Source: Bosea beijingensis (GTDB taxonomy: Bacteria; Pseudomonadota; Alphaproteobacteria; Rhizobiales; Beijerinckiaceae). From it: a stretch of 64,000 bases of DNA. Where the stretch lies: NCBI RefSeq assembly GCF_030758975.1, contig NZ_CP132359.1, positions 1,752,811 to 1,816,810 of the forward strand, written 5' to 3'. The notes under the pieces were generated by a model that was given only the letters and a program-made list of their open reading frames with translations, did no database searches and was not told where the DNA came from. Shown in pieces: positions 1 through 64,000 of this stretch. The stretch's first letter is position 1. Every line of letters starts with the position of its first letter. The translations under genes were made by a program, and so were the position numbers.

Positions 1-553
1 AACTGTCGGACTCGATCCGCTGCGCCACCGAGGTCAGCTCATAGGCCGAGATCGCCGAGGCGATGGAGGTCGTCAGCGTCAGCAGCACGAACTGGCTGGT
101 CAGCGAGGGGAAGATCGCCCGGAGCGCCGGCTTCAGCACGATCAGCCGGAAGACCTGAGCCTTGTGCAATCCGAGCGCGAGGCCCGCCTCGATCTGGCCC
201 TTGCCGATCGATTGCACGCCGCCGCGGATGATCTCGATCGCATAGGCGCCGCCATTGATGCCCAGCGCGATGATCGCGGTCGGCGTCGGGTCGAGCTTCA
301 CGCCGATCAGCGGCAGAGCGAAATAAATGAAGAAGATCTGGACCAGGAAGGGCGTGTTGCGGATCAGCTCGACGAAGGCCTTCACCAGCCAGCGCAACGG
401 CGCGATCCTCGAGTCGCGCAGGATCACGCCGCCGATGCCGATGACGATGGCCAGCGCCATACCGCACAAGGCGAGCAGGAAGGTGCCGAGGCAGCCCATC
501 AGCAGGGCGGGCAGCCCATCGATCACTGGCGTGAAATCGAGCTTGTAGTTCAT
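1..553 (-). CDS. Polar amino acid ABC transporter permease (HisM/GlnP type), truncated by the window edge
   Basis: Inner-membrane permease subunit of a polar amino acid uptake ABC transporter. Reading leftwards from an ATG at 553, the frame stays open to base 1, so the 3' end is outside the window. The 184 visible residues start MNYKLDFTPVIDGLPALL and contain hydrophobic segments, the family's FVELIRNTPFLVQIFFIYF block, and the ABC-interacting EAA region IEAGLALGLHKAQVFRLIVLKPALR. A ribosome site AGGGAG lies just upstream of the ATG. It is divergent from the TetR gene, and a 22-bp palindrome lies between them. The frame and family are clear; which amino acid is carried cannot be told. Confidence 0.88.
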   Translation of the reverse strand, partial: MNYKLDFTPVIDGLPALLMGCLGTFLLALCGMALAIVIGIGGVILRDSRIAPLRWLVKAFVELIRNTPFLVQIFFIYFALPLIGVKLDPTPTAIIALGINGGAYAIEIIRGGVQSIGKGQIEAGLALGLHKAQVFRLIVLKPALRAIFPSLTSQFVLLTLTTSIASAISAYELTSVAQRIESDS

Positions 554-676
554 GGCGCTCCCTGGCGGCCGACCTTCTCGAAGGGGTCGATCCGGCTTCC
601 GTCTGCAGTCGCGGCACCTCTCGTCGGATGCCTTGGTCTTCAGGCTTGCCGGCTTGCGCTATGCCGGCGACATGTT

Positions 677-698
677 AAATGTACTATCTAGTTCATTT
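677..698. promoter_or_regulatory. Imperfect 22-bp palindrome, candidate TetR operator
   Basis: Two 11-bp half-sites read AAATGTACTAT and CTAGTTCATTT; nine of eleven positions are symmetric. The site is AT-rich in a GC-rich setting, 124 bp upstream of the permease start and 79 bp upstream of the TetR start. That is the usual position for an autoregulated TetR operator acting on a divergent promoter pair. Binding is inferred. Confidence 0.6.
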
Positions 699-776
699 GG
701 TCAAGCGCAATGTACCGCCTTGTCCATTTCGATGCGGTCGTCCTAGTTTCCGGGCTGGTTCTCTCGCGGGTGAAGC

Positions 777-1442
777 ATGAACAAGGCAGCGTCGGTGCCG
801 AAGGCAACGGGCCGAAAGCCGGCGTCCTGGACGCAGGACCCGGAGGGCGTGCGTCGCAACATCCTGGCTGTGGCAAAGGAGGAATTCGTCGAGAACGGCC
901 TGAGCGGCGCGCGCGTCGACGAGATCGCGGCACGGACCGCGACCAGCAAGCGGATGATTTATTATTATTACGGGGACAAGGAGGGGCTTTACCGCGCCGT
1001 CCTCGAGGAGATGTACGAGCGGATCCGCAGCTTCGAGCGCAGCCTCGACCTCGCCAGCCTGCCGCCAGTGGAGGCGATGACGCTGCTGGCCGGCTTCACC
1101 TTCGACTATCATGCCGAGAACCCGGATTTCGTGCGGCTCGTCATGGTCGAGAACATCCACCATGCCCGCCATCTCGCGACCTCGGACCGGATCGCGACGC
1201 TCAATCTCTCGGCCATCGACATGATCCGCGAGGCCTATGAGCGCGGCGTCGCGGCAGGGCTGTTCCGGCCGGGCATCGAGGCGCTCGACATCCACCTGAC
1301 GATCAGCGCGCTCGCCTTCTACAACGTCTCCAACCGCGCCAGCATCCGCCAGGTCTTCGGCCACGACATGGGCGCGCCCCAAGCGCTGGTCCGTCGCCGG
1401 GCAGCCGCGATCGATACCGTGCTGCGCATGCTGCGCCCCTGA
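777..1442 (+). CDS. TetR/AcrR family transcriptional regulator
   Basis: A 221-residue one-domain repressor type. The TetR N-terminal helix-turn-helix is at about residues 28-75: RRNILAVAKEEFVENGLSG, then ARVDEIAARTATSKRMIYYYYGDKEGLY, the hallmark recognition helix. The rest is a helical ligand-binding and dimerisation domain of normal length. It is divergent from the amino acid permease, and the palindrome at 677-698 lies in the shared upstream region. The likely role is repression of that transporter and of itself; the effector is unknown. Confidence 0.9.
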   Translation: MNKAASVPKATGRKPASWTQDPEGVRRNILAVAKEEFVENGLSGARVDEIAARTATSKRMIYYYYGDKEGLYRAVLEEMYERIRSFERSLDLASLPPVEAMTLLAGFTFDYHAENPDFVRLVMVENIHHARHLATSDRIATLNLSAIDMIREAYERGVAAGLFRPGIEALDIHLTISALAFYNVSNRASIRQVFGHDMGAPQALVRRRAAAIDTVLRMLRP

Positions 1443-1475
1443 AGTCCGACGAGGCAGGGCAGGCGGAGGCACCGT

Positions 1476-1970
1476 TCAGCCCCGCGCCGCGACGAGGCCG
1501 GTCATCGCCTGGATGGCGAGTTCGTAGCCGGCGGCACCCATACCGATGATGATGCCGGTCGCGGTCCGCGAGACCAGCGAGTTGTGATAGATGCTCTCGC
1601 GCGCATGCACATTCGAGATGTGCAACTCGATCTTCGGCCCGTCGAACATCTTGAGCGCATCGAGCAGCGCGATCGAGGTGAAGGTGTAGCCGGCCGGGTT
1701 GATGATGATCCCGCAGGCCTCAAGCCGCGCCTGATGCACGCTCTCGACCAGCTCGCCCTCGAAATTGGTCTGGCGGAAATCGACCGAAAACCCGAGCAAA
1801 TCCGCCTTCGCCCCGCAGCGTTCCTTGATCTCGGCCAGCGTGGTCGAGCCGTAGATATGCGGCTCGCGCTGTCCGAGCAGGTTCAGGTTCGGGCCGTTCA
1901 GGATGTAGAGGCGGCGCGATGCGGCCGCGCCTCCCGCTGGCGCGCGGGCAGGCCCTTCCTTGTCCGACAT
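1476..1970 (-). CDS. aroQ: Type II 3-dehydroquinate dehydratase
   Basis: Interconverts 3-dehydroquinate and 3-dehydroshikimate in the cytoplasm. The 164 residues show the family signature: NGPNLNLLGQREPHIYG, with the flexible-lid Arg and the catalytic Tyr, then the INPAGYTFTS substrate loop and ELHISNVHARE with the catalytic His. About 18 residues precede the usual start, making it slightly longer than the typical 145-150. It is divergent from a GntR/FCD regulator with a perfect inverted repeat between them. Local regulation of this kind fits a catabolic quinate/shikimate role better than the constitutive biosynthetic one; that part is inference. Confidence 0.93.
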   Translation of the reverse strand: MSDKEGPARAPAGGAAASRRLYILNGPNLNLLGQREPHIYGSTTLAEIKERCGAKADLLGFSVDFRQTNFEGELVESVHQARLEACGIIINPAGYTFTSIALLDALKMFDGPKIELHISNVHARESIYHNSLVSRTATGIIIGMGAAGYELAIQAMTGLVAARG

Positions 1971-2046
1971 GACGTTCTCCCAGGGCGAGGTTCTCGTGGC
2001 CTCGCTCGCATTTCATGGAGAGAACGTGATACAGGATGAAATAGAG

Positions 2047-2078
2047 ATCAACTGATAATTTATAGATCATCAGTTGAT
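2047..2078. promoter_or_regulatory. Perfect 10-bp inverted repeat, candidate GntR/FCD operator
   Basis: ATCAACTGAT at 2047-2056 and its exact reverse complement ATCAGTTGAT at 2069-2078 are separated by 12 AT-rich bases. Each outer edge is about 77 bp from a start codon: aroQ at 1970 and the regulator at 2155. The repeat therefore sits symmetrically in the divergent promoter region. Confidence 0.65.
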
Positions 2079-2154
2079 TTAGGTTGGAATGATCGTTTGG
2101 CTTGCAGTCGGTCTCAGCGGCTGGCAGGAACGGGGCGAGGCGGAACGGAGCACC

Positions 2155-2847
2155 ATGACGGACGCGGCATTCGAGATCGGCGGCGAAGACATCCCGGCGC
2201 TCTCCACCGGCGAGCAGGCCTATGAGCGCATCCGGCACGATATCGTGTTCGGCGTGCTTCAGCCGGGCCAGCGCCTGCCGCTCGATCGCTTGAAGTCGGT
2301 CTATGGCGTCGGCATCAGCACCTTGCGCGAGATCCTGAACCGGTTGGCGCCGCAAGGCCTCGTGGTCGCGGAAGGGCAGCGCGGCTTCCAGGTCGCGCCC
2401 TGTTCGGCAACGGATCTGAAGGAACTCGCGGATCTGCGCCTGCTGATCGAGAGCAACGCGCTGGCGCAATCCTTCGAGGCCGGCGATGTCGAATGGGAAG
2501 GGCGCGTCGTCGCCGCCCATCACAAGCTCGCCCGGATGGAGCAGCGCCTGCTCGCCGGCGACGAGTCCGGCACGCCGGCCTGGAAGCGCTACGATTTCGA
2601 GTTCCATCAGGCGCTGGTCTCGGCCTGCGGCTCGAAGGCGCTGCTCGACCTCCATGCCGGCATCTATGACCGCTATCTGCGCTACCAGATGGTGTTCTTC
2701 ATCTTCTGGGGACCGACCTCGACCGAGGACCACAAGGCGCTGCTCGACTGCGCGCTCAATCGCGACGCCGCAGAGGCGCAACGCCTGCTGCACGGCCATA
2801 TCCATGGCTGCATCGACATGGCGCTGGAGCGTGGCCTCGTCGACTGA
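2155..2847 (+). CDS. GntR family regulator with FCD ligand domain
   Basis: A 230-residue FadR-subfamily regulator. The winged helix is at about residues 22-85 (AYERIRHDIVFGVLQPGQRLPLDRL, then GISTLREILNRLAPQGLV). The all-helical FCD domain follows, with the spaced Asp/His metal-site residues seen in FEFHQAL, EDHKALL and LLHGHIHG. I chose ATG 2155 because GGAG lies five bases upstream; the open frame extends upstream to 2089, but that would put the start beside the inverted repeat. It probably controls the divergent aroQ and itself in response to a small organic acid. Confidence 0.88.
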   Translation: MTDAAFEIGGEDIPALSTGEQAYERIRHDIVFGVLQPGQRLPLDRLKSVYGVGISTLREILNRLAPQGLVVAEGQRGFQVAPCSATDLKELADLRLLIESNALAQSFEAGDVEWEGRVVAAHHKLARMEQRLLAGDESGTPAWKRYDFEFHQALVSACGSKALLDLHAGIYDRYLRYQMVFFIFWGPTSTEDHKALLDCALNRDAAEAQRLLHGHIHGCIDMALERGLVD

Positions 2848-2983
2848 AAGCCCCGGCCGAACCCCGCCGTGCCTCATCCGAAAGTTTGCATGCGAAGTTG
2901 GATACTGTTAACGCTATGAGCCTGAAACGGCCTCCGCCGCCGGCTGTTCGCCGGGTCGAAAGAGGGGCCGGCGGGAGGTTTGA

Positions 2984-3766
2984 ATGCAGCTTGTGGCCAT
3001 CCAGCAGGCCTTGGCGGCGCGCAGTATCCTGGCGACCATGCCGCGCGTGATCGAAAGCGTCGGCCGCTCCGATTTTTCCAGCGGCCTGTTCGATATCGCC
3101 CGTCGTTTCACCGGCACCGAGATCGTCACCGCCTTCGTCGCGGCCCCCGATGGCGAGGTCCACACGCTACTGGCCGAGAACCATTACAATTCCGGGCAGC
3201 CCGCGCTCGACATCGCCCGCCGCTACGTCTCCCGGCACTGGCGCGCCGATCCGGCCAATGCGATCGCGCTCGACGACGGCGACGAGGCCGATTGCTGGGG
3301 CCTGCGGATGAAGGCCGGCGACATCGAGAGCTCGGCCTATCGCAGTGAATGCTATCTCTCGGTCGGGCTGTCGGAGCGCTTCTCGCTGCTGCAGCGCCGC
3401 GAGGCCGGCACGATGCGGCTCAGCATCTATCGCCGCCGCAAGGAGAGCTTCAGCGAGGCGGAGATCGACAATCTGGTCGAGAGCGCGCCGCTATTGATGG
3501 CGGCGCTCTGGCGGCATTACGAGGTGACGAAACCGGCGGGCGGCCGTGGCGTCGCGAAGGATTTCCACACTCGGTTGGAGACGACCGCGCCCGGCCTGTC
3601 GAAGCGCGAACGCGATGTCTGCGCTCTCGTTGCCGCCGGCCTGACCTCCGAGGGCATCGCGCTGGAACTCGGCGTCGGCATCAACACCGTGCTGACCTAT
3701 CGCAAGCGCGCCTATGCAAGGCTCGGCATCTCCTCGCAGAACGAGTTGATGCGCATCCTGATGTGA
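2984..3766 (+). CDS. LuxR-type transcriptional regulator
   Basis: A 260-residue protein with a C-terminal LuxR/GerE helix-turn-helix at about residues 200-258 (LSKRERDVCALVAAGLTSEGIA, then GVGINTVLTYRKRAYARLG). The first 190 residues form an unassigned sensory region that resembles neither a receiver domain nor an obvious acyl-homoserine-lactone domain. GGGAGG precedes the ATG. It lies convergent to the maiA end of the long catabolic operon and beyond the GntR gene, so its target could be either. The regulator class is clear; the signal is not. Confidence 0.85.
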   Translation: MQLVAIQQALAARSILATMPRVIESVGRSDFSSGLFDIARRFTGTEIVTAFVAAPDGEVHTLLAENHYNSGQPALDIARRYVSRHWRADPANAIALDDGDEADCWGLRMKAGDIESSAYRSECYLSVGLSERFSLLQRREAGTMRLSIYRRRKESFSEAEIDNLVESAPLLMAALWRHYEVTKPAGGRGVAKDFHTRLETTAPGLSKRERDVCALVAAGLTSEGIALELGVGINTVLTYRKRAYARLGISSQNELMRILM

Positions 3767-3772
3767 GCCAGC

Positions 3773-4405
3773 TCAGACGGCGTCCGGCTGCTGGTCGGGC
3801 ATTGCCGCGATGAAGGCGGTCAGGGTGGCGCAATGCGCGTCGATCGCGACGAGCTTCGGATAAGGCGCAAGGTCGATCCCGTAGCGTCGGGCGCTGCCGA
3901 TCTGCGGCACAAGGCAGATATCCGCCAAGGTCGGCGCATCCCCGAAACAGAACGGGCCGGGCTGGTCCCGGATCAGCTTTTCGCAGGCGCCAAGCCCCTC
4001 GCTCATCGCAGCCGCGAGCCAATCCTGCACGTCCGCCTCCGAAAAGCCCTTGCCGCGCAAGCGCTTCTGGATCTTCGGGTTCTGGAAGGGGTGGGTCTCG
4101 CAGGCGATGACCAGCGCAAAAGCCTCGACGCGGGCGCGCAACGCGTTATCCACGGGGAAGAGCGGCGGCTGCGGCACCTCGCGGTCGAGCCAACCGATGA
4201 TCGCCAGCGATTGCGTCAGCACCGTGCCGTCGTCGAGTTCAAGCGCCGGGATCAGTTTCTGCGGATTGATCGCGGCATAGGCCGGCTCGTTCTGGGCACC
4301 GTCGCGCAGGTTGTGGATCACGCTCTGTGGTGCCACGCCCTTGAGGTTGAAGGCAATCCGCGTCCGCCAGGCGGCCGAGGAGCGGAAATAGCCGTGCAGG
4401 ATCAT
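3773..4405 (-). CDS. maiA: Maleylacetoacetate isomerase (zeta-class GST)
   Basis: Glutathione-dependent cis-trans isomerisation of maleylacetoacetate to fumarylacetoacetate, the second step after homogentisate ring cleavage. The 210 residues show the zeta-GST start LHGYFRSSAAWRTRIAFNLKG, including the active-site SSxxxxR motif, then the thioredoxin-fold NPQKLIPALELDDG and the helical C-terminal domain. It is the last gene of the minus-strand run that starts near fumarylacetoacetase, 14 bp after an SDR gene. A maleylpyruvate isomerase role is possible, but hmgA and the fumarylacetoacetase nearby favour homogentisate. Confidence 0.9.
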   Translation of the reverse strand: MILHGYFRSSAAWRTRIAFNLKGVAPQSVIHNLRDGAQNEPAYAAINPQKLIPALELDDGTVLTQSLAIIGWLDREVPQPPLFPVDNALRARVEAFALVIACETHPFQNPKIQKRLRGKGFSEADVQDWLAAAMSEGLGACEKLIRDQPGPFCFGDAPTLADICLVPQIGSARRYGIDLAPYPKLVAIDAHCATLTAFIAAMPDQQPDAV

Positions 4406-4419
4406 ATCGGTCTCCCCAA

Positions 4420-5190
4420 TCAGGCCATCCGGTAGCCGCCATTGACGTCGATCGTCGCGCCGGTGACGTAGGAGGCCTGCTCCGAGAGCAGGAAGGACAC
4501 GGCCCCGGCGATATCCTCCGGCGTGCCGAGCCTGCCGAGCGGGACGGCCTGCGCCAGCGCATCCATCGAGCCCGGCGCGGCCGAGCGCGGCGTCGCCGCA
4601 GTGAGCATCGGCGCGTCGATCACGCCGGGCGCCACGCAGTTCACGGTGATGCCGAGCGAGGAGAGTTCGCGCGCCATCGCCTTGGTGAAGCCGAGGATCG
4701 CGGATTTCGACGAGATATAGCTGGCCGAGCCACGATAGCCGCCGAGCTCCGCCGCGACCGAGCTCGTGGTGGTGACGCGCCCGCCTTCGACCGGCAGCGC
4801 GCGGCGCCGGCGCGCATAGGCGCGGATGCTCAGGAAGACGCCGCGCGTGTTGACGGCATGGGTCTTCTCCCAGTCGTCGAGCGTCATGTCGAAGATGGTC
4901 GGCCGCTCGCCATCGGCCGCCATCAGCAGCACGCCGGCATTGCAGACCAGCCCGGTCACCGGCCCATGCGCCGCCTCGACCGCATCGAACAGCGCCTCGA
5001 CGGAAGCCTCGTTAGAGACATCGACCGCCCAGCCGCTATGGCCGGAGCCGGGCAGGGCGCCCGCGACCACCGCCGCCGGCTCTTGCGTCAGGTCGCAGAC
5101 GGCGACGCGCCAGCCATCGGCCGCGAGCTTATGGGCGATGGCCGCGCCGATGCCGCGGCCGGCACCGGTGACGAGGGCGAGCTTGCTCAT
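4420..5190 (-). CDS. SDR family oxidoreductase (first of three)
   Basis: NAD(P)-dependent classical short-chain dehydrogenase, 256 residues. The nucleotide site TGAGRGIG is at residues 8-15, followed by CNAGV, a Ser-rich TTTSSV segment, the catalytic YISSK and the C-terminal DVNGGYRMA. The open frame extends to 5295, but the internal ATG at 5190 places the Rossmann motif at the normal distance and gives a 13-bp gap from the upstream SDR. The substrate is probably a hydroxy or keto intermediate of the operon's pathway; it cannot be named from sequence. Confidence 0.9.
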   Translation of the reverse strand: MSKLALVTGAGRGIGAAIAHKLAADGWRVAVCDLTQEPAAVVAGALPGSGHSGWAVDVSNEASVEALFDAVEAAHGPVTGLVCNAGVLLMAADGERPTIFDMTLDDWEKTHAVNTRGVFLSIRAYARRRRALPVEGGRVTTTSSVAAELGGYRGSASYISSKSAILGFTKAMARELSSLGITVNCVAPGVIDAPMLTAATPRSAAPGSMDALAQAVPLGRLGTPEDIAGAVSFLLSEQASYVTGATIDVNGGYRMA

Positions 5191-5203
5191 GTCGGTCTCC
5201 GGT

Positions 5204-6034
5204 TCATTCGCTGTAGACGCCCTGCGCGAGCAGGGCCTTGGACGAGAAGTCGCGGCCATGGCCGCGCGTGAAGAAGCCGGCCGAGACGCCGCCATCGGCC
5301 ATGATCAAAGCGCCGTTGACGTAGCTGGCGAGATCCGAAAGCAGGAACAGGCAGACCGAGGCGACCTCGGAGGGCTGGGCCAGCCGCCCGAGCGGCGTGC
5401 GATCCTCCATCACGCCCGAGACGAAGCTCTCGGGGATGCCGCGGCGGATCATCGGGGTATCGGTCGCGCTCGGGCCGATGCAGTTCACCCGGACGCCATG
5501 CGAGCCCCATTCGACCGCAAGGTCGCGCGTCAGCCCGACGACGCCGGCCTTCGAGGCACAGTAATGCGCGCGGCCGGACTGGCCGCCGAGCGAGGAGACC
5601 GAGCCGATCGTGACGATGGCGCCGCGCCCGCGTGCGACCATGCGCCGGCCCGCTGCCTGGCACGAATAGAAGGTGCCGGAGAGATTGACGCCGATCACCG
5701 CTTCCCAGCTTTCCGCGGCGAGTTCGGTCGCCGGGGCAGGGCGGGAGATGCCGGCCGCCGTGATCAGCCCTTCGAGCGGGCCGAGATCGCGCTCGATCGC
5801 TTCGACCGCCGTCTCGGTGGCGGCCGGATTGCGCACGTCGAAGCTGGCCGCGAGCGCACGGGCGCCGAGCGCCTCGATCTCGCGAACCGTGTCGGCAGCG
5901 CCTTGCTCGTTCGCATCCGCAATGGCAACGGCCGCCCCCTCACGCGCCAGAGCCAGCGCACATTCCCGCCCGATGCCTGAGGCGCCGCCGGTGATCAGGA
6001 CGGTCCGGCCGGCAAGCCCGAGATTTGCGCCCAT
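5204..6034 (-). CDS. SDR family oxidoreductase (second of three)
   Basis: A 276-residue classical short-chain dehydrogenase. TGGASGIG is near residue 15, and TAAGIS stands where most family members have NNAG. The catalytic pair is in the SVSS segment and YCASK. About 25 extra residues follow the usual end (GFFTRGHGRDFSSKALLAQG). It is 24 bp downstream of the GST gene and 13 bp upstream of the next SDR, so it is almost surely co-transcribed with both. The altered NAG motif and the tail separate it from its neighbour, so the two are unlikely to be simple duplicates. Confidence 0.9.
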   Translation of the reverse strand: MGANLGLAGRTVLITGGASGIGRECALALAREGAAVAIADANEQGAADTVREIEALGARALAASFDVRNPAATETAVEAIERDLGPLEGLITAAGISRPAPATELAAESWEAVIGVNLSGTFYSCQAAGRRMVARGRGAIVTIGSVSSLGGQSGRAHYCASKAGVVGLTRDLAVEWGSHGVRVNCIGPSATDTPMIRRGIPESFVSGVMEDRTPLGRLAQPSEVASVCLFLLSDLASYVNGALIMADGGVSAGFFTRGHGRDFSSKALLAQGVYSE

Positions 6035-6058
6035 CGCCGCCTCCCGCTCGCGTTGGCC

Positions 6059-6679
6059 TCAACCCAGCTTCTGGCCGCCGAAGGCGGGCCGCTCGCCAAT
6101 CTTGGCGAACCAGCCAGCGGCCTGCGGCCGGCCCTCGCGCCAGTTCAGGTCCGCGAAGCGCAGGTCGAGATAGGCCAGAGCGCAGTAGAACGTGATCGTG
6201 CCGATATCGACGCGCTCGCCGAAGCCGGCGGCCTTGCCCTCGATCAGGTCGAGCGTGGCATGAACCTTGGCGAGCTGCCCGTCGATCCAGCGCTGCCAGC
6301 GCTGCTCCTCGCTGCGCAGGAGGCCCTCGTAACGCGCCGCCAGCGCGGCATCGAGCAGCCCGTCGCCATAGCTTTGCTCGCTGAGCGCGTTCCAGCGCGT
6401 CTTGGGCTCGTCCGGGAACAGCGAGCCGCCGCCAAGCCCGTCGAGATATTCGCAGATGACGCGGCTGTCGGCGATCGTCATGCCGTCGTCGAGCAGCAGT
6501 GTCGGAACCTGGCCGAGCGGGTTGGTCTTGATGATGTTCTGCTCGCGCGCCAGCGGGCCGCCGGCCTTGTACTCCTGCGAGACATCGAGCATCTCGATCC
6601 GGTCGATAAGGCCGAGCTCGGCGGCGGCGATCCGGACCTTGAGCACGAAGGGCGAGGTGGTGGATTGGTAGAGTTTCAT
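6059..6679 (-). CDS. Glutathione S-transferase family protein
   Basis: A 206-residue GST. The thioredoxin-fold half starts MKLYQSTTSPFVLKVRIAAAELGL with a Ser/Pro active-site region, then NPLGQVPTLLLDDG and the GSH-contact ADSRVICEYL. A helical C-terminal domain follows. It sits between the flavoenzyme (13-bp gap) and an SDR (24-bp gap). With maiA, this makes two GSTs in one operon. The SDR plus GST pairing recalls glutathione-dependent aromatic ether cleavage, but nothing in the sequence proves that; a generic detoxification role is equally possible. Confidence 0.88.
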   Translation of the reverse strand: MKLYQSTTSPFVLKVRIAAAELGLIDRIEMLDVSQEYKAGGPLAREQNIIKTNPLGQVPTLLLDDGMTIADSRVICEYLDGLGGGSLFPDEPKTRWNALSEQSYGDGLLDAALAARYEGLLRSEEQRWQRWIDGQLAKVHATLDLIEGKAAGFGERVDIGTITFYCALAYLDLRFADLNWREGRPQAAGWFAKIGERPAFGGQKLG

Positions 6680-6692
6680 CGGAATGCCTTTC

Positions 6693-8396
6693 TCAGTGCG
6701 GCAGGCGGTCGGTCTCGGCGGCGAGCGCCCGCCCGGCGATGAAGCCGAAGGTGAGCGCGGGGCCGAGCGTGATGCCGGCGCCCGGATAGGCGCCAGCCAT
6801 GATCGAGTTCATGTCGTTGCCGCAGGCATAGAGCCCGGCGACGGGCCGCTCGTCGCGGCTAAGGACGCGCGCCTGGGGATCGCAAGTCAGGCCGGTCGCG
6901 GTGCCGATATCGCCGGGCCAGACCTTCACGGCATAGAAGGGCGCGGTCTCGATCGGCCCGAGGCAGGCATTGGGCTTGTGGTTGGGGTCGCCGAGGTAGC
7001 GGTTGTACTCACTCGAGCCCTTGCCGAAGGCGGCATCCGTGCCCGAGCGCGCCGCAGCGTTCATGCCGGCGACTGCTTCAGCCAGCGCCCCGGCCGGCAC
7101 GTCGATCCGTCCGGCGAGCGCCGCGACGCTTTCTCCCTCAAATAGATAGCCGGCTTCGACGAAGGACTTCGGCGTCTTCAGGCCGGGATGGACGAGGCCG
7201 AGACCGTATTTGCGCAGGAAGTCACTGTCGCAGACAAGGAAGGCGGGCACGGCACCGCTGGCGTGCATCGCCTCGACGAAGCCGTGATAGGAGGTCGCCT
7301 CGTTGACGAAGCGATGGCCCTTGCCGTCGACCGCGATCAGGCCGGGCTTGGCGCGATCGAGGATCAGATGCGGGAATTGCACCTCGCTGCCGTCGGACTT
7401 TTTTAGCACCGAGACCGGTGTCCAGAAGGCCGCGCCGATATTGTCGTCGCGCAGGGCGCCGCCCGCCGCGAGGCCGAGAGCGATGCCGTCGCCGGTATCG
7501 GTCTTCGGCGCCATCGAGCGGTGGACCTCGGCATGCGGCATGTGCTCGCCGCGCATCGCCGCATTGGCCGGGAAACCGCCGCTTGCCAGCACCACGCCGC
7601 GCCGCGCTCCGATGCGCCGCTCACCCTGCGGCCCCTTGACGGTGACCCCGACGACAGTGCCGTCCTTGAGGATCAGCGCCCCGGCCGGTGTCTGCGTGCG
7701 GATGACGACACCCGCCTGTCGCGCCGATTTCAGCAGGCGTCCGGCCAGTGCATTGCCCATCAGAAGCCGCGCGCCGCGCGGATGGCGCAGGCGGTCGAGG
7801 CCGTACTGGATCAGGAGCTTCGCGCTGTGCCTGAAATTTGCGAGGCTGCGGAAGCGGCCGACCAGCGCGTCGATATCCTTGCGATTGACCATCATGCCGC
7901 CGAGCACGGTGAATTCCTTCAGCGGCGGGCGCAGCAAGGCGAAATCGGCGCCGAGTTCATTGCCGTCATACGGCGCGGGGTCGATCGTGCGGCCGCCCTT
8001 GGAGGCGCCGGGCTGTTCCGGCTGGTAGTCCGGCGAATAGGCGCGCGCCTCGAATTTCAGTGCCGTCTCGCGCTCGAAGAAGCGGACCATCTCCGGCCCG
8101 TTGTCGAGGAAGGCGCGCATCAGATCCGGCCGCAGACGGTTGCCGAGCACGGCTTCGAGATAGGTCATCGCCGCTTCGCGCGTATCGGCATGGCCGGCCT
8201 TGGCGGCATGCGGATTTTCCGGCACCCACACGGCGCCGCCCGAGACGGCGGTGCTGCCGCCGACATATTCGCTCTTCTCGATCAGCAGCACGTCGAGCCC
8301 GGCCTTGGCGGCGGTGATCGCGGCCGACATCCCGCCGGCGCCGGAGCCGATCACGACGACGTCGCGGATTTCGTCGAAGCTCTCGCTCATCGCCAT
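6693..8396 (-). CDS. FAD-dependent dehydrogenase of the 3-ketosteroid delta-1-dehydrogenase / fumarate reductase flavoprotein family
   Basis: A 567-residue flavoenzyme. The dinucleotide-binding GSGAGG is at residues 17-22, followed by GGSTAVSGG and the C-terminal FAD loop near residue 535. The four residues known to matter in 3-ketosteroid delta-1-dehydrogenase have apparent counterparts: Tyr124 in SPDYQPE, Tyr370 in ATSYHGF, and Tyr537 with Gly541 in AYPGAG. This suggests desaturation next to a ring ketone. No steroid genes are present, so a smaller cyclic ketone is more likely. It lies 4 bp after an SDR and 13 bp before a GST. Confidence 0.88.
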   Translation of the reverse strand: MAMSESFDEIRDVVVIGSGAGGMSAAITAAKAGLDVLLIEKSEYVGGSTAVSGGAVWVPENPHAAKAGHADTREAAMTYLEAVLGNRLRPDLMRAFLDNGPEMVRFFERETALKFEARAYSPDYQPEQPGASKGGRTIDPAPYDGNELGADFALLRPPLKEFTVLGGMMVNRKDIDALVGRFRSLANFRHSAKLLIQYGLDRLRHPRGARLLMGNALAGRLLKSARQAGVVIRTQTPAGALILKDGTVVGVTVKGPQGERRIGARRGVVLASGGFPANAAMRGEHMPHAEVHRSMAPKTDTGDGIALGLAAGGALRDDNIGAAFWTPVSVLKKSDGSEVQFPHLILDRAKPGLIAVDGKGHRFVNEATSYHGFVEAMHASGAVPAFLVCDSDFLRKYGLGLVHPGLKTPKSFVEAGYLFEGESVAALAGRIDVPAGALAEAVAGMNAAARSGTDAAFGKGSSEYNRYLGDPNHKPNACLGPIETAPFYAVKVWPGDIGTATGLTCDPQARVLSRDERPVAGLYACGNDMNSIMAGAYPGAGITLGPALTFGFIAGRALAAETDRLPH

Positions 8397-8400
8397 ATCC

Positions 8401-9144
8401 TCAGCCGCCCATGCCGCCGCCGAGCGACTTGCCGCCGTCGACGAGCAGGACCTGGCCGTAGATGAAATTGGTGCGCGGTGAGGCGAGGAAGGCGACCGCG
8501 TTGGCGATGTCCTCCGGCGCCGCCAGCGCCCCGGTCGGCTGCTGGGCGAGCAGGGCGGCGCGCGCTTCCTCCGATTGCTTCGCCACCATCTCGGTCGCGA
8601 CCCCGCCGGGCGCCACCGCGTTGACGGCGATGCCGCGCGGCAGAAGCTCCATCGCCATCGCCCGGGTCAGGCCGACGACAGCTGCTTTCGAAGCGACGTA
8701 ATGGGCGTGATTGCGGGCGCCCAGAAACGTGCGCGAGGCGATGTTGACGATGCGCCCGCCCTTCTCCATCCGCCGCGCCACCGCCTGCGAGAGGAGGAAG
8801 AGGGCAGTGACGTTGACATCCATCATCCGGCCGAAATCGTTTGCCGCGAGATCGAAGAACGGCTTGTTCTCGAAGATGCCGGCATTGTTGATGAGCGCCC
8901 GCGCCACCGGCAGCCGCTCCGCCAGCGCGGAGAGGCCGGCGTGATCGGCGAGATCGACCGCCTCGAAGAAGACGCTGTGGCCTTGCGCCGTCAGCTCCCT
9001 CACCAGTGTACTTGCGATCTCGGCCTCGCGATCGAGGATGCCGACCGCAAAGCCGTCGGCGCAGAGGCGCTCGACGATGGCCCGGCCGATCCCGCGAGCG
9101 CCGCCCGTGACGAGGGCGATGGGTTTGTCCTGCGGCGTAGCCAT
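8401..9144 (-). CDS. SDR family oxidoreductase (third of three)
   Basis: A 247-residue classical short-chain dehydrogenase with TGGARGIG near residue 14, INNAGIF, a Ser in NIASRTF, catalytic YVASK and the C-terminal VDGGKSLGGG. It lies directly after the ABC ATPase gene (30 bp) and 4 bp before the flavoenzyme. That spacing suggests translational coupling, with the pair acting in sequence: oxidation of a ring alcohol, then desaturation of the ketone. The order of action is inferred. Confidence 0.9.
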   Translation of the reverse strand: MATPQDKPIALVTGGARGIGRAIVERLCADGFAVGILDREAEIASTLVRELTAQGHSVFFEAVDLADHAGLSALAERLPVARALINNAGIFENKPFFDLAANDFGRMMDVNVTALFLLSQAVARRMEKGGRIVNIASRTFLGARNHAHYVASKAAVVGLTRAMAMELLPRGIAVNAVAPGGVATEMVAKQSEEARAALLAQQPTGALAAPEDIANAVAFLASPRTNFIYGQVLLVDGGKSLGGGMGG

Positions 9145-9174
9145 GTGCCGGTTCCTGTATCGTTGCGTCCCGGC

Positions 9175-9888
9175 TCAGCCGCCGAGATAGGTGCGGCGGA
9201 CGCTGTCGTCCTGCCGCAGTTTTGCGGATGCGCCCTCGAGGGCCATTTCGCCGTTCTCGAGGATGTAGGCATAAGTCGAGCAGCCCAGCGCGATCGCCGC
9301 GTTCTGCTCGACCAGGAGGATGGTCAGGCCGTCCTTGTTGAGCCGCTCGATGATCGCGAAGATCTGCTGCACCAGCACCGGCGAGAGGCCGAGCGAGGGT
9401 TCGTCAAGCAGGAGCAGGCGCGGACCTGCCATCAAAGCCCGGCCGATCAGCAGCATCTGCTGCTCGCCTCCAGAGAGCGTGCCTGCCTTCTGCTGGAGCC
9501 GTTCCTTGAGCTTGGGGAAGTATTCGAAGACCCGATCGAGATCGCGCTTGATGCCGGCGGCGTCGCTGCGGCGATAGGCGCCCATGTCGAGGTTCTCGCG
9601 CACGCTCATGTCCCGGAAGACCTCACGCCCCTCCGGCACCTGCAGCACGCCAGCGGAGACGATCTTGTGCGAGGACCAGGACTGGATCTCCTCGCCGGCG
9701 AAGCGGATGCGCCCCTTCGTCACCGGCACGAGCCGTGAGACGGTGTTCAGCGTCGTGCTCTTGCCGGCGCCGTTCGAGCCGAGCAGGGCGACGATCGCCC
9801 CCTCCGGCACCTTGAGCGAGACCTCTGACAGCGCCTGTATGCGGCCATAGGCGGCGGAGATGCCGTCGATTTCGAGGAGATCAGCCAT
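9175..9888 (-). CDS. livF: Branched-chain amino acid type ABC transporter, ATP-binding protein LivF
   Basis: Cytoplasmic ATPase subunit, 237 residues, normal for LivF. The Walker A motif GSNGAGKST is near residue 36, the signature LSGGEQQ is central, and Walker B is in LLLLDEPSLGL. Its start overlaps the livG end by 8 bp. Transporters of this family often carry aromatic or other organic acids instead of Leu/Ile/Val. Given the catabolic neighbours, that is likely here. Confidence 0.93.
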   Translation of the reverse strand: MADLLEIDGISAAYGRIQALSEVSLKVPEGAIVALLGSNGAGKSTTLNTVSRLVPVTKGRIRFAGEEIQSWSSHKIVSAGVLQVPEGREVFRDMSVRENLDMGAYRRSDAAGIKRDLDRVFEYFPKLKERLQQKAGTLSGGEQQMLLIGRALMAGPRLLLLDEPSLGLSPVLVQQIFAIIERLNKDGLTILLVEQNAAIALGCSTYAYILENGEMALEGASAKLRQDDSVRRTYLGG

Positions 9889-10666
9889 GAGCGGACTCCT
9901 GGGCTGCCTCGCGGCCGAGATAGGCTTCGATCACGGCAGGATGAGCGCGGACTTCCGCAGCCGTGCCCTCGGCGATCTTGGTGCCGAAGCTCAGCACCGT
10001 GATCTTGTCCGAGATCGACATGACCAACTGCATGACATGCTCGACCAGCAGGATCGTCAGGCCGTCACGCTCGCGCAATTCGCAGAGCAGACGGTCGAGC
10101 GCCGCGATCTCGCGATTGCGCAGTCCGGCTGCCGGCTCGTCGAGCAGCAGGAGCTTGGGGCGGATGGCAAGCGCGCGGGCGATCTCGACCATCTTCTGGT
10201 GGCCGAAATCGAGATTGCGCGCCTTGGTCTGCGCGTGGGAGGTCAGGCCCGTGCGCTCCAGCAACTCATCGACATGCTCGACGATGCCGCGCGGGCGGGC
10301 GCTGATCGCGTCGCGCCAGGAACGGCCTGCATGGACATGCGCGCCGATCAGCACGTTCTCGAAGACGGTGAGCTCGCCGAAGAGTTCGAGGTTCTGGAAA
10401 CTGCGGGCGATGCCGAGCCCCGCCATCTCGCGGGCCGGCATGCGGGTGATGTCGCGCCCGTCATAGGTGATGCGCCCGGCGCTTGGCGTGTAGAAGCGCG
10501 AGATGCAGTTGAAGGTCGTCGACTTGCCGGCGCCGTTCGGGCCGATCAGCGCATGGATCGAGCCCTTGGCGACAGCCATGTCGAGCCCGCCGACCGCGGT
10601 GAGGCCGCCAAAGCGGATGGTCAGCCCCTCGACATTCAGGAAGGGGGTGGCGCTCTCAGCGGCCAT
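9881..10666 (-). CDS. livG: Branched-chain amino acid type ABC transporter, ATP-binding protein LivG
   Basis: The second ATPase of the HAAT transporter, 261 residues with the chosen start. Walker A GPNGAGKST, the long LivG-type insertion, signature region LDFGHQKMVEIARAL and Walker B LLLLDEPAAGL are all present. I use ATG 10666 because GGGAGG precedes it and it overlaps the livM stop by 11 bp; the frame stays open to 10720. The overlaps on both sides indicate translational coupling. Confidence 0.93.
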   Translation of the reverse strand: MAAESATPFLNVEGLTIRFGGLTAVGGLDMAVAKGSIHALIGPNGAGKSTTFNCISRFYTPSAGRITYDGRDITRMPAREMAGLGIARSFQNLELFGELTVFENVLIGAHVHAGRSWRDAISARPRGIVEHVDELLERTGLTSHAQTKARNLDFGHQKMVEIARALAIRPKLLLLDEPAAGLRNREIAALDRLLCELRERDGLTILLVEHVMQLVMSISDKITVLSFGTKIAEGTAAEVRAHPAVIEAYLGREAAQESAHG

Positions 10667-11639
10667 GACGCGCCTCCCGGATACGGTCGCCGATGAAGGC
10701 GAAGAGGCCGCGCGGCGCATACATCATGAACAGGATCAAAATCGCGCCGTAGATGATCTCCTGGTATTGTGGCGCCTGGCGCAGCACCTCGGAGATCAGC
10801 CCGAAGACGATCGCCCCGCCGATGGCGCCTGCGATCGAGCCGAGCCCGCCGACCACGACCATGGTGAGCACAAGGATTGTGGTCTGGAAGCCGAGGCTGT
10901 CCGGATGGATGAAGGTCTGGAACAGGCCGAACATGCCGCCGGCGAAGCCCGCGATCGCGGCCGAGAGCCCGAAGGAAACGATGCGGGCGCGGCGCACGTC
11001 GATGCCCATCGCCATCGCTGCGACCTCCGACTCCCGCACCGCCCGGAAGGAACGGCCGAGCCGCGAGCGCGAGATCGCGACCGTGAGCCCGATAATCACG
11101 AGGCAGAAGAACAGCACGAAGGGATAGGCTTGCTTGTCGCTGAGGATCTCGATCGGGCCGAAGCGGGCCGGGCTGATGCGCAGGCCGTTGGGGCCGTTGG
11201 TGACGCTGTCCCAGTTGGCGAAGACCCATTGCATGGCCTCACCGAAGGCGAAGGTGGCGAGTGCGAGATAGATGTCCCGCATCCTGAGTGCCAAGACCCC
11301 GATGAACAGGCCGACCGCGCCGGCGACGATTGCGCCGAACAGCATCGCGACGGGGTAGGGCAGGTCGACCGCGCGATTGGCGAGCGCGCTCGCATAGATA
11401 CCGATGCCGTAGAAGGCGGCATGGGCCATCGAGAACTGGCCGGTCTCGCCGATGACGATGTGCAGGCCAAGGCAAAGCACCACGAAGACCAGCAGCAGAT
11501 TGGCGATGTAGACGACATAGCCCGAGGTGAAGACGGGCAGGGCGACGGCGACGATCACGGCCGCGACAAGCCCGATCAGGGCCGGGCCGGAAAGGGCGCG
11601 CCTTGTTGGCGCCGAAGATGCGACAGGAGGCGACGACAC
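10656..11639 (-). CDS. livM: Branched-chain amino acid type ABC transporter, permease LivM
   Basis: Inner-membrane permease, 327 residues with about nine hydrophobic segments. Family blocks include GETGQFSMAHAAFYGIGIYA, the central NGPNGLRISP region and the EAA-like SRLGRSFRAVRESEVAAMAMG. It starts 5 bp after livH and its end overlaps livG. With LivH it forms the translocation path for whatever the LivK-type binding protein delivers. Confidence 0.92.
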   Translation of the reverse strand: MSSPPVASSAPTRRALSGPALIGLVAAVIVAVALPVFTSGYVVYIANLLLVFVVLCLGLHIVIGETGQFSMAHAAFYGIGIYASALANRAVDLPYPVAMLFGAIVAGAVGLFIGVLALRMRDIYLALATFAFGEAMQWVFANWDSVTNGPNGLRISPARFGPIEILSDKQAYPFVLFFCLVIIGLTVAISRSRLGRSFRAVRESEVAAMAMGIDVRRARIVSFGLSAAIAGFAGGMFGLFQTFIHPDSLGFQTTILVLTMVVVGGLGSIAGAIGGAIVFGLISEVLRQAPQYQEIIYGAILILFMMYAPRGLFAFIGDRIREARHGR

Positions 11640-11644
11640 GGGCT

Positions 11645-12547
11645 TCAGACCTTCTTGATCGTCAGCTTCCCGCCGAACAGGCCCTGCGGACGCAAGACGA
11701 GCACGATCAGGATGGCGAGGAAGGGGGCGAGCACGATGGCGCGCGAGGAGATGAACAGCCCGACCATGTTCTCGACGATGCCGATGACGAAACCGCCGAC
11801 CACGGCGCCGGGCAGGCTGGAGAAGCCGCCGACGATCGCCGCCGCGAAGGCGAGCATCACGATTGAGCCCATATCAGCGGTCATCAGGATCTTCGGCGAG
11901 ATCAGCAGTGCCGCGATGGCGGAGATCACGCCCGAGAGGCCCCAGATCAGCATATGGCAACGGCGCAGGTCGACGCCGACGAGCTGGGCGGCCTTCGGGT
12001 TCATACCGACGGCGCGCATGGCCCGGCCGGTCTTCGTGTAGTTGAACATCCAGAAGAAGGCGGCCATCACCGTGACGGCGGTGCCGAAGATCGCGAGGTC
12101 GAGCATCGTCACCGAGGCCTGGCCGATCATGATGGAATCGGTCGGCACCAGCGCCGGGAAGGAACGCGGCGTGTCGCCGAAGCCGGTGCGGCGCACGAGG
12201 CCCTTCAGCACATAGGACAGGCCGAGCGTCGCGATGACCAAATAGACGAGGTCCTTGGCCGATTTCGCCACCTGATCGAGCACGAAGCGGCGGAACAGCG
12301 CCATGGCGAGGAAGGCGACGACCAGCGTCGCCGGCAGCACGACCCAGATCGGCATCTTCTGGAAGACGAAGAGGTAGAGCGCGACATAGCCCGCTGCCAT
12401 GAAGACCTCGCCCTGGGCGAAGTTCGGCACGTCCGAGGTCTTGAAGATCACCACGATGGCGAGCGCCAGCAGCGCATAGACGCTGCCCGAGACGAGGCCC
12501 GAGGCGATGCCTTGCTGCAGGAAGATCAGCGCGAGTTGCAGGTCCAT
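11645..12547 (-). CDS. livH: Branched-chain amino acid type ABC transporter, permease LivH
   Basis: Inner-membrane permease, 300 residues. It has the family's GLVSGSVYALLALAIVVIFK start, the NFAQGEVFMAAGY motif and the EAA-like TKTGRAMRAVGMNPKAAQLVG region. It lies 91 bp downstream of the binding-protein gene, and a GC-rich hairpin in that gap probably sets the ratio of binding protein to permease. Confidence 0.92.
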   Translation of the reverse strand: MDLQLALIFLQQGIASGLVSGSVYALLALAIVVIFKTSDVPNFAQGEVFMAAGYVALYLFVFQKMPIWVVLPATLVVAFLAMALFRRFVLDQVAKSAKDLVYLVIATLGLSYVLKGLVRRTGFGDTPRSFPALVPTDSIMIGQASVTMLDLAIFGTAVTVMAAFFWMFNYTKTGRAMRAVGMNPKAAQLVGVDLRRCHMLIWGLSGVISAIAALLISPKILMTADMGSIVMLAFAAAIVGGFSSLPGAVVGGFVIGIVENMVGLFISSRAIVLAPFLAILIVLVLRPQGLFGGKLTIKKV

Positions 12548-12574
12548 ATCCGGCCCGATGCTCAGGTCAGGGAA

Positions 12575-12600
12575 GGGCGGCGGCGCAAAGGCCGCCGCCC
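12575..12600 (-). terminator. Intra-operon GC hairpin between binding protein and permease genes
   Basis: The 10-bp arms GGGCGGCGGC and GCCGCCGCCC are perfect complements around a 6-base loop. No T-run follows on the minus strand, so this is more likely a partial terminator or mRNA-stabilising stem than a full stop. Such stems are common after binding-protein genes. Confidence 0.5.
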
Positions 12601-12638
12601 GGTCTCACGGGGCAGGCCGAGCGGCCCGCCTGAGGCGA

Positions 12639-13847
12639 TCACTTCGCCTGGTAGGTCCAGCGGCTGGTGAAGACGCCTGGCAGCGGAGCCATCGTCGTGC
12701 CGTCATATTTGATGAAGATCGTGGAGCGGTTCGCGGCGCGCTGCTCCGGGCCGAACTGCATGCGGCCGGCCATGACGCCCGAGTCGAAATCCTGCGTCTT
12801 CAGCGCGGCGAGCACCTTCTCACGGGTCGGGTTCGGGCCGGCATCCTGCAGCGCCTTGACCAGCGACATCGCCGGGGGAATGCCATAGGGCATGTAGGTC
12901 TGCGGATGGTCGGGCTTGGCCGCCAGATCCGGATAGGCCGCCTTGTACATGTCGTAGATCGGCTTGAGCTTGGCGCCGCCGGGGGAGTCGATCATCACCT
13001 CCTGGGTGTAGAAGTTCTTCAGCGCATCCTTGCCGACATTCTCGGCGAGCTGGTTGAGGCTGGCCGTGCCGGTGACCGAGAGGATGATCGGCTTGTTGAA
13101 GCCCATCTCTGCCGCCTTCTTGATCAGTAGCGCCGCCGGGCGGGCATAGGTGACCAGCAGGATCGCGTCCGGATTGGCGGCGCGCACCTTCAGGAACGGC
13201 GCGGTGACGTCGTTGATGCCGGGATTGATCGACTCGACCGAGAGCTTCACGCCGTTAACCTCGGCGTCCTTCTTCGAGCCTTCGAGGTTCCAGGCGCCAT
13301 AGGCGTCGTCGTGGTTGATATAGGCGACGTTCTTGGCGCCGAACTGCTTGGCGGCGAATTCCACCATCGCGCCGCCGACCGCATATTGCGAGATCGAATA
13401 GGCTCCGAAGATGTAGTCGGTCGGCGGGAACAGCGCGCCGTCGCCCGATGCGTTCAGCATCAGGTAGGGCACCTTGTTGCGGACGACATAGTCCTTGGCG
13501 GCGACGACTGCGGCCGAGCACGAGCCGCCATTGAGCATGAACACGTTTTCCTGCTCGACCAGCTTCTTCACCGCGGCAACCAAGTCATTGGCGTTGCAGC
13601 GGTCGTCCTCGACGACATACTCGATCTTGCGGCCGTGGATGCCGCCTTCCTTGTTGATCTTGTCGTAGTACATCTTGGCCGCGTTCACGACGTCGAAGCC
13701 ATAGGCCATGTTCGGGCCGGACAGCGGGCCGAAGATACCGATCTTGATCGCCTTGTCGGTGATGCCGGGCTCCTGCGCGCCGGCGGCGACCCCGATCAGC
13801 AGGCTGGCGGCCAGCGTCAGGCCGGCTGCGGTCTTGTTCACGCTCAT
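12639..13847 (-). CDS. Periplasmic substrate-binding protein of the branched-chain amino acid type ABC transporter
   Basis: A 402-residue periplasmic-binding protein (type 1 fold, Peripla_BP_6 class) that captures substrate for LivHMGF. The N-terminus is a standard Sec signal: positively charged start, LTLAASLLIGVAAGA core, cleavage before QEPG. The mature start ITDKAIKIGIFGPLSGPNMAYG is the family hallmark. At about 380 mature residues it is longer than true LivK/LivJ, as is typical for aromatic- and organic-acid-binding relatives. It is the first transporter gene, 126 bp after the GntR gene. Substrate unknown. Confidence 0.92.
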   Translation of the reverse strand: MSVNKTAAGLTLAASLLIGVAAGAQEPGITDKAIKIGIFGPLSGPNMAYGFDVVNAAKMYYDKINKEGGIHGRKIEYVVEDDRCNANDLVAAVKKLVEQENVFMLNGGSCSAAVVAAKDYVVRNKVPYLMLNASGDGALFPPTDYIFGAYSISQYAVGGAMVEFAAKQFGAKNVAYINHDDAYGAWNLEGSKKDAEVNGVKLSVESINPGINDVTAPFLKVRAANPDAILLVTYARPAALLIKKAAEMGFNKPIILSVTGTASLNQLAENVGKDALKNFYTQEVMIDSPGGAKLKPIYDMYKAAYPDLAAKPDHPQTYMPYGIPPAMSLVKALQDAGPNPTREKVLAALKTQDFDSGVMAGRMQFGPEQRAANRSTIFIKYDGTTMAPLPGVFTSRWTYQAK

Positions 13848-13973
13848 CGTCTCTCTCCCTGGTCGTCGGTTTGTCTTGTCGTTGAGGTCGTCGGCTCATG
13901 GCGGCCCGATCCTGCGGGGATCTTAGCGGGCCGGTAGCGGGCATCTGTCACAGCGGCGTGGGACATCGCGGCT

Positions 13974-14714
13974 CTAGCCCTTCGAGCCATGCAGCGGCGC
14001 CAGCGAGGGCGCGTCATGCGCGGGGTAGGAGAGTTCGCGGAAGATATGGAAGGTCCGCATGATGTGTTTGCGCATCGCCTGCTCGGCCCGGTCGCCGTCG
14101 CGCGCCCGCAAGGCCTGCAGGATGATCTCGTGATCCTCGTTGCTGAGGCGAAACTCGGCCGGCGAGGTCATCCGCGCCACCGAGCCGTTGAAGTAGAACC
14201 GGCCCGAGCGCAGGATCGCGTCGCGCAGCTTCTCGTTGCGGGCAGCGGCGACGATGATGCCGTGGAACTCGCGATTGGTCTCGACACGGACCTTGTCGTC
14301 GGCAGGATCGCTGGCGATGCGGCGCGCATGTACCGCCGCGACCGCCGCTATCTCGTCATCGGTCGCTCGCTCGGCGGCGAGCCGGGCGGCATAGCCCTCC
14401 AGCGCGGCACGGACCTCGGAATTCTCGCTGGCCTCGACGGCGGTGATCTCGCGCACGGCCCAGCCTCGCCGGCGCGGCACGATCAATTGCTCGACGGCGA
14501 GCCGCTGCAAGGCCTCGCGCACCGGCGTGCGGCTGACGGCAAGGGCGGCGGCGATATCGGCCTCGATCAGTGGCTCGTTGGGACGCATCTCGCCGGAGAG
14601 GATGGCGTTGCGCAGGGTTTCATAGGCGTCGCCGGAGCGACGCCGTCCAAGCGCGCCCTTCTCGGCGTCTCCCGGCGGCTGGTCCGAAGCAGCAAGTGTG
14701 AAGCGCTTCTGCAT
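13974..14714 (-). CDS. GntR family regulator with FCD domain
   Basis: A 246-residue regulator. The winged helix is in the first third (DAYETLRNAILSGEMRPNEPL, then SRTPVREALQRLAVEQL). The FCD domain has metal-site His residues in NREFHGI, EDHEIIL and RKHIMRT. The open frame runs to 14834 but would then overlap fahA; ATG 14714 avoids this. It is codirectional with fahA upstream and the transporter downstream, so it is a likely local controller of the catabolic operon. Confidence 0.88.
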   Translation of the reverse strand: MQKRFTLAASDQPPGDAEKGALGRRRSGDAYETLRNAILSGEMRPNEPLIEADIAAALAVSRTPVREALQRLAVEQLIVPRRRGWAVREITAVEASENSEVRAALEGYAARLAAERATDDEIAAVAAVHARRIASDPADDKVRVETNREFHGIIVAAARNEKLRDAILRSGRFYFNGSVARMTSPAEFRLSNEDHEIILQALRARDGDRAEQAMRKHIMRTFHIFRELSYPAHDAPSLAPLHGSKG

Positions 14715-14800
14715 GCGATCCCCGAAGGCAGCGACAACCCGATGATGCCGAAGCCATAGCGCGTCCGCTGTCACCAGAGCAGGGGACAGCAGACGCGACT

Positions 14801-16177
14801 TCAGCCGCGCGCCCGCAGCACCTCGGCGCGGCATTCGCCGAAACCGATCGAGGCAAAACCCTTGCGCCTGGCGCTGGCTTTCATGACGATCGCGTCGCCG
14901 TCGACGAGATAGGTTCGGCTTTCGCCATTGGGTAGCGTGATCGGCTCGCGACCACCGCGCGTGATCTCCATCAGGCTGCCGAAGGATCCTGGATCGCGCC
15001 CGGAGATTGTGCCGGAGCCGAAGAGATCGCCGGGTTCGAGATTGCAGCCGTTCGAGCTGTGATGCGCGACGAACTGGGCCGGGGTCCAGTAAAGGTCGCG
15101 CGTGCTTCCGAGCGAGAGCCGGTGCAGCGCCAGACCGTTCGCGCGCATCGCTGCGGTCTCGATGAAGACTTCCAGCGTGACGTCGAGCCCATGCGGCACG
15201 TCTGCTTCGGCAGGGCTCAGATAGGGCAGGGCCTCCGGATCGCCCTCTGGACGCGGCGCCTGAGCCCTCCGGAAGGGCGCCAGCGCCTCTGGCGTCACGA
15301 TCCAGGGCGAGATCGTCGTGGCAAAGCCCTTGGCGAGGAAGGGCCCGAGCGGCTGGTATTCCCAGGCCTGGATATCGCGTGCCGACCAGTCGTTAAGCAC
15401 GCAGAAGCCGGCGATCCGGTCATCGGCCTCGTCGATCGATACCGGCGAACCCTGCGCATTGCCGGGGCCGATCCAGATACCCAGTTCCAGCTCGTAGTCG
15501 AGATTGCGGCAGGGGCCGAAGCTGGGCACCGCCTCGTCCGGCCGCTTGCGCTGGCCGTTGGGGCGTAGGAAGGGCTCGCCGGATGGCCGGACCGAAGAGG
15601 CACGGCCGTTATAGCCGATCGGGATGTGCTTGTAGTTCGGTAAGAGCGGATTGTCCGGCCGCAACAGCGAGCCGATATTCATGGCGTGCTGGATGCCGGC
15701 ATAGAAATCCGTGTAATCGCCGATCCGGGCGGGCAAGCCGAGCGTGCAGTTCCGCGCCGGATGCAGCATCGGCTTCAGCATGGTCTGCGCAGGCGAGCCT
15801 TCCGCCAGCAGGGCCGAGAGCCGCGCTCGCAGGCGCTTCCGCGCCGACGTTCCCAAGCCAAGGAAACCGTTGAGGCTCGGCGCGGCTGCGGCCGTGACGG
15901 TCTCCGCGATGTCAGCGCAAAGGCCGGACGCCGCGAGCGCAGCCAGATCGAGGATTTCGTCACCGATCGCCAAACCGCCACGCGCAGGTTCGCCGCCCGG
16001 CAAGAACACGCCAAAGGGCAGGTTCTGGATCGGGAATTCCGCGTGGTCCCGCGCCGACTCGACCCAACTGCGCAGGGCCGGATCATGGCTGGCATCGAGC
16101 GCGGCTGCGGAGGAGGGGCCGCGGATCGGGCTTTCCGCCCGCGCGTCGAGAGTGCTGCCCTGCATAGGCTCATCCAA
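14801..16177 (-). CDS. fahA: Fumarylacetoacetase
   Basis: Hydrolyses fumarylacetoacetate to fumarate and acetoacetate, the last step of homogentisate degradation. The 458 residues fit the family. Visible motifs are the N-terminal FPIQNLPFGVF, the catalytic/metal segment DYTDFYAGIQHAMNIG, metal-binding DYELELGIWIG, and NDWSARDIQAWEYQPLGPFLAKGF. It is divergent from neither hmgA nor marR: all of marR, fahA and the downstream operon run on the minus strand, while hmgA runs on the plus strand. Confidence 0.95.
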   Translation of the reverse strand: MDEPMQGSTLDARAESPIRGPSSAAALDASHDPALRSWVESARDHAEFPIQNLPFGVFLPGGEPARGGLAIGDEILDLAALAASGLCADIAETVTAAAAPSLNGFLGLGTSARKRLRARLSALLAEGSPAQTMLKPMLHPARNCTLGLPARIGDYTDFYAGIQHAMNIGSLLRPDNPLLPNYKHIPIGYNGRASSVRPSGEPFLRPNGQRKRPDEAVPSFGPCRNLDYELELGIWIGPGNAQGSPVSIDEADDRIAGFCVLNDWSARDIQAWEYQPLGPFLAKGFATTISPWIVTPEALAPFRRAQAPRPEGDPEALPYLSPAEADVPHGLDVTLEVFIETAAMRANGLALHRLSLGSTRDLYWTPAQFVAHHSSNGCNLEPGDLFGSGTISGRDPGSFGSLMEITRGGREPITLPNGESRTYLVDGDAIVMKASARRKGFASIGFGECRAEVLRARG

Positions 16178-16262
16178 TCCGTTCTGACTCGGTCAGTTCG
16201 GCTGAGAACCTAGGCGGAAGCGGTACCTCGCCTCTGTCCCCAGCGCGTGGGACGCTGAGGCG

Positions 16263-16697
16263 CTAATCGACCGGAAAGCGTTCCTCCATCAGCGCGAGCG
16301 CTTCGAGCAAGGGTTCGGCATGGGGGCCGAGCGCGGAGAGGATGGAAGCCTCGAAAGCCAGTGCGCGGGGCACGATCTCGCCATAGGCCTGCAGGCCGGG
16401 CGCCGTCAGCGACAGGCTTTCCTCGCGCCGATCCTGCTCGCTCTCCCGCCGGACAAGCCAGCGCCGCTCCTCCAGCGCCCGCACGGCCCGGCTGACCTTG
16501 GTCTTGTGCATCGAGGAATGCTTGCCGATGGCCTTGGCCGTCATCGTGCCGAACTGGGCGAGGGTGGCCAGCACCCGCCATTCCGGCACCGTCAGGTCGT
16601 GATGCGGCCCGTAGACCGCCCGGAATTGCTGCGAGACCGCCGAACTCAGGCGGTTCAGGCGATAGGGCAGAAAGAGTTCGAGCGCGAGTTTCGACAT
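16263..16697 (-). CDS. MarR family transcriptional regulator
   Basis: A 144-residue winged-helix dimer type. The recognition region reads TVPEWRVLATLAQFGTMTAKAIGKHSSMHKTKVSRAVRALEERRWL, and the wing is RRESEQDRREESLSLT. It is divergent from hmgA with a 107-bp shared upstream region. This resembles MarR/IclR-type control of homogentisate genes in other bacteria, with homogentisate or a relative as a plausible ligand (inference). It is 85 bp upstream of fahA on the same strand. Confidence 0.88.
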   Translation of the reverse strand: MSKLALELFLPYRLNRLSSAVSQQFRAVYGPHHDLTVPEWRVLATLAQFGTMTAKAIGKHSSMHKTKVSRAVRALEERRWLVRRESEQDRREESLSLTAPGLQAYGEIVPRALAFEASILSALGPHAEPLLEALALMEERFPVD

Positions 16698-16700
16698 GCC

Positions 16701-16735
16701 TTGTTAGTTACAAAATCGACAGTTACCAAAGCAAC
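16701..16735. promoter_or_regulatory. Candidate MarR-binding region between marR and hmgA
   Basis: TTGTTAGTTACAA at 16701-16713 is an imperfect 13-bp palindrome (only one pair besides the centre fails). AGTTAC recurs 15 bp further on at 16721-16726, and GTTACCAAAGCAAC at 16722-16735 has matching GTT/AAC ends. The AT-rich block lies just upstream of the marR start codon in the divergent region. Confidence 0.4.
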
Positions 16736-16804
16736 CATCTCGAATGAATGGCCCGTACAGGGCATGCCGCCGGCCCAAGGCCGTCGCGAGGAGAGGGCGC
16801 CACC

Positions 16805-18172
16805 ATGAACGTTCAGAACCCGGCCCATGCTGGTACAGCCAATGCCGGTGCCGCCAAGGCCGCAAGCGCCATCGCGACGGGCTACATGTCCGGCTTCGGC
16901 AACGGCTTCGAGACCGAGGCGCTGCCGGGCGCCCTGCCGCTCGGGCGCAACTCGCCGCAGAAATGCGCCTATGGCCTCTATGCCGAACAGCTCTCCGGCT
17001 CGCCCTTCACCGCGCCGCGCACCACCAACGAGCGCTCCTGGCTCTACCGCATCCGCCCGACCGTGGCGCATTGGAACGAATTCCGGAAGGTCGATGCCGG
17101 GTTCTGGCGGACCGCACCGGCCCGCGAGGTCGACATGCCGATCGCGCCCTTGCGCTGGAGCCCGATCCCGATCCCGTCGGAGCCGATCTCCTTCGTCGAG
17201 GGCATCCGCAGCATGACCACCGCCGGCGATGCCGGCAGCCAGGGCGGCATGGGCGCGCATGTCTACCTGATCACGCGCTCGATGGTGGACGAATATTTCT
17301 ACAATGCCGATGGCGAGATGCTGTTCGTGCCGCAGCAGGGCGCCTTACGGCTCTGGACTGAGTTCGGCATCATCGACATCGAGCCCGGCGAGATCGCCGT
17401 GATCCCGCGTGGCGTGAAGATCCGCGTCGAGCTCAGGGACGGGCCGGCGCGCGGCTATATCTGCGAGAACTATGGCGGCGCCTTCACCTTGCCCGAGCGC
17501 GGGCCGATCGGCGCCAACTGCCTTGCCAATCCGCGCGACTTCCTGACGCCGGTCGCGGCCTTCGAGGACCGTGATGCACCTTCAAGAATGTATGTGAAGT
17601 GGGGTGGCAATCTCTGGGCGGCCGATATCGCGCATTCGCCGCTCGACGTCGTCGCCTGGCATGGCAACTACGCCCCGTACAAGTATGATCTCAGGCGCTT
17701 TTCGCCGGTCGGCCCGGTCCTCTACGACCATGCCGACCCATCGATATTCACGGTACTGACCTCGCCCTCGGAGACGCCCGGAACCGCCAATATCGACTTC
17801 GTCATCTTCTCGGATCGCTGGCTGGTGGCCGAAAACACCTTCCGGCCGCCCTGGTACCATATGAACGTGATGAGCGAGTTCATGGGGCTGGTTTATGGCG
17901 TCTACGACGCCAAGACCGGCGGCGGCTTCGTGCCCGGCGGCATCTCGCTGCACAACAGCATGCTGCCGCATGGCCCGGACATGGATGCCTTCGAGAAGGC
18001 GAGCAATGTCGAATTGAAGCCGCACAAGCTAGAGGGCACGCTAGCCTTCATGTTCGAGACACGTTTTCCGCAGCAGGTCACGGCCTTCGCCGCCGGCTCG
18101 GATTCGCTCCAGCGCGACTATGGCGGCTACGGCCACAAGCTGACCAAGCATTTCGACCCGAACAGGCCTTGA
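16805..18172 (+). CDS. hmgA: Homogentisate 1,2-dioxygenase
   Basis: Fe(II) ring-cleavage enzyme converting homogentisate to maleylacetoacetate. The 455 residues show the family start [19 protein letters not shown], central [18 protein letters not shown], and the iron-binding cupin residues in [11 protein letters not shown] (His and Glu) and LPHGPD (His). ATG 16805 is preferred over the upstream frame start at 16748 because GAGGAGAGGG lies eight bases ahead and the product then has normal length. With fahA and maiA in the same window, the full homogentisate lower pathway is present. Confidence 0.96.
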
Positions 18173-18362
18173 GCCTGAAAGGGCGCGCCGGCCAGTAGGT
18201 CAGCGGAGCGAACAAGCAGGACGGTAGCCCGGTCCCATCGGCTGCCGATCCTGATGCCGGTCGAGCACGAAGGAAGAGGGCTGAAATCCTTCCAGCCTTG
18301 GTTCGCATAAGGTATATTATGGAACTTATTCTGATACGCCGCTTGCCTGGAGTGCTGACGTT

Positions 18363-19166
18363 TCAGGCTGGGACCAAGATCGTCATCCCGTCGAACGCCA
18401 CATCCGCGATACCGGCCAAGCGCCTGCTCAGGCTGACATAATCCAGATCAACATGGAGATTGGTCAGGATCGCGCGGCGCGGCTTCAGATGCGCGATCGC
18501 TTCCAGCGACTGCGCCAGATGGAAATGGCTGACATGCGGCGTCTCGCGCAGGCAGTCGAGGATCAGCACGTCGAGATCGACCATGGCTTCCATGGCAGCC
18601 GGCGGGATCAGGCTGACATCCGGCAGATAACCGAGATCGCCGAAGCGGAAGCCGAGCGCCTCGTAGTTCGGGCCGTGCTCGACCCGGAACGGCAACGCCG
18701 TGATCGGCCCGCCGGCGCCATCGACCGTCTGCGGCCGACCGGCCGTGATCTGGTCGAGATCGAGGATCGGCGGATAGTAGCTGCCGGACGGCGTCTCGAA
18801 GAGGTAGCCGAAGCGCGAGCGCAGCGAGGCCTCGGTCGGCTTGTCGGCGTAGATACGGATGCGCCGCTGCATATGCAGGACGAGCGCGCGCAGGTCGTCG
18901 ATGCCATGGGTATGGTCGGCATGGTCATGCGTCAGCAGGACGCCGTCGAGTGCCGGGACCTCGGCCGAGAGAAGCTGCTCGCGCAGGTCCGGCGAGGTGT
19001 CGACCAGGACCCGCGTCAGGCCGTCTGGCCCCATGCGCTCGACCAGGATCGAGCAGCGTCGGCGCCGGTTCTTCGGCTCATTCGGATCGCAGGCGCCCCA
19101 GCCGGAGCCCGGCCGCGGCACGCCGCCGGATGATCCGCAGCCGAGGATGGTGACGGTAAGCGTCAT
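18363..19166 (-). CDS. MBL-fold metallo-hydrolase (PhnP-like)
   Basis: A 267-residue metallo-beta-lactamase fold hydrolase. The metal-binding THDHADHTHG motif is near residue 80, with further His and Asp ligands in FRVEHGPN, LPDVSLIP and LILDCLRE. The start MTLTVTILGCGSSGGVPRPG is typical of the PhnP/RNase-Z-like branch that cleaves phosphodiesters. It follows tatD and metG with a short gap, an arrangement common in this order. The substrate is unknown; a cyclic phosphodiesterase role is the nearest analogy. Confidence 0.88.
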   Translation of the reverse strand: MTLTVTILGCGSSGGVPRPGSGWGACDPNEPKNRRRRCSILVERMGPDGLTRVLVDTSPDLREQLLSAEVPALDGVLLTHDHADHTHGIDDLRALVLHMQRRIRIYADKPTEASLRSRFGYLFETPSGSYYPPILDLDQITAGRPQTVDGAGGPITALPFRVEHGPNYEALGFRFGDLGYLPDVSLIPPAAMEAMVDLDVLILDCLRETPHVSHFHLAQSLEAIAHLKPRRAILTNLHVDLDYVSLSRRLAGIADVAFDGMTILVPA

Positions 19167-19175
19167 GGCACGGCG

Positions 19176-19979
19176 TCAGGCCACCTGCGCGACCGGCACG
19201 GCGTGGTCCATCTTCCAGTAGCAGCGTCGCGCGTTTTCCGTCGTGATCTCCGCGATCTCGTCGAAGGACACGCCGATCGTCTCGCCGAGAACCTTCGCTG
19301 TCTCAACCACATAGGCCGGCTGGTTGCGCTTGCCCCTGAACGGTACGGGCGCAAGGTAAGGCGCATCCGTCTCGACCAGCAGGCGCTCGCGCGGGACCAT
19401 CCGGGCGATCCGGCGCAGGTTCTCGGAGGTCTTGAAGGTCAGGATGCCCGAGAACGAGACGTAGAGCCCGAGCTCGACGCCGGTCATGGCCAGCGCTTCG
19501 CCGGCGGTGAAGCAGTGCAGGATGGCAGGGAAGGCGCCCTTCCCCATTTCCTCCCGCAGGATCGCGATCATGTCGTCATCCGCTTCGCGCGAATGGATGA
19601 CGAGCGGCAACTGCGTGATCCGCGCCGCGGCGATATGCGTGCGCAATCCTTGAGCCTGGGCAGCGCGCGGGCTCGAATCGTAGTGGTAGTCGAGCCCGGC
19701 TTCGCCGATGGCGACGCAGCGCGGATGACGCGACAGCTCCACGAGGCGCTCGGCCGTGACGTCGAGCTCCTCATGGGCGTTGTGCGGATGCGTGCCGACC
19801 GAGAACCACACCGACGGAAAACGCTCCGCCAGCGCGGCATAGTCGGCGTAGCGCGCGACCCGCGTCGAGATCGTCACCATCCGGCTGACCCCGGCTTCCT
19901 CGGCCCGCGCGACATAGGCCGGCAGTTCCTCGGCGAAATCCGGGAAGTCGAGATGGCAATGCGTATCGATGACCATCAC
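19176..19979 (-). CDS. tatD: TatD family metal-dependent hydrolase
   Basis: A TIM-barrel 3'-5' exonuclease-type hydrolase of 267 residues. Metal ligands are visible in order: DTHCHLDF (His-x-His), GEAGLDYHY (Glu), [10 protein letters not shown] (His), ILHCFTAG (His) and VETDAPYL (Asp). It starts within the end of metG (ATG overlaps the metG stop by 4 bp), so translation is coupled. The metG-tatD-MBL order is typical of this group. Confidence 0.93.
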
Positions 19980-21535
19980 GCCGCCTGACCGTCCTCGGGC
20001 TCGACATAGCGCGGGAAGATCGCGCTCGGCGCCGGCAAAGCAGTGCCGCTGACGAGACGATGCCCCGCGCCGAGCGCCGCGAAGCTGCGGTCTTCCTGAG
20101 CGACGGCCAGCAGATCGAGCAGCTTGCCCGCTGCCACCGGCATCACCGGCTGCACCAGGATCGCGACCTCGCGCAGCACCTCGATCGTGACATACAGGAT
20201 GGTGTCACGGCGGGCGGGATCGGTCTTGGTCAGGCGCCAGGGCTCGTTATTGGCGAAATAGCGGTTGGCCTCGGCGATGAGCGCCCAGAGATCGGCCAGC
20301 ACGGTGTGAAGGGCGAAGTCCTTCATCGCCTCGCGCGCCTTCGCGAGCGCCGCGTCGGCCATGGCGAGCATGGCCTCGTCGGCTTCGTTCAACGTCCCGC
20401 GGGGCGGCACCCTGCCCTCGCAGTTCTTGGCGATCATCGACAGCGAGCGCTGCGCCAGATTGCCGAGATCATTGGCGAGGTCGGCATTGATGCGCCCGAC
20501 GATGGCGTCGTGGCTGTAATTGCCGTCCTGGCCGAACGAAACCTCGCGCAGGAAGAAATAGCGCAACTGGTCGACGCCATAGAGCGCGGCGAGGTCGAAG
20601 GGATCGACGACATTGCCGACCGATTTCGACATCTTGGCGCCCTTGTTCAGCAGGAAACCGTGGCCGAAGACGCGCTTCGGCAGCGGCAGCCCTGCCGACA
20701 TCAGGAAGGCCGGCCAGTAGACCGCGTGGAAGCGCACGATGTCCTTGCCAATGATATGGACATCGGCCGGCCAGTAATGCGCGCGCGGGCTTTCCGGATC
20801 GGGGAAGCCCGTTCCGGTGACATAGTTGTTGAGCGCGTCGACCCAGACATACATGACGTGCTTCGGGTCGCCCGGCACGGGCAGGCCCCAGTCGAAGGTC
20901 GTGCGGCTGATCGATAGGTCCTCGAGCCCGCCCTTCACGAAGGAGACGACCTCGTTCTTGCGCGTCTCCGGCGAGATGAAGTCCGGCACATCCTCGTAGA
21001 GCTTGAGCAGCCGGTCCTGATAGGATTTGAGGCGGAAGAAATAGCTCTCCTCCTCGACCCATTCGACCGGGGTGCCCTGCCCGCCCAGGCGCGTGCCATC
21101 GGGCTGGAGGGTGGTCTCCTCCTCGCCGTAGAAGGCCTCGTCGCGCACCGAGTACCAGCCGGAATACTTGGCGAGATAGATGTCGCCATTGGCCTCCATC
21201 CGCCGCCAGAGTTCCTGGGTCGAGGGCAGGTGGTCGGCATCGGTGGTGCGGATGAAGCGGTCGAATGAACAGCCGAGGGTCTGCTCCATCTCCGCGAAGC
21301 GGGCCGCGATCTTGTCGACGAAATCCTTCGGCGAGAGGCTATTCTGCGCCGCCGTTCGCTGCACCTTCTGGCCGTGCTCGTCGGTGCCGGTCATGGCGAA
21401 GACGTCGTAGCCGTCGAGCCGCTTGAAGCGCGCGATCGCGTCCGACGCCACCATCTCATAGGCGTGGCCGATATGCGGCGGCCCGTTGGTGTAGTGGATC
21501 GCGGTCGTCAGATAGAATTTCGGGGCCGTGGCCAT
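19976..21535 (-). CDS. metG: Methionyl-tRNA synthetase
   Basis: Charges tRNA-Met. The 519 residues contain the class I motifs: PPHIGHAYE (HIGH) near residue 20 and AKMSKSVGN (KMSKS). The editing/tRNA region [13 protein letters not shown] and an anticodon-binding helical C-terminus follow. There is no C-terminal dimerisation domain, as is common in the short alphaproteobacterial type. It lies 21 bp after holB. Confidence 0.96.
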
Positions 21536-21556
21536 CGTCTGTCCGAAAGCTTCGCT

Positions 21557-22627
21557 TCACGCTGCGCGCGAGCGGGACACCGCAGACGACAGATCATGAA
21601 ACAGGGTCATCACCAGCGGGCGGCGGTCGAGATTATAGGTTTCGACCTCGCGCGCCTGCTGTCCAAGCTTTTCCCATACCTCCGCCAGCGGTGCAAGGCG
21701 CGCCGGTTGCGCCGCAGCATGCGCGTGGAGATGGTCGGAGATCCAGCCCTGGACGGTCTCGATCATCACTGCGAAATCGCGCTCACCCGCCTTGCCGGCG
21801 ACATCCTCGGCCAGCGCCATCAGGGCGGCGAGGTCGATCTGCGGGAGGGCATCGAGCCGCGCCCTTACCGCCTCGACCAGCGCCAGCGTCTCGGGATCGA
21901 CATAGGTCAGCGCGCGACGCACCGAACCCTCGGACAGGCTTGCGGCACGCCGTAAAGCCGAGGCGTCGAAGGGCATTTCCATGCGCTCCAGCGCCAACCG
22001 GCCGGCCTCCGTGACATCGGCCTCGGCCAGCGGATCGAAGGTCAGCAATCGGCAGCGCGAGCGGATCGTCGGCAGCATCCGCCCCGGCGCATGCGCGACG
22101 ATCAGGAACAGCGCCCGCGGCGGCGGCTCCTCCAGCAGTTTGAGCAGGGCGTTGGCGGCCGAACGCTCCATGTCCTCGGCCGAGTCTACGATGCAGACAC
22201 GCCAGCCACCCTCCGCCGCGCTCGATCCGAAGCGGTCGATCACGCGCCGGATCGAATCGACCGGGATGTTGCTCGTGTAGCTCTTGCCGTCCGGCTTCGG
22301 GATGCGGCGCAGCACATGCAGGTCGGGATGGGACTGCGCCATCACCCGCCGCGTCGCCGGATCGTTCTCGGGCATTGCGAGTTCGGTGCAGCGAGCCGCC
22401 CTCGTCTGCGGATCGCCCGCGGCGAGCAGGAAGCGCGCGGCGCGATAGGCGAAGCTTGCCTTGCCGATGCCCTCAGGCCCGCCGAGCAGCCAGGCATGGT
22501 GCATGCGGCCCGAGCGCAGAGCGTCGAGGAAAGTCCGTTCGCGCTCGGCATGGCCGACGAGCGCCAGCGTCTCGCGCGGATGCGGCGCATTCGGCAGCCG
22601 GTCGGGTTCGTCGCTGGTCGCTAGCAT
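21557..22627 (-). CDS. holB: DNA polymerase III delta prime subunit
   Basis: Clamp-loader subunit, 356 residues with ATG 22627. It has the AAA-type WLLGGPEGIGKASFAYRAAR (degenerate P-loop), KSYTSNIPVDSIR, the ERSAANALLKLLEEPP segment and SRCRLLTFDPL with the SRC sensor motif. The frame remains open to 22699 but would then begin inside the extragenic palindrome, so the internal start is chosen. It is downstream of tmk, the usual order. Confidence 0.93.
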   Translation of the reverse strand: MLATSDEPDRLPNAPHPRETLALVGHAERERTFLDALRSGRMHHAWLLGGPEGIGKASFAYRAARFLLAAGDPQTRAARCTELAMPENDPATRRVMAQSHPDLHVLRRIPKPDGKSYTSNIPVDSIRRVIDRFGSSAAEGGWRVCIVDSAEDMERSAANALLKLLEEPPPRALFLIVAHAPGRMLPTIRSRCRLLTFDPLAEADVTEAGRLALERMEMPFDASALRRAASLSEGSVRRALTYVDPETLALVEAVRARLDALPQIDLAALMALAEDVAGKAGERDFAVMIETVQGWISDHLHAHAAAQPARLAPLAEVWEKLGQQAREVETYNLDRRPLVMTLFHDLSSAVSRSRAA

Positions 22628-22645
22628 CAGGTGTCCGGGTCTATA

Positions 22646-22735
22646 GCATCGGACCGAAAAGTGGAATCCACTTTTCGGACAAATCCGATGCGATAACAAT
22701 GTGATAGATCATCGTTATAGCGTCCGATAGGACGC
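22646..22735. repeat. Nested extragenic palindromic element between holB and tmk
   Basis: Three stacked inverted repeats are visible: GCATCGGA ... TCCGATGC (22646-22653 and 22684-22691) enclosing CCGAAAAGTGG-AAT-CCACTTTTCGG (22654-22678); then GATAACAATG with an imperfect partner at 22711-22720; then GCGTCC-GATA-GGACGC (22720-22735). The pattern is that of a mobile intergenic palindrome of Rhizobiales. It overlaps the last codons and stop of tmk. Confidence 0.8.
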
Positions 22736-23380
22736 GCGATGATCTAGGGGCAGGCGCTCGCGCAGGATATGCCACGCGGCTTCGGCGAGCGCCTCGGGAG
22801 GCAGCGTCGCATCGAGCACGGCGCAGCGCTGCGGTTCGTCGCTCGCGATATCCAGATAGGCTTGGCGCAGATTGCGATGGAAGGCCAGCGTCTCGCCCTC
22901 GAAACGGTCGACCGCCTCGCCCGGCCGGCGGCGTTTGGCGGCGCGAGCAAGGCCGATCTCGGGATCGAGATCGAGGATCAGCGTCAATTCCGGCATCAGG
23001 CCGGAGATCGTCACGGTTTCCAGCTCGGCCAGCACAACCTTGTCGAGCTTGCCGAGCACGCCTTGATAGACCCGCGTCGAATCGATGAAGCGGTCGCAGA
23101 TCACCCACTCGCCGCGCATGAGCGCCGGGCGGATCAGGCTGTCGATATGGTCGATCCGGGCAGCCGAGAACATCAGCGCCTCGGCGAAGGGGCCGTAATC
23201 CCGCGCCTGCCCGGCCAGGATCATCTCGCGGATCGCCTCGGCCTTGGGCGAGCCGCCGGGCTCGCGCGTCGTCCGCGCAGTGAGGCCGGCGGCGTCGAGG
23301 CGTTCGCTCAGCGCGCGCGCCAGCGTCGACTTGCCGGCGCCCTCCCCGCCTTCGAGCGTGATGAAACGTCCCTTGCTCAC
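22715..23380 (-). CDS. tmk: Thymidylate kinase
   Basis: Phosphorylates dTMP to dTDP. The 221 residues contain the P-loop LEGGEGAGKSTLARAL near residue 9, the DR(F/Y) motif in VICDRFIDSTRVYQG and the lid region ARAAKRRRPGEAVDRFE. The final residues RASYRTL and the stop are encoded by the palindromic repeat at 22646-22735, so the native C-terminus was probably replaced by repeat sequence. Downstream of the D,D-carboxypeptidase by 9 bp. Confidence 0.95.
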   Translation of the reverse strand: MSKGRFITLEGGEGAGKSTLARALSERLDAAGLTARTTREPGGSPKAEAIREMILAGQARDYGPFAEALMFSAARIDHIDSLIRPALMRGEWVICDRFIDSTRVYQGVLGKLDKVVLAELETVTISGLMPELTLILDLDPEIGLARAAKRRRPGEAVDRFEGETLAFHRNLRQAYLDIASDEPQRCAVLDATLPPEALAEAAWHILRERLPLDHRASYRTL

Positions 23381-23389
23381 CCGACCTGC

Positions 23390-24610
23390 TCAGCTCCGGC
23401 TCAGCGCCTTGCGAACCCAGCCTGTCGTGGCTTCGAACAGCGCATCCAGCGCCCGGCTCTGCAAGGTGCCCGCCTGCACGCTCTCGGCCGCGTAGAGCGG
23501 AATGTCCAGCGTCTTGATGTCGCCGCGCGTCACCACGAGCCGCGCCACCTCCGTGCCCTCCTGGACGGGCACCGCGAGCGGGCCGCGGTAGATGATCCGC
23601 GCCGCCAGCCGCTCGGTGCCGCCGCGCGGCAGCAACAGGCTGACCGCGCTCTTGCTCCGGAGCGCGACGCGGCCCTTCTCGCCGCCATAGACGCTGGCCT
23701 CGCCCACCGTCTCGCCGGCGGCGAAGAGCTGACGGCGCTCGAAGGCGCGAAAACCCCACTCGAGCAGCTTGCGGGCTTCCGCGGCCCGGTCGCGCCCGGT
23801 CTTCAGGCCGTTCACCACCACGATCAGCCGCTGGCCGTTCTGCACGGCGGAGCCCACGAGCCCGAAGCCCGACTCGTCGATATTGCCGGTCTTGAGACCA
23901 TCGGCGCCGATATCCATCGTCAGCAGCGGGTTGCGGTTCTGCTGGCGGATCTTGTTCCAGGTGAATTCGCGCTGGCCGAAGATCTTGTAGAGCTCGGGAT
24001 AGGTCTTGATGATGTGGTCGGCGAGCAGGGCGAGCTCGCGCGCCGTCACCCGCTGCTGCGGGTCGGGCATGCCGGTCGCGTTGCGGAAGACGGATTTCGT
24101 CAGGCCGAGCCCCCTCACCCGCTCGGTCATGATCCGCCCGAAGGTCGGCTCGTCGCCGGCGATGGCCTCGGCCAGCGCGATCGAGGCGTCGTTGCCGGAC
24201 TGGACGATGATGCCGTGCAGGATGTCGACGAGCTTGATCCGGCTGTTGATGATCGCGAACATCGCCGAGCCGCCTGAGGGCGCGCCGCCCTTGCGCCAGG
24301 CATTCTCGGAAATGCCGATCTCGCTGTCGAGCGAGAGCCGGCCGGCATTGATGTCCTGGAAGGCGACGAGCACCGTCGCGAGCTTGGCCATGCTCGCCGG
24401 CACCATCAACTCGTCGGCCGCCTTCTCGTAAAGCACCGCCCCGGTATCTGAATCGAGCAGCACGGCAAAGGGCGCCTGCGACTGGAAGCTCTGGGCGAAG
24501 GCCGCAGAGCCGCAGAAGACCAACCCGAGGAGAAGAAGGAGACCGGCCGCCAGCCGACGAACCGCCTGCGGCGGCGCGGCAGTCCCTGACAAACGGCGAA
24601 AGGCGCTCAT
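23390..24610 (-). CDS. D-alanyl-D-alanine carboxypeptidase (DacF/PBP5/6 type)
   Basis: Periplasmic penicillin-binding protein that trims peptidoglycan stem peptides. The 406 residues begin with a hydrophobic signal (LAAGLLLLLGLVFCGSAAFA). The three active-site motifs follow in order: SMAK in VPASMAKLAT, SGN in VQSGNDASIAL, and KTG in LKTGNIDESGF. A C-terminal beta domain ends in a weak amphipathic helix that may anchor it to the membrane. It lies between rlpA and tmk, all minus strand. Confidence 0.94.
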   Translation of the reverse strand: MSAFRRLSGTAAPPQAVRRLAAGLLLLLGLVFCGSAAFAQSFQSQAPFAVLLDSDTGAVLYEKAADELMVPASMAKLATVLVAFQDINAGRLSLDSEIGISENAWRKGGAPSGGSAMFAIINSRIKLVDILHGIIVQSGNDASIALAEAIAGDEPTFGRIMTERVRGLGLTKSVFRNATGMPDPQQRVTARELALLADHIIKTYPELYKIFGQREFTWNKIRQQNRNPLLTMDIGADGLKTGNIDESGFGLVGSAVQNGQRLIVVVNGLKTGRDRAAEARKLLEWGFRAFERRQLFAAGETVGEASVYGGEKGRVALRSKSAVSLLLPRGGTERLAARIIYRGPLAVPVQEGTEVARLVVTRGDIKTLDIPLYAAESVQAGTLQSRALDALFEATTGWVRKALSRS

Positions 24611-24655
24611 GCCTCGATGTGAAGCAGAGCGCCCGCCATCAGGTCAAGCCAGAGA

Positions 24656-25720
24656 TCAGTTCCGCGCGAGCGGCTGCAGGGTCTGCGGCGCGAGCTTGTT
24701 GAGCGGATGGGTCTTGGCAAGGCGCTCGCCCGCGCCTTTCTCCGGCGCGGCGAACAGGCTGGCACGCATCGGCGGCAAGGTGGTCCGCAGCGTCGCGGGA
24801 ACCGCAACGGGCTTGGCCGCGTTGGCAATGGTGTCGAGATCGAACGGTCGGTTTGGCGGGAGAGGCGCAGCGCGCACAGACGTCACTTCGACCGGCGTCG
24901 AGGCGGCTGACGCCAAGGTCGCGACGACCGGGGTCGACGACGTGATTACGCGCGGCTGCTGCGGCGCATAGGCCTGCACGATAGGCGGCGTGACCAGCGG
25001 CGCGGGTTCTGGCTCGACGGCCGGCTGCGCGTCGACATCGGCGCTGCGCGTGCGCGAGGTGGCGACGGGCTCTGCGCTCGCGACCATGGTCCGGGCGCTC
25101 GTGCCGGGGATCGGCGCCGGCGATCCGTCGGTCCGCAGGGTAGCAAGAAGCAGCTTGTCGTCGGAGCCGGCGAGCGAGGCCTGGCCGAGATATTCCATCT
25201 TGATCCGCGCCGTGCCGAGATGGCGGAAGGCGAGCGCATCGGCGGTGGTCTGCGAGAGATCCATCATGCGGCCGCCATGGAACGGCCCGCGATCGTTGAC
25301 GCGCACGATGATCGAACGGCTGTTCATCAGGTTGGTCACGCGGGCATAGGCCGGCAGCGGCATGGTCGGATGTGCGGCCGACACGCTGAAGCGATCATAG
25401 ACCTCGCCATTGGCGGTGCGGCGGCCATGGAAGGCTTCGCCATACCAGGAGGCCATGCCGACCTGCGTGAAGCCGACCGGCTTCTCGAATGGCGTATAGC
25501 GCTTGCCGGCTACGGAATAGGCCTTGCCGACGAGCTGGCGGCCACCGCCTTTCGGCACCTCTTCACCTTCGGCCACGACGCGTTGGCTGGCAGCACCGTA
25601 TTTCGACTGCGGGAACGCGCCGATTTCCTTGGAGCGACGACCGGCGGTCTGGTTGCTGGCGCAGTTCGCCGCGAGCAGCCCGACGAGAATGACACAGCCC
25701 ATGCGGACTACGGTCGGCAT
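24656..25720 (-). CDS. rlpA: RlpA-like septal lipoprotein (double-psi beta-barrel)
   Basis: A peptidoglycan-cleaving lytic transglycosylase family member. With ATG 25720 (354 residues) it starts with a classic lipoprotein leader ending LLAANC, with lipidated Cys20. The DPBB domain shows GMASWYGEAFHGRRTANGE, then AAHPTMPLP (catalytic His) and VNDRGPFHGGR (catalytic Asp). The C-terminal half is Ala/Pro/Thr-rich low complexity and has no recognisable SPOR domain, unlike E. coli RlpA. Earlier in-frame starts reach 25795. A CtrA-like box lies upstream at 25881-25895. Confidence 0.88.
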   Translation of the reverse strand: MPTVVRMGCVILVGLLAANCASNQTAGRRSKEIGAFPQSKYGAASQRVVAEGEEVPKGGGRQLVGKAYSVAGKRYTPFEKPVGFTQVGMASWYGEAFHGRRTANGEVYDRFSVSAAHPTMPLPAYARVTNLMNSRSIIVRVNDRGPFHGGRMMDLSQTTADALAFRHLGTARIKMEYLGQASLAGSDDKLLLATLRTDGSPAPIPGTSARTMVASAEPVATSRTRSADVDAQPAVEPEPAPLVTPPIVQAYAPQQPRVITSSTPVVATLASAASTPVEVTSVRAAPLPPNRPFDLDTIANAAKPVAVPATLRTTLPPMRASLFAAPEKGAGERLAKTHPLNKLAPQTLQPLARN

Positions 25721-25795
25721 GGAAGAAGACGCTGGCATCGGCCCGGACATCGCGAAATGGGTCCCCTTGGCCGAAAAGCGAGCGTCTTGAGTCAT

Positions 25796-26511
25796 TCCGC
25801 CAATTCCGCTTTCTGCGCCAAAAACATTCTGTCGGCTTCGCCGCCCATAGGCAGCGAAGCCGAGTTTTCGGCCAATTCCGTTAAGGGATCGTTAAGCCGC
25901 TAAAATCCGCTGAAAAGCAGATCTCTGAATCGGGCCATCCCTGCGCCGTTGGGCGGCCACAGGAATGTTGGAATTGCGGTGCATGTCAACGCCAGGACGA
26001 TCGCGACCGGCATTTTTCTGTGCAGCGTGGCGATCAGGACACGGTCCGGACGGGCGCCGACATGATGCGAAAAGCCGTGCGCGCGTGTTGCCCCTCGCCA
26101 AGACGCCGACGATTACCCCTCCCTCTTGGCGAAGGCACGCCTCGTCAGCCAGCGGGTATCTTTCTTCTGGCGATCGTGGAGTGGCGCCTCCGTCAACCGT
26201 CCGGCTCAGCCGGCCAAACAAACGACCTCAGACACGAACCATATCGAACTCGCAGGGGACACCTGCGGGAACCCTTTGGTGCGCGTTCAGCTCGCCAAGA
26301 CCGGGGCCTCTGCCGTCCTTCATCTCACCGACTATGCCCGCGTGCTGACCACCATCGGCACCGCCTCTTGGTTCGCGCCTCGTTCCGGCTCGGCGCGTTG
26401 TGCCCTGCGGCTTTGCATTTGCATTTTACGACAATGGTCCTGTCGTTGGAGATGTGTACAGAGTGCAAATGGCGCCCGGAACCGGCTGCCGCATTGCAGA
26501 GAATCGTCTAC
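25796..26511. other. Gap between rlpA and the methyltransferase: rlpA promoter region, then probable gene debris
   Basis: 25796-25960 is rlpA upstream DNA holding the CtrA-like site. From about 25960 to 26511 open frames exist, but none has a convincing start or ribosome site. A stretch translated from about 26235 to 26390 (GNPLVRVQLAKTGASAVLHL, then TDYARVLTTIG) looks protein-like and then loses frame, which suggests a decayed gene. A 9-bp hairpin (TCGCCAAGA/TCTTGGCGA) is at 26095-26132. This is the probable left side of the inserted segment. Confidence 0.45.
25881..25895 (-). promoter_or_regulatory. CtrA-type box upstream of rlpA
   Basis: On the minus strand the sequence is TTAACGATCCCTTAA, an exact fit to the CtrA consensus TTAA-N7-TTAA including the C after the first half. 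It lies 161 bp upstream of the chosen rlpA start and 86 bp upstream of the earliest possible one. CtrA is the cell-cycle master regulator in this class and often controls division genes. Its use here is inferred. Confidence 0.55.
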
Positions 26512-27903
26512 ATGTTCGGTGCAATGGGCATGTTGTCGTCGGATCGGGTGATCTCTCTTTTTTCGGGGGCAGGCGGCTGCTCCCTCGGCTTTGCGGCTGC
26601 GGGGGCGAAGCCTACGGTCGCCGCAGACATCGACGCTGATGCGTGCGAGACCTATCGTAGGAACCTCGAGGTCGAGTGCGATGAGCTTGACCTTTCTTCC
26701 GATGCGGCCGTTGCGCGCATCATGGGTCGTGCTGGACCTACTGCGCCATTTGCCATTGTCGGCGGCCCGCCCTGTCAGGGCTTCAGCACGGCTGGCCCTC
26801 GGAACGCATCCGACCCACGCAACCGGTTGATCTTCAACTACCTGGAAATCCTACGTCGGCTGCAACCTCGCTGGTTCCTTTTCGAGAACGTCGAGGGCAT
26901 CCTCACATCCAACGGTGGGCGGGACATCGTGCGTCTGGCGACGGAACTGCGGGCAATGGGCTACGCCTTTCAGCTAGAGAAGGTGAATTTCGCCGGATAC
27001 GGGCTGCCTCAGACTCGGAAGAGAGTTTTGGTGGTCGGGAATCGCCTAGGGCACCGGTTCGAACTGCCTGCGCCGGAATTCTCATTCGATAGCGGCAAGG
27101 CGAAGTCCTACAGCCGCTTGCCGTCGGCCCCGTCCCTTCTCGATTCCATCCGCGACTTGCCTGCACCGGGGACGCTGGATCGCCCACTGCCGTATGACGA
27201 TGGCACTCCCTCGCCTTTCGCCACCACTCTCCGGGCAGCCAGTGGCATGGTATCGCAGCACTTCGTTCCAAAACGGTCCGACGCTGCGGCAGTTGCCCGC
27301 CACCTGCTACCGGGGCAGACGATGAAAGACCTCCCCGAGGAGTTGCAGCACGAGAGTTGGCGCAAGCGCGCCAACCGCCGCGTCAGCGATGGAACGCCTA
27401 CCGAGAAGCGTGGAGGGGCTCCTGCTGGCTTCAAGCGGCTTAAAGGTGAATTGAACGCGCTTACTATCACGAGCGCAGCTCCGAGGGAGTTCATCCACCC
27501 CACAGACGACCGAACCCTGACACTACGGGAGTGCGCACGGCTGCAATCCTTCCCAGACGAGTTCACATTTGCCGGAAAAGCGGTGAGCGTGGCTCGGCAA
27601 ATCGGTAACGCAATTCCCCCGCTGGCGGGTCGCGTCTTGGCCGAGATGCTGATGCGAGAGGACGGTCGAGCTGGAGGCGGCTCGGGCTTACGCCATGGTG
27701 TCTCACCGGGGCTCTTCGGCTTCCACCTGACTGACGCAGGGGCGATGAGCCCTGCACTTGCGCAAACCGCTTCTGCGCTCCAGGCCTTGATGGACCAGGA
27801 TCACGAGTTGCCCCTAGCGAGAGCCATCAACAAGGGGCAGCCCCTCCTTGACCTGATGAATCAAGATCGCGAATTGCCCCTGGCCGGGGTCATCAATGGC
27901 TAA
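26512..27903 (+). CDS. DNA (cytosine-5-)-methyltransferase of a type II restriction-modification system
   Basis: Modifies cytosine in a specific target to protect host DNA. The 463 residues carry the ordered C5-MTase motifs: I FSGAGG (17-22), IV PCQ with the catalytic Cys (87-89), VI ENV (125-127), VIII QTRKR (167-171), IX RECARLQSFPDEF and X GNAIPP (365-370). The target-recognition region lies between VIII and IX. After motif X come 93 unusual residues ending in two 22-residue repeats. The frame is open to 26020, but motif I placement favours 26512 or 26530. It overlaps the nuclease gene by 8 bp and GC is visibly below that of its neighbours. Confidence 0.92.
   Translation: MFGAMGMLSSDRVISLFSGAGGCSLGFAAAGAKPTVAADIDADACETYRRNLEVECDELDLSSDAAVARIMGRAGPTAPFAIVGGPPCQGFSTAGPRNASDPRNRLIFNYLEILRRLQPRWFLFENVEGILTSNGGRDIVRLATELRAMGYAFQLEKVNFAGYGLPQTRKRVLVVGNRLGHRFELPAPEFSFDSGKAKSYSRLPSAPSLLDSIRDLPAPGTLDRPLPYDDGTPSPFATTLRAASGMVSQHFVPKRSDAAAVARHLLPGQTMKDLPEELQHESWRKRANRRVSDGTPTEKRGGAPAGFKRLKGELNALTITSAAPREFIHPTDDRTLTLRECARLQSFPDEFTFAGKAVSVARQIGNAIPPLAGRVLAEMLMREDGRAGGGSGLRHGVSPGLFGFHLTDAGAMSPALAQTASALQALMDQDHELPLARAINKGQPLLDLMNQDRELPLAGVING
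27778..27900 (+). repeat. Tandem 66-bp (22-residue) duplication at the methyltransferase C-terminus
   Basis: Copy 1 (27778-27843) encodes LQALMDQDHELPLARAINKG plus two residues; copy 2 (27844-27900) encodes LLDLMNQDRELPLAGVING. The shared pattern is LxxLM(D/N)QD(H/R)ELPLAxxIN. Nucleotides have diverged at third positions, so the duplication is not recent. The last bases of copy 2 include the start codon of the nuclease gene. Confidence 0.75.
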
Positions 27904-28963
27904 ACCACCACTGGAACTCCAAACGCTGGTAACGGCAGCTCGCACGCTGGGTTCGGGCCGAACCGCGCTCTATCTTCCTGACGCAGAGCTGCTCAGCTTG
28001 ATTGGCCTGATCTTGGCTGACCTCGGAAAGAACGCCTTAGCACAGCAGTTGGGAGACGGCGGAGCGGTAGGCGGGAGCTACTTCCAACGGCCTCTCGCTT
28101 CCTTCGAAGTATCGCCGTTCGGGGCCAGGGACTTCTGGGAGGTTCTCCTGAGGTGCCAACAAGAGGTGGAGGACTTCGCGACCTACTTCCGTTGCCTGTG
28201 CGAAATCCATAAGCGCCGTCGCAAGTATGACGTGATCCTTTCGAAGCAAGCCTTCCCCACCAGCGACCAAATCGCCCCCCGAGCCTTGCTGGAGTTCGGC
28301 CTCTCCGATTCATCGGCCCTCGCGACCTGGCTGACCTGGCGCAAGTGGTTGTTTGATCTGGATAACCGTGCTGGCCAGGAGACCGGCTACCTATTCGAAC
28401 CGATCCTTTCGGCCGCATTGGGGGGAGTTCCATTCTCGCCCAGGCGCAGCCCTATCAAGCGTGCCGAGCGCCCGACCGACGGCCGCCAAGTCGATTGCAT
28501 CGTTGGCTGCGACGCTTATGAATTCAAAATCCGCGTTACCATCGCCGCAAGCGGCCAGGGGCGGTGGTCGGAAGAGTTGGCCTTCCCGGTCGATTGCAGG
28601 GCTTCGGGCTTCAACCCAATATTGGTCGTCTTGGACCCGACACCAAACCCGAGGCTGACCGACTTGTCCGCTGCCTTCGTTGCGGCTGGCGGGTCAGTTT
28701 ATATTGGCCAGGATGCGTGGGCACACCTCGAACAGAGGGCTGGTCCAACTATGGCGGTGTTCCTTGAGACCTATGTCCGGCGGCCCGTCGCCAATATCTC
28801 GGATCTGATGCAGGCACCTGCCAACATGACCTTACGCTCTGTGCCGGGTGGCGATGTTTGCTTAACGTTCGATCTTCCTGCGGGAGCTTACGAACGGCGC
28901 ATCGTCAGAGCCGCTAGCGTCCTCATTCAAGAAGACCCCGATGAGGATGATCTAGAGCCCTGA
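27896..28963 (+). CDS. Probable type II restriction endonuclease, PD-(D/E)XK-like
   Basis: A 355-residue protein of no family I recognise by name. Its ATG lies inside the methyltransferase end (ATGGCTAA overlap), the classic arrangement of a coupled restriction partner. A nuclease core is visible: Glu168 in GYLFEPIL, Asp200 in RQVDCIVG, and Glu209-x-Lys211 in YEFKIRV, which matches the acidic / D / ExK layout. The N-terminal half is helical and charged. Function is inferred from partner and motif; the recognition sequence cannot be deduced. An unrelated accessory protein is the alternative. Confidence 0.72.
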   Translation: MAKPPLELQTLVTAARTLGSGRTALYLPDAELLSLIGLILADLGKNALAQQLGDGGAVGGSYFQRPLASFEVSPFGARDFWEVLLRCQQEVEDFATYFRCLCEIHKRRRKYDVILSKQAFPTSDQIAPRALLEFGLSDSSALATWLTWRKWLFDLDNRAGQETGYLFEPILSAALGGVPFSPRRSPIKRAERPTDGRQVDCIVGCDAYEFKIRVTIAASGQGRWSEELAFPVDCRASGFNPILVVLDPTPNPRLTDLSAAFVAAGGSVYIGQDAWAHLEQRAGPTMAVFLETYVRRPVANISDLMQAPANMTLRSVPGGDVCLTFDLPAGAYERRIVRAASVLIQEDPDEDDLEP

Positions 28964-29319
28964 GTGTGTGTGCCTAGTCGGTGCTGCTGGAACGCGCATG
29001 TCAACCGGCGATGCCCATCTTGGCCAAGCACGCTATGACCTTGACGTTTGGCTAGACGGGACGGGCGGCGAGGAGCTGCTGATGCAGCCTCCTTACGAGC
29101 TGCGGGAGTGAATCGTTTTTGCTCGCATGAACAAGACCGGAGCGGGCATGACGACCCAACGACCGCCGAGCCGTTCTAGGAATCGCTTTTTTGAGCCCCG
29201 AGAAGCACCGATTCTTGGGGGTAGGCTTGGGTACATTCTTAGAGACTTCTTGGGTCTACGTTGAAATAGGCCCGATCCAACCCATTGATTTATAGATATT
29301 AATTAAACGGTGGAATTTC
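28964..29319. other. Non-coding right end of the restriction-modification insert
   Basis: 356 bp of lower-GC DNA between the nuclease gene and the 3' end of tRNA-Ser. A 37-codon ATG frame at 28998-29111 (starts MSTGDAHLGQARYDLDVWLD) could be a gene fragment, but it has no visible ribosome site. The last 80 bases are AT-rich. No integrase and no direct repeat of the tRNA end were found here. Confidence 0.4.
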
Positions 29320-29409
29320 TGGCGGAAGGGGTGGGATTCGAACCCACGGTGGGCTTGCACCCACGGCGGTTTTCAAGACCGCTGCCTTAAACCACTCGGC
29401 CACCCTTCC
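29320..29409 (-). tRNA. tRNA-Ser (anticodon UGA)
   Basis: The cloverleaf reads on the minus strand from 29409. The acceptor GGAAGGG pairs with CCCTTCC, the anticodon loop is CTTGAAA between GCGGT and ACCGC (anticodon TGA), and a long class II variable arm GTGGGTGCAAGCCCAC and the T arm GTGGG-TTCGAAT-CCCAC follow. Discriminator G and an encoded CCA end at 29320. The 3' end faces the restriction-modification segment, which suits a genomic-island insertion site. Confidence 0.95.
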
Positions 29410-29498
29410 GGTGCGCGTTCATTGCCGGTCGGAGCGCCGATTTGCAAGCGGAAGATCGCGATGCGGCCCGGCCGCGGAGCGGAGGCGGGATACAGCCG

Positions 29499-29720
29499 TC
29501 ACCGGCTCGTCACGCGGCTATCGCGGCCGGAGCCACCAGGCGGCGCGCCGCCCACCTTACCGGGATCGATGGAATCGAAGGTGGGATCGCCCTCTGCCGC
29601 CGCGACGCTGCGGAGCGGCTCTTTCCGAGCCTCGCCGCCTGCCGGGGCCAAGCGCCCGCTGGTGAAGAAAAAGGCACTCAACCCCACAAGGAAGATGAAC
29701 GTAGCGTATCGCGTGAACAT
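29499..29720 (-). CDS. Small membrane-anchored or secreted hypothetical protein
   Basis: A 73-residue product with ATG 29720 preceded by GGGGAG. It begins MFTRYATFIFLVGLSAFFFTSG, a single hydrophobic segment that can be a signal or an anchor, then a polar Gly/Pro/Ser-rich tail ending GGSGRDSRVTSR. The frame extends upstream to 29852, but that part has no hydrophobic start or ribosome site. It lies between tRNA-Ser and a peptide-binding protein. No function is recognisable. Confidence 0.5.
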   Translation of the reverse strand: MFTRYATFIFLVGLSAFFFTSGRLAPAGGEARKEPLRSVAAAEGDPTFDSIDPGKVGGAPPGGSGRDSRVTSR

Positions 29721-30035
29721 TGAACTCCCCAGCGCATGTTCGCGAGAAGAGCATCGGGCCGGAACCCTCAAATTGACTTCAATCCGGAGTGTAAAATTGT
29801 GCTCAATCCGGCTTTTTCTGCTGCGGATCGATTGTCCTCGCCGAGGGGGCATGGCTCCAGGCCATCGCCGGCAGCGTTGTCCGGACTGCGGCGATGCGAA
29901 GCGACGGCATTACCGACATTATAGGCCTATTCGCTGACTGGACGGCCGCGCCCGGCCATGCATTGCTGGCGCGCCAACGAAAACACGGCATCGAATGCCG
30001 GGGGCAGCAATTGCTGAAAAAGGTGGAGGGAACCC
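29721..30035. other. Divergent upstream region of the small membrane protein and the peptide-binding protein
   Basis: 315 bp without a supportable gene. It presumably holds two divergent promoters. A moderately AT-rich stretch at about 29765-29815 includes AATCCGG repeated twice (CAATCCGGAGTG and CAATCCGGCTTT, 24 bp apart). GGTGGAGGGA just before 30036 is the ribosome site of the next gene. Confidence 0.4.
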
Positions 30036-31823
30036 ATGAAGGAAGAGGAAATCCGCGGCCTGGTCGCGGGTGTGAAGGACGGTTCGCTGTCGCGACGATC
30101 CTTCATCCAGAAGATGGCGGCTGTCGGAATCACGGCGCCGATGGCGACGCAGATCCTGGCCTGGAACGACGTTGCGATGGCCCAGCCGGCCGACCCTTAC
30201 AAGCCGACCAAGGCCGGCGGCGGCGGACCGCTGAAGATCCTGCTCTGGCAGGCCCCGACGCTGCTGAACCCGCATTTCGCTTCGGGTACCAAGGACCAGA
30301 TCGCCTCGCGCATCTTCTTCGAGCCGCTGGCCGGCTGGGACAAGGACGGCAACCTGATCCCGCAGCTTGCCGCGGAAATCCCGAGCAAGGCCAATGGCGG
30401 CCTTTCCGCCGATGGCAAGGAAGTGATCTGGAAGCTGAAGAAGGACGTGCAATGGCATGACGGCAAGCCGTTCACGGCCGATGACGCCGTCTTCACCTGG
30501 GAATATGCCGCCGACCCGGCGACCGCCGCCTACACCACCGGCTCCTATGCCAACATCAAGGTCGAGAAGATCGACAGCCACACCATCAAGGTGATCTTCA
30601 AGGAAGCGACGCCGTTCTGGGCCGATCCCTTCGTCGGCGTCGCCGGCATGATCATCCCGAAGCACCATTTCGGCGACTACAAGGGCGCCAAGTCGCGCGA
30701 GGCCCCGGCCAATCTCAAGCCGGTCGGCACCGGCCCCTACAAGTTCGTCGACTTCAAGCCCGGCGATATCGTGCTCGGCGCGCGCAACGAGAATTACCAC
30801 GTCAAGAACAAGCCGCAGTTCGACACGCTCGAGGTCAAGGGCGGCGGTGACGCGGTCTCGGCGGCGCGTGCCGTCCTGCAGACCGGCGAATACGACTATG
30901 CCTGGAACCTGCAGGTCGAGGACGAGGTCCTCAAGCGCATGGAGGCCGGCGGCCGCGGCAAGGTCGTGGCGGTGAAGGGCGGCGACGTCGAGTTCATCAT
31001 CCTGAACACGACCGATCCCTGGACCGAGGTCGACGGCGAGCGCTCCAGCGTCAAGACCAAGCATCCTTCGCTCAGCGATCCGGCCGTGCGACAGGCGATG
31101 AACCTGCTGATCGACCGCGATTCGATCGAGAAGTTCATCTATGGCCGCGGCGGCGTCGCCACCGCGAGCTTCGTCAACGAGCCCAAGCAGTTCAAGTCGA
31201 CCAAGCTCAAGTATGAGTTCAACATCGACAAGGCCAACAAGATCCTCGACGATGCCGGCTGGAAGAAGGGCGCCGACGGCATCCGCGAGAAGGATGGCAA
31301 GAAGCTCAAATACGTCTTCCAGACCTCGATCAATGCCCCGCGCCAGAAGACCCAGGCGATCATCAAGCAGGCCTGCCAGCGCGCCGGCATCGATCTCGAG
31401 CTGAAGTCGGTCACGGCCTCGGTGTATTTCTCGTCGGACGTCGCCAACCCGGACACCTACACCAAGCTGTACTGCGACATGGAGATGTACACCACGACGC
31501 AGCCGCAGCCCGATCCGGAGCGCTTCCTCAACCAGCTCGTCTCCTGGGAGATCGCCAACAAGGAGAACAAATGGCTGGGACGCAACGTCTCGCGCTACTC
31601 GGACCCGGCTGCTGACGAGGCTTACAAGGCCGCCCAGAAGGAGCTCGACCCGGCCAAGCGCGCCGCGCTCCTGATCAAGGTCAACGACATCTTCTGTGAG
31701 GCCAACGTCATCCTGCCGATCCTGTCGCGCACGGTCGTTGGCGCCTCCGCCAACAGCCTGACGCCCGACATCTCCGGCTGGGAGGTCACGACCTGGAACC
31801 TGGCGAGCTGGTATCGGAGCTGA
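30036..31823 (+). CDS. Peptide/nickel-type ABC transporter substrate-binding protein, Tat-exported
   Basis: A 595-residue periplasmic solute-binding protein of the SBP_bac_5 (DppA/OppA) family. The N-terminus has a twin-arginine signal: SLSRRSFIQKMAAVGITAP after a charged 18-residue lead. Family features include WQAPTLLNPHFASG, LKKDVQWHDGKPFTADDAVFTWEY and the C-terminal ANVILPI. Tat export suggests folding before transport. No dpp/opp permease or ATPase genes are adjacent, so it is an orphan or pairs with a system elsewhere. A hairpin follows the stop. The ligand is unknown. Confidence 0.92.
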   Translation: MKEEEIRGLVAGVKDGSLSRRSFIQKMAAVGITAPMATQILAWNDVAMAQPADPYKPTKAGGGGPLKILLWQAPTLLNPHFASGTKDQIASRIFFEPLAGWDKDGNLIPQLAAEIPSKANGGLSADGKEVIWKLKKDVQWHDGKPFTADDAVFTWEYAADPATAAYTTGSYANIKVEKIDSHTIKVIFKEATPFWADPFVGVAGMIIPKHHFGDYKGAKSREAPANLKPVGTGPYKFVDFKPGDIVLGARNENYHVKNKPQFDTLEVKGGGDAVSAARAVLQTGEYDYAWNLQVEDEVLKRMEAGGRGKVVAVKGGDVEFIILNTTDPWTEVDGERSSVKTKHPSLSDPAVRQAMNLLIDRDSIEKFIYGRGGVATASFVNEPKQFKSTKLKYEFNIDKANKILDDAGWKKGADGIREKDGKKLKYVFQTSINAPRQKTQAIIKQACQRAGIDLELKSVTASVYFSSDVANPDTYTKLYCDMEMYTTTQPQPDPERFLNQLVSWEIANKENKWLGRNVSRYSDPAADEAYKAAQKELDPAKRAALLIKVNDIFCEANVILPILSRTVVGASANSLTPDISGWEVTTWNLASWYRS

Positions 31824-31839
31824 TCGCCATCGATCGTGC

Positions 31840-31865
31840 GGAGGCCGGATCATCGTCCGGCCTCC
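31840..31865 (+). terminator. Hairpin after the peptide-binding protein gene
   Basis: GGAGGCCGGA and TCCGGCCTCC form a perfect 10-bp stem with a TCATCG loop 16 bp after the stop codon. Only a weak T content follows (GTTCG), so termination may be incomplete, but position and strength fit a transcript end. Confidence 0.6.
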
Positions 31866-32049
31866 GTTCGAAATCCGCCCTCGGCCCCAATCTTCGCCGA
31901 GGAGTGCCTTTCTGCATTTGGGTTGCCTCGGCCGCGCCCGGCATCGCTCAGCCCAGCGGCATGATCGGCTTCCCTCCCCGTGCTCCTGAACCCCGCCTGC
32001 CACGAAGGCGGGGGACGACAAGCGCCGCATCAAGGGAGAAGCATCCACA

Positions 32050-33024
32050 ATGACGACGAAACGAGATCTGATCCTCGCGACCGCCGCCTTTGCGCTGCTG
32101 GCGGCTGCGCCGGCACTGGCCGATACCTGGCCGCAGCGGCCAATCACCTTCATCGTGCCCTTCCCGGCCGGCGGCGGCACCGACACCTTCGCAAGACCTC
32201 TTGCCGCCCAGCTCGACCAGCAGCTCAGCCAGCGCATCATCATCGAGAATCGCGGCGGCGCCGGCGGCACGGTCGGCGCCTCGGCCGCAGCGAAAGCCAA
32301 GCCCGACGGCTACACATTCTTCGTCGGAGCGGCGCATCACGCCATCGCGCCGGCGCTCTACCCCAAGCTCGACTACAACATCCAGACCGATTTCATCCCG
32401 ATCGCAGTCATCGCCCAGCCGCCGCAGGTCATCGTCGTGCATCCCGGCAAGGTCCAGGCCAAGACCGTGGCCGAGCTGGTCGAGTTCGCGAGGAAGAACC
32501 CGGAGAAACTGAACTACGCCTCGGCCGGCAACGGCACGACGCATCATCTCGCCGGCGAGCTCTTCCAGATCTCGACCAAGACGAAGATGACCCATGTGCC
32601 CTATCGCGGCGCCGGTCCCGCCTTGCAGGATACGGTCGCCGGGCAGGTCGACCTGCTGTTCGACGGCCTCGGCTCCTCGGCCGCCCAGATCCAGAGCGGC
32701 GCGCTGCGGGCATTGGCCGTCGCGGCTCCCACCCGCTCCGAAGCCGTGCCGAATGTGCCGACCGCCAAGGAAGCCGGCCTGGAAGGCTTCGAGGTCTCGA
32801 CCTGGTATGCGCTCTGGGCGCCGAAGGGTACGCCGCCGGAGATCGTGACCCGGATGCGCGAAGAAGTGCAGAAATCGCTCAAGACGCCGGCGATCGAGGC
32901 CGTCTGGAAGAAAAGCGGCTCGCCGATGCCGAGCCTGACCGGCGAGGAGTTCGGCAAGTTCGTCACGGCCGAGGTCGAGCGCTGGGGCAAGGTCGTCAAG
33001 GAGGCGCAGGTCAAACTGGAGTGA
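32050..33024 (+). CDS. Tripartite tricarboxylate transporter (Bug/TctC) substrate-binding protein
   Basis: A 324-residue periplasmic binding protein. A Sec signal (LILATAAFALLAAAPALA, cleavage before DTWP) is followed by the Bug hallmarks WPQRPITFIVPFPAGGGTDT, ENRGGAGGTVGA, KPDGYT and VPYRGAGPALQDTVAGQVD. Bug proteins bind carboxylates or aromatic acids for TctAB permeases. No TctA or TctB is nearby, as is common for this expanded family. Substrate unknown. Confidence 0.92.
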   Translation: MTTKRDLILATAAFALLAAAPALADTWPQRPITFIVPFPAGGGTDTFARPLAAQLDQQLSQRIIIENRGGAGGTVGASAAAKAKPDGYTFFVGAAHHAIAPALYPKLDYNIQTDFIPIAVIAQPPQVIVVHPGKVQAKTVAELVEFARKNPEKLNYASAGNGTTHHLAGELFQISTKTKMTHVPYRGAGPALQDTVAGQVDLLFDGLGSSAAQIQSGALRALAVAAPTRSEAVPNVPTAKEAGLEGFEVSTWYALWAPKGTPPEIVTRMREEVQKSLKTPAIEAVWKKSGSPMPSLTGEEFGKFVTAEVERWGKVVKEAQVKLE

Positions 33025-33079
33025 GACCGGCGGTTCCCTCGCCCTCCCTTGCTCAAGCGACCCGCAGCAGGGGCCTGAT

Positions 33080-33241
33080 GTGAAAGGGATGGAGCTGAAG
33101 AGGCTGGTCGTGATCGGCCTGGCGATCGCGCTGGCAGCGTTTGCTGCGCTGTTGGCGGTGGGCATCTTCACCGACTTCGCGACCGTGCCCTGTCAGGATG
33201 GGGCGTGGGACGCGACCCGGCAGCGCTGCATCCCGACCTGA
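33080..33241 (+). CDS. Small single-span membrane protein
   Basis: A 50-53 residue product. It starts at GTG 33080 or ATG 33089 in the same frame and ends at the stop 33239-33241. After a basic start (MELKRL) comes a hydrophobic helix of about 22 residues, then FATVPCQDGAWDATRQRCIP with two Cys 13 residues apart that could form a disulfide in the periplasm. AGGGG lies upstream of the GTG. Codon use matches neighbours. Function unknown. Confidence 0.55.
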   Translation: MKGMELKRLVVIGLAIALAAFAALLAVGIFTDFATVPCQDGAWDATRQRCIPT

Positions 33242-33260
33242 GCCGCACGGAACCACACCG

Positions 33261-33836
33261 TCAAGGCTCCGTGCCGTCGCCCATGTCCTCATCTCCCCTG
33301 CCGTCGATGACGGCGCGGGCAACGGTGATCGTGAAGCCGGCCCGCACCAGCGCTGCGAGATCCTTCTGGCGGCTCGCTCCCCGGTCACCGCGCGACCATG
33401 GGCCGAGCCGCTTGCGCCGCGCCGCCTTCCGGGCGGCAGCCAGTTCCTCCTCGTCCCCGACATTGCTGGCGCGTGCCGCAAGTTCGCGTCCTACGCCCTT
33501 CGCGGCGAGCGTGGCAGCCACGGCGCGCGCCGAGCGGCCACGGCGCCGGAGCGTCGCAGCCCTCGCCTCGGCGAAACGCTGGTCGTCGACCAGCCCCGAT
33601 GCGATGCAGCGCGAGACCACCTCGTCGAGCGTGGCCGCATGCGCTGCCGGGTCCTCGCCATGATGGCGGCAGCTCAAAGCGACCTTGCGCGCCAGAACCC
33701 TGCGTAGCTGCGCGGCCGGCGCGGAATAGCGTTCGAGATAATGCAGCGCCGCGCGCTGGAGATAATCGGGCGTGATCCGCCGCGGAGCCCGGGCCGGGCT
33801 CGCGCCCTGCCCTCGCCTGTCGTCTTGACCCGCCAT
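33261..33836 (-). CDS. recX: Regulatory protein RecX
   Basis: Modulates RecA filament activity. The 191 residues consist of RecX three-helix repeats: AALHYLERYSAPAAQLRRVLARKV, then DDQRFAEARAATLRRRGRSARAVAATLAAKGV, followed by a basic tail. recA is not adjacent, which is usual in this order. It lies 1 bp after arfB, so the two are probably co-transcribed. Confidence 0.9.
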   Translation of the reverse strand: MAGQDDRRGQGASPARAPRRITPDYLQRAALHYLERYSAPAAQLRRVLARKVALSCRHHGEDPAAHAATLDEVVSRCIASGLVDDQRFAEARAATLRRRGRSARAVAATLAAKGVGRELAARASNVGDEEELAAARKAARRKRLGPWSRGDRGASRQKDLAALVRAGFTITVARAVIDGRGDEDMGDGTEP

Positions 33837-33837
33837 G

Positions 33838-34257
33838 CTAGTCGGAGGCCGGCTTCTGCCGGCCGGCTTTGACGCCGGAACGCTTTTCCTTGGACGCGAG
33901 TCGGCGTTCCTTCGAGGCCTTGGTCGGCTTCGTCGCGCGGCGAACCTGTGGACGCACGGCGGCGGCCCGGATCAATTCCAGCAGGCGCTCCACTGCCTCC
34001 TCGCGATTGCGCTTCTGGCTGCGATGGGCCTGCGCGACGATGACGATCACGCCCTCCTGCGTCAGCTTGCTCCCGGCGAGCTTCATCAGGCGGATCGCAA
34101 CATCGTTCGGCAGCGACGGCGAACGGCGCACGTCGAAGCGGATCTGAACCGCGCTCGACACCTTGTTGACGTGCTGGCCGCCCGGACCGGAGGCGCGCAC
34201 GAAGCTTTCCTCGATCTCGCTCTCGTCGATCGCGATGGACGGGGTGGCTTGAATCAT
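33838..34257 (-). CDS. arfB: Alternative ribosome-rescue factor ArfB (YaeJ), peptidyl-tRNA hydrolase
   Basis: Rescues ribosomes stalled on truncated mRNA by hydrolysing peptidyl-tRNA. The 139 residues match the family length. The catalytic GGQ lies in RASGPGGQHVNKVSSAVQIRF, and the C-terminus is a basic tail (TKPTKASKERRLASKEKRSG) that enters the mRNA channel. It is divergent from mazG; the two starts almost touch if the long mazG frame is used. Confidence 0.93.
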   Translation of the reverse strand: MIQATPSIAIDESEIEESFVRASGPGGQHVNKVSSAVQIRFDVRRSPSLPNDVAIRLMKLAGSKLTQEGVIVIVAQAHRSQKRNREEAVERLLELIRAAAVRPQVRRATKPTKASKERRLASKEKRSGVKAGRQKPASD

Positions 34258-34348
34258 GGGAGGAGGATTATCAAAGTTTTGCGCATTGCCTCAGCGAAAA
34301 ACCGGCTCCCGCTTCTTCGCGCAAGGCTCCGCCTGCAATCACGGAGAC

Positions 34349-35194
34349 ATGAAAGCGTTGAAGCCTTCTCGCGAGATCGATGGCCTGATCGCGATCATGG
34401 CCGCGCTGCGCACACCGGGCAGCGGCTGCCCCTGGGACCTGGAGCAGGATTTCGCCTCGGTCTCGCCCTACACCGTCGAAGAGGCCTATGAGGTCGCCGA
34501 TGCGATCGCCCGCGGCGACAAGCTCGACCTCAGGGACGAACTCGGCGACCTGCTGCTGCAGGTCGTGTTCCATGCCCGCATGGCCGAGGAGGAAGGCTCG
34601 TTCGCCTTCCCCGACGTGGTCGAGGCGATCACCGGCAAATTGATCCGCCGGCACCCGCATGTCTTCGGCGACGCGCGCAATCTCTCGCCTGCCGAGGTGA
34701 AAGTGCTCTGGCATCGGATCAAAGCGCAGGAGAAGGCCGCCAGGATGGCCGCACGCGAGGCGGCTGGCCTGCCGCCGCAGGCGGAGGAGCGCGGGGTGCT
34801 CGCCGGCGTGCCGCACACCTTGCCGGCGCTGACCCGCGCCTGGAAATTGCAGGCCCGCGCCTCCACCGTCGGCTTCGACTGGAACGATGCCCGCCTCGTG
34901 CTCGACAAGATCCGCGAGGAGACGGCCGAGATCGACGAGGCGCTGACCGGCGGCGACAAGGCCGCGATCCATGAGGAGATCGGCGATCTGCTCTTCGTCG
35001 TCGCCAATCTCGCGCGCCATGCCGACGCCGACCCGGAAGGCTGCCTCGCCGCAGCCAACGCCAAGTTCGAGCGCCGCTTCAAGGCGATTGAGGAGGCGCT
35101 GGAAGCCGAGGGCCGGACGGCGAAGGACGCGAGCCTCGACGAGATGGAAGCGCTCTGGCAGGCGGTGAAGAAGCGGGAGAAAGCGGCCGGATAG
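34349..35194 (+). CDS. mazG: Nucleoside triphosphate pyrophosphohydrolase MazG
   Basis: House-cleaning NTP pyrophosphatase, 281 residues from ATG 34349. It has two MazG modules: LRTPGSGCPWDLEQDF then EEAYEVADAI and DELGDLLLQVVFHARMAEE, and a second with EETAEIDEAL and EEIGDLLFVVANLARH. The Mg-binding E-x-x-E ... E-x-x-D arrangement is seen in both. The frame opens at 34256 but would overlap arfB; GGAGAC precedes 34349. It is convergent with hflX. Confidence 0.93.
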   Translation: MKALKPSREIDGLIAIMAALRTPGSGCPWDLEQDFASVSPYTVEEAYEVADAIARGDKLDLRDELGDLLLQVVFHARMAEEEGSFAFPDVVEAITGKLIRRHPHVFGDARNLSPAEVKVLWHRIKAQEKAARMAAREAAGLPPQAEERGVLAGVPHTLPALTRAWKLQARASTVGFDWNDARLVLDKIREETAEIDEALTGGDKAAIHEEIGDLLFVVANLARHADADPEGCLAAANAKFERRFKAIEEALEAEGRTAKDASLDEMEALWQAVKKREKAAG

Positions 35195-35206
35195 CGGCGG
35201 CAGGGC

Positions 35207-36607
35207 TTATCCCTGCCGCGCAGCCTCCGGAAACCGCGCCGTGAAAGCCCCTTCCCGCTCGGGCGGCAGACGCACAACGAGCTTCAGCCCGCCATCCTCA
35301 CCATCCTCGCGCCGAAGGATTTCGCCATTGGCATGCAGCCAGGCGAGCGACTTGCCGTCTCCCGGCGCGAGTTCCAGCGTGTAGACCGGGCGGCTATGCG
35401 CGATCCGCGTCTCGATCGAACGCGTCAGGCGCTCGATGCCCTCGCCGGTCAATGCCGAGACCAGCACCGGGCGCGATCCATCCGGCCTGAGCGTCGCAAT
35501 GCCGAGCTGGCGTTCGCGCTCTGCGGGATCGAGCAGGTCGGCCTTGTTCCAGACCTCGATGACGCGCTGGCCGTCGTCCGGGTTGATACCGAGATCGCGC
35601 AGGATAGCCTGCACGTCGGCGGCCTGCGCCTGTGTGTCCTCATGCGCGACGTCGCGGACATGCAGCAAGACGTCGGCTTCGATCGCATCCTCCAGCGTTG
35701 CGCGGAAAGCGGCGACGAGCTGCGTCGGCAGGTCGGAGATGAAGCCGACCGTGTCGGAGAGCATGATCCGCGCGCCATGCGGCAGCTTGATCGCGCGCGC
35801 CGTCGGGTCGAGCGTGGCGAAGAGCATGTCCTGCGCCAGGACATCGGCCGAGGTCAGCCGGTTGAACAGCGTCGACTTGCCGGCATTGGTATAGCCGACC
35901 AGCGCAACGATCGGATAAGGCACGCGTTTCCGGCTGGCGCGATGCAGCGAGCGGGTGCGCTTCACGCTCTCCAGATCGCGCTCGATCTTGGTCATCCGCT
36001 CCTGGATGATGCGGCGGTCGGCCTCGATCTGGGTTTCGCCGGGGCCGCCGAGGAAGCCGAAGCCGCCGCGCTGGCGTTCAAGGTGGGTCCAGGACCGCAC
36101 CAACCGGCTCTTCTGGTAGTTGAGATGCGCGAGCTCGACCTGGAGCGCGCCCTCCTTGGTGCGCGCCCGCCGGCCGAAGATCTCGAGGATCAGGCCGGTG
36201 CGGTCGATGACCTTGCAGCCGAAGGCCTTTTCGAGATTGCGCTGCTGGACCGGCGACAGGGCGCAGTCCATCACGACGAGCCCGATCTCCTCGATCTTGA
36301 TGCGCTCGGCCAGCTCCTCGACCTTGCCCTTGCCGAGATAGGTCGCGGGGCGCAACGCGGTCAGCAGCACCTGCACCGGCTCGACCACGGTGAGGTCGAT
36401 CGCCGCGGCGAGGCCGACAGCCTCGTCCAGCCGCGCCGCGAAGGAACGCTGGTTGGCATCGACGGCGATGCCGCGCTTCTGAAGATAGGGTCCCACGACG
36501 AAGGCGCGCGTATTCGCCGCGATGTCGCGTTCGATCTCGTCGAGCGGCTTCGCGCCAGTGACGCGCGTGGCCGCCCGATCCTTGTCGTCCTTGTGGCTTG
36601 CAGCCAA
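35207..36607 (-). CDS. hflX: Ribosome-associated GTPase HflX
   Basis: GTPase that splits stalled ribosomes under stress. In its 466 residues, the N-terminal HflX domain contains [16 protein letters not shown] and [14 protein letters not shown]. The coiled linker has [19 protein letters not shown], and the G domain has [12 protein letters not shown] (G1), DTVGFI (G3) and NKAD (G4). It starts 1 bp after hfq, the conserved hfq-hflX pair. Confidence 0.95.
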
Positions 36608-36608
36608 A

Positions 36609-36857
36609 TCAGTTCTTGTCCGTTTCCTCGGGCTCGAACAATTGCACCGGATGGCCGGGCATGATGGTCGAGATCGCGTGCTTGTAGACGAGCTGCGAGT
36701 GGCCGTCGCGGCGCAGCAGCACGCAGAAATTGTCGAACCAGGTGACGACGCCCTGCAGCTTGACGCCGTTGACGAGGAAGATCGTCAGCGGGATCTTCTG
36801 CTTGCGCACATGGTTGAGGAAGGTGTCCTGGAGGTTCTGTGCCCGCTCGGCGGCCAT
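36609..36857 (-). CDS. hfq: RNA chaperone Hfq
   Basis: An Sm-like hexameric RNA chaperone for small-RNA regulation. The 82 residues contain [28 protein letters not shown] (Sm1) and [13 protein letters not shown] (Sm2, with the YKH proximal-face motif). The C-terminal tail is short, as in other alphaproteobacteria. It follows ntrX after about 210 bp that probably hold its own promoter. Confidence 0.97.
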
Positions 36858-37069
36858 GGGTAGTCCCTGTTGTTGGGATCGCCGATCGGATTAAATCCAG
36901 CGATCCAATTCGTTCCGTTTCAGGCCGGCGGCGCATTCCACCAGCGTCGGAACACCGATGCTCCATTAGATCGTCGTCTTCGCCCGCAACGCAAGTGCAG
37001 CAATGGCGACTTTAGATGCATGCCGCCTGCGTCGCGTGCAAACGGTCATGCGTGCGGCGCCTGACGGCG

Positions 37070-38437
37070 TCAGCCGACGCCGAGCGACTTCAATTTCCGG
37101 TGCAGCGCCGAGCGCTCCATGCCGATGAATTCGGCCGTGCGCGAGATGTTGCCGGAGAAGCGCGCGATCTGCGCGATCAGGTATTCGCGCTCGAATATCT
37201 CGCGTGCGTCGCGCAGCGGCAGGCTCATCAGGCGCTCGCCGCCGGAGCCCGACGGCGTCGTCGGCACCATGGCGCCGACCTCGGCCGGCAGCATCTCGAT
37301 CGTGACCTCGGCGGTGGGGTCGCCCTTGGTCAGGATCATCAGCCGTTCGACATTGTTGCGCAGCTCGCGGATGTTGCCGGGCCATTCATGCGACTGCAGC
37401 ACCGCCATGGCGTCGCTGCCGATCTGGCGCTTCGGCAGCCCGCTCGCGACCGAGATCTGGTCCATGAAGAACTCGATCAGCTCCGGCACGTCCTCGCGCC
37501 GCTCCGACAGCGGCGGCACCTTGATCGGCACGACGCTGAGGCGGTGATAGAGGTCCTCGCGGAAATGCCCGTCGGCGATGAGCTGCGCCAGATCGCGACT
37601 AGACGAGGAGATGACGCGGACATCGACATGGACGCGCGTCGCGCCGCCGACGCGCTGGAAATTCTGGTCCACCAGCACGCGCAGGATGCGGTTCTGCGTC
37701 TCGCGCGGCATGTCGCCGATCTCGTCGATATAGAGCGAGCCGCCATGGGCCTCTTCGAGCGCGCCGATCCGGCGCCCGCGCCCGTCGCCGCCCTCGACGC
37801 CGAACAGCTCCTCCTCCATCGTCTCGGGCGTGATCGTCGCCGCGTTGATGACGACGAAGGGGCCGCTCGACCGGGTCGAGGCGCCATGCAGCGTGCGCGC
37901 TGCCAATTCCTTGCCGCAGCCCGGCTCGCCGGTGATCAGCACGCGCGCATTGGTCGGCGCGACGCGCTCGATCGTCTGGCGAAGCTGGTTGACGACCGTG
38001 GTGCGGCCAACGATGCGGTCGGCCTGGACCGAGCGGGTCTTGAGCTCGCGGACCTCGCGGCGCAGGCGCGAGGCCTCCAGCGCGCGCTCCGCGACCAGCA
38101 CCAGCCGGTCGGCCTTGAACGGCTTCTCGATGAAGTCGTAGGCACCGCTCTTGATCGCCGAGACGGCGGTCTCGATGTTGCCGTGGCCGGAGATCATAAC
38201 GACCGCAAGATCGGGATGGTTCTCCTTGATCAGCTCCAGCACCTGCAGACCGTCGAGCCGGCTGCCCTGCAGCCAGATATCGAGGAAGACGAGGTTCGGC
38301 CGGCGCGATGCGATCGCGGCCAGCGCCTCGTCGGCGGAGCCGGCCTTGCGGGTGCGGTAGCCCTCGTCCTCCAGCAGGCCGGCGACCAGATCGCGGATAT
38401 CGACTTCGTCGTCCACTACCAGGATGTCAGCGCTCAT
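37070..38437 (-). CDS. ntrX: Nitrogen-assimilation response regulator NtrX
   Basis: Response regulator partner of NtrY, 455 residues. The receiver domain has the phospho-acceptor Asp in LVFLDIWLQG, the AAA domain has Walker A GEPGCGKELAA and Walker B GGSLYIDEIGDMP, and the C-terminus has a Fis-type helix-turn-helix (NISRTAEFIGMERSALHRKL). The sigma54-contacting GAFTGA loop is missing, replaced by GVEGGDGRGRRIGAL; this is the rule for NtrX and suggests it does not activate sigma54 in the usual way. Its start overlaps ntrY by 4 bp. Confidence 0.95.
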   Translation of the reverse strand: MSADILVVDDEVDIRDLVAGLLEDEGYRTRKAGSADEALAAIASRRPNLVFLDIWLQGSRLDGLQVLELIKENHPDLAVVMISGHGNIETAVSAIKSGAYDFIEKPFKADRLVLVAERALEASRLRREVRELKTRSVQADRIVGRTTVVNQLRQTIERVAPTNARVLITGEPGCGKELAARTLHGASTRSSGPFVVINAATITPETMEEELFGVEGGDGRGRRIGALEEAHGGSLYIDEIGDMPRETQNRILRVLVDQNFQRVGGATRVHVDVRVISSSSRDLAQLIADGHFREDLYHRLSVVPIKVPPLSERREDVPELIEFFMDQISVASGLPKRQIGSDAMAVLQSHEWPGNIRELRNNVERLMILTKGDPTAEVTIEMLPAEVGAMVPTTPSGSGGERLMSLPLRDAREIFEREYLIAQIARFSGNISRTAEFIGMERSALHRKLKSLGVG

Positions 38438-40698
38438 AGGCGTATCCCATTCTTCCCATCATCCATGTTGCGCGAGCCGTTTTCCGGCTGGGCGGCCGCA
38501 TCGCCACCCTCTGAGTCCTGCGCCGGCCCCGTCTCGGGGAACCAGAGGCGGATGCGCGCCCCCCGTGCGCCGCTAGCGGCGTCCGGCCGGTCGAGCAGTT
38601 CGATTCCGCCGCCATGGTCCTCCAGGATCTTGCCGACGATGGCGAGCCCGAGGCCCGTCCCGCCCTCGCGCGTCGTCATATAGGGCTCGAGCAGCTTCTG
38701 GCGCTGGTCGGCCGGCAGGCCCTTGCCGTTGTCGATGACGTCGATGACGATCCGGCCGTCGTCGAGCCGGGCCATCTGGACGTCGATGCGGCCCTGCCCG
38801 CGTTCGTCGGCCGGCACGGCCTCGATCGCCTCGGTCGCATTCTTGATGACATTGGTCAGCGCCTGCGAGATCAGGCGCCGGTCGAAGCGCGCCAGGACCG
38901 TCTCGGCCGGCAACGTCTCCGCGATCGTCGTCTCGGGATTGCCGACGCGCCAAAGGAAGACGATCTGGCGGACAGTCTCGACGATGTCCTCGCGGGCGAG
39001 CGAGGGCTTCGGCATGCGGGCGAAGGAGGAGAACTCGTCGACCATGCGCCTGATGTCCTCGACCTGCCGCACGATCGTGTCGGTGCATTGGTCGAAGACG
39101 TCCTTGCCCTCGGTGATGACGCGGCCGAAGCGGCGCTTGATGCGCTCGGCCGAAAGCTGGATCGGCGTTAGCGGGTTCTTGATCTCGTGCGCGATGCGGC
39201 GGGCGACGTCGGCCCAGGCGGCCGTGCGCTGGGCGGAAACCAGGTCGGTGATATCGTCGAGCGTCACCACGAGCCCGGCCCCGATCCCCTCGCCTTCCCT
39301 GACCGCGCGGATATTGACCATGCGGTCCTGGCCGGCGCGCGTGAAGGCGACCTGGCCGGAGCTCTGGCGCTGCCGGTTCTGCAGGGCTTCCGTGACGAAG
39401 CCTGCCACCTCGGGCGCGATCTCGCCGATCGGCTTGCCGAGCAGGCGCCCGCCGGTCCCGAGCAGGTTCTCGGCCGAGCGATTGATCGTGGTGACATGGC
39501 CGTCGCCGTCGAGGCTGAGCACGCCGGAGGAGACGCCGGACAGGACCGTCTCGGTGAAGCGCCGGCGCCGGTCGATGACCTCGCTCGCCGTCACCAGGCT
39601 GTCGCGCTGGCGACGCAGCTCCGCCGTCATCTTGTTGAAGGTCTCGCCGAGATGGGCAAGATCGCCCTCCGATCGTCGGATCGGCACCTGGACGTAGAAA
39701 TTTCCGCTCGAGACCTGGTCGGTCGCATCGATCATCCGGCGGATCGGCGCGACCAGCCCGTTGGCGAAACTCAGGCCCAGCCAGATCGCCGAGAGCAGCA
39801 GGATCAGCGCGATCAGCCCGTACATCGAGGCGAAGGCGATCTGCACGCCCTTCCGGCGGGCGTCTATCGAAAGATACTCGACGGCGGCGCCGCGTGCGAC
39901 AGAGGGGAATTCGACGGCGAGCGGATCGACCTCGCGTGCGACATGCAGGAAGCTGTTGTCATAGGCCGGCAGCTTCACCACGGCGCCGAAGACGGTTCCC
40001 GTCCGCGGGATGACGCAGATCGGCTCAGGCGCCGCCTTGGCATCGTCGAAGGCCGCCTGATCCGGCATGGGCGGATCGCGCAGCACGTTGATATTGGCGC
40101 GAATGACCACCTTGTCCGGCGGCTGCATGATCGCGGCGACGGGCAGGCCGAGCGCCGTCGCGCGCGTCGTCAGGAAGTTCTCGAACCATTTGCGGTCGAC
40201 GTCATAGGCCGGCTTCGCCCGGCTCAGGTCATCGGCGAGCACGCGGATTTCGCGGCCGAGCGAGCGGCACTGGCTGGCGGCATAGGCATCGGCGACCTCG
40301 ACCGACTTGAACACCGCATCGCGCATCCGGTCGGAGAACCACGGCTCCAGCCCGCGCTCGATCGTGACGGTGGCGATGATGGCGACGAGCACGGCCGGCA
40401 GGGCGGCGATGATGCTGAACAGGCCGACGATGCGGACATGCAGACCCGCCGCCGCCGCTCCCGCCTTGCGGGCACGGATCAGCACGGCGGCCTCGATCGC
40501 CACGACGACGATCAGCACCAGGATCAGCAGCGCATTCAGCACGAATACGCCGACCACGACCTCGTGTACGGGCACGATCGGCGTGGCGCCCGACAGCACC
40601 AGGAAGGTAACCAGCGCTGAGATCAAGGCCAGCGCGACGACGATCCCGCCGACCCAGCCGGATACGCGGCGGGATTTCTCCTCGCCGCGCGGCATCAT
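38434..40698 (-). CDS. ntrY: Nitrogen-sensing histidine kinase NtrY
   Basis: Membrane histidine kinase, about 754 residues. The order is three N-terminal membrane helices, an extracytoplasmic region, a fourth helix, HAMP, PAS, HisKA with HEIKNPLTPIQLSAERIKRRFG, and HATPase with NVIKNATEAIEA, DNGKGLP and GTGLGLAIV. The start is uncertain: ATG 40698 or 40695, GTG 40725 or GTG 40785 are all in frame, and none has a strong ribosome site. It lies between ntrC and ntrX. Confidence 0.93.
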   Translation of the reverse strand: MMPRGEEKSRRVSGWVGGIVVALALISALVTFLVLSGATPIVPVHEVVVGVFVLNALLILVLIVVVAIEAAVLIRARKAGAAAAGLHVRIVGLFSIIAALPAVLVAIIATVTIERGLEPWFSDRMRDAVFKSVEVADAYAASQCRSLGREIRVLADDLSRAKPAYDVDRKWFENFLTTRATALGLPVAAIMQPPDKVVIRANINVLRDPPMPDQAAFDDAKAAPEPICVIPRTGTVFGAVVKLPAYDNSFLHVAREVDPLAVEFPSVARGAAVEYLSIDARRKGVQIAFASMYGLIALILLLSAIWLGLSFANGLVAPIRRMIDATDQVSSGNFYVQVPIRRSEGDLAHLGETFNKMTAELRRQRDSLVTASEVIDRRRRFTETVLSGVSSGVLSLDGDGHVTTINRSAENLLGTGGRLLGKPIGEIAPEVAGFVTEALQNRQRQSSGQVAFTRAGQDRMVNIRAVREGEGIGAGLVVTLDDITDLVSAQRTAAWADVARRIAHEIKNPLTPIQLSAERIKRRFGRVITEGKDVFDQCTDTIVRQVEDIRRMVDEFSSFARMPKPSLAREDIVETVRQIVFLWRVGNPETTIAETLPAETVLARFDRRLISQALTNVIKNATEAIEAVPADERGQGRIDVQMARLDDGRIVIDVIDNGKGLPADQRQKLLEPYMTTREGGTGLGLAIVGKILEDHGGGIELLDRPDAASGARGARIRLWFPETGPAQDSEGGDAAAQPENGSRNMDDGKNGIRL

Positions 40699-40847
40699 TC
40701 TGGCTTCGTTGACAGAAGCGGACACGTTTACCGACAACTCCGATATGGCAGGGATCGCGAACCGACCACGCCTGCAGGGCGCCACTGATGCGCCGCCGCA
40801 ACGGTGTTGTCAAAATATGACATTCACAAGGCGAGAAGCGCCTCGTT

Positions 40848-42302
40848 TCAGCGCGGCGAGCGCACCACCTGCATGTCGAGCTCGCGAATCTTCTTGCGCA
40901 GCGTGTTGCGATTGAGCCCGAGCAGCTCCGCGGCGCGAATCTGGTTGCCGCGCGTCGCGGCAAGCGCCGCCGCGATCAAGGGCGGCTCGATTTCGCGCAG
41001 AATGCGGTGATAGAGCCCCGGAGGCGGGATATTGTCGCCGAATCCGCCGAAATACTGGCCGAGATGGCGCTCGACCGAGCCGGAGAGCGTCTCCGCGCGT
41101 TCGGACGCTACAGGGCTGCTGCTGGTGAAGCCCGGCCCCACCGCTGCCGGCTGGAGCTCGGCCTCGATGATCGGAGCGGTGATCGTCTCCTGCGGATAGA
41201 GCGCGGCCAGGCGCCGGACCAGATTCTCCAGTTCGCGGACGTTCCCCGGCCAGCGGTACTGCCGCATCACGTCCATGGCTTCCGAATCGACCTGCTTGCG
41301 CGGCAGCCCCTCCTTCTCGACCAGCGTGAAGAAATGGCGGACGAGATCGGGAATGTCCTCGATGCGCTCGCGCAGGGGCGGCAGGCGGATCGGCACGACG
41401 TTCAGTCGGAAAAACAGGTCCTCGCGGAACAGGCCCTGCGCGATCGAGATGCGCAGGTCCTTGTTGGTGGCGGCGACGATGCGGACATTGGTCTTGATCG
41501 GGGTCCGCCCGCCGACCGTGGTGTACTCGCCCTGCTGAAGCACGCGCAGCAGGCGAGTCTGGGCCTCCATCGGCATGTCGCCGATCTCGTCGAGGAAGAG
41601 CGTGCCGCCCTCCGCCTGCTCGAAGCGGCCGGACGAGCGCGTCAGCGCCCCGGTGAAGGCGCCCTTCTCATGGCCGAACAGTTCGGATTCGATCAGGTCC
41701 TTCGGGATAGCCGCCATGTTGATCGCGACGAAGGGGCCGTTCTTGCGCTTGCCGTAATCGTGCAGCGCGCGCGCCACCAATTCCTTGCCGGTTCCGGATT
41801 CGCCGTTGATCATCACGGTCAGGTCGATCGGCATCAGTCGCGCCAGCGCGCGATAGACGTCCTGCATCGCCGGCGAGCGGCCGATGAGCGGGATATCCTC
41901 GGGCTCGGCCGCGTGGCCGCGTGCCGTCTCGCCGCGCGGTCGCGACATCGCGCGCCCGACGATGGCGACGAGCTCCTTCAGGTCGAAGGGCTTGGGCAGA
42001 TATTCGTAGGCGCCGCGTTCGGAGGCCTTGATCGCCGTCATGAAGGTGTTCTGCGCGCTCATCACGATGATCGGCAGTTCGGGCCGTACCCGCTTGATGC
42101 GCGGCAGCAGGTCGAAGGCGTTCCCGTCCGGCATGACGACATCGGTGATGATCAGGTCGCCCAGCCCCTGGGCCGCCCAGGTCCAGAGCGTGGCGGCCTG
42201 GCCCGTGGTCCTGACTTCATAGCCCGCCCGGGCCAGCGCCTGGTTCAGGACGGTGCGGATCGCGGCGTCGTCGTCGGCGACGAGGATGTGACCGGTCGGC
42301 AT
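40848..42302 (-). CDS. ntrC: Nitrogen regulation sigma54 activator NtrC
   Basis: Response regulator and sigma54-dependent activator, 484 residues. The receiver domain contains [12 protein letters not shown] with the phospho-acceptor Asp. The AAA domain has [15 protein letters not shown], the sigma54-contact loop GAFTGA and [13 protein letters not shown]. The C-terminal Fis helix-turn-helix is [21 protein letters not shown]. It follows ntrB by 16 bp. Phosphorylated by NtrB under nitrogen limitation, it is expected to activate glnA-type genes. Confidence 0.97.
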
Positions 42303-42318
42303 GTGTTGCTTGAGGCCT

Positions 42319-43461
42319 TTACGTTGCCTGTCCCGACCTGAGCTGGTGCAGGGGCAGGAGGATCCTGAAATGCGTCCGGCGCGGAACGGATTCGCACTCG
42401 ACGATTCCGCCGTGATCGCCGATCACCTTGGCGACAAGTGCAAGTCCAAGGCCACTTCCCTGAGCCTTGGTGGTGACGAAGGGATCGAACAGGTGTTGCA
42501 CCAGGTCGGGCGGCACGCCCGGCCCGTTGTCGCGCACCGCGATCTCGAGCGGCAGCGCGATGCGCTCCGTGGATCCCGGCACCTGCAGGCGGATGCCCGG
42601 GCGATAGGCGGTGGTCAGCGTGATCTCGCCATCCAAAGCCCCCTCGCCGATGGCCTCGGCAGCGTTCTTGACGAGGTTGAGCAGCACCTGGACGAGTTGG
42701 TCGCGATTGCCGGCGACGGGCGGCAGCGACGGATCATAGGTCTCGGTGAAGCGGATATGCCGGGCGAAGCCCGACTGGGCCAGGCGCTTCACATGGTCGA
42801 GCACGTCATGGACGTTCACAGCATCGCGTTCGCTCGGCCGCTCGTCGCCGAACAATTCGACGCGCTCGACCAGCTTCACGATCCGGTCGGTCTCGTCGCA
42901 GATCAATTGCGTCAGCATCCGATCGTCGTCTGAGATCGAGCCTTCGAGCAATTGCGCGGCGCCCCGGATGCCCGACAGCGGGTTCTTGATCTCATGGGCC
43001 AGCATGGCGCCGAGCGCGGTGATTGAGCGCGCTGCCCCTCGATGCGTCAATTGCCTGTCCATTTTTTCGGCAATTGTCCGTTCCTGCAGCATCAGCACGA
43101 CCGCGTCGCCCTGGCTGGGCAAGGGAGAGGCAAAGACGTCGACGATGTGATCGGTTCCGAGGCGCGGCGTGCCGAGATCGAGACGGTACTCGCTGACGCT
43201 GGCGCCACGGCGCTGCACCTCCTCGATCAGGCCCAGAACGGGCGAGCCGAAGGCGATGAGGTCATCGATGCGCTGGCGCTTGAGCAGGGCGGCGCTCGAC
43301 TGGAAGAAATCCTCTGCCGCCGTGTTGGCGTAGAGCACGGCATGGCCCTCGCCGATCACCAGCACCGGCATCGGCAGCACGTTCAGCGCCTGGACCTCGA
43401 TTGGATCGAGCAGGTAGGTGCTGCGGTTTCCAAGCCCCTTGTCGGCAAACATCGCCGTCAT
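42319..43461 (-). CDS. ntrB: Nitrogen regulation histidine kinase NtrB
   Basis: Soluble histidine kinase controlled by PII, 380 residues. An N-terminal PAS domain ([25 protein letters not shown]) is followed by His[21 protein letters not shown] and HATPase boxes [22 protein letters not shown] and GSGLGLALV. It is 18 bp downstream of dusB, the nifR3-ntrB-ntrC order of this order. The PII gene glnB is 18 kb away in the same window. Confidence 0.97.
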
Positions 43462-43479
43462 CGGCTGCTCCTTGCGGCA

Positions 43480-44469
43480 TCAGGCCGCTTCGCGATTGCG
43501 ATCGGTCGAAAACAGGCCCGCCAGCGCGGCCAGGACCTGCTTGGGCTCGTCTGAGGTCAGAAGGCTGCGGCGTAGTTCCGCATCGGGCTCGCAGCCATCG
43601 GCGACTGCATCATCCGCATAGGCCGCCAGATGCTTGCGGGCATGGCGCACGCCATGCGCGACCCCGATCAGGGCGAGCAGCCCTTCGTAATGCTCGCAGG
43701 CCAGGGCCAGCTTCTCGGCCAGCGCCAACGGCCGGAAGGCGCGTCCGTCGAGTGCGGCGCCGATCGCGCCGACCAGCCAGGGCCGGCCGAGCGCGGCACG
43801 TCCCACCATGACGAAATCGGCGCCGGATTGGTCGAGGCAGTCGCGCGCATCCATGACGTCATGGATGTCGCCATTGGCCACCAGGGGGAAATCTCCGACC
43901 GCCCGCACCGCCGCGATCGCCCGCCAATCGGCTGTGCCCTTGTAGAATTGCTGGCGCGTGCGGCCATGGACCGTGATCATCCGCGCGCCCGCGTCGACTG
44001 CCCGTCGGGCGAGCTCGGGCGCGTTGCGGGAGGCATCGTCCCAGCCGAGCCGCATCTTGACCGTCACCGGCACATTGGTGGCGGCCACCGCAGCCTCGAC
44101 CAGCGCGACGGCATGGTCGAGATCGCGCATCAGGGCGGAGCCGGCCCAGCCACCCGTCACCTTCTTGGCCGGGCAGCCCATGTTGATATCGACGATATCG
44201 GCGCCGTTGGCCTCGGCCAGCCGCGCTGCTTCCCCCATCCAGTACGGATCGCAGCCGGCGAGTTGCACGACATGCGGCGACACGCCCTCGCCCTCGGCGC
44301 GGATTCTCGCTTCCTCGCTGCCGCGGACGAATTCGTCGGACGCGACCATCTCCGACACCACGACTCCGGCATGGCTGCGGGCCGCGAGCCGGCGCATGAC
44401 GATGTCGGTCACGCCGGACATCGGCGCCAGGAAGGCGCGGGACGCGATCGGGATACCTGCGATGTCCAA
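43480..44469 (-). CDS. dusB: tRNA-dihydrouridine synthase DusB (NifR3)
   Basis: FMN enzyme reducing uridine to dihydrouridine in tRNA. The 329 residues show [17 protein letters not shown], the catalytic Cys in [12 protein letters not shown], the FMN phosphate region and [13 protein letters not shown]. It is the first gene of the dusB-ntrB-ntrC unit, divergent from ispDF with a 147-bp AT-rich shared upstream region. Confidence 0.95.
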
Positions 44470-44616
44470 AGTGTCAGCCTGCTTTTAAGGCATTTCTCAA
44501 TATGCATATTTATTGAACAATGCTGCAGGAGCGCAAGGGCTTATGCGGATGTGCTGCAATGCAGCAGCGTCGCACCCCCTGCCCCATCGCGGCGGAAACC
44601 GCTATGGCATGCGCCC

Positions 44617-45852
44617 ATGACCCGCTTGCAGACAGGACCCAGCACCGTGCTCAGCCCATCCGATGCGCTTCCGCCGGTTGCAGCCCTGCTCGTCGCGGCC
44701 GGCCGCGGCCTGCGGGCTGGCGACGGCGAGCCGAAGCAGTATCGGCTGGTCGAAGGCCGCCCCGTTCTCGCCCATGCGCTGACGCCCTTCCTCGCGGAAC
44801 CCGCGATCGAACGCATCGCCGTCGTGATCGGCGAAGGCGACGAGGCGCGCTATGCCAATGCCACGACCGGCATCGACAGCGCCCGGCTTGCGGCCCCGAC
44901 GCTCGGCGGCGCAACGCGCCAGGCTTCCGTGCGGCGCGGCCTGCTCGCGCTCTCCCGCGAGGGTTTCGACGGTATCGTGCTGGTCCACGACGCCGCGCGG
45001 CCCTTCGTCTCGCGGGCCCAGATCAGCGCGGCGATCCACCGGCTCGGTGCCGGCGGCATCGCCGCGATCCCCGCCTTGCCCGTGACCGATACCGTCAAGC
45101 GCACCAGCGCCGATGGCCATGTCGCGGAAACCCCACCCCGCGACCAACTCGTCACCGTCCAGACGCCGCAGGCCTTCCGCTTCAAGCCGCTGCTCGACGC
45201 CCACGAGGCTGCGGAGGCGGCCTTGCTCCACGGCTTCACCGACGATGCCGCCCTGATGGAATGGGCCGGCCATCCGGTCGCGACCTTCCAGGGCGACCCG
45301 GCCAATGTGAAGCTGACCCATGCCGCGGATTTCCTGCGGGCAGCGACCCATGCCGGCAAGGCGCTCGTGACGCGCGTCGGCACCGGCTACGACGTCCACG
45401 CCTTCGGCCCCGGCGACCATGTCTGGCTCGGCGGCGTCCGGATCGGCCACGACCAGGGCGTGATCGCCCATTCCGATGGCGATGTCGCTCTGCATGCCCT
45501 GACGGACGCCTTGCTCGGCGCGCTGGCCGACGGCGATATCGGCACGCATTTCCCGCCCAGCGATCCGCAATGGCGCGGCGCCGCTTCGGCGCAGTTCCTC
45601 GCCTTCGCTGCGGCCCGCGTCCGCGAGCGCGGCGGGCGGATCGACTTCCTCGACCTGACAATCGTCTGCGAAGCCCCGAAGATCGGCCCGCATCGCGAAG
45701 CCATCCGCGCCGAGATCGCGGCCATCGCGGGCATCTCGCCGGGCAAGGTCGCGATCAAGGCGACGACCTCCGAGCGCATGGGCTTCACCGGCCGCCGTGA
45801 GGGTCTCGTCGCATTTGGGACGGCGACGATCCGCCTGCCCGAGGAGGACTAG
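44617..45852 (+). CDS. ispDF: Bifunctional IspD/IspF (MEP pathway)
   Basis: Fusion catalysing two non-consecutive steps of isoprenoid synthesis: CDP-ME formation (IspD) and MECDP formation (IspF). The 411 residues contain IspD in the first 230 ([34 protein letters not shown]) and IspF after [21 protein letters not shown] (metal Asp/His), [18 protein letters not shown] and [16 protein letters not shown] 44617 is used; the frame is open far upstream but that part is antisense to dusB. The fusion is normal in alphaproteobacteria. Confidence 0.96.
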
Positions 45853-45854
45853 CC

Positions 45855-46343
45855 ATGTTCGATGCGGAGATCACGACGCTGGCCGAGACGGTTCTGGCGG
45901 CCTGCCGCGCGCGCGGCCTCAAGGTGGCCACGGTGGAATCCTGCACGGGAGGGCTCGTTTCCGGAGCCCTGACCGCGATCGCCGGCTCCTCCGATGTCGT
46001 CAATGGCGGTCTGGTGACCTATTCCAACGAGGCCAAGGCGGCTCTGGCCGGCGTGCCTGCCGGCCTGATCGAGGCTCACGGCGCGGTCAGCGAGGAGGTC
46101 GCGCGTGCGATGGCCGAGGGCGGTCGCTCACGGCTCTCGGCGGACCTCGCCGTCGCCATTACGGGTGTCGCTGGCCCCGGCGGCGGCACGGAGCGCAAGC
46201 CCGTCGGCCTGGTCCATTTCGCCTGTGCGGGGCCGGCCGGCACGACGCATCGCGAGATGCGGTTCGGCCCGCTGTCGCGCGATCGCATCCGGCGGCTTTC
46301 CGTCGTCGTCGCGCTCGAATTACTGCGCGATGCCGCCGGCTGA
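45855..46343 (+). CDS. CinA C-terminal domain protein (nicotinamide-nucleotide amidase, PncC)
   Basis: A stand-alone CinA C-terminal domain, 162 residues. It has the family signature TVESCTGGLVSGALTAIAGSSDVVNGGLVTYSN and ITGVAGPGGGTERKPVGLVHFA. The known activity is deamidation of nicotinamide mononucleotide in NAD recycling. It starts 2 bp after ispDF, so co-translation is likely. Its end overlaps the convergent spermidine-synthase-like gene by 24 bp. Confidence 0.92.
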   Translation: MFDAEITTLAETVLAACRARGLKVATVESCTGGLVSGALTAIAGSSDVVNGGLVTYSNEAKAALAGVPAGLIEAHGAVSEEVARAMAEGGRSRLSADLAVAITGVAGPGGGTERKPVGLVHFACAGPAGTTHREMRFGPLSRDRIRRLSVVVALELLRDAAG

Positions 46344-48491
46344 CGTCGTTCGGCGCGAGAGCTTCCGCCAGATCGCACCGACGACATCGGCATAGTCGTC
46401 GCGCCAGGGCCGCACGCCGTCCCCTTGCTCCACCCGCCACTGCTCTTGCGAGGCAAAGCGGAGATCCGCCGGATCACGCGCGACCATCGCCACCTGTGAC
46501 AGGAACTTGTGCTGATCCTTCATCTCCGGTGTCTGGCGATACTGGCTGATCCAGGTGAGGAGCCCATGCTCGCGTGCCGTCGCGGCGACCACGGGGGCGA
46601 GATCCATGTTCCGGTTGGAGATGTGGAACAGCATGGCGCCGCCGGGAGCCAGCCTGGAAAGGTAGAGCCCGATCGCCTCCCGCGTCAGCAGGTGAACCGG
46701 AATCGCGTCTGATGAGAACGCATCGATGACGATCAGGTCGAGCGAGCCGGGCGCCGCATCGGCGAGCGTCAGCCGGGCGTCGCCGATCACGAACGGCACA
46801 TGCGGAGCACACTCGCTGACGAAGGAGAAGCGTGCCGGATCGGTCGCGATAGAAACCACGCGGGCGTCGATCTCGTAGAAGCTCCAATCCTCCCCTGGGC
46901 GGATCCGGCAGGCGAGCGAACCCGTGCCGACGCCGACGGAAGCGACCTTGCCCAGCGTTCCGCCGCGTGCGCGCCGCAGGGCGTCGATGCCGTCCGCGAT
47001 GGCGCCGCCCGTGAAGTAGTAGCTCAACGGCTCGGGCCGGCCGGTGACCACGCTGCCGTCATCGTTGCGCAGGCGCTGCACACCGTGGACGGTGGTCCCA
47101 TGCACGAGCTTGCGGAAACGCCCGTCTTCCGTCTCGGAAATCCGGTTGATGCCATAGAAGGAGCGGATCGAATCGGTGAGCTGCCGATCGCCGACAACCA
47201 GCAAAGCCGTCACGCTCGCAGCCGCCGCGATCAGGCCGAGCTTCAGCCGCCGTGGAGCGCGGCCTGCGGCAATCTCCGGGCGGCACAGCAACCCGGCCAC
47301 GATCAGGATGGGATATTCGATGACCGCATTGAACAGCATCGGCGCCAGCAGGCCGCTGAACAGCCCGCCGAGCACGCCGCCGAACGACATCCACAGATAG
47401 AATTCGGTCAGGCGCGATGCATCGGGGCGGCGCTTCACCAGCTCGCCATGCGCCACCATCGCGGTCGCGAAGAACAGGCCGAGATGCAGCGCCAGCGAGA
47501 CGCCCCAGCCGGCCGGCGACTGGAACGGAATGGCGAGAAGCAGGCCGAGCAGCAGGACGATCTGCAAACGCAGCATCCAGCGATGCGGCAGGATCGGGCG
47601 GCGCTGGAAGACGATGACGAAGGTCAGCAGGAACAGCGCCAGCGGCACCACCCAAAGCAGCGGCACGGCGGCGACATCGGCGGAGATATGCGCGGTGACG
47701 GCGACCAGCAACCCGGACGGCACGAAGGCAAGCGCGACCCAGCCGAAGCGTTGCAGGTGAGTGACGGAGCCGGGCGTCGCTGCGGTGGTGGGTGCGGGAG
47801 CATCCATCCGGCCTGTGCCGATGGCGAGCCCGGCGCAGCCGGCAATTCCGGCGAGCAGCACAGCAAAGCCCCAGGCCCAGGCTCTGGTCTGCATCGCGAG
47901 CGGCAGCAGCGGCTCCACCACGAACGGATAGGCGATCAGGGCGAGAAAACTGCCGATATTGGAGGCGGCATAGAGGAAATAGGGATCGGCGGCATGGCTG
48001 TGGCCCGTCCGTGCGAACCAGGCCTGCAGCAGCGGCCCGTTGGCGGCGACGGCGAAGAAGGGCAAGCCGACCGAGGCCGTGAACAGGCCGATCAGCCAGA
48101 GCACTTCTCCTTCCTGCGGCGGCCGCTCGAACCCGGCGGCGATATGGATCGGCAGACTGATCGCGAGGACCGCGAACATCAGCGCCAGATGGACGAGCGC
48201 GGCGCGGCGCACGCTGAGGCGGCTGACGAGCAGGTGTGCATAGCCGTAGCCTGCGAGCAGCACCGCCTGGAAGAACACCATGGCGACCGACCAGACGCCG
48301 GGCGAGCCGCCCAGCTTCGGCAGCACCATCTTGGCGAACATCGGCTGGATGCCGAAGAGCAGGAAGGCCGAAACGAAGATCGTCGCGACATAGATCGGGA
48401 GCGTCGCCGCCATGCGGCGGGCCCGAAGGCGACCGACAATCTGAGCTGCGGATGCGTCCATGAGCATGTCCTCGGCCAAGCGCCGAACCAT
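46320..48491 (-). CDS. Membrane protein fused to a spermidine-synthase-like domain
   Basis: A 723-residue two-part protein. The first 430 residues form about a dozen hydrophobic helices (IYVATIFVSAFLLFGIQPMF, AANGPLLQAWFARTGHSHAADPYFLYAASNIGS). The C-terminal 250 form a Rossmann methyltransferase-like spermidine synthase fold: SVGVGTGSLACRIRPGEDW, FYEIDARVV, GDARLTLAD, DLIVIDAFSSDAIPVHLLT. In this fused family, polyamine synthesis has not been firmly shown and some members lack the activity. It could be a transporter-linked aminopropyltransferase. Family membership is sure, function is not. Confidence 0.85.
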   Translation of the reverse strand: MVRRLAEDMLMDASAAQIVGRLRARRMAATLPIYVATIFVSAFLLFGIQPMFAKMVLPKLGGSPGVWSVAMVFFQAVLLAGYGYAHLLVSRLSVRRAALVHLALMFAVLAISLPIHIAAGFERPPQEGEVLWLIGLFTASVGLPFFAVAANGPLLQAWFARTGHSHAADPYFLYAASNIGSFLALIAYPFVVEPLLPLAMQTRAWAWGFAVLLAGIAGCAGLAIGTGRMDAPAPTTAATPGSVTHLQRFGWVALAFVPSGLLVAVTAHISADVAAVPLLWVVPLALFLLTFVIVFQRRPILPHRWMLRLQIVLLLGLLLAIPFQSPAGWGVSLALHLGLFFATAMVAHGELVKRRPDASRLTEFYLWMSFGGVLGGLFSGLLAPMLFNAVIEYPILIVAGLLCRPEIAAGRAPRRLKLGLIAAAASVTALLVVGDRQLTDSIRSFYGINRISETEDGRFRKLVHGTTVHGVQRLRNDDGSVVTGRPEPLSYYFTGGAIADGIDALRRARGGTLGKVASVGVGTGSLACRIRPGEDWSFYEIDARVVSIATDPARFSFVSECAPHVPFVIGDARLTLADAAPGSLDLIVIDAFSSDAIPVHLLTREAIGLYLSRLAPGGAMLFHISNRNMDLAPVVAATAREHGLLTWISQYRQTPEMKDQHKFLSQVAMVARDPADLRFASQEQWRVEQGDGVRPWRDDYADVVGAIWRKLSRRTTSAGGIAQ

Positions 48492-48503
48492 GCCATGCAG
48501 GGC

Positions 48504-48980
48504 TTAAGGCCCCGTCACTATCGTTGGGGCATTCCGCCCATAGACCAGCTCGGCGCGCTTCTCGAAGGCTTCGGCAAACTTCCGGAAGGCCTTGTCGAAC
48601 ATCGCGCCCATCAGCAGGCCGAGCATCCGGCTGGCGAATTCGTAGGAGATGAAGAAGCCGACCTCGCAACCCGCCTCATGCGGCTTGAAGGTCCAGCGGT
48701 TCTCCAGATAGCGGAACGGCCCGTCGACATACTCGACGAGGATCTTGAGATTGGCCGGATCGAGCGTGACGCGGCTGGTGAAGGTCTCGCGGATCGCCTT
48801 GTAGCCGACGCTCATATCGGCGAGCAGCACCTCGCCGCCGCCCTCGCGTGGTGTACGCCGGCGCACGACCAGGCCTTCGCAGAGCGGCAGAAACTGCGGG
48901 TATGTCTCGACATCGGCGACGAGCGCGAACATCTGCTCGGGCGAGTGCCTCACCCGGCGGGTGCTGTTGAACATTGGCAT
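48504..48980 (-). CDS. RatA/COQ10 START-domain protein
   Basis: A 158-residue coenzyme Q-binding (COQ10/RatA) START-fold protein. It shows FNSTRRVRHSPEQMFALVADVETYPQFLPLCEG and SVGYKAIRETFTSRVTLDP, and ends FRKFAEAFEKRAELVYG. Members are linked to ubiquinone trafficking or, in E. coli RatA, to ribosome association. ATG 48980 (or 48974) is chosen over the upstream frame to 49070, which would overlap lipA. It is directly downstream of lipA, a conserved pairing. Confidence 0.9.
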   Translation of the reverse strand: MPMFNSTRRVRHSPEQMFALVADVETYPQFLPLCEGLVVRRRTPREGGGEVLLADMSVGYKAIRETFTSRVTLDPANLKILVEYVDGPFRYLENRWTFKPHEAGCEVGFFISYEFASRMLGLLMGAMFDKAFRKFAEAFEKRAELVYGRNAPTIVTGP

Positions 48981-48993
48981 CGAAGACGTGCCT

Positions 48994-50007
48994 TCAGCCG
49001 CGACGATTGTGGCCGATACCGATCTGGGCATCGCGCGCCGCACGCAAACGGGCGAAATCCTCGCCGGCATGGTGCGAGGAGCGGGTCAGCGGCGTCGAGG
49101 AGACCATCAGGAAGCCCTTGGCATAGGCGATGGTCTCGAAGCTCTTGAACTCGTCGGGCGTGACGAAGCGGATCACGGCGTGGTGCTTGCGCGAGGGCGC
49201 GAGATACTGGCCGATCGTCATAAAGTCGACCTCGGCCGAGCGCAGGTCGTCCATCAACTGGAGCACCTCGTTCCGCTCCTCGCCGAGGCCGACCATGATG
49301 CCGGACTTGGTGAAGATGGTCGGGTCGAGCTCCTTCACCCGCTGCAGCAGGCGCAGCGAATGGAAATAGCGCGCGCCGGGACGAACCTTGAGGTACCTGC
49401 CCGGTACGGTTTCGAGATTGTGGTTGAAGACGTCGGGGCGGGCCGCCACGACCACTTCGAGCGCGCCCGGCTTGCGCAGGAAATCGGGCGTCAGGATCTC
49501 GATCGTGGTGCCGGGCGAGGCCTTGCGAATGGCATGGATCACATTGGCGAAATGCTCGGCGCCGCCATCCTTGAGGTCGTCGCGATCGACCGAGGTGATC
49601 ACGACATGCTCGAGCCCAAGCTTGGCGACGGCCTCCGCGACCTTGCGCGGCTCTTCCAGGTCGAGCGGTTGCGGCACGCCGGTCTTCACGTTGCAGAAGG
49701 CGCAGGCCCGCGTGCAGGTGTCGCCCATGATCATGAAGGTGGCGTGCTTCTTTTCCCAGCACTCGCCGATATTGGGGCAGCCGGCCTCCTCGCAGACCGT
49801 GACCAGCTTCTCGGCCTTCACGATCGCCTTGGTCTCGGCCCATTTCGGCGAACCCGGTGCCTTGACGCGAATCCAGTCCGGCTTGCGCAGGACCGGGTTC
49901 TCCGGGCGCTTCTGCTTCTCGGGATGGCGGACTTCCGCGGCTTGCGCCTTCGGGTTGCCGGCATTGGGCCGCGGATCGCGGTTCAGCAGGTCGAGAACAA
50001 GCGCCAT
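48994..50007 (-). CDS. lipA: Lipoyl synthase
   Basis: Radical-SAM enzyme inserting sulfur into octanoyl groups on E2, GcvH and PdhB lipoyl domains. The 337 residues show the auxiliary cluster Cys in [22 protein letters not shown] and the radical-SAM CxxxCxxC in [12 protein letters not shown], then [10 protein letters not shown] and the C-terminal [10 protein letters not shown]. It lies downstream of the pyruvate dehydrogenase genes that need its product, separated by two small membrane protein genes. Confidence 0.97.
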
Positions 50008-50118
50008 AACAGGGTCCGGGCTTCAACAGCAGGAGCCGGCCAAGCCGGCTCCCTCTAGCTAATCCCCAAAGCGCTCTGCCGCAACTGCCGGCCCCGGCAA
50101 GAGAGCTTCACCGGAGCT

Positions 50119-50397
50119 TCACCTGCGCCCCCGGGCCGCGTTCCAGATCACGATCACGATGACAGCGCCAGCTACCGCCGCAACCAGCGTCCGCCAGAAG
50201 CCGAAGACCGGAATCGCAAGGAGTTCCGCGACCTTGGCACCGACGAAGGAGCCGGCGACGCCGACGAGCATGTTGGTGAAGAGCCCGTGATCGGACGAGG
50301 TCAGGCGCTCGGCGATCCAGCCGGCGATGACGCCGATGAAGAGCGTCATGAAGAAGCCATAGCCCGGCTGGGCCATGGTGGCGGCAAAGCTTTCCAT
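50119..50397 (-). CDS. GlsB/YeaQ/YmgE family small membrane protein
   Basis: A 92-residue transglycosylase-associated (Tag) family protein with three hydrophobic helices. MTLFIGVIAGWIAERLTSSDHGLFTNMLVGVAGSFVGAKVAELL is the recognisable core with its Gly-rich helix packing. Members are often stress-induced; molecular function is unknown. ATG 50397 places the first helix normally; the upstream frame to 50541 is rejected. Confidence 0.82.
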   Translation of the reverse strand: MESFAATMAQPGYGFFMTLFIGVIAGWIAERLTSSDHGLFTNMLVGVAGSFVGAKVAELLAIPVFGFWRTLVAAVAGAVIVIVIWNAARGRR

Positions 50398-50479
50398 CGC
50401 AGATGTTCCCCTAGCCAAACGCGAATGCGCGCGTAGCCAACGGCCACGGTTGCCGCCGGTTCCACGGGGTAATGGTATC

Positions 50480-50818
50480 TCAGGCGATGAAGCGCGCCAG
50501 CAGGATAATGAGGATGGCGCCGATGACCGCCATGCCGGCATCGTCCAGAAAGCTGTAGCCGGTGTTCAGCCGCCAGCCGGTCAGGCGCACGATACCCTGC
50601 CCGACCAGCATGCCGAGCACGCCGACGACCGCATGGCGGATTACTCCGCCACCGCCGACGACCAGGCTGGCTGCGAAGCCCGTGACGGTGCCGAAAGCGA
50701 CGGTCGGCACGATGACGCTCCAGTCGAGCGGCAGCGTCCGGCGCGGCGGCAGGATCTCGATCTCCTCGTCGCGGACAACGCGATCGGGTTTGGCGGATTT
50801 GCGGGTTCGTGGCGGCAT
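50480..50818 (-). CDS. Second small Tag-like membrane protein
   Basis: 112 residues from ATG 50818. A basic cytoplasmic start (MPPRTRKSAKPDRVV) precedes three hydrophobic helices with TGFAASLVVGGGGVIRHAVVGVLGMLVGQGIVRL and a terminal FLDDAGMAVIGAILIILLARF. It resembles its neighbour at 50119-50397 in size and helix pattern but has diverged and has an extra charged N-terminus. The two are 82 bp apart on the same strand and may be old duplicates. Function unknown. Confidence 0.72.
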   Translation of the reverse strand: MPPRTRKSAKPDRVVRDEEIEILPPRRTLPLDWSVIVPTVAFGTVTGFAASLVVGGGGVIRHAVVGVLGMLVGQGIVRLTGWRLNTGYSFLDDAGMAVIGAILIILLARFIA

Positions 50819-50871
50819 TAGCGCAATATGGCGCGCGGATGGACCGGCGCCAAGCATCGGCGCACCAACCG

Positions 50872-50915
50872 TTGTCATTCCGGGGCTTTCCGGAGCGAAG
50901 AACCCGGAATGACAA
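50872..50915. repeat. Extragenic palindrome / bidirectional terminator after lpdA
   Basis: TTGTCATTCCGGG at 50872-50884 and its exact complement CCCGGAATGACAA at 50903-50915 flank an 18-base loop. The arm sequence matches a widespread Rhizobiales intergenic palindrome type. It lies downstream of lpdA (stop at 50951) and upstream of the Tag-like gene, so it may also end the pdh transcript. Confidence 0.65.
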
Positions 50916-50950
50916 TCATGTGCGCGGAACCGAAGCCCGAAGAGGAAACG

Positions 50951-52390
50951 TCAGGCGTTCAGGACCTTGCCGTAAGCGTCGAGCACGCTTTCCTTCATCA
51001 CTTCCGACAGGGTCGGATGCGGGAAGATCGTGTGCATCAGTTCCTCCTCGGTCGTCTCCAGGTTCATGGCGACGACGAAGCCCTGGATCAGCTCGGTCAC
51101 TTCCGGGCCGACGAGATGCGCGCCGAGCAGCTTGCCGGTCTTGGCGTCGAAGATCGTCTTGGCCAGGCCGCTGTCTTCGCCGAGCGCCACGGCCTTGCCG
51201 TTGGCGACGAAGTTGAAGCGGCCGACCTTGACCTCGTGGCCGGCGGCCTTGGCCTTCGCCTCGGTCAGGCCGACGCTGGCGATCTGCGGGTGGCAATAGG
51301 TGCAGCCCGGGATCATCAGCTTGTCCATCGGATGCGGATGCAGGCCCTTGATCGCCTCGACGCAGATCACCGCCTCATGCTCGGCCTTGTGCGCCAGCAT
51401 CGGCGGGCCGGCAACGTCGCCGATCGCATAGACGCCCTTGACGTTGGTCCGGCAGAGATCGTCGATGACGATGCAGCCGCGGTCCGTCTTCACGCCGAGC
51501 GTCTCCAGCCCGAGATTCTCGATATTGCCGACGACGCCCACGGCCGAGATCATCCGGTCCGCGGTGATCGTCTGCTTGCCGCCCTTCTCGTCCTCGATAT
51601 GGGCGGTGACGGAATCGGCACCCTTCTCGACCTTCGTCACCTTGGCGCCGGTCAGGATCTTCATGCCCTGCTTCTCGAAAGCCTTGCGGGCAAAGGCGCC
51701 GATCTCGGCATCCTCCACGGGAACGACCTGCGGCAGCACCTCGACCACGGTCACCTCGACGCCCATCGTCCGGTAGAACGAGGCGAACTCGATGCCGATG
51801 GCGCCGGAACCCATCACGAGCAGCGATTTCGGCATCTTCGCCGGCACCATCGACTCGAAATAGGTCCAGATCAGCTTGCCGTCCGGCTCGAGACCGGGCA
51901 GCGCGCGCGGCCGGGCGCCGGTCGCTACGATGATATGGTCGGCGGTATAGGTGCCCTCGCCCTTGGCATTCTTGGGTGGCGGCGTCTGCGGCTGCATCGC
52001 CGGCTTTTTGGTCGGCGCGACGGTGATCGTGCCGGGCTTGGTCAGCTTGGCCTCGCCCCAGATCACGTCGACCTTGTTCTTCTTCATCAGGAACTGGACG
52101 CCGTTGTTCATCCGCGTGGCGATGCCGCGCGAGCGCTTCACGATCGCTTCCAGGTCTGCCTTGAACGAGCCCTCCAGAACCAGCCCGTAATCCTTGGCGT
52201 GCTGGCCGTAATGCAGGATCTCGGCCGAGCGCAGCAGCGCCTTGGTCGGGATGCAGCCCCAGTTCGAGCAGATGCCGGCAAGATGCTCGCGCTCGACGAT
52301 CGCGGTCTTGAAGCCGAGCTGCGCCGCCCGGATGGCGGCGATATAGCCGCCGGGGCCGGAGCCGATGACGATGATGTCGTAGTCAGCCAT
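50951..52390 (-). CDS. lpdA: Dihydrolipoyl dehydrogenase (E3) of pyruvate dehydrogenase
   Basis: Reoxidises dihydrolipoamide with NAD. The 479 residues have FAD-binding GSGPGGYIAAIRAAQLG, the redox disulfide CSNWGC in GICSNWGCIPTKALLRS, NAD-binding GSGAIGIEFASFYRTMG, and the C-terminal His-Glu dyad in TIFPHPTLSEVM. A short Pro/Lys-rich insert (APTKKPAMQPQTPPPKN) before the TGARPRALPG segment is a feature of some Rhizobiales enzymes. It is the last gene of the pdh operon. Confidence 0.96.
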   Translation of the reverse strand: MADYDIIVIGSGPGGYIAAIRAAQLGFKTAIVEREHLAGICSNWGCIPTKALLRSAEILHYGQHAKDYGLVLEGSFKADLEAIVKRSRGIATRMNNGVQFLMKKNKVDVIWGEAKLTKPGTITVAPTKKPAMQPQTPPPKNAKGEGTYTADHIIVATGARPRALPGLEPDGKLIWTYFESMVPAKMPKSLLVMGSGAIGIEFASFYRTMGVEVTVVEVLPQVVPVEDAEIGAFARKAFEKQGMKILTGAKVTKVEKGADSVTAHIEDEKGGKQTITADRMISAVGVVGNIENLGLETLGVKTDRGCIVIDDLCRTNVKGVYAIGDVAGPPMLAHKAEHEAVICVEAIKGLHPHPMDKLMIPGCTYCHPQIASVGLTEAKAKAAGHEVKVGRFNFVANGKAVALGEDSGLAKTIFDAKTGKLLGAHLVGPEVTELIQGFVVAMNLETTEEELMHTIFPHPTLSEVMKESVLDAYGKVLNA

Positions 52391-52408
52391 GGTCTCTCTC
52401 CCGCCGCC

Positions 52409-53761
52409 TCAGACCAGCATCGCCATGGGCTTCTCGATATAGCCCTTGAACGCCGCGAGAAGCTCGGCGCCGAGCGCACCGTCGACGGCGCGGTGATCGG
52501 TCGAGAGCGTCACCGACATCACCGTCGCCACGGCCGGCTGGCCGCCCTTGACGATGACGCGCTGCTCGCCGGCGCCGACCGCCAGGATCGTCGCATGCGG
52601 CGGATTGACGATCGCAGCGAAGTCCTTGACCCCGAACATGCCGAGATTGGAGACCGCCGTCGTGCCGCCCTGATACTCCTCGGGCTTCAGCTTGCGGGCC
52701 TTGGCGCGAGCTGCCATGTCCTTCATCTCGTTGGAGATCTGCGACAGGCTCTTGTGGCAGGCATTGCGGATGATCGGCGTGATCAGGCCGCCGGGAATCG
52801 AGACGGCGACGCCGACATCGGCATGCTTGTGCTTGAGCATGGTGTTGTCGGTCCAGGACACGTTGGCATCCGGCACCGCCCGGAGCGCCAGCGCCAGCGC
52901 CTTGATCACCATGTCGTTGACCGAGAGCTTGTAGGCCGGCTTGCCGTCCTTCTCTGGCGCCGCGGCATTGAGCTCCCCACGCAGCTTCAAGAGCGCGTCG
53001 AGCTCGCAATCAACGGTGACGTAGAAATGCGGGACCGTCTGCTTAGCCTCGGTCAGGCGGCGCGCGATCGTCTTGCGCATGCCGTCATGCGGGACTTCCT
53101 CGTAGGAGCCCGGCTCGAACAGCTTCTTGACCTGCTCGTCCGAGGGACCGCTCGCGAGCGGCGCAGCCGCAGGCTTGGCAGCCGGAGCCCCGGCGGGCGC
53201 GGCAGCCGGGGCAGCCTTGGCACCGCCGCCCTTCTTGGCGGCCTCGACATCCTTCTCGACGATGCGGCCATGCGGGCCGGAGCCCTTGATCGCATTGAGG
53301 TCGAGCCCGGCGTCCTTGGCGATGCGGCGCGCCAGTGGCGACGCGAAGGCACGGCTGCCCCCGGCGGACGCCGGGGCCGCCGCGGGGGCGGACGCAGCCG
53401 GTGCGGGAGCCGCGGCAGCGGCCGGAGCTTCAGCCTTCGGCGCGTCGCTCTTGGGCGACTCGGCCTTGGCGGGTGCAGCGGCGCCCGCCGCCGGAGCGGA
53501 GACGCTCTTGGCATCCTCGCCCTCGCCGGCGATCACGCCGATCACCTCGTTGACCGCGACATCGGCGGTGCCTTCCGGCACCACGATCTTGGCGAGCACG
53601 CCCTCGTCGACCGCCTCGACCTCCATCGTGGCCTTGTCGGTCTCGATCTCGGCGATGATGTCGCCGGACTTGATGGTGTCGCCTTCCTTCTTCAGCCACT
53701 TGGCGAGATTGCCCTTCTCCATCGTCGGAGACAGCGCGGGCATCAGGATGTTCGTCGGCAT
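52409..53761 (-). CDS. pdhC: Pyruvate dehydrogenase dihydrolipoamide acetyltransferase (E2)
   Basis: Core of the pyruvate dehydrogenase complex, 450 residues. It has one lipoyl domain ([17 protein letters not shown], lipoylated Lys), an Ala/Pro-rich linker, the E1/E3-binding domain FASPLARRIAKDAGLDLNAIKGSGPHGRI, a second Ala/Pro-rich linker, and the catalytic domain ending with the active-site His and Asp in LSTDHRAVDGALG. It follows pdhB by 14 bp and precedes lpdA by 18 bp. Confidence 0.97.
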   Translation of the reverse strand: MPTNILMPALSPTMEKGNLAKWLKKEGDTIKSGDIIAEIETDKATMEVEAVDEGVLAKIVVPEGTADVAVNEVIGVIAGEGEDAKSVSAPAAGAAAPAKAESPKSDAPKAEAPAAAAAPAPAASAPAAAPASAGGSRAFASPLARRIAKDAGLDLNAIKGSGPHGRIVEKDVEAAKKGGGAKAAPAAAPAGAPAAKPAAAPLASGPSDEQVKKLFEPGSYEEVPHDGMRKTIARRLTEAKQTVPHFYVTVDCELDALLKLRGELNAAAPEKDGKPAYKLSVNDMVIKALALALRAVPDANVSWTDNTMLKHKHADVGVAVSIPGGLITPIIRNACHKSLSQISNEMKDMAARAKARKLKPEEYQGGTTAVSNLGMFGVKDFAAIVNPPHATILAVGAGEQRVIVKGGQPAVATVMSVTLSTDHRAVDGALGAELLAAFKGYIEKPMAMLV

Positions 53762-53775
53762 CGGTCAGCCCCCTC

Positions 53776-55185
<1,410 letters not shown>

Positions 55186-55244
55186 GAACGCACCCGGATT
55201 CTAAGACGCGGGGAAAAGGATGAAGGCCGGCACGCGCGGAGCGA

Positions 55245-56342
55245 TCAGCTCCGCGGGGCTTCCAGCAGGATGTCGGTATAGAGCTCCGACGGATCCGGCT
55301 CGGGATCGTGGGTCGCGAACTCGGCGGCGTCGTTGACGATCTCGCGCACCTTGGCGTCGATCGCCTTTAGCTCGTCCTCGCCGACCTTGAAGTCGCGGAC
55401 GAGGCGGGCGCGCACCTGCTCGATCGGGTCGTGCTCCTCGCGCATGCGCTGGACTTCGTCCTTTGACCGATACTTCGCCGGGTCGGACATCGAATGCCCG
55501 CGATAGCGATAGGTCTGCATCTCCAGGATATACGGCCCCTTGCCGGAGCGGGCATGCTCGATGGCGCGCAGCCCGGCCTCGCGCACCGCGCGGACATCCA
55601 TGCCGTCGACCTGCTCGCCCGGGATGCCGAAGGAGACGCCGCGGCGGGAGAAATCGGTCTGCGCCGAAGCGCGGTTGACCGAGGTGCCCATGGCGTAGCG
55701 GTTGTTCTCGATCACGAACACGACCGGCAGCTTCCAGAGCTGGGCCATGTTGAAGCTCTCGTAGACCTGGCCCTGATTGGCAGCGCCATCGCCGAAATAG
55801 GTCATCGAGACTGTCTTGTCGTCGCGATACCAATCGGCGAAGGCGAGGCCCGTCCCGAGCGAGACCTGCCCGCCGACGATGCCGTGGCCGCCATAGAAGT
55901 TCTTCTCGCGGCTGAACATGTGCATCGAGCCGCCCTTGCCGCGCGAATAGCCGCCGCGCCGGCCGGTCAGTTCAGCCATCACACCGCGCGATTCCATCCC
56001 GCAGGCCAGCATATGGCCGTGATCGCGATAGCCGGTGATGACCTGGTCGCCATCCTTGGAAGCCATCTGCATGCCGATGACGACGGCTTCCTGGCCGATA
56101 TAGAGGTGGCAGAAGCCGCCGATCAGGCCCATGCCGTACATCTGGCCGGCCTTCTCCTCGAAGCGCCGGATCAGCAGCATCTCGCGATAGGCGTGAAGGT
56201 CTTCGTCCTTGGTGAAGGTCGGGGTGTTGCTGAGGGCTCCTTCGACCTTGCCGGCGCCGTCCTTGCCGGCACGGGCCTTTGCCGGTTTCGCGGCAGCTTT
56301 GGGTTGAGCGGGAGCTTTCGACTTACGCGCAGCAACAGCCAT
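55245..56342 (-). CDS. pdhA: Pyruvate dehydrogenase E1 alpha subunit
   Basis: Thiamin-diphosphate decarboxylase subunit, 365 residues. An Ala/Lys-rich start (about 45 residues) precedes MLLIRRFEEKAGQMYGMG, the ThDP motif GDGAANQGQVYESFNMAQLW and the phosphorylation-loop-like YRGHSMSDPAKYR. It is the first gene of the pdhA-pdhB-pdhC-lpdA operon. About 270 bp of AT-richer DNA upstream (56343-56616) likely carries the promoter. Confidence 0.97.
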   Translation of the reverse strand: MAVAARKSKAPAQPKAAAKPAKARAGKDGAGKVEGALSNTPTFTKDEDLHAYREMLLIRRFEEKAGQMYGMGLIGGFCHLYIGQEAVVIGMQMASKDGDQVITGYRDHGHMLACGMESRGVMAELTGRRGGYSRGKGGSMHMFSREKNFYGGHGIVGGQVSLGTGLAFADWYRDDKTVSMTYFGDGAANQGQVYESFNMAQLWKLPVVFVIENNRYAMGTSVNRASAQTDFSRRGVSFGIPGEQVDGMDVRAVREAGLRAIEHARSGKGPYILEMQTYRYRGHSMSDPAKYRSKDEVQRMREEHDPIEQVRARLVRDFKVGEDELKAIDAKVREIVNDAAEFATHDPEPDPSELYTDILLEAPRS

Positions 56343-56616
56343 AGGCGGTCCTCCAAGGTCATCCGACTATTGTTGTAGAGGATCAAAAAAACCTTGGCGA
56401 GCACGCTATCTCGCAATGCAACATGAGCTAACTCATTGAAAAACAATAAGTCGACAGCATGAACTTGATTTCAGTTAATCGATACGTACGGAACTAAGCG
56501 CTGCGACTTTTGGAACAACCGGATCGAAAGCTGGAACTCGCCCGTCCATGGAACCGACGCCGAAATTCCGTGCCGGCTGCCGCTGCGCTTGTGCGGAGAC
56601 GACCGTTCGGCCGAGC

Positions 56617-56928
56617 TCACCGCCCCATGATGACGACGTCGTTCTTATGGGTCCGGCCGAGGATCTGGCGGGCATTCTCTTCGAGGAGGTCGCGATCGAC
56701 GGCGTCGCTGCGCACCAGGGCGAGCTTCTGCTCCCAGGATTTGCGCTCGGTCGTCAGCACCGCGAGTTCGCTCTCCAAGTCGCGCAGCGACTCCCGGATC
56801 GCGCCGCGTGCCTCAAGGCCGCGGGCCCCGTGCTGGGCGTGGAACATGAAATAGGCCACGGCCGCCCCCGATACGAGATAGAGGGCCAGCGTCACGAATA
56901 TAGACCGGAGACCGCGGCGAATAACCAT
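56617..56928 (-). CDS. FtsB/DivIC-type septum formation initiator
   Basis: A 103-residue division protein with one membrane helix (SIFVTLALYLVSGAAVAYFMF) followed by a coiled coil (ESLRDLESELAVLTTERKSWEQKLALV) and the conserved DAVDRDLLEENARQILG end. FtsB links FtsL and FtsQ at the septum. ATG 56928 is preferred over upstream starts to 57018. Location upstream of pdhA is the common order in alphaproteobacteria. Confidence 0.88.
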   Translation of the reverse strand: MVIRRGLRSIFVTLALYLVSGAAVAYFMFHAQHGARGLEARGAIRESLRDLESELAVLTTERKSWEQKLALVRSDAVDRDLLEENARQILGRTHKNDVVIMGR

Positions 56929-57067
56929 GACGCAGACGCTAGGACGGCTTGGTTTCTGATGAGTTAACGCGCCCGCCGGAACCGGCGCGACTCCACCGCA
57001 AAATCGCGCGCCCTGCACGGAACGAGTTGACCGCCGCCATTCGGCTCCGTATGTCAGCGCCGCGTGA

Positions 57068-57142
57068 GGGCGGGTAGCTCAGTGGTAGAGCACGTGACTT
57101 TTAATCATGTGGTCGAGGGTTCGATCCCCTCCCCGCTCACCA
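57068..57142 (+). tRNA. tRNA-Lys (anticodon UUU)
   Basis: The acceptor GGGCGGG pairs with CCCGCTC (one G-U), the D arm is GCTC-AGTGGTA-GAGC, the anticodon loop is CTTTTAA (anticodon TTT) on a CGTGA/TCATG stem, and the T arm is GAGGG-TTCGATC-CCCTC. Discriminator A and an encoded CCA end at 57142. Confidence 0.95.
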
Positions 57143-57517
57143 TCCGGACCGTAGCCGCTAAAGTGACTTCGGGCTGTGTTCGGATCGAAACGCAGGCTTC
57201 TGCCTAACTTCCATCGCTCCCCGCAAGATCACCCGGCCGCCTGCTGCGGTCGCCCTCGCGACAGCAGCAATTTGCTGCCCGGGACGAGGCAAGGCGGCGA
57301 CCGGGGAACAGCAAGTCTCGCCGCCAAGAAACCAGCGCGCGCATCGGGTAAGCGGCGGAGAATGCCGCCGGCACAATCGCAGTCGGCTTGGTCGGGATCG
57401 CGGGTATTCTCAAGCAGCAACCACCCCGAAACTCCGCAGCGCTTCGGAGCATGTCCTGGATTCGCCCGCAGTTCAGCCGGCATCAGCCGCGCTCGTTGAT
57501 CGAAAGCAGCGCGGGGT
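57143..57517. other. Non-coding region after tRNA-Lys
   Basis: 375 bp in which I see no supportable gene, repeat or terminator of note. Short open frames on both strands lack ribosome sites and protein-like composition. Confidence 0.4.
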
Positions 57518-57907
57518 TTAGCATTCGCTACACGTGGGGGGATTGTAATAGGTCGCTGGAGGCGGCCCACCATACGGCCCGCCTCGATATCCGCGATATC
57601 CGCCACCCCCATAGCCTGCGCCACCCCCACGGCCATAGCCTTGGCCGCCTCCATAGCCGTAGCCTGGACCACCGCCGCCATAGCCGGGCAAGCGCCCCAC
57701 GGCCCTTCCGATAGGCCGGCACCCGTAGGCATTGCAGGTCGACTGGGTGTAGACGCCGGTGCGCTGATCGATGCAACTGGCCGGCGTGCATTGCATCTGC
57801 ACGCGATGGACGTCCTGCGCTGCCGGAATCTGCGCCATCGGCATGGCCTCGGCGCCGGTCGCGAATGACCCGAGCAGCAAGGCAGGAGCAAGGATTGAGA
57901 CACGCAT
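57518..57907 (-). CDS. Gly/Tyr-rich secreted protein
   Basis: 129 residues with a Sec signal (VSILAPALLLGSFATGAEA, cleavage before MPMAQ). The mature part has paired Cys (MQCTPASCIDQ, STCNAYGCRP) that could form disulfides, then a long Gly/Tyr/Arg-rich low-complexity tail of GGG-Y units ending in TCSEC. AGGAGG precedes the ATG. Such proteins are usually structural or surface-associated; no specific function is recognisable. Confidence 0.72.
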   Translation of the reverse strand: MRVSILAPALLLGSFATGAEAMPMAQIPAAQDVHRVQMQCTPASCIDQRTGVYTQSTCNAYGCRPIGRAVGRLPGYGGGGPGYGYGGGQGYGRGGGAGYGGGGYRGYRGGPYGGPPPATYYNPPTCSEC

Positions 57908-58084
57908 CGAGGGTCCTCCTGGCGCACATGATCCGCCGCGAGACCTGAACGATTGCTGACCACCCCAAGTTCCATGCCGTCTGGGGCCGACATATCCGGC
58001 GGCCTCGCGACTCTCGTCAGAAGCGGGCTCCGTGCGCTGCGCCCTGCCGGGCCTGTCGGCATCGGCCGCGCTTCCGCATCGACC

Positions 58085-58360
58085 TCATCCAAGCCGTCGC
58101 GTGACGCCGCCGCCCTTGTGCCCGTGACCCGAGCGGATCGCCGGCGCAGGCAGCATGTAGGCGCCACCGGCCCCGCCAAGGGCTGGCCAGCCGGGATCGG
58201 CATAGGCGTTGAGCTCCCAGCAGCGCAGGCGCTGACGCTCCGCATCGGTCGTGGCGTCGGAGCAGGCCGAGACCTGCGAGCGCTGCCAGAAGGCGGAGGC
58301 CGGCGTAGCGGCGGCAGCCATCGCCGCCGCCAGGCAGGCCGGAATCAGAAAACCACGCAT
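58085..58360 (-). CDS. Small secreted protein with conserved Cys pair
   Basis: 91 residues. The signal peptide FLIPACLAAAMAAAATPASA is followed by a short mature part with Cys in VSACSDATTD and LRCWELNAY, and a Gly/His-rich end. A ribosome site GAGAGAGGG precedes the ATG. It lies 157 bp after the Gly-rich secreted protein gene on the same strand. Function unknown. Confidence 0.65.
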   Translation of the reverse strand: MRGFLIPACLAAAMAAAATPASAFWQRSQVSACSDATTDAERQRLRCWELNAYADPGWPALGGAGGAYMLPAPAIRSGHGHKGGGVTRRLG

Positions 58361-58689
58361 CGCCCTCTCTCTCGGCTCCTTGCATTCAGCCAGGGAGCGC
58401 GCATCATGCCGGCTCGGCCCTTGCCGAAGGCTTAAGTCGACGATCCCGCCGCGTAGTCGAGGAACCCGCGCATGGTGGAAGCCGCATCATGACAGCATGC
58501 GGCCGAACCTCGGATGCCTTGCGAAAACGGGCCGATCCGCCGAACCTCATTCGCCATGCCATGCGCCATGCGAGGAACACGACGCGCAGGCCGGCGTTCG
58601 GTTCGACGCCGGCAGCATCCGATCGTCACGAGAGGGCGGCGTGCCGGTCCTCCGGCCCATGCCAGCCTCGCCATCAGGAGACCGAGACC

Positions 58690-58857
58690 GTGAAGCTGCC
58701 CATCGTGATCCATACCGACGAAGACTACGATCGCGCGCAGCAGCGCGTCAAAGAGCTCAATGCGATGCCGGACGGCGCCGAGAAGGATCGCGAACTGCAG
58801 GCGCTTGCCGAAGCCATGCTCGCCTTCGAATTGCGGCGCGACGACGCCGACGACTGA
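58690..58857 (+). CDS. Small acidic protein resembling the N-terminus of HigA-type antitoxins
   Basis: 55 residues from GTG 58690, with AGGAG about 10 bases ahead. The start KLPIVIHTDEDYDRAQQRVKEL matches in pattern the N-terminal arm that precedes the helix-turn-helix in HigA antitoxins (RTEADYEAAL...), then DRELQALAEAMLAFELRRDD. The DNA-binding domain itself is absent. The frame is open upstream to 58489 but that part is not protein-like. It could be a truncated antitoxin or a small adaptor. The similarity is by eye only. Confidence 0.6.
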   Translation: MKLPIVIHTDEDYDRAQQRVKELNAMPDGAEKDRELQALAEAMLAFELRRDDADD

Positions 58858-58875
58858 CGCGCGCCCCGAGCAGGT

Positions 58876-59079
58876 TCAGGAATCGTTGCTCGCATTGAGC
58901 TCTTCGGGGCGCAGGCCCTCGTCGGGCTCAAGGGCGCGTTCCGGGCTTGCCGCCCAGGCGGCGAGAATCTCCGCAATGACATCGGCACGCGCACGCCCTT
59001 GCCGATGAATTTCGATATGACGGTCGAGCACGGCCAGCGTGCGCTCGTCGATGGAAAGCGTGACAGGAACCGCCGACAT
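58876..59079 (-). CDS. Ribbon-helix-helix-like small protein
   Basis: 67 residues from ATG 59079 with GAGGTG upstream. SAVPVTLSIDERTLAVLDRHI followed by ARADVIAEILAAWAAS has the strand-helix-helix pattern and spacing of RHH (CopG/MetJ) DNA-binding proteins. A short acidic tail follows. It is convergent with the HigA-like small gene. No toxin gene is adjacent, so it is either an orphan antitoxin-like regulator or an unrelated RHH protein. Confidence 0.6.
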   Translation of the reverse strand: MSAVPVTLSIDERTLAVLDRHIEIHRQGRARADVIAEILAAWAASPERALEPDEGLRPEELNASNDS

Positions 59080-59350
59080 CGGAGCACCTCGTAGAGCCCA
59101 AGCGGAACAGCGCCCGCGGCTGCGACGTTTGCAGGAGAAGGGCATTGGAGCACAGCTCCAGCCGGCAAGCAAACGCCCGACAGGATCAAGTCAATCCTGC
59201 CGGAGCGGCTCTATATGCCGCTCAGACTACCATCGTCTTCAAGATTTCGGCCCTTGAACGAAATTACTCGGGCGACCATCCGAACAAATCCGCCTCTCGT
59301 TTGTTGTCAATCCGACCCGCCGAAAATGCGGAAACATTCTGGAGGAAGAT

Positions 59351-59902
59351 ATGATCAGGCATCATCATCTCATGTTGTCCACCGTTGGTGTCGCGATGCT
59401 CGCTACAGCCGCAATGGCGCAGACCAGCGCCCCGACCCCGCCCTCCTCTGCGCCCGCCGCGCCGACCGCCACGCAGTCGAGCGCCAGCGCTCCGGCCGAG
59501 ACCAATCTCGCTGGCCAGGGCAAGTGGCGCACTAGCAAGCTGATCGGCGTCGACGTCTATGGTCCCGACGACAAGAAGGTCGGCGACGTGACCGAGGTGA
59601 TCGTCGACAAGACCGGCAAGGTCGAGATGGTCACGATCGGCGTCGGCGGCTTCCTCGGCATCGGCTCGAAGGATGTCGCGGTCCCGTTCGACCAGGTGAC
59701 ATGGAGCGACCAGCCGATCGCGCCGCCGGCTCCGGCGCCTGCTCCGGCCGGTAGTGCTGGCAGCACGGGTGGCGGTGGCATGGCTTCCCCGCCGGCTGCG
59801 GCAGCGCCGAAGGCACCGGCCATGTATCCGGATCACGGCAAGATCACGATGACCAAGGATCAGCTCAAGTCTGCTCCTAGCGTGACCTATTCCGGCACCT
59901 GA
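59351..59902 (+). CDS. Secreted PRC-barrel domain protein
   Basis: 183 residues. A signal peptide (LMLSTVGVAMLATAAMA) precedes a Ser/Ala/Pro-rich linker. The PRC barrel is at about residues 57-120: WRTSKLIGVDVYGPDDKKVGDVTEVIVD then VTIGVGGFLGIGSKDVAVPFDQV. A second Ala/Pro/Gly-rich stretch and a short conserved-looking end follow. PRC barrels in Rhizobiales periplasmic proteins are often stress-linked, but the role is undefined. GGAGGAAG precedes the ATG and a good terminator follows. Confidence 0.85.
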   Translation: MIRHHHLMLSTVGVAMLATAAMAQTSAPTPPSSAPAAPTATQSSASAPAETNLAGQGKWRTSKLIGVDVYGPDDKKVGDVTEVIVDKTGKVEMVTIGVGGFLGIGSKDVAVPFDQVTWSDQPIAPPAPAPAPAGSAGSTGGGGMASPPAAAAPKAPAMYPDHGKITMTKDQLKSAPSVTYSGT

Positions 59903-59936
59903 CGGACACCGCGCAAAGCGGATCAATAGCTGAACA

Positions 59937-59969
59937 GGTCCGCTCCGTGGAAACGGGGCGGGCCTTTTT
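59937..59969 (+). terminator. Rho-independent terminator after the PRC-barrel gene
   Basis: A 12-bp stem (three G-T pairs) formed by 59937-59948 and 59953-59964 with a GGAA tetraloop, directly followed by five T. It lies 35 bp after the stop codon. Confidence 0.8.
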
Positions 59970-59982
59970 CAATGGTCATATG

Positions 59983-61512
59983 TCAGGCCGCGAGCAACTC
60001 CCGCAGTAGCGATGGGACGACCTCCGGCAGATCGTCGGCGATGAGCCCCATTCCAAGCCGTTCGCCGGCGAGGCCATGCAGCCAGACGGCCGCGCAGCCC
60101 GCCTCGAAGGCGGGCATGCCCTGGGCGAGCAGGCCAGCGATCATCCCGGCCAGTACATCGCCGGACCCGGCCGTCGCCAGCGCCGCCGATCCCGTCGCGT
60201 TGATGGCGGCACGCCCGTCCGGCGCCGCGATCACCGTATCCGCGCCCTTGTAGACGATGACCGCCCCGGACAGCGCCGCAGCCTTCCGGCCTCGCTCGAG
60301 CTTGGACGGCTCCGCGGCGATCGAGTGCTTCTGCCCGAACAACCGCTGAAACTCGCCCTCATGGGGTGTCAGCACGGTCTCGCTGCCACGATTCCGGAGA
60401 AGGCACGCGCCACCATCCGAAAAGCCCGCCAGCGTGGTCAGGGCATCGGCATCGAGTGCGGCCGGTCGGTCGCCCTCGGTCACGGCGCGCACGAGATCCT
60501 GCGCGCGTCGGTCGAGACCCAAAGCTGGTCCTGCGAGGACGGCCGAGACCCGCCGATCGCCGAGGAAGGCCTCCAGCGTCGCGCGATCGGCCACCGCTCG
60601 CTGCATCAGCGCATCCGGCCCCCGCGCCGCGTGGATCGGCAGGGCGTCGGGCTCGCACAGAAGGGTCGCAAGCCCGGCGCCGATCCGCAACGCGGCGCGG
60701 GCGCCGAGCCGCGGCGCCCCGACGCCCGCGATCCCGCCCGCCAGCACAGCGACGGCTCCGCGCCGGAACTTATGCGTATCGACCTCTTGCTTCGGCCAGG
60801 CCCGCCGCCAGAGCGCGGGATCGTTACGGAAAGCCGTCGCCTCGACGGCCTCAAGCGCCGCCCGGACGGGAATGCCGATATCGGCGACGGTCACCGGGCC
60901 ACAGAGCGACCGCCCCGGCTGGAGCAGATGCCCCGGCTTCAAGCGGAAGAAGGTCACGGTCTCGCTTGCCCTGACGGCGATGCCGTCCGCCTTGCCGGTA
61001 TCGCCGGACACGCCGCTCGGCATGTCGACGGCAATCACGGGGCGCCCCGCCCGGTTGAGAAGCGTCACCGCTTCAGCGAAGCCCCCGGAGAGCGGGCGCG
61101 TCAGGCCGGCGCCGAACAGTGCATCGACGAAGATGTCGCTCTGCGCATCGCGCAGCGAGCCCAGCGCCTCGACCGGGCCGGCCCAGCGCTGCAGCGCGAT
61201 CGCGGCATCGCCCTTGAAGCCGTCGCCGCCACCCGGCAGCAGCACCCGGACATTCAGCCCCTGCTCGCGCAGAAGCCGCGCCGCGACGAAGCCGTCGCCG
61301 CCATTATTGCCGGGCCCGCAGAGCAGAGTGACGGTGCTTCCTGCCCCTGCTCGCATGAGCACGGCATCTGCCACCGCGCGGCCCGCACGTTCCATCAGCT
61401 CGATTCCGGGCGTGCCCGCCGCAATCGCGACGCGATCGGCCATCGCCATCTGCCGCGTGGTCAGCAAGGCGAGCTCCGCCCTGCCCGTCATATCGGTATC
61501 CGCATCGTCCAT
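59983..61512 (-). CDS. nnrDE: Bifunctional NAD(P)H-hydrate epimerase / ADP-dependent NAD(P)H-hydrate dehydratase
   Basis: Repairs damaged hydrated NAD(P)H. The 509 residues contain an N-terminal YjeF_N epimerase domain (ELMERAGRAVADAV, GPGNNGGDGFVAARLL, IAVDMPSGVSGDTG) and a C-terminal ribokinase-like dehydratase domain (TPHEGEFQRLFG, KGADTVIAAPDG, and GSGDVLAGMIAGLLAQGM near the end). It is divergent from glnB by about 280 bp. Confidence 0.94.
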   Translation of the reverse strand: MDDADTDMTGRAELALLTTRQMAMADRVAIAAGTPGIELMERAGRAVADAVLMRAGAGSTVTLLCGPGNNGGDGFVAARLLREQGLNVRVLLPGGGDGFKGDAAIALQRWAGPVEALGSLRDAQSDIFVDALFGAGLTRPLSGGFAEAVTLLNRAGRPVIAVDMPSGVSGDTGKADGIAVRASETVTFFRLKPGHLLQPGRSLCGPVTVADIGIPVRAALEAVEATAFRNDPALWRRAWPKQEVDTHKFRRGAVAVLAGGIAGVGAPRLGARAALRIGAGLATLLCEPDALPIHAARGPDALMQRAVADRATLEAFLGDRRVSAVLAGPALGLDRRAQDLVRAVTEGDRPAALDADALTTLAGFSDGGACLLRNRGSETVLTPHEGEFQRLFGQKHSIAAEPSKLERGRKAAALSGAVIVYKGADTVIAAPDGRAAINATGSAALATAGSGDVLAGMIAGLLAQGMPAFEAGCAAVWLHGLAGERLGMGLIADDLPEVVPSLLRELLAA

Positions 61513-61674
61513 GCCGCATCTTCAGGCGGTGCCCGGCAGGCCGCAAGTTGCGGCGGAATGCCGCTTATGATCAACAGATGCGCAGATGCTAATTTTTTGT
61601 GCTGTTTATTGCCTTTTCGTCGGGCGCCTCAGCAGGCGCTGCCGCATGGCGGGGCGCCAGCGCCAATGCTATGA

Positions 61675-62130
<456 letters not shown>

Positions 62131-62227
62131 GAACCGCTCCCCATCATCGGATAACGAGCCGCAGGCCGGATTGGAGCCGGGTGCGGCAGCGTCAATGTGA
62201 ACATGGCTGGCAAGAGGAATTGCTGAA

Positions 62228-63637
62228 ATGAAAAGCGCCAAGGATGTCCTCAAGGCGATCAAGGACAACGACGTCAAATACGTCGACTTCCGCTTCACCG
62301 ACCCGCGCGGCAAGTGGCAGCACTGGACCTTCGACGTCAGCATCATCGACGAGGACATCTTCGCCGAGGGCACGATGTTCGACGGCTCCTCGATCGCCGG
62401 CTGGAAGGCGATCAACGAGTCCGACATGCTGCTGATGCCGGACCCGACGACCGCCGTGATGGACCCGTTCTTCTCGGCTCCGACCATGGTCATCAACTGC
62501 GACGTGCTCGAGCCCGCCACCGGCGAACCCTATAGCCGCGACCCGCGTGGCATCGCCAAGAAGGCCGAGGCTTATCTCAAGTCGACCGGCATCGGCGACA
62601 CCGTCTATGTCGGCCCTGAGGCCGAGTTCTTCATCTTCGACGACGTCAAGATCGCCGCTGACCCGTACAACACGGGCTTCAAGCTCGACGCCGCCGAGCT
62701 GCCGATCAACGGCATGACCGATTACGAGGGCGGCAACCTCGGCCACCGCATCGCCACCAAGGGCGGCTACTTCCCGGTTCCGCCGCAGGACATGGCTCAG
62801 GACATGCGCGGCGAGATGCTCGCGGCCATGGCCTCGATGGGCGTCGCCGTCGAGAAGCACCACCATGAGGTCGCCTCGGCCCAGCACGAGCTCGGCATGA
62901 AGTTCGACACGCTGGTGAAGACCGCCGACCTGCTGCAGACCTACAAGTACTGCATCCACAACGTCGCCCAGAGCTATGGCAAGACGGCGACCTTCATGCC
63001 GAAGCCGGTCTATGGCGACAACGGCTCGGGCATGCATGTCCACCAGTCCATCTGGAAGAACGGCAAGCCGCTCTTCGCCGGCAACAAATACGCCGACCTG
63101 TCGCAGGAGTGCCTCTGGTACATCGGCGGCATCATCAAGCACGCCAAGGCGCTGAACGCCTTCACCAACCCCTCGACCAACTCCTACAAGCGCCTCGTCC
63201 CGGGCTATGAGGCCCCGGTGCTGCTCGCCTATTCGGCGCGCAACCGCTCGGCCTCCTGCCGTATTCCGTGGACGACCTCGCCGAAGGCCAAGCGCGTCGA
63301 GGTCCGCTTCCCCGATCCGATGGCGAACCCCTATCTCGCCTTCTCGGCCATGATGATGGCCGGCCTCGACGGCATCGTGAACAAGATCGATCCCGGCCCG
63401 GCGATGGACAAGGATCTCTACGACCTGCCGCCGCGCGAGCTGAAGAAGATCCCGACCGTCTGCGGCTCGCTGCGCGAGGCGCTGGAAGCGCTGAAGAAGG
63501 ACAACGCCTTCCTCAAGGCCGGCGGCGTCTTCTCCGACGACTTCATCGAGAGCTATATCGAGCTCAAGATGCAGGACGTGGCGCGCTTCGAGATGACGCC
63601 GCACCCGGTCGAATTCGCGATGTACTACTCGTACTGA
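62228..63637 (+). CDS. glnA: Type I glutamine synthetase
   Basis: ATP-dependent amidation of glutamate to glutamine. The 469 residues fit the dodecameric class. [12 protein letters not shown] is near the start; EAEFFIFD and [15 protein letters not shown] are metal/substrate regions. NRSASCRIP and the adenylylation site Tyr in [10 protein letters not shown] (so activity is controlled by GlnE) follow. AGAGGA is the ribosome site. A strong terminator follows. Confidence 0.98.
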
Positions 63638-63690
63638 GGGATTTCCGGCCGGCTGCGCAGGCAGCGGCCTGGTCCGACAGGATATGATTG

Positions 63691-63718
63691 GGCCGGGGCG
63701 GCGACGCCCCGGCCTTTT
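63691..63718 (+). terminator. Rho-independent terminator of glnBA
   Basis: GGCCGGGGC and GCCCCGGCC make a perfect 9-bp stem with a 6-base loop, followed by TTTT, 54 bp after the glnA stop. Confidence 0.9.
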
Positions 63719-63817
63719 CGTTGGCCGGGCTTGCGCGATGCGGGGTAACCTCGCCTTCATCCGTCATCCGGCAGTGTCGGCGCACGACTTCCGGATGGCG
63801 GTGCTCAAGCCTTGCAG

Positions 63818-64000
63818 GTGATCTCGATCAACGGCCGCTTCCTCGGCCAGCCGCTCACCGGCGTGCAGCGCTTCGCTCTCGAATTGACCAGGGCGCTGGA
63901 TCGCAGGATCGGCGCAGGAGCCGTTCCCGAAGCGCTGAAGGGCGCGCGCTGGCGATTGCTCGCGCCGCAGGAGACTCCTGAAACCGGCGAGTTCCGGCAC
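63818..64000 (+). CDS. Glycosyltransferase, N-terminal fragment cut by the window edge
   Basis: Starting at GTG 63818 the frame is open to the last base (61 residues). VISINGRFLGQPLTGVQRFALELTRALD is typical of the N-terminus of GT4-type glycosyltransferases from polysaccharide loci (NGRFL, then TGVQR-F-A-E). No good ribosome site is visible, and an in-frame TTG 63812 is an alternative start. The rest of the gene is outside the window, so the call is provisional. Confidence 0.6.
   Translation, partial: MISINGRFLGQPLTGVQRFALELTRALDRRIGAGAVPEALKGARWRLLAPQETPETGEFRH

Follow-up and report, generated by a model that had tools for sequence, protein, structure and literature searches.

The analysed window, a 64,000-nucleotide stretch of the Bosea beijingensis genome (G000 in our comparisons, 5.56 Mb; other G numbers denote related genomes, L numbers fetched loci and P numbers proteins, with P0001 the partner of the methyltransferase and the others its relatives or those of other genes discussed below), carries a compact gene pair beside a tRNA gene. 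A gene for a C5-cytosine DNA methyltransferase (26524-27903, + strand, 459 aa) is followed by one for a putative ApaLI-family type II restriction endonuclease (27896-28963, + strand, 355 aa), and in the ORF list the two overlap by 8 bp (27896-27903, + strand, ATGGCTAA). Both lie in an unstranded segment, evidently an acquired cassette (26375-29319), delimited by the GC minimum of the window, a left junction and a tRNA-Ser(TGA) gene (29320-29409, - strand) whose 3' end faces the cassette. The cassette has a GC content of 60.2%, versus 66.2% for the window; among 611 sliding pieces of 2945 bp (step 100), the only one to reach so low a value is that covering the cassette, at 26401, and the 356 bp between the endonuclease gene and the tRNA have 54% GC. 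No integrase-like or control-protein-like ORF was seen between 25900 and 29320 when the ORF list was read by eye; family-library scans covered the two main ORFs, and 26126-26551 was searched for homologues. An earlier note on this DNA had listed the methyltransferase, the 355-residue partner, their 8-bp overlap, the lower GC and the adjoining tRNA-Ser 3' end, all of which are present, and its reading of them as a compact type II restriction-modification pair beside tRNA-Ser is supported by family matches, catalytic residues and a fold model.

The methyltransferase (queried from 26512) matched PF00145 (E 1.9e-59) and the PADLOC model MTase_II (E 2.5e-94), and its PDB matches reached E 7.9e-31, the best being the HaeIII methyltransferase (1dct). 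Comparison with the 84%-identical protein P0123 makes the ATG at 26524 its probable start, giving 459 aa. With M.HaeIII (1dct) and other PF00145 enzymes it shares the profile match and the GGPPCQG motif, which contains Cys84; P83-C84-Q85 is invariant in the 35 rows of our alignment A2 (42-84% identity to the window copy, some rows being near-duplicates), among them rows named from Acetobacter, Gluconobacter and Klebsiella. It differs from these enzymes in a family-specific region, GQTMKDLP...DGTPTEKRGGAP.G.KRL, and in a C-terminal motif, LTDA.GMSPAL.T. The former lies ahead of the last catalytic motifs, at the place of the target region in C5 methyltransferases, and by eye is strongly conserved across the 35 rows, a pattern compatible with (though no proof of) one site common to the family. 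A repeated tail is a further difference and a feature of the window copy: the end of the protein (27787-27900) is a duplicated 15-residue stretch (LMDQDHELPLARAIN / LMNQDRELPLAGVIN), with copies identical at 11 of 15 positions. The second copy is missing in P0123, the closest listed relative, and the endonuclease start codon sits at its end.

The earlier note recognized no named family for the partner, but our profile searches indicate that it probably belongs to the ApaLI family (PF09499), with at least 2551 homologues. P0001 itself scored 16.3 bits against PF09499.16, under the cut-off of 25, with a matched core at residues 197-281; the same model was matched by 50 of 55 relatives of P0001 (E <= 0.01), and the newer PF09499.18 is assigned to P0001 itself in precomputed annotation. 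The PD-(D/E)XK layout proposed from the letters alone held up well: E168 (28397), D200 (28493), E209 (28520) and K211 (28526) are invariant in all 55 aligned relatives, and the predicted fold is of the PD-(D/E)XK type, nearest to EcoO109I (1wte). Common to P0001 and PF09499 (RE_ApaLI) are the core, these residues, a C5-methyltransferase partner and, probably, a GTGCAC site. ApaLI originates from Acetobacter pasteurianus, and its methyltransferase is likewise of the C5 type. P0001 differs in matching the older 189-position model only weakly and in its greater length (about 355 aa); beyond the matched core it has an N-terminal half made up mostly of helices and, towards the C-terminus, strands. 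The comparison with ApaLI was made through the family profile. Neither P0001 nor the 55-row profile built on it matched any PDB sequence, NCBIfam and PHROGs yielded no family for it, and tblastn of phage records found no relative, while tblastn of plasmids gave three partial matches (28-36% identity). One relative of the endonuclease, P0085, is a fusion with a Vsr-type mismatch endonuclease (PF03852); Vsr enzymes act in repair and go along with C5 methylation. When the P0001 profile was compared with a 115-aa piece of a short-form PF09499 protein encoded in L003, the probability was 65%. The gene for this protein (L003 1501-2112, in a 1.4-Mb genome) is interrupted by a TAG in frame and adjoins an ORF that by eye resembles an adenine-type (DPPF) methyltransferase.

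Adjacent methyltransferase and endonuclease genes, the arrangement of type II restriction-modification systems, recur in other genomes and contigs. The long endonuclease was present only in G000 among 61 relatives and again only in G000 among 385 genomes of the class; a PF09499.16 search of the same 385 genomes gave two matches, with G000 not among them. Within the genus it was found in 2 of 67 genomes, G000 and G448, a distribution in keeping with acquisition. With so few endonuclease-bearing genomes, depletion of a site could not be correlated with presence of the system. G448 (L152) carries a homologous pair, with a methyltransferase 55% identical to ours and an endonuclease of 358 aa; the genes overlap by 8 bp (1459-1466) from a GTG start and are one base apart from the next ATG. 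A scan of genome contigs yielded one relative, a Phenylobacterium MAG (L002), in which the methyltransferase also precedes the endonuclease with an 8-bp overlap (6001-6008), but the endonuclease is split into two ORFs (6001-6525 and 6531-7064); this genome has 369 GTGCAC and 624 CACGTG. Three contigs from a virus collection also carry the pair, with overlaps of 8 (L165, 1280-1287), 11 (L166) and 4 bp (L167) at starts set by the ORF tool, and contain 1, 2 and 0 GTGCAC (control word 4, 4 and 0), counts that are uninterpretable without relatives.

Comparison with congeneric DNA places the left junction of the cassette inside a resident gene. As far as 26052, the window aligns with the left flank of congeneric tRNA-Ser regions, and 26088-26374 (+ strand) is Bosea-type DNA holding the first 47 or so codons of a truncated small gene (about 107 aa when complete), in which the usual ATG reads ACG. 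This stretch is 88.5% identical to its counterpart in G455 (L168). Full-length relatives of the small gene occur at five loci in the genus (protein relatives P0242-P0246), and their matches to the window end at 26374 (4 of 5) or 26373 (1 of 5), indicating that the cassette begins within the gene. The earlier note had started the island at 25960; the foreign part begins instead at 26375, with 25800-26052 and 26088-26374 matching Bosea-type congener DNA. The right edge falls somewhere in 28964-29319, and 28950-29325 matched none of the fetched loci.

The tRNA-Ser gene is itself in an unusual orientation. When 26050-29470 was compared with L035-L050, the orientation of the tRNA relative to the left-flank genes was opposite to that of the window in 15 of 16 congeneric regions, suggesting either that an inverted segment includes both the tRNA and the cassette or that the tRNA changed orientation no later than the acquisition. 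G004 is the only compared congener that shares the orientation of the window, and it lacks the cassette; tblastn of both restriction-modification proteins against L050 found no trace. G000 and G004, which share the inverted tRNA-Ser with its 5' flank, are also the two genomes lowest in GTGCAC, which may be chance or the remnant of a cassette since lost from G004. Integration of the integrase type, directed by the tRNA, is not supported: no duplicated tRNA 3' end was found at the far edge; no copy of this end occurs in the cassette, and none in the window beyond chance. Searches for tandem repeats and att sites returned nothing for the cassette except one 12-bp direct repeat, which flanks it at 26278-26289 (in the truncated resident gene) and 29410-29421 (outside the tRNA-Ser 5' end) and may be due to chance. 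Downstream of the tRNA the DNA varies among relatives, with the next well-matching block at about 1.2 kb in G020 (L036) and about 7.6 kb in G021 (L037), suggesting that this position may be a hot spot for insertion.

Word counts in the genome point to GTGCAC as the likely recognized site. The window contains none, against 6.0 expected from a maximal-order Markov estimate, and G000 as a whole has 106, the fewest of 41 genus genomes (others 127-662). Its density is also the lowest (19 per Mb, median 75; sizes of the other genus genomes were rounded), while for the reversed word CACGTG it ranks eighth from the low end. Among all 6-mers in 864 kb of G000 compared with 720 kb of G021 and G026, GTGCAC was the second most depleted, after CAGCTG. 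In 5-kb pieces with at least 64% GC, we counted 6 GTGCAC in 774 kb of G000, versus 23 in 340 kb of G021, 26 in 315 kb of G026 and 11 in 360 kb of G004, so that the word is about tenfold low in the high-GC DNA of G000. Relatives with well-matching flanks (G017, G020, G021, G026 and G029) have 325-385 per genome, leaving only G000 low. Site-by-site alignment agreed with these counts: none of 15 GTGCAC sites of relatives (14 distinct, as one G020 place enters via two loci; G004 loci and restriction-modification loci were excluded) was kept in G000, versus 484 of 955 for CTGCAG, GAGCTC, GTCGAC, GACGTC and TGCGCA together. A contrary result is that the control CACGTG was kept at only 1 of 9 aligned sites. 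In the reverse direction, three GTGCAC of G000 fell in aligned stretches, and none was kept in the relative.

The most probable reading of these data, in our judgment, is that the locus is an ApaLI-family operon for type II restriction-modification with, as for ApaLI, GTGCAC as its most likely site. The pair is probably active. Speaking against GTGCAC are G448, which has a homologous pair but no depletion, G004, which has the depletion but no pair, and the strong loss of CAGCTG and CACGTG at aligned sites. It is unlikely, but conceivable, that an active ApaLI-family pair of the long (about 355 aa) branch recognizes another word, such as CAGCTG, a PvuII-type site. In the G000 sample, CAGCTG headed the list of depleted 6-mers (38 v 143); it was kept at 0 of 66 aligned sites and occurs twice in the window versus 16.4 expected; the distance of P0001 from the older, short ApaLI model and the L003 profile comparison also favour a separate specificity. 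G448 adds to this, as it carries the homologous pair yet has 427 GTGCAC in 3.8 Mb, the third highest density of 41, although its pair may be a recent arrival (by eye, a transposase-like ORF lies alongside). Against this reading, CAGCTG is also low across the whole genomes of congeners that lack the endonuclease (G002, 62; G025, 158; G017, 324; G004, 404), whereas GTGCAC is low only in G000 when set against its flank-matching relatives. The low CAGCTG counts in G000 and part of the genus appear as a second avoidance. By the same low estimate, the long ApaLI-like branch, with thousands of members, could be a distinct subfamily whose added parts confer a specificity other than GTGCAC; the label 'ApaLI family' would then conceal one or more sites still to be assigned.

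Still less likely, the cassette might be decaying or silent, with the methyltransferase alone or neither gene active and the depletion left by an earlier system or other causes. The split endonuclease of the Phenylobacterium MAG suggests that loss (or sequencing error) occurs in the family, and the low count in G004, which has 127 GTGCAC without the system, indicates that other causes of depletion exist. Both cassette genes, however, are open and full length and retain the residues that are invariant in our alignments.

Under the preferred reading, an active ApaLI-family system, the C5-cytosine methyltransferase would mark the recognition sites of the host, and the PD-(D/E)XK endonuclease would cut unmarked copies of the same sites, for example in entering phage or plasmid DNA. 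Horizontal acquisition by a Bosea-like lineage would have placed the cassette at the sharp break in the small resident gene (26374/26375), and long residence would then have led to the loss of most GTGCAC sites from older, GC-rich host DNA; that the system caused the depletion is, like its exact site, something we infer. The earlier note ranked this as its best candidate for a specificity not yet described. The depletion, with some contrary signals, points to GTGCAC, which removes that candidate: the system is not of unknown type but probably belongs to a family that has a name, and its specificity is likely a known one. GTGCAC becomes a testable prediction for a large ApaLI-family branch whose members are mostly nameless or called hypothetical. 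Site depletion across congeners can suggest specificity without experiment, and this case also shows where the approach yields contradictory signals.

The cytosine methylated may be that at the fourth base of the site. GTGTAC (both strands) is denser in G000 than in any other of the 41 genus genomes, with a ratio in the sample of 1.83 (P 0.015, rising to 0.07 once a Markov correction is applied). Deamination of GTGCAC to GTGTAC was dropped as support, since GTGTAC stands at just 1 of the 15 aligned places where the site was lost, and the genus-high density is therefore weak evidence for fourth-base methylation. In lower-GC pieces, we counted 14 GTGCAC in 90 kb of G000, 5 in 60 kb of G021, 0 in 5 kb of G026 and 2 in 40 kb of G004; the lower-GC DNA of G000 is probably younger. 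A cluster of at least 14 GTGCAC lies within about 94 kb of the G000 contig C1 (about 4.43-4.52 Mb), and a 20-kb piece from it (L067) has 61.5% GC and five sites, suggesting a recently acquired element.
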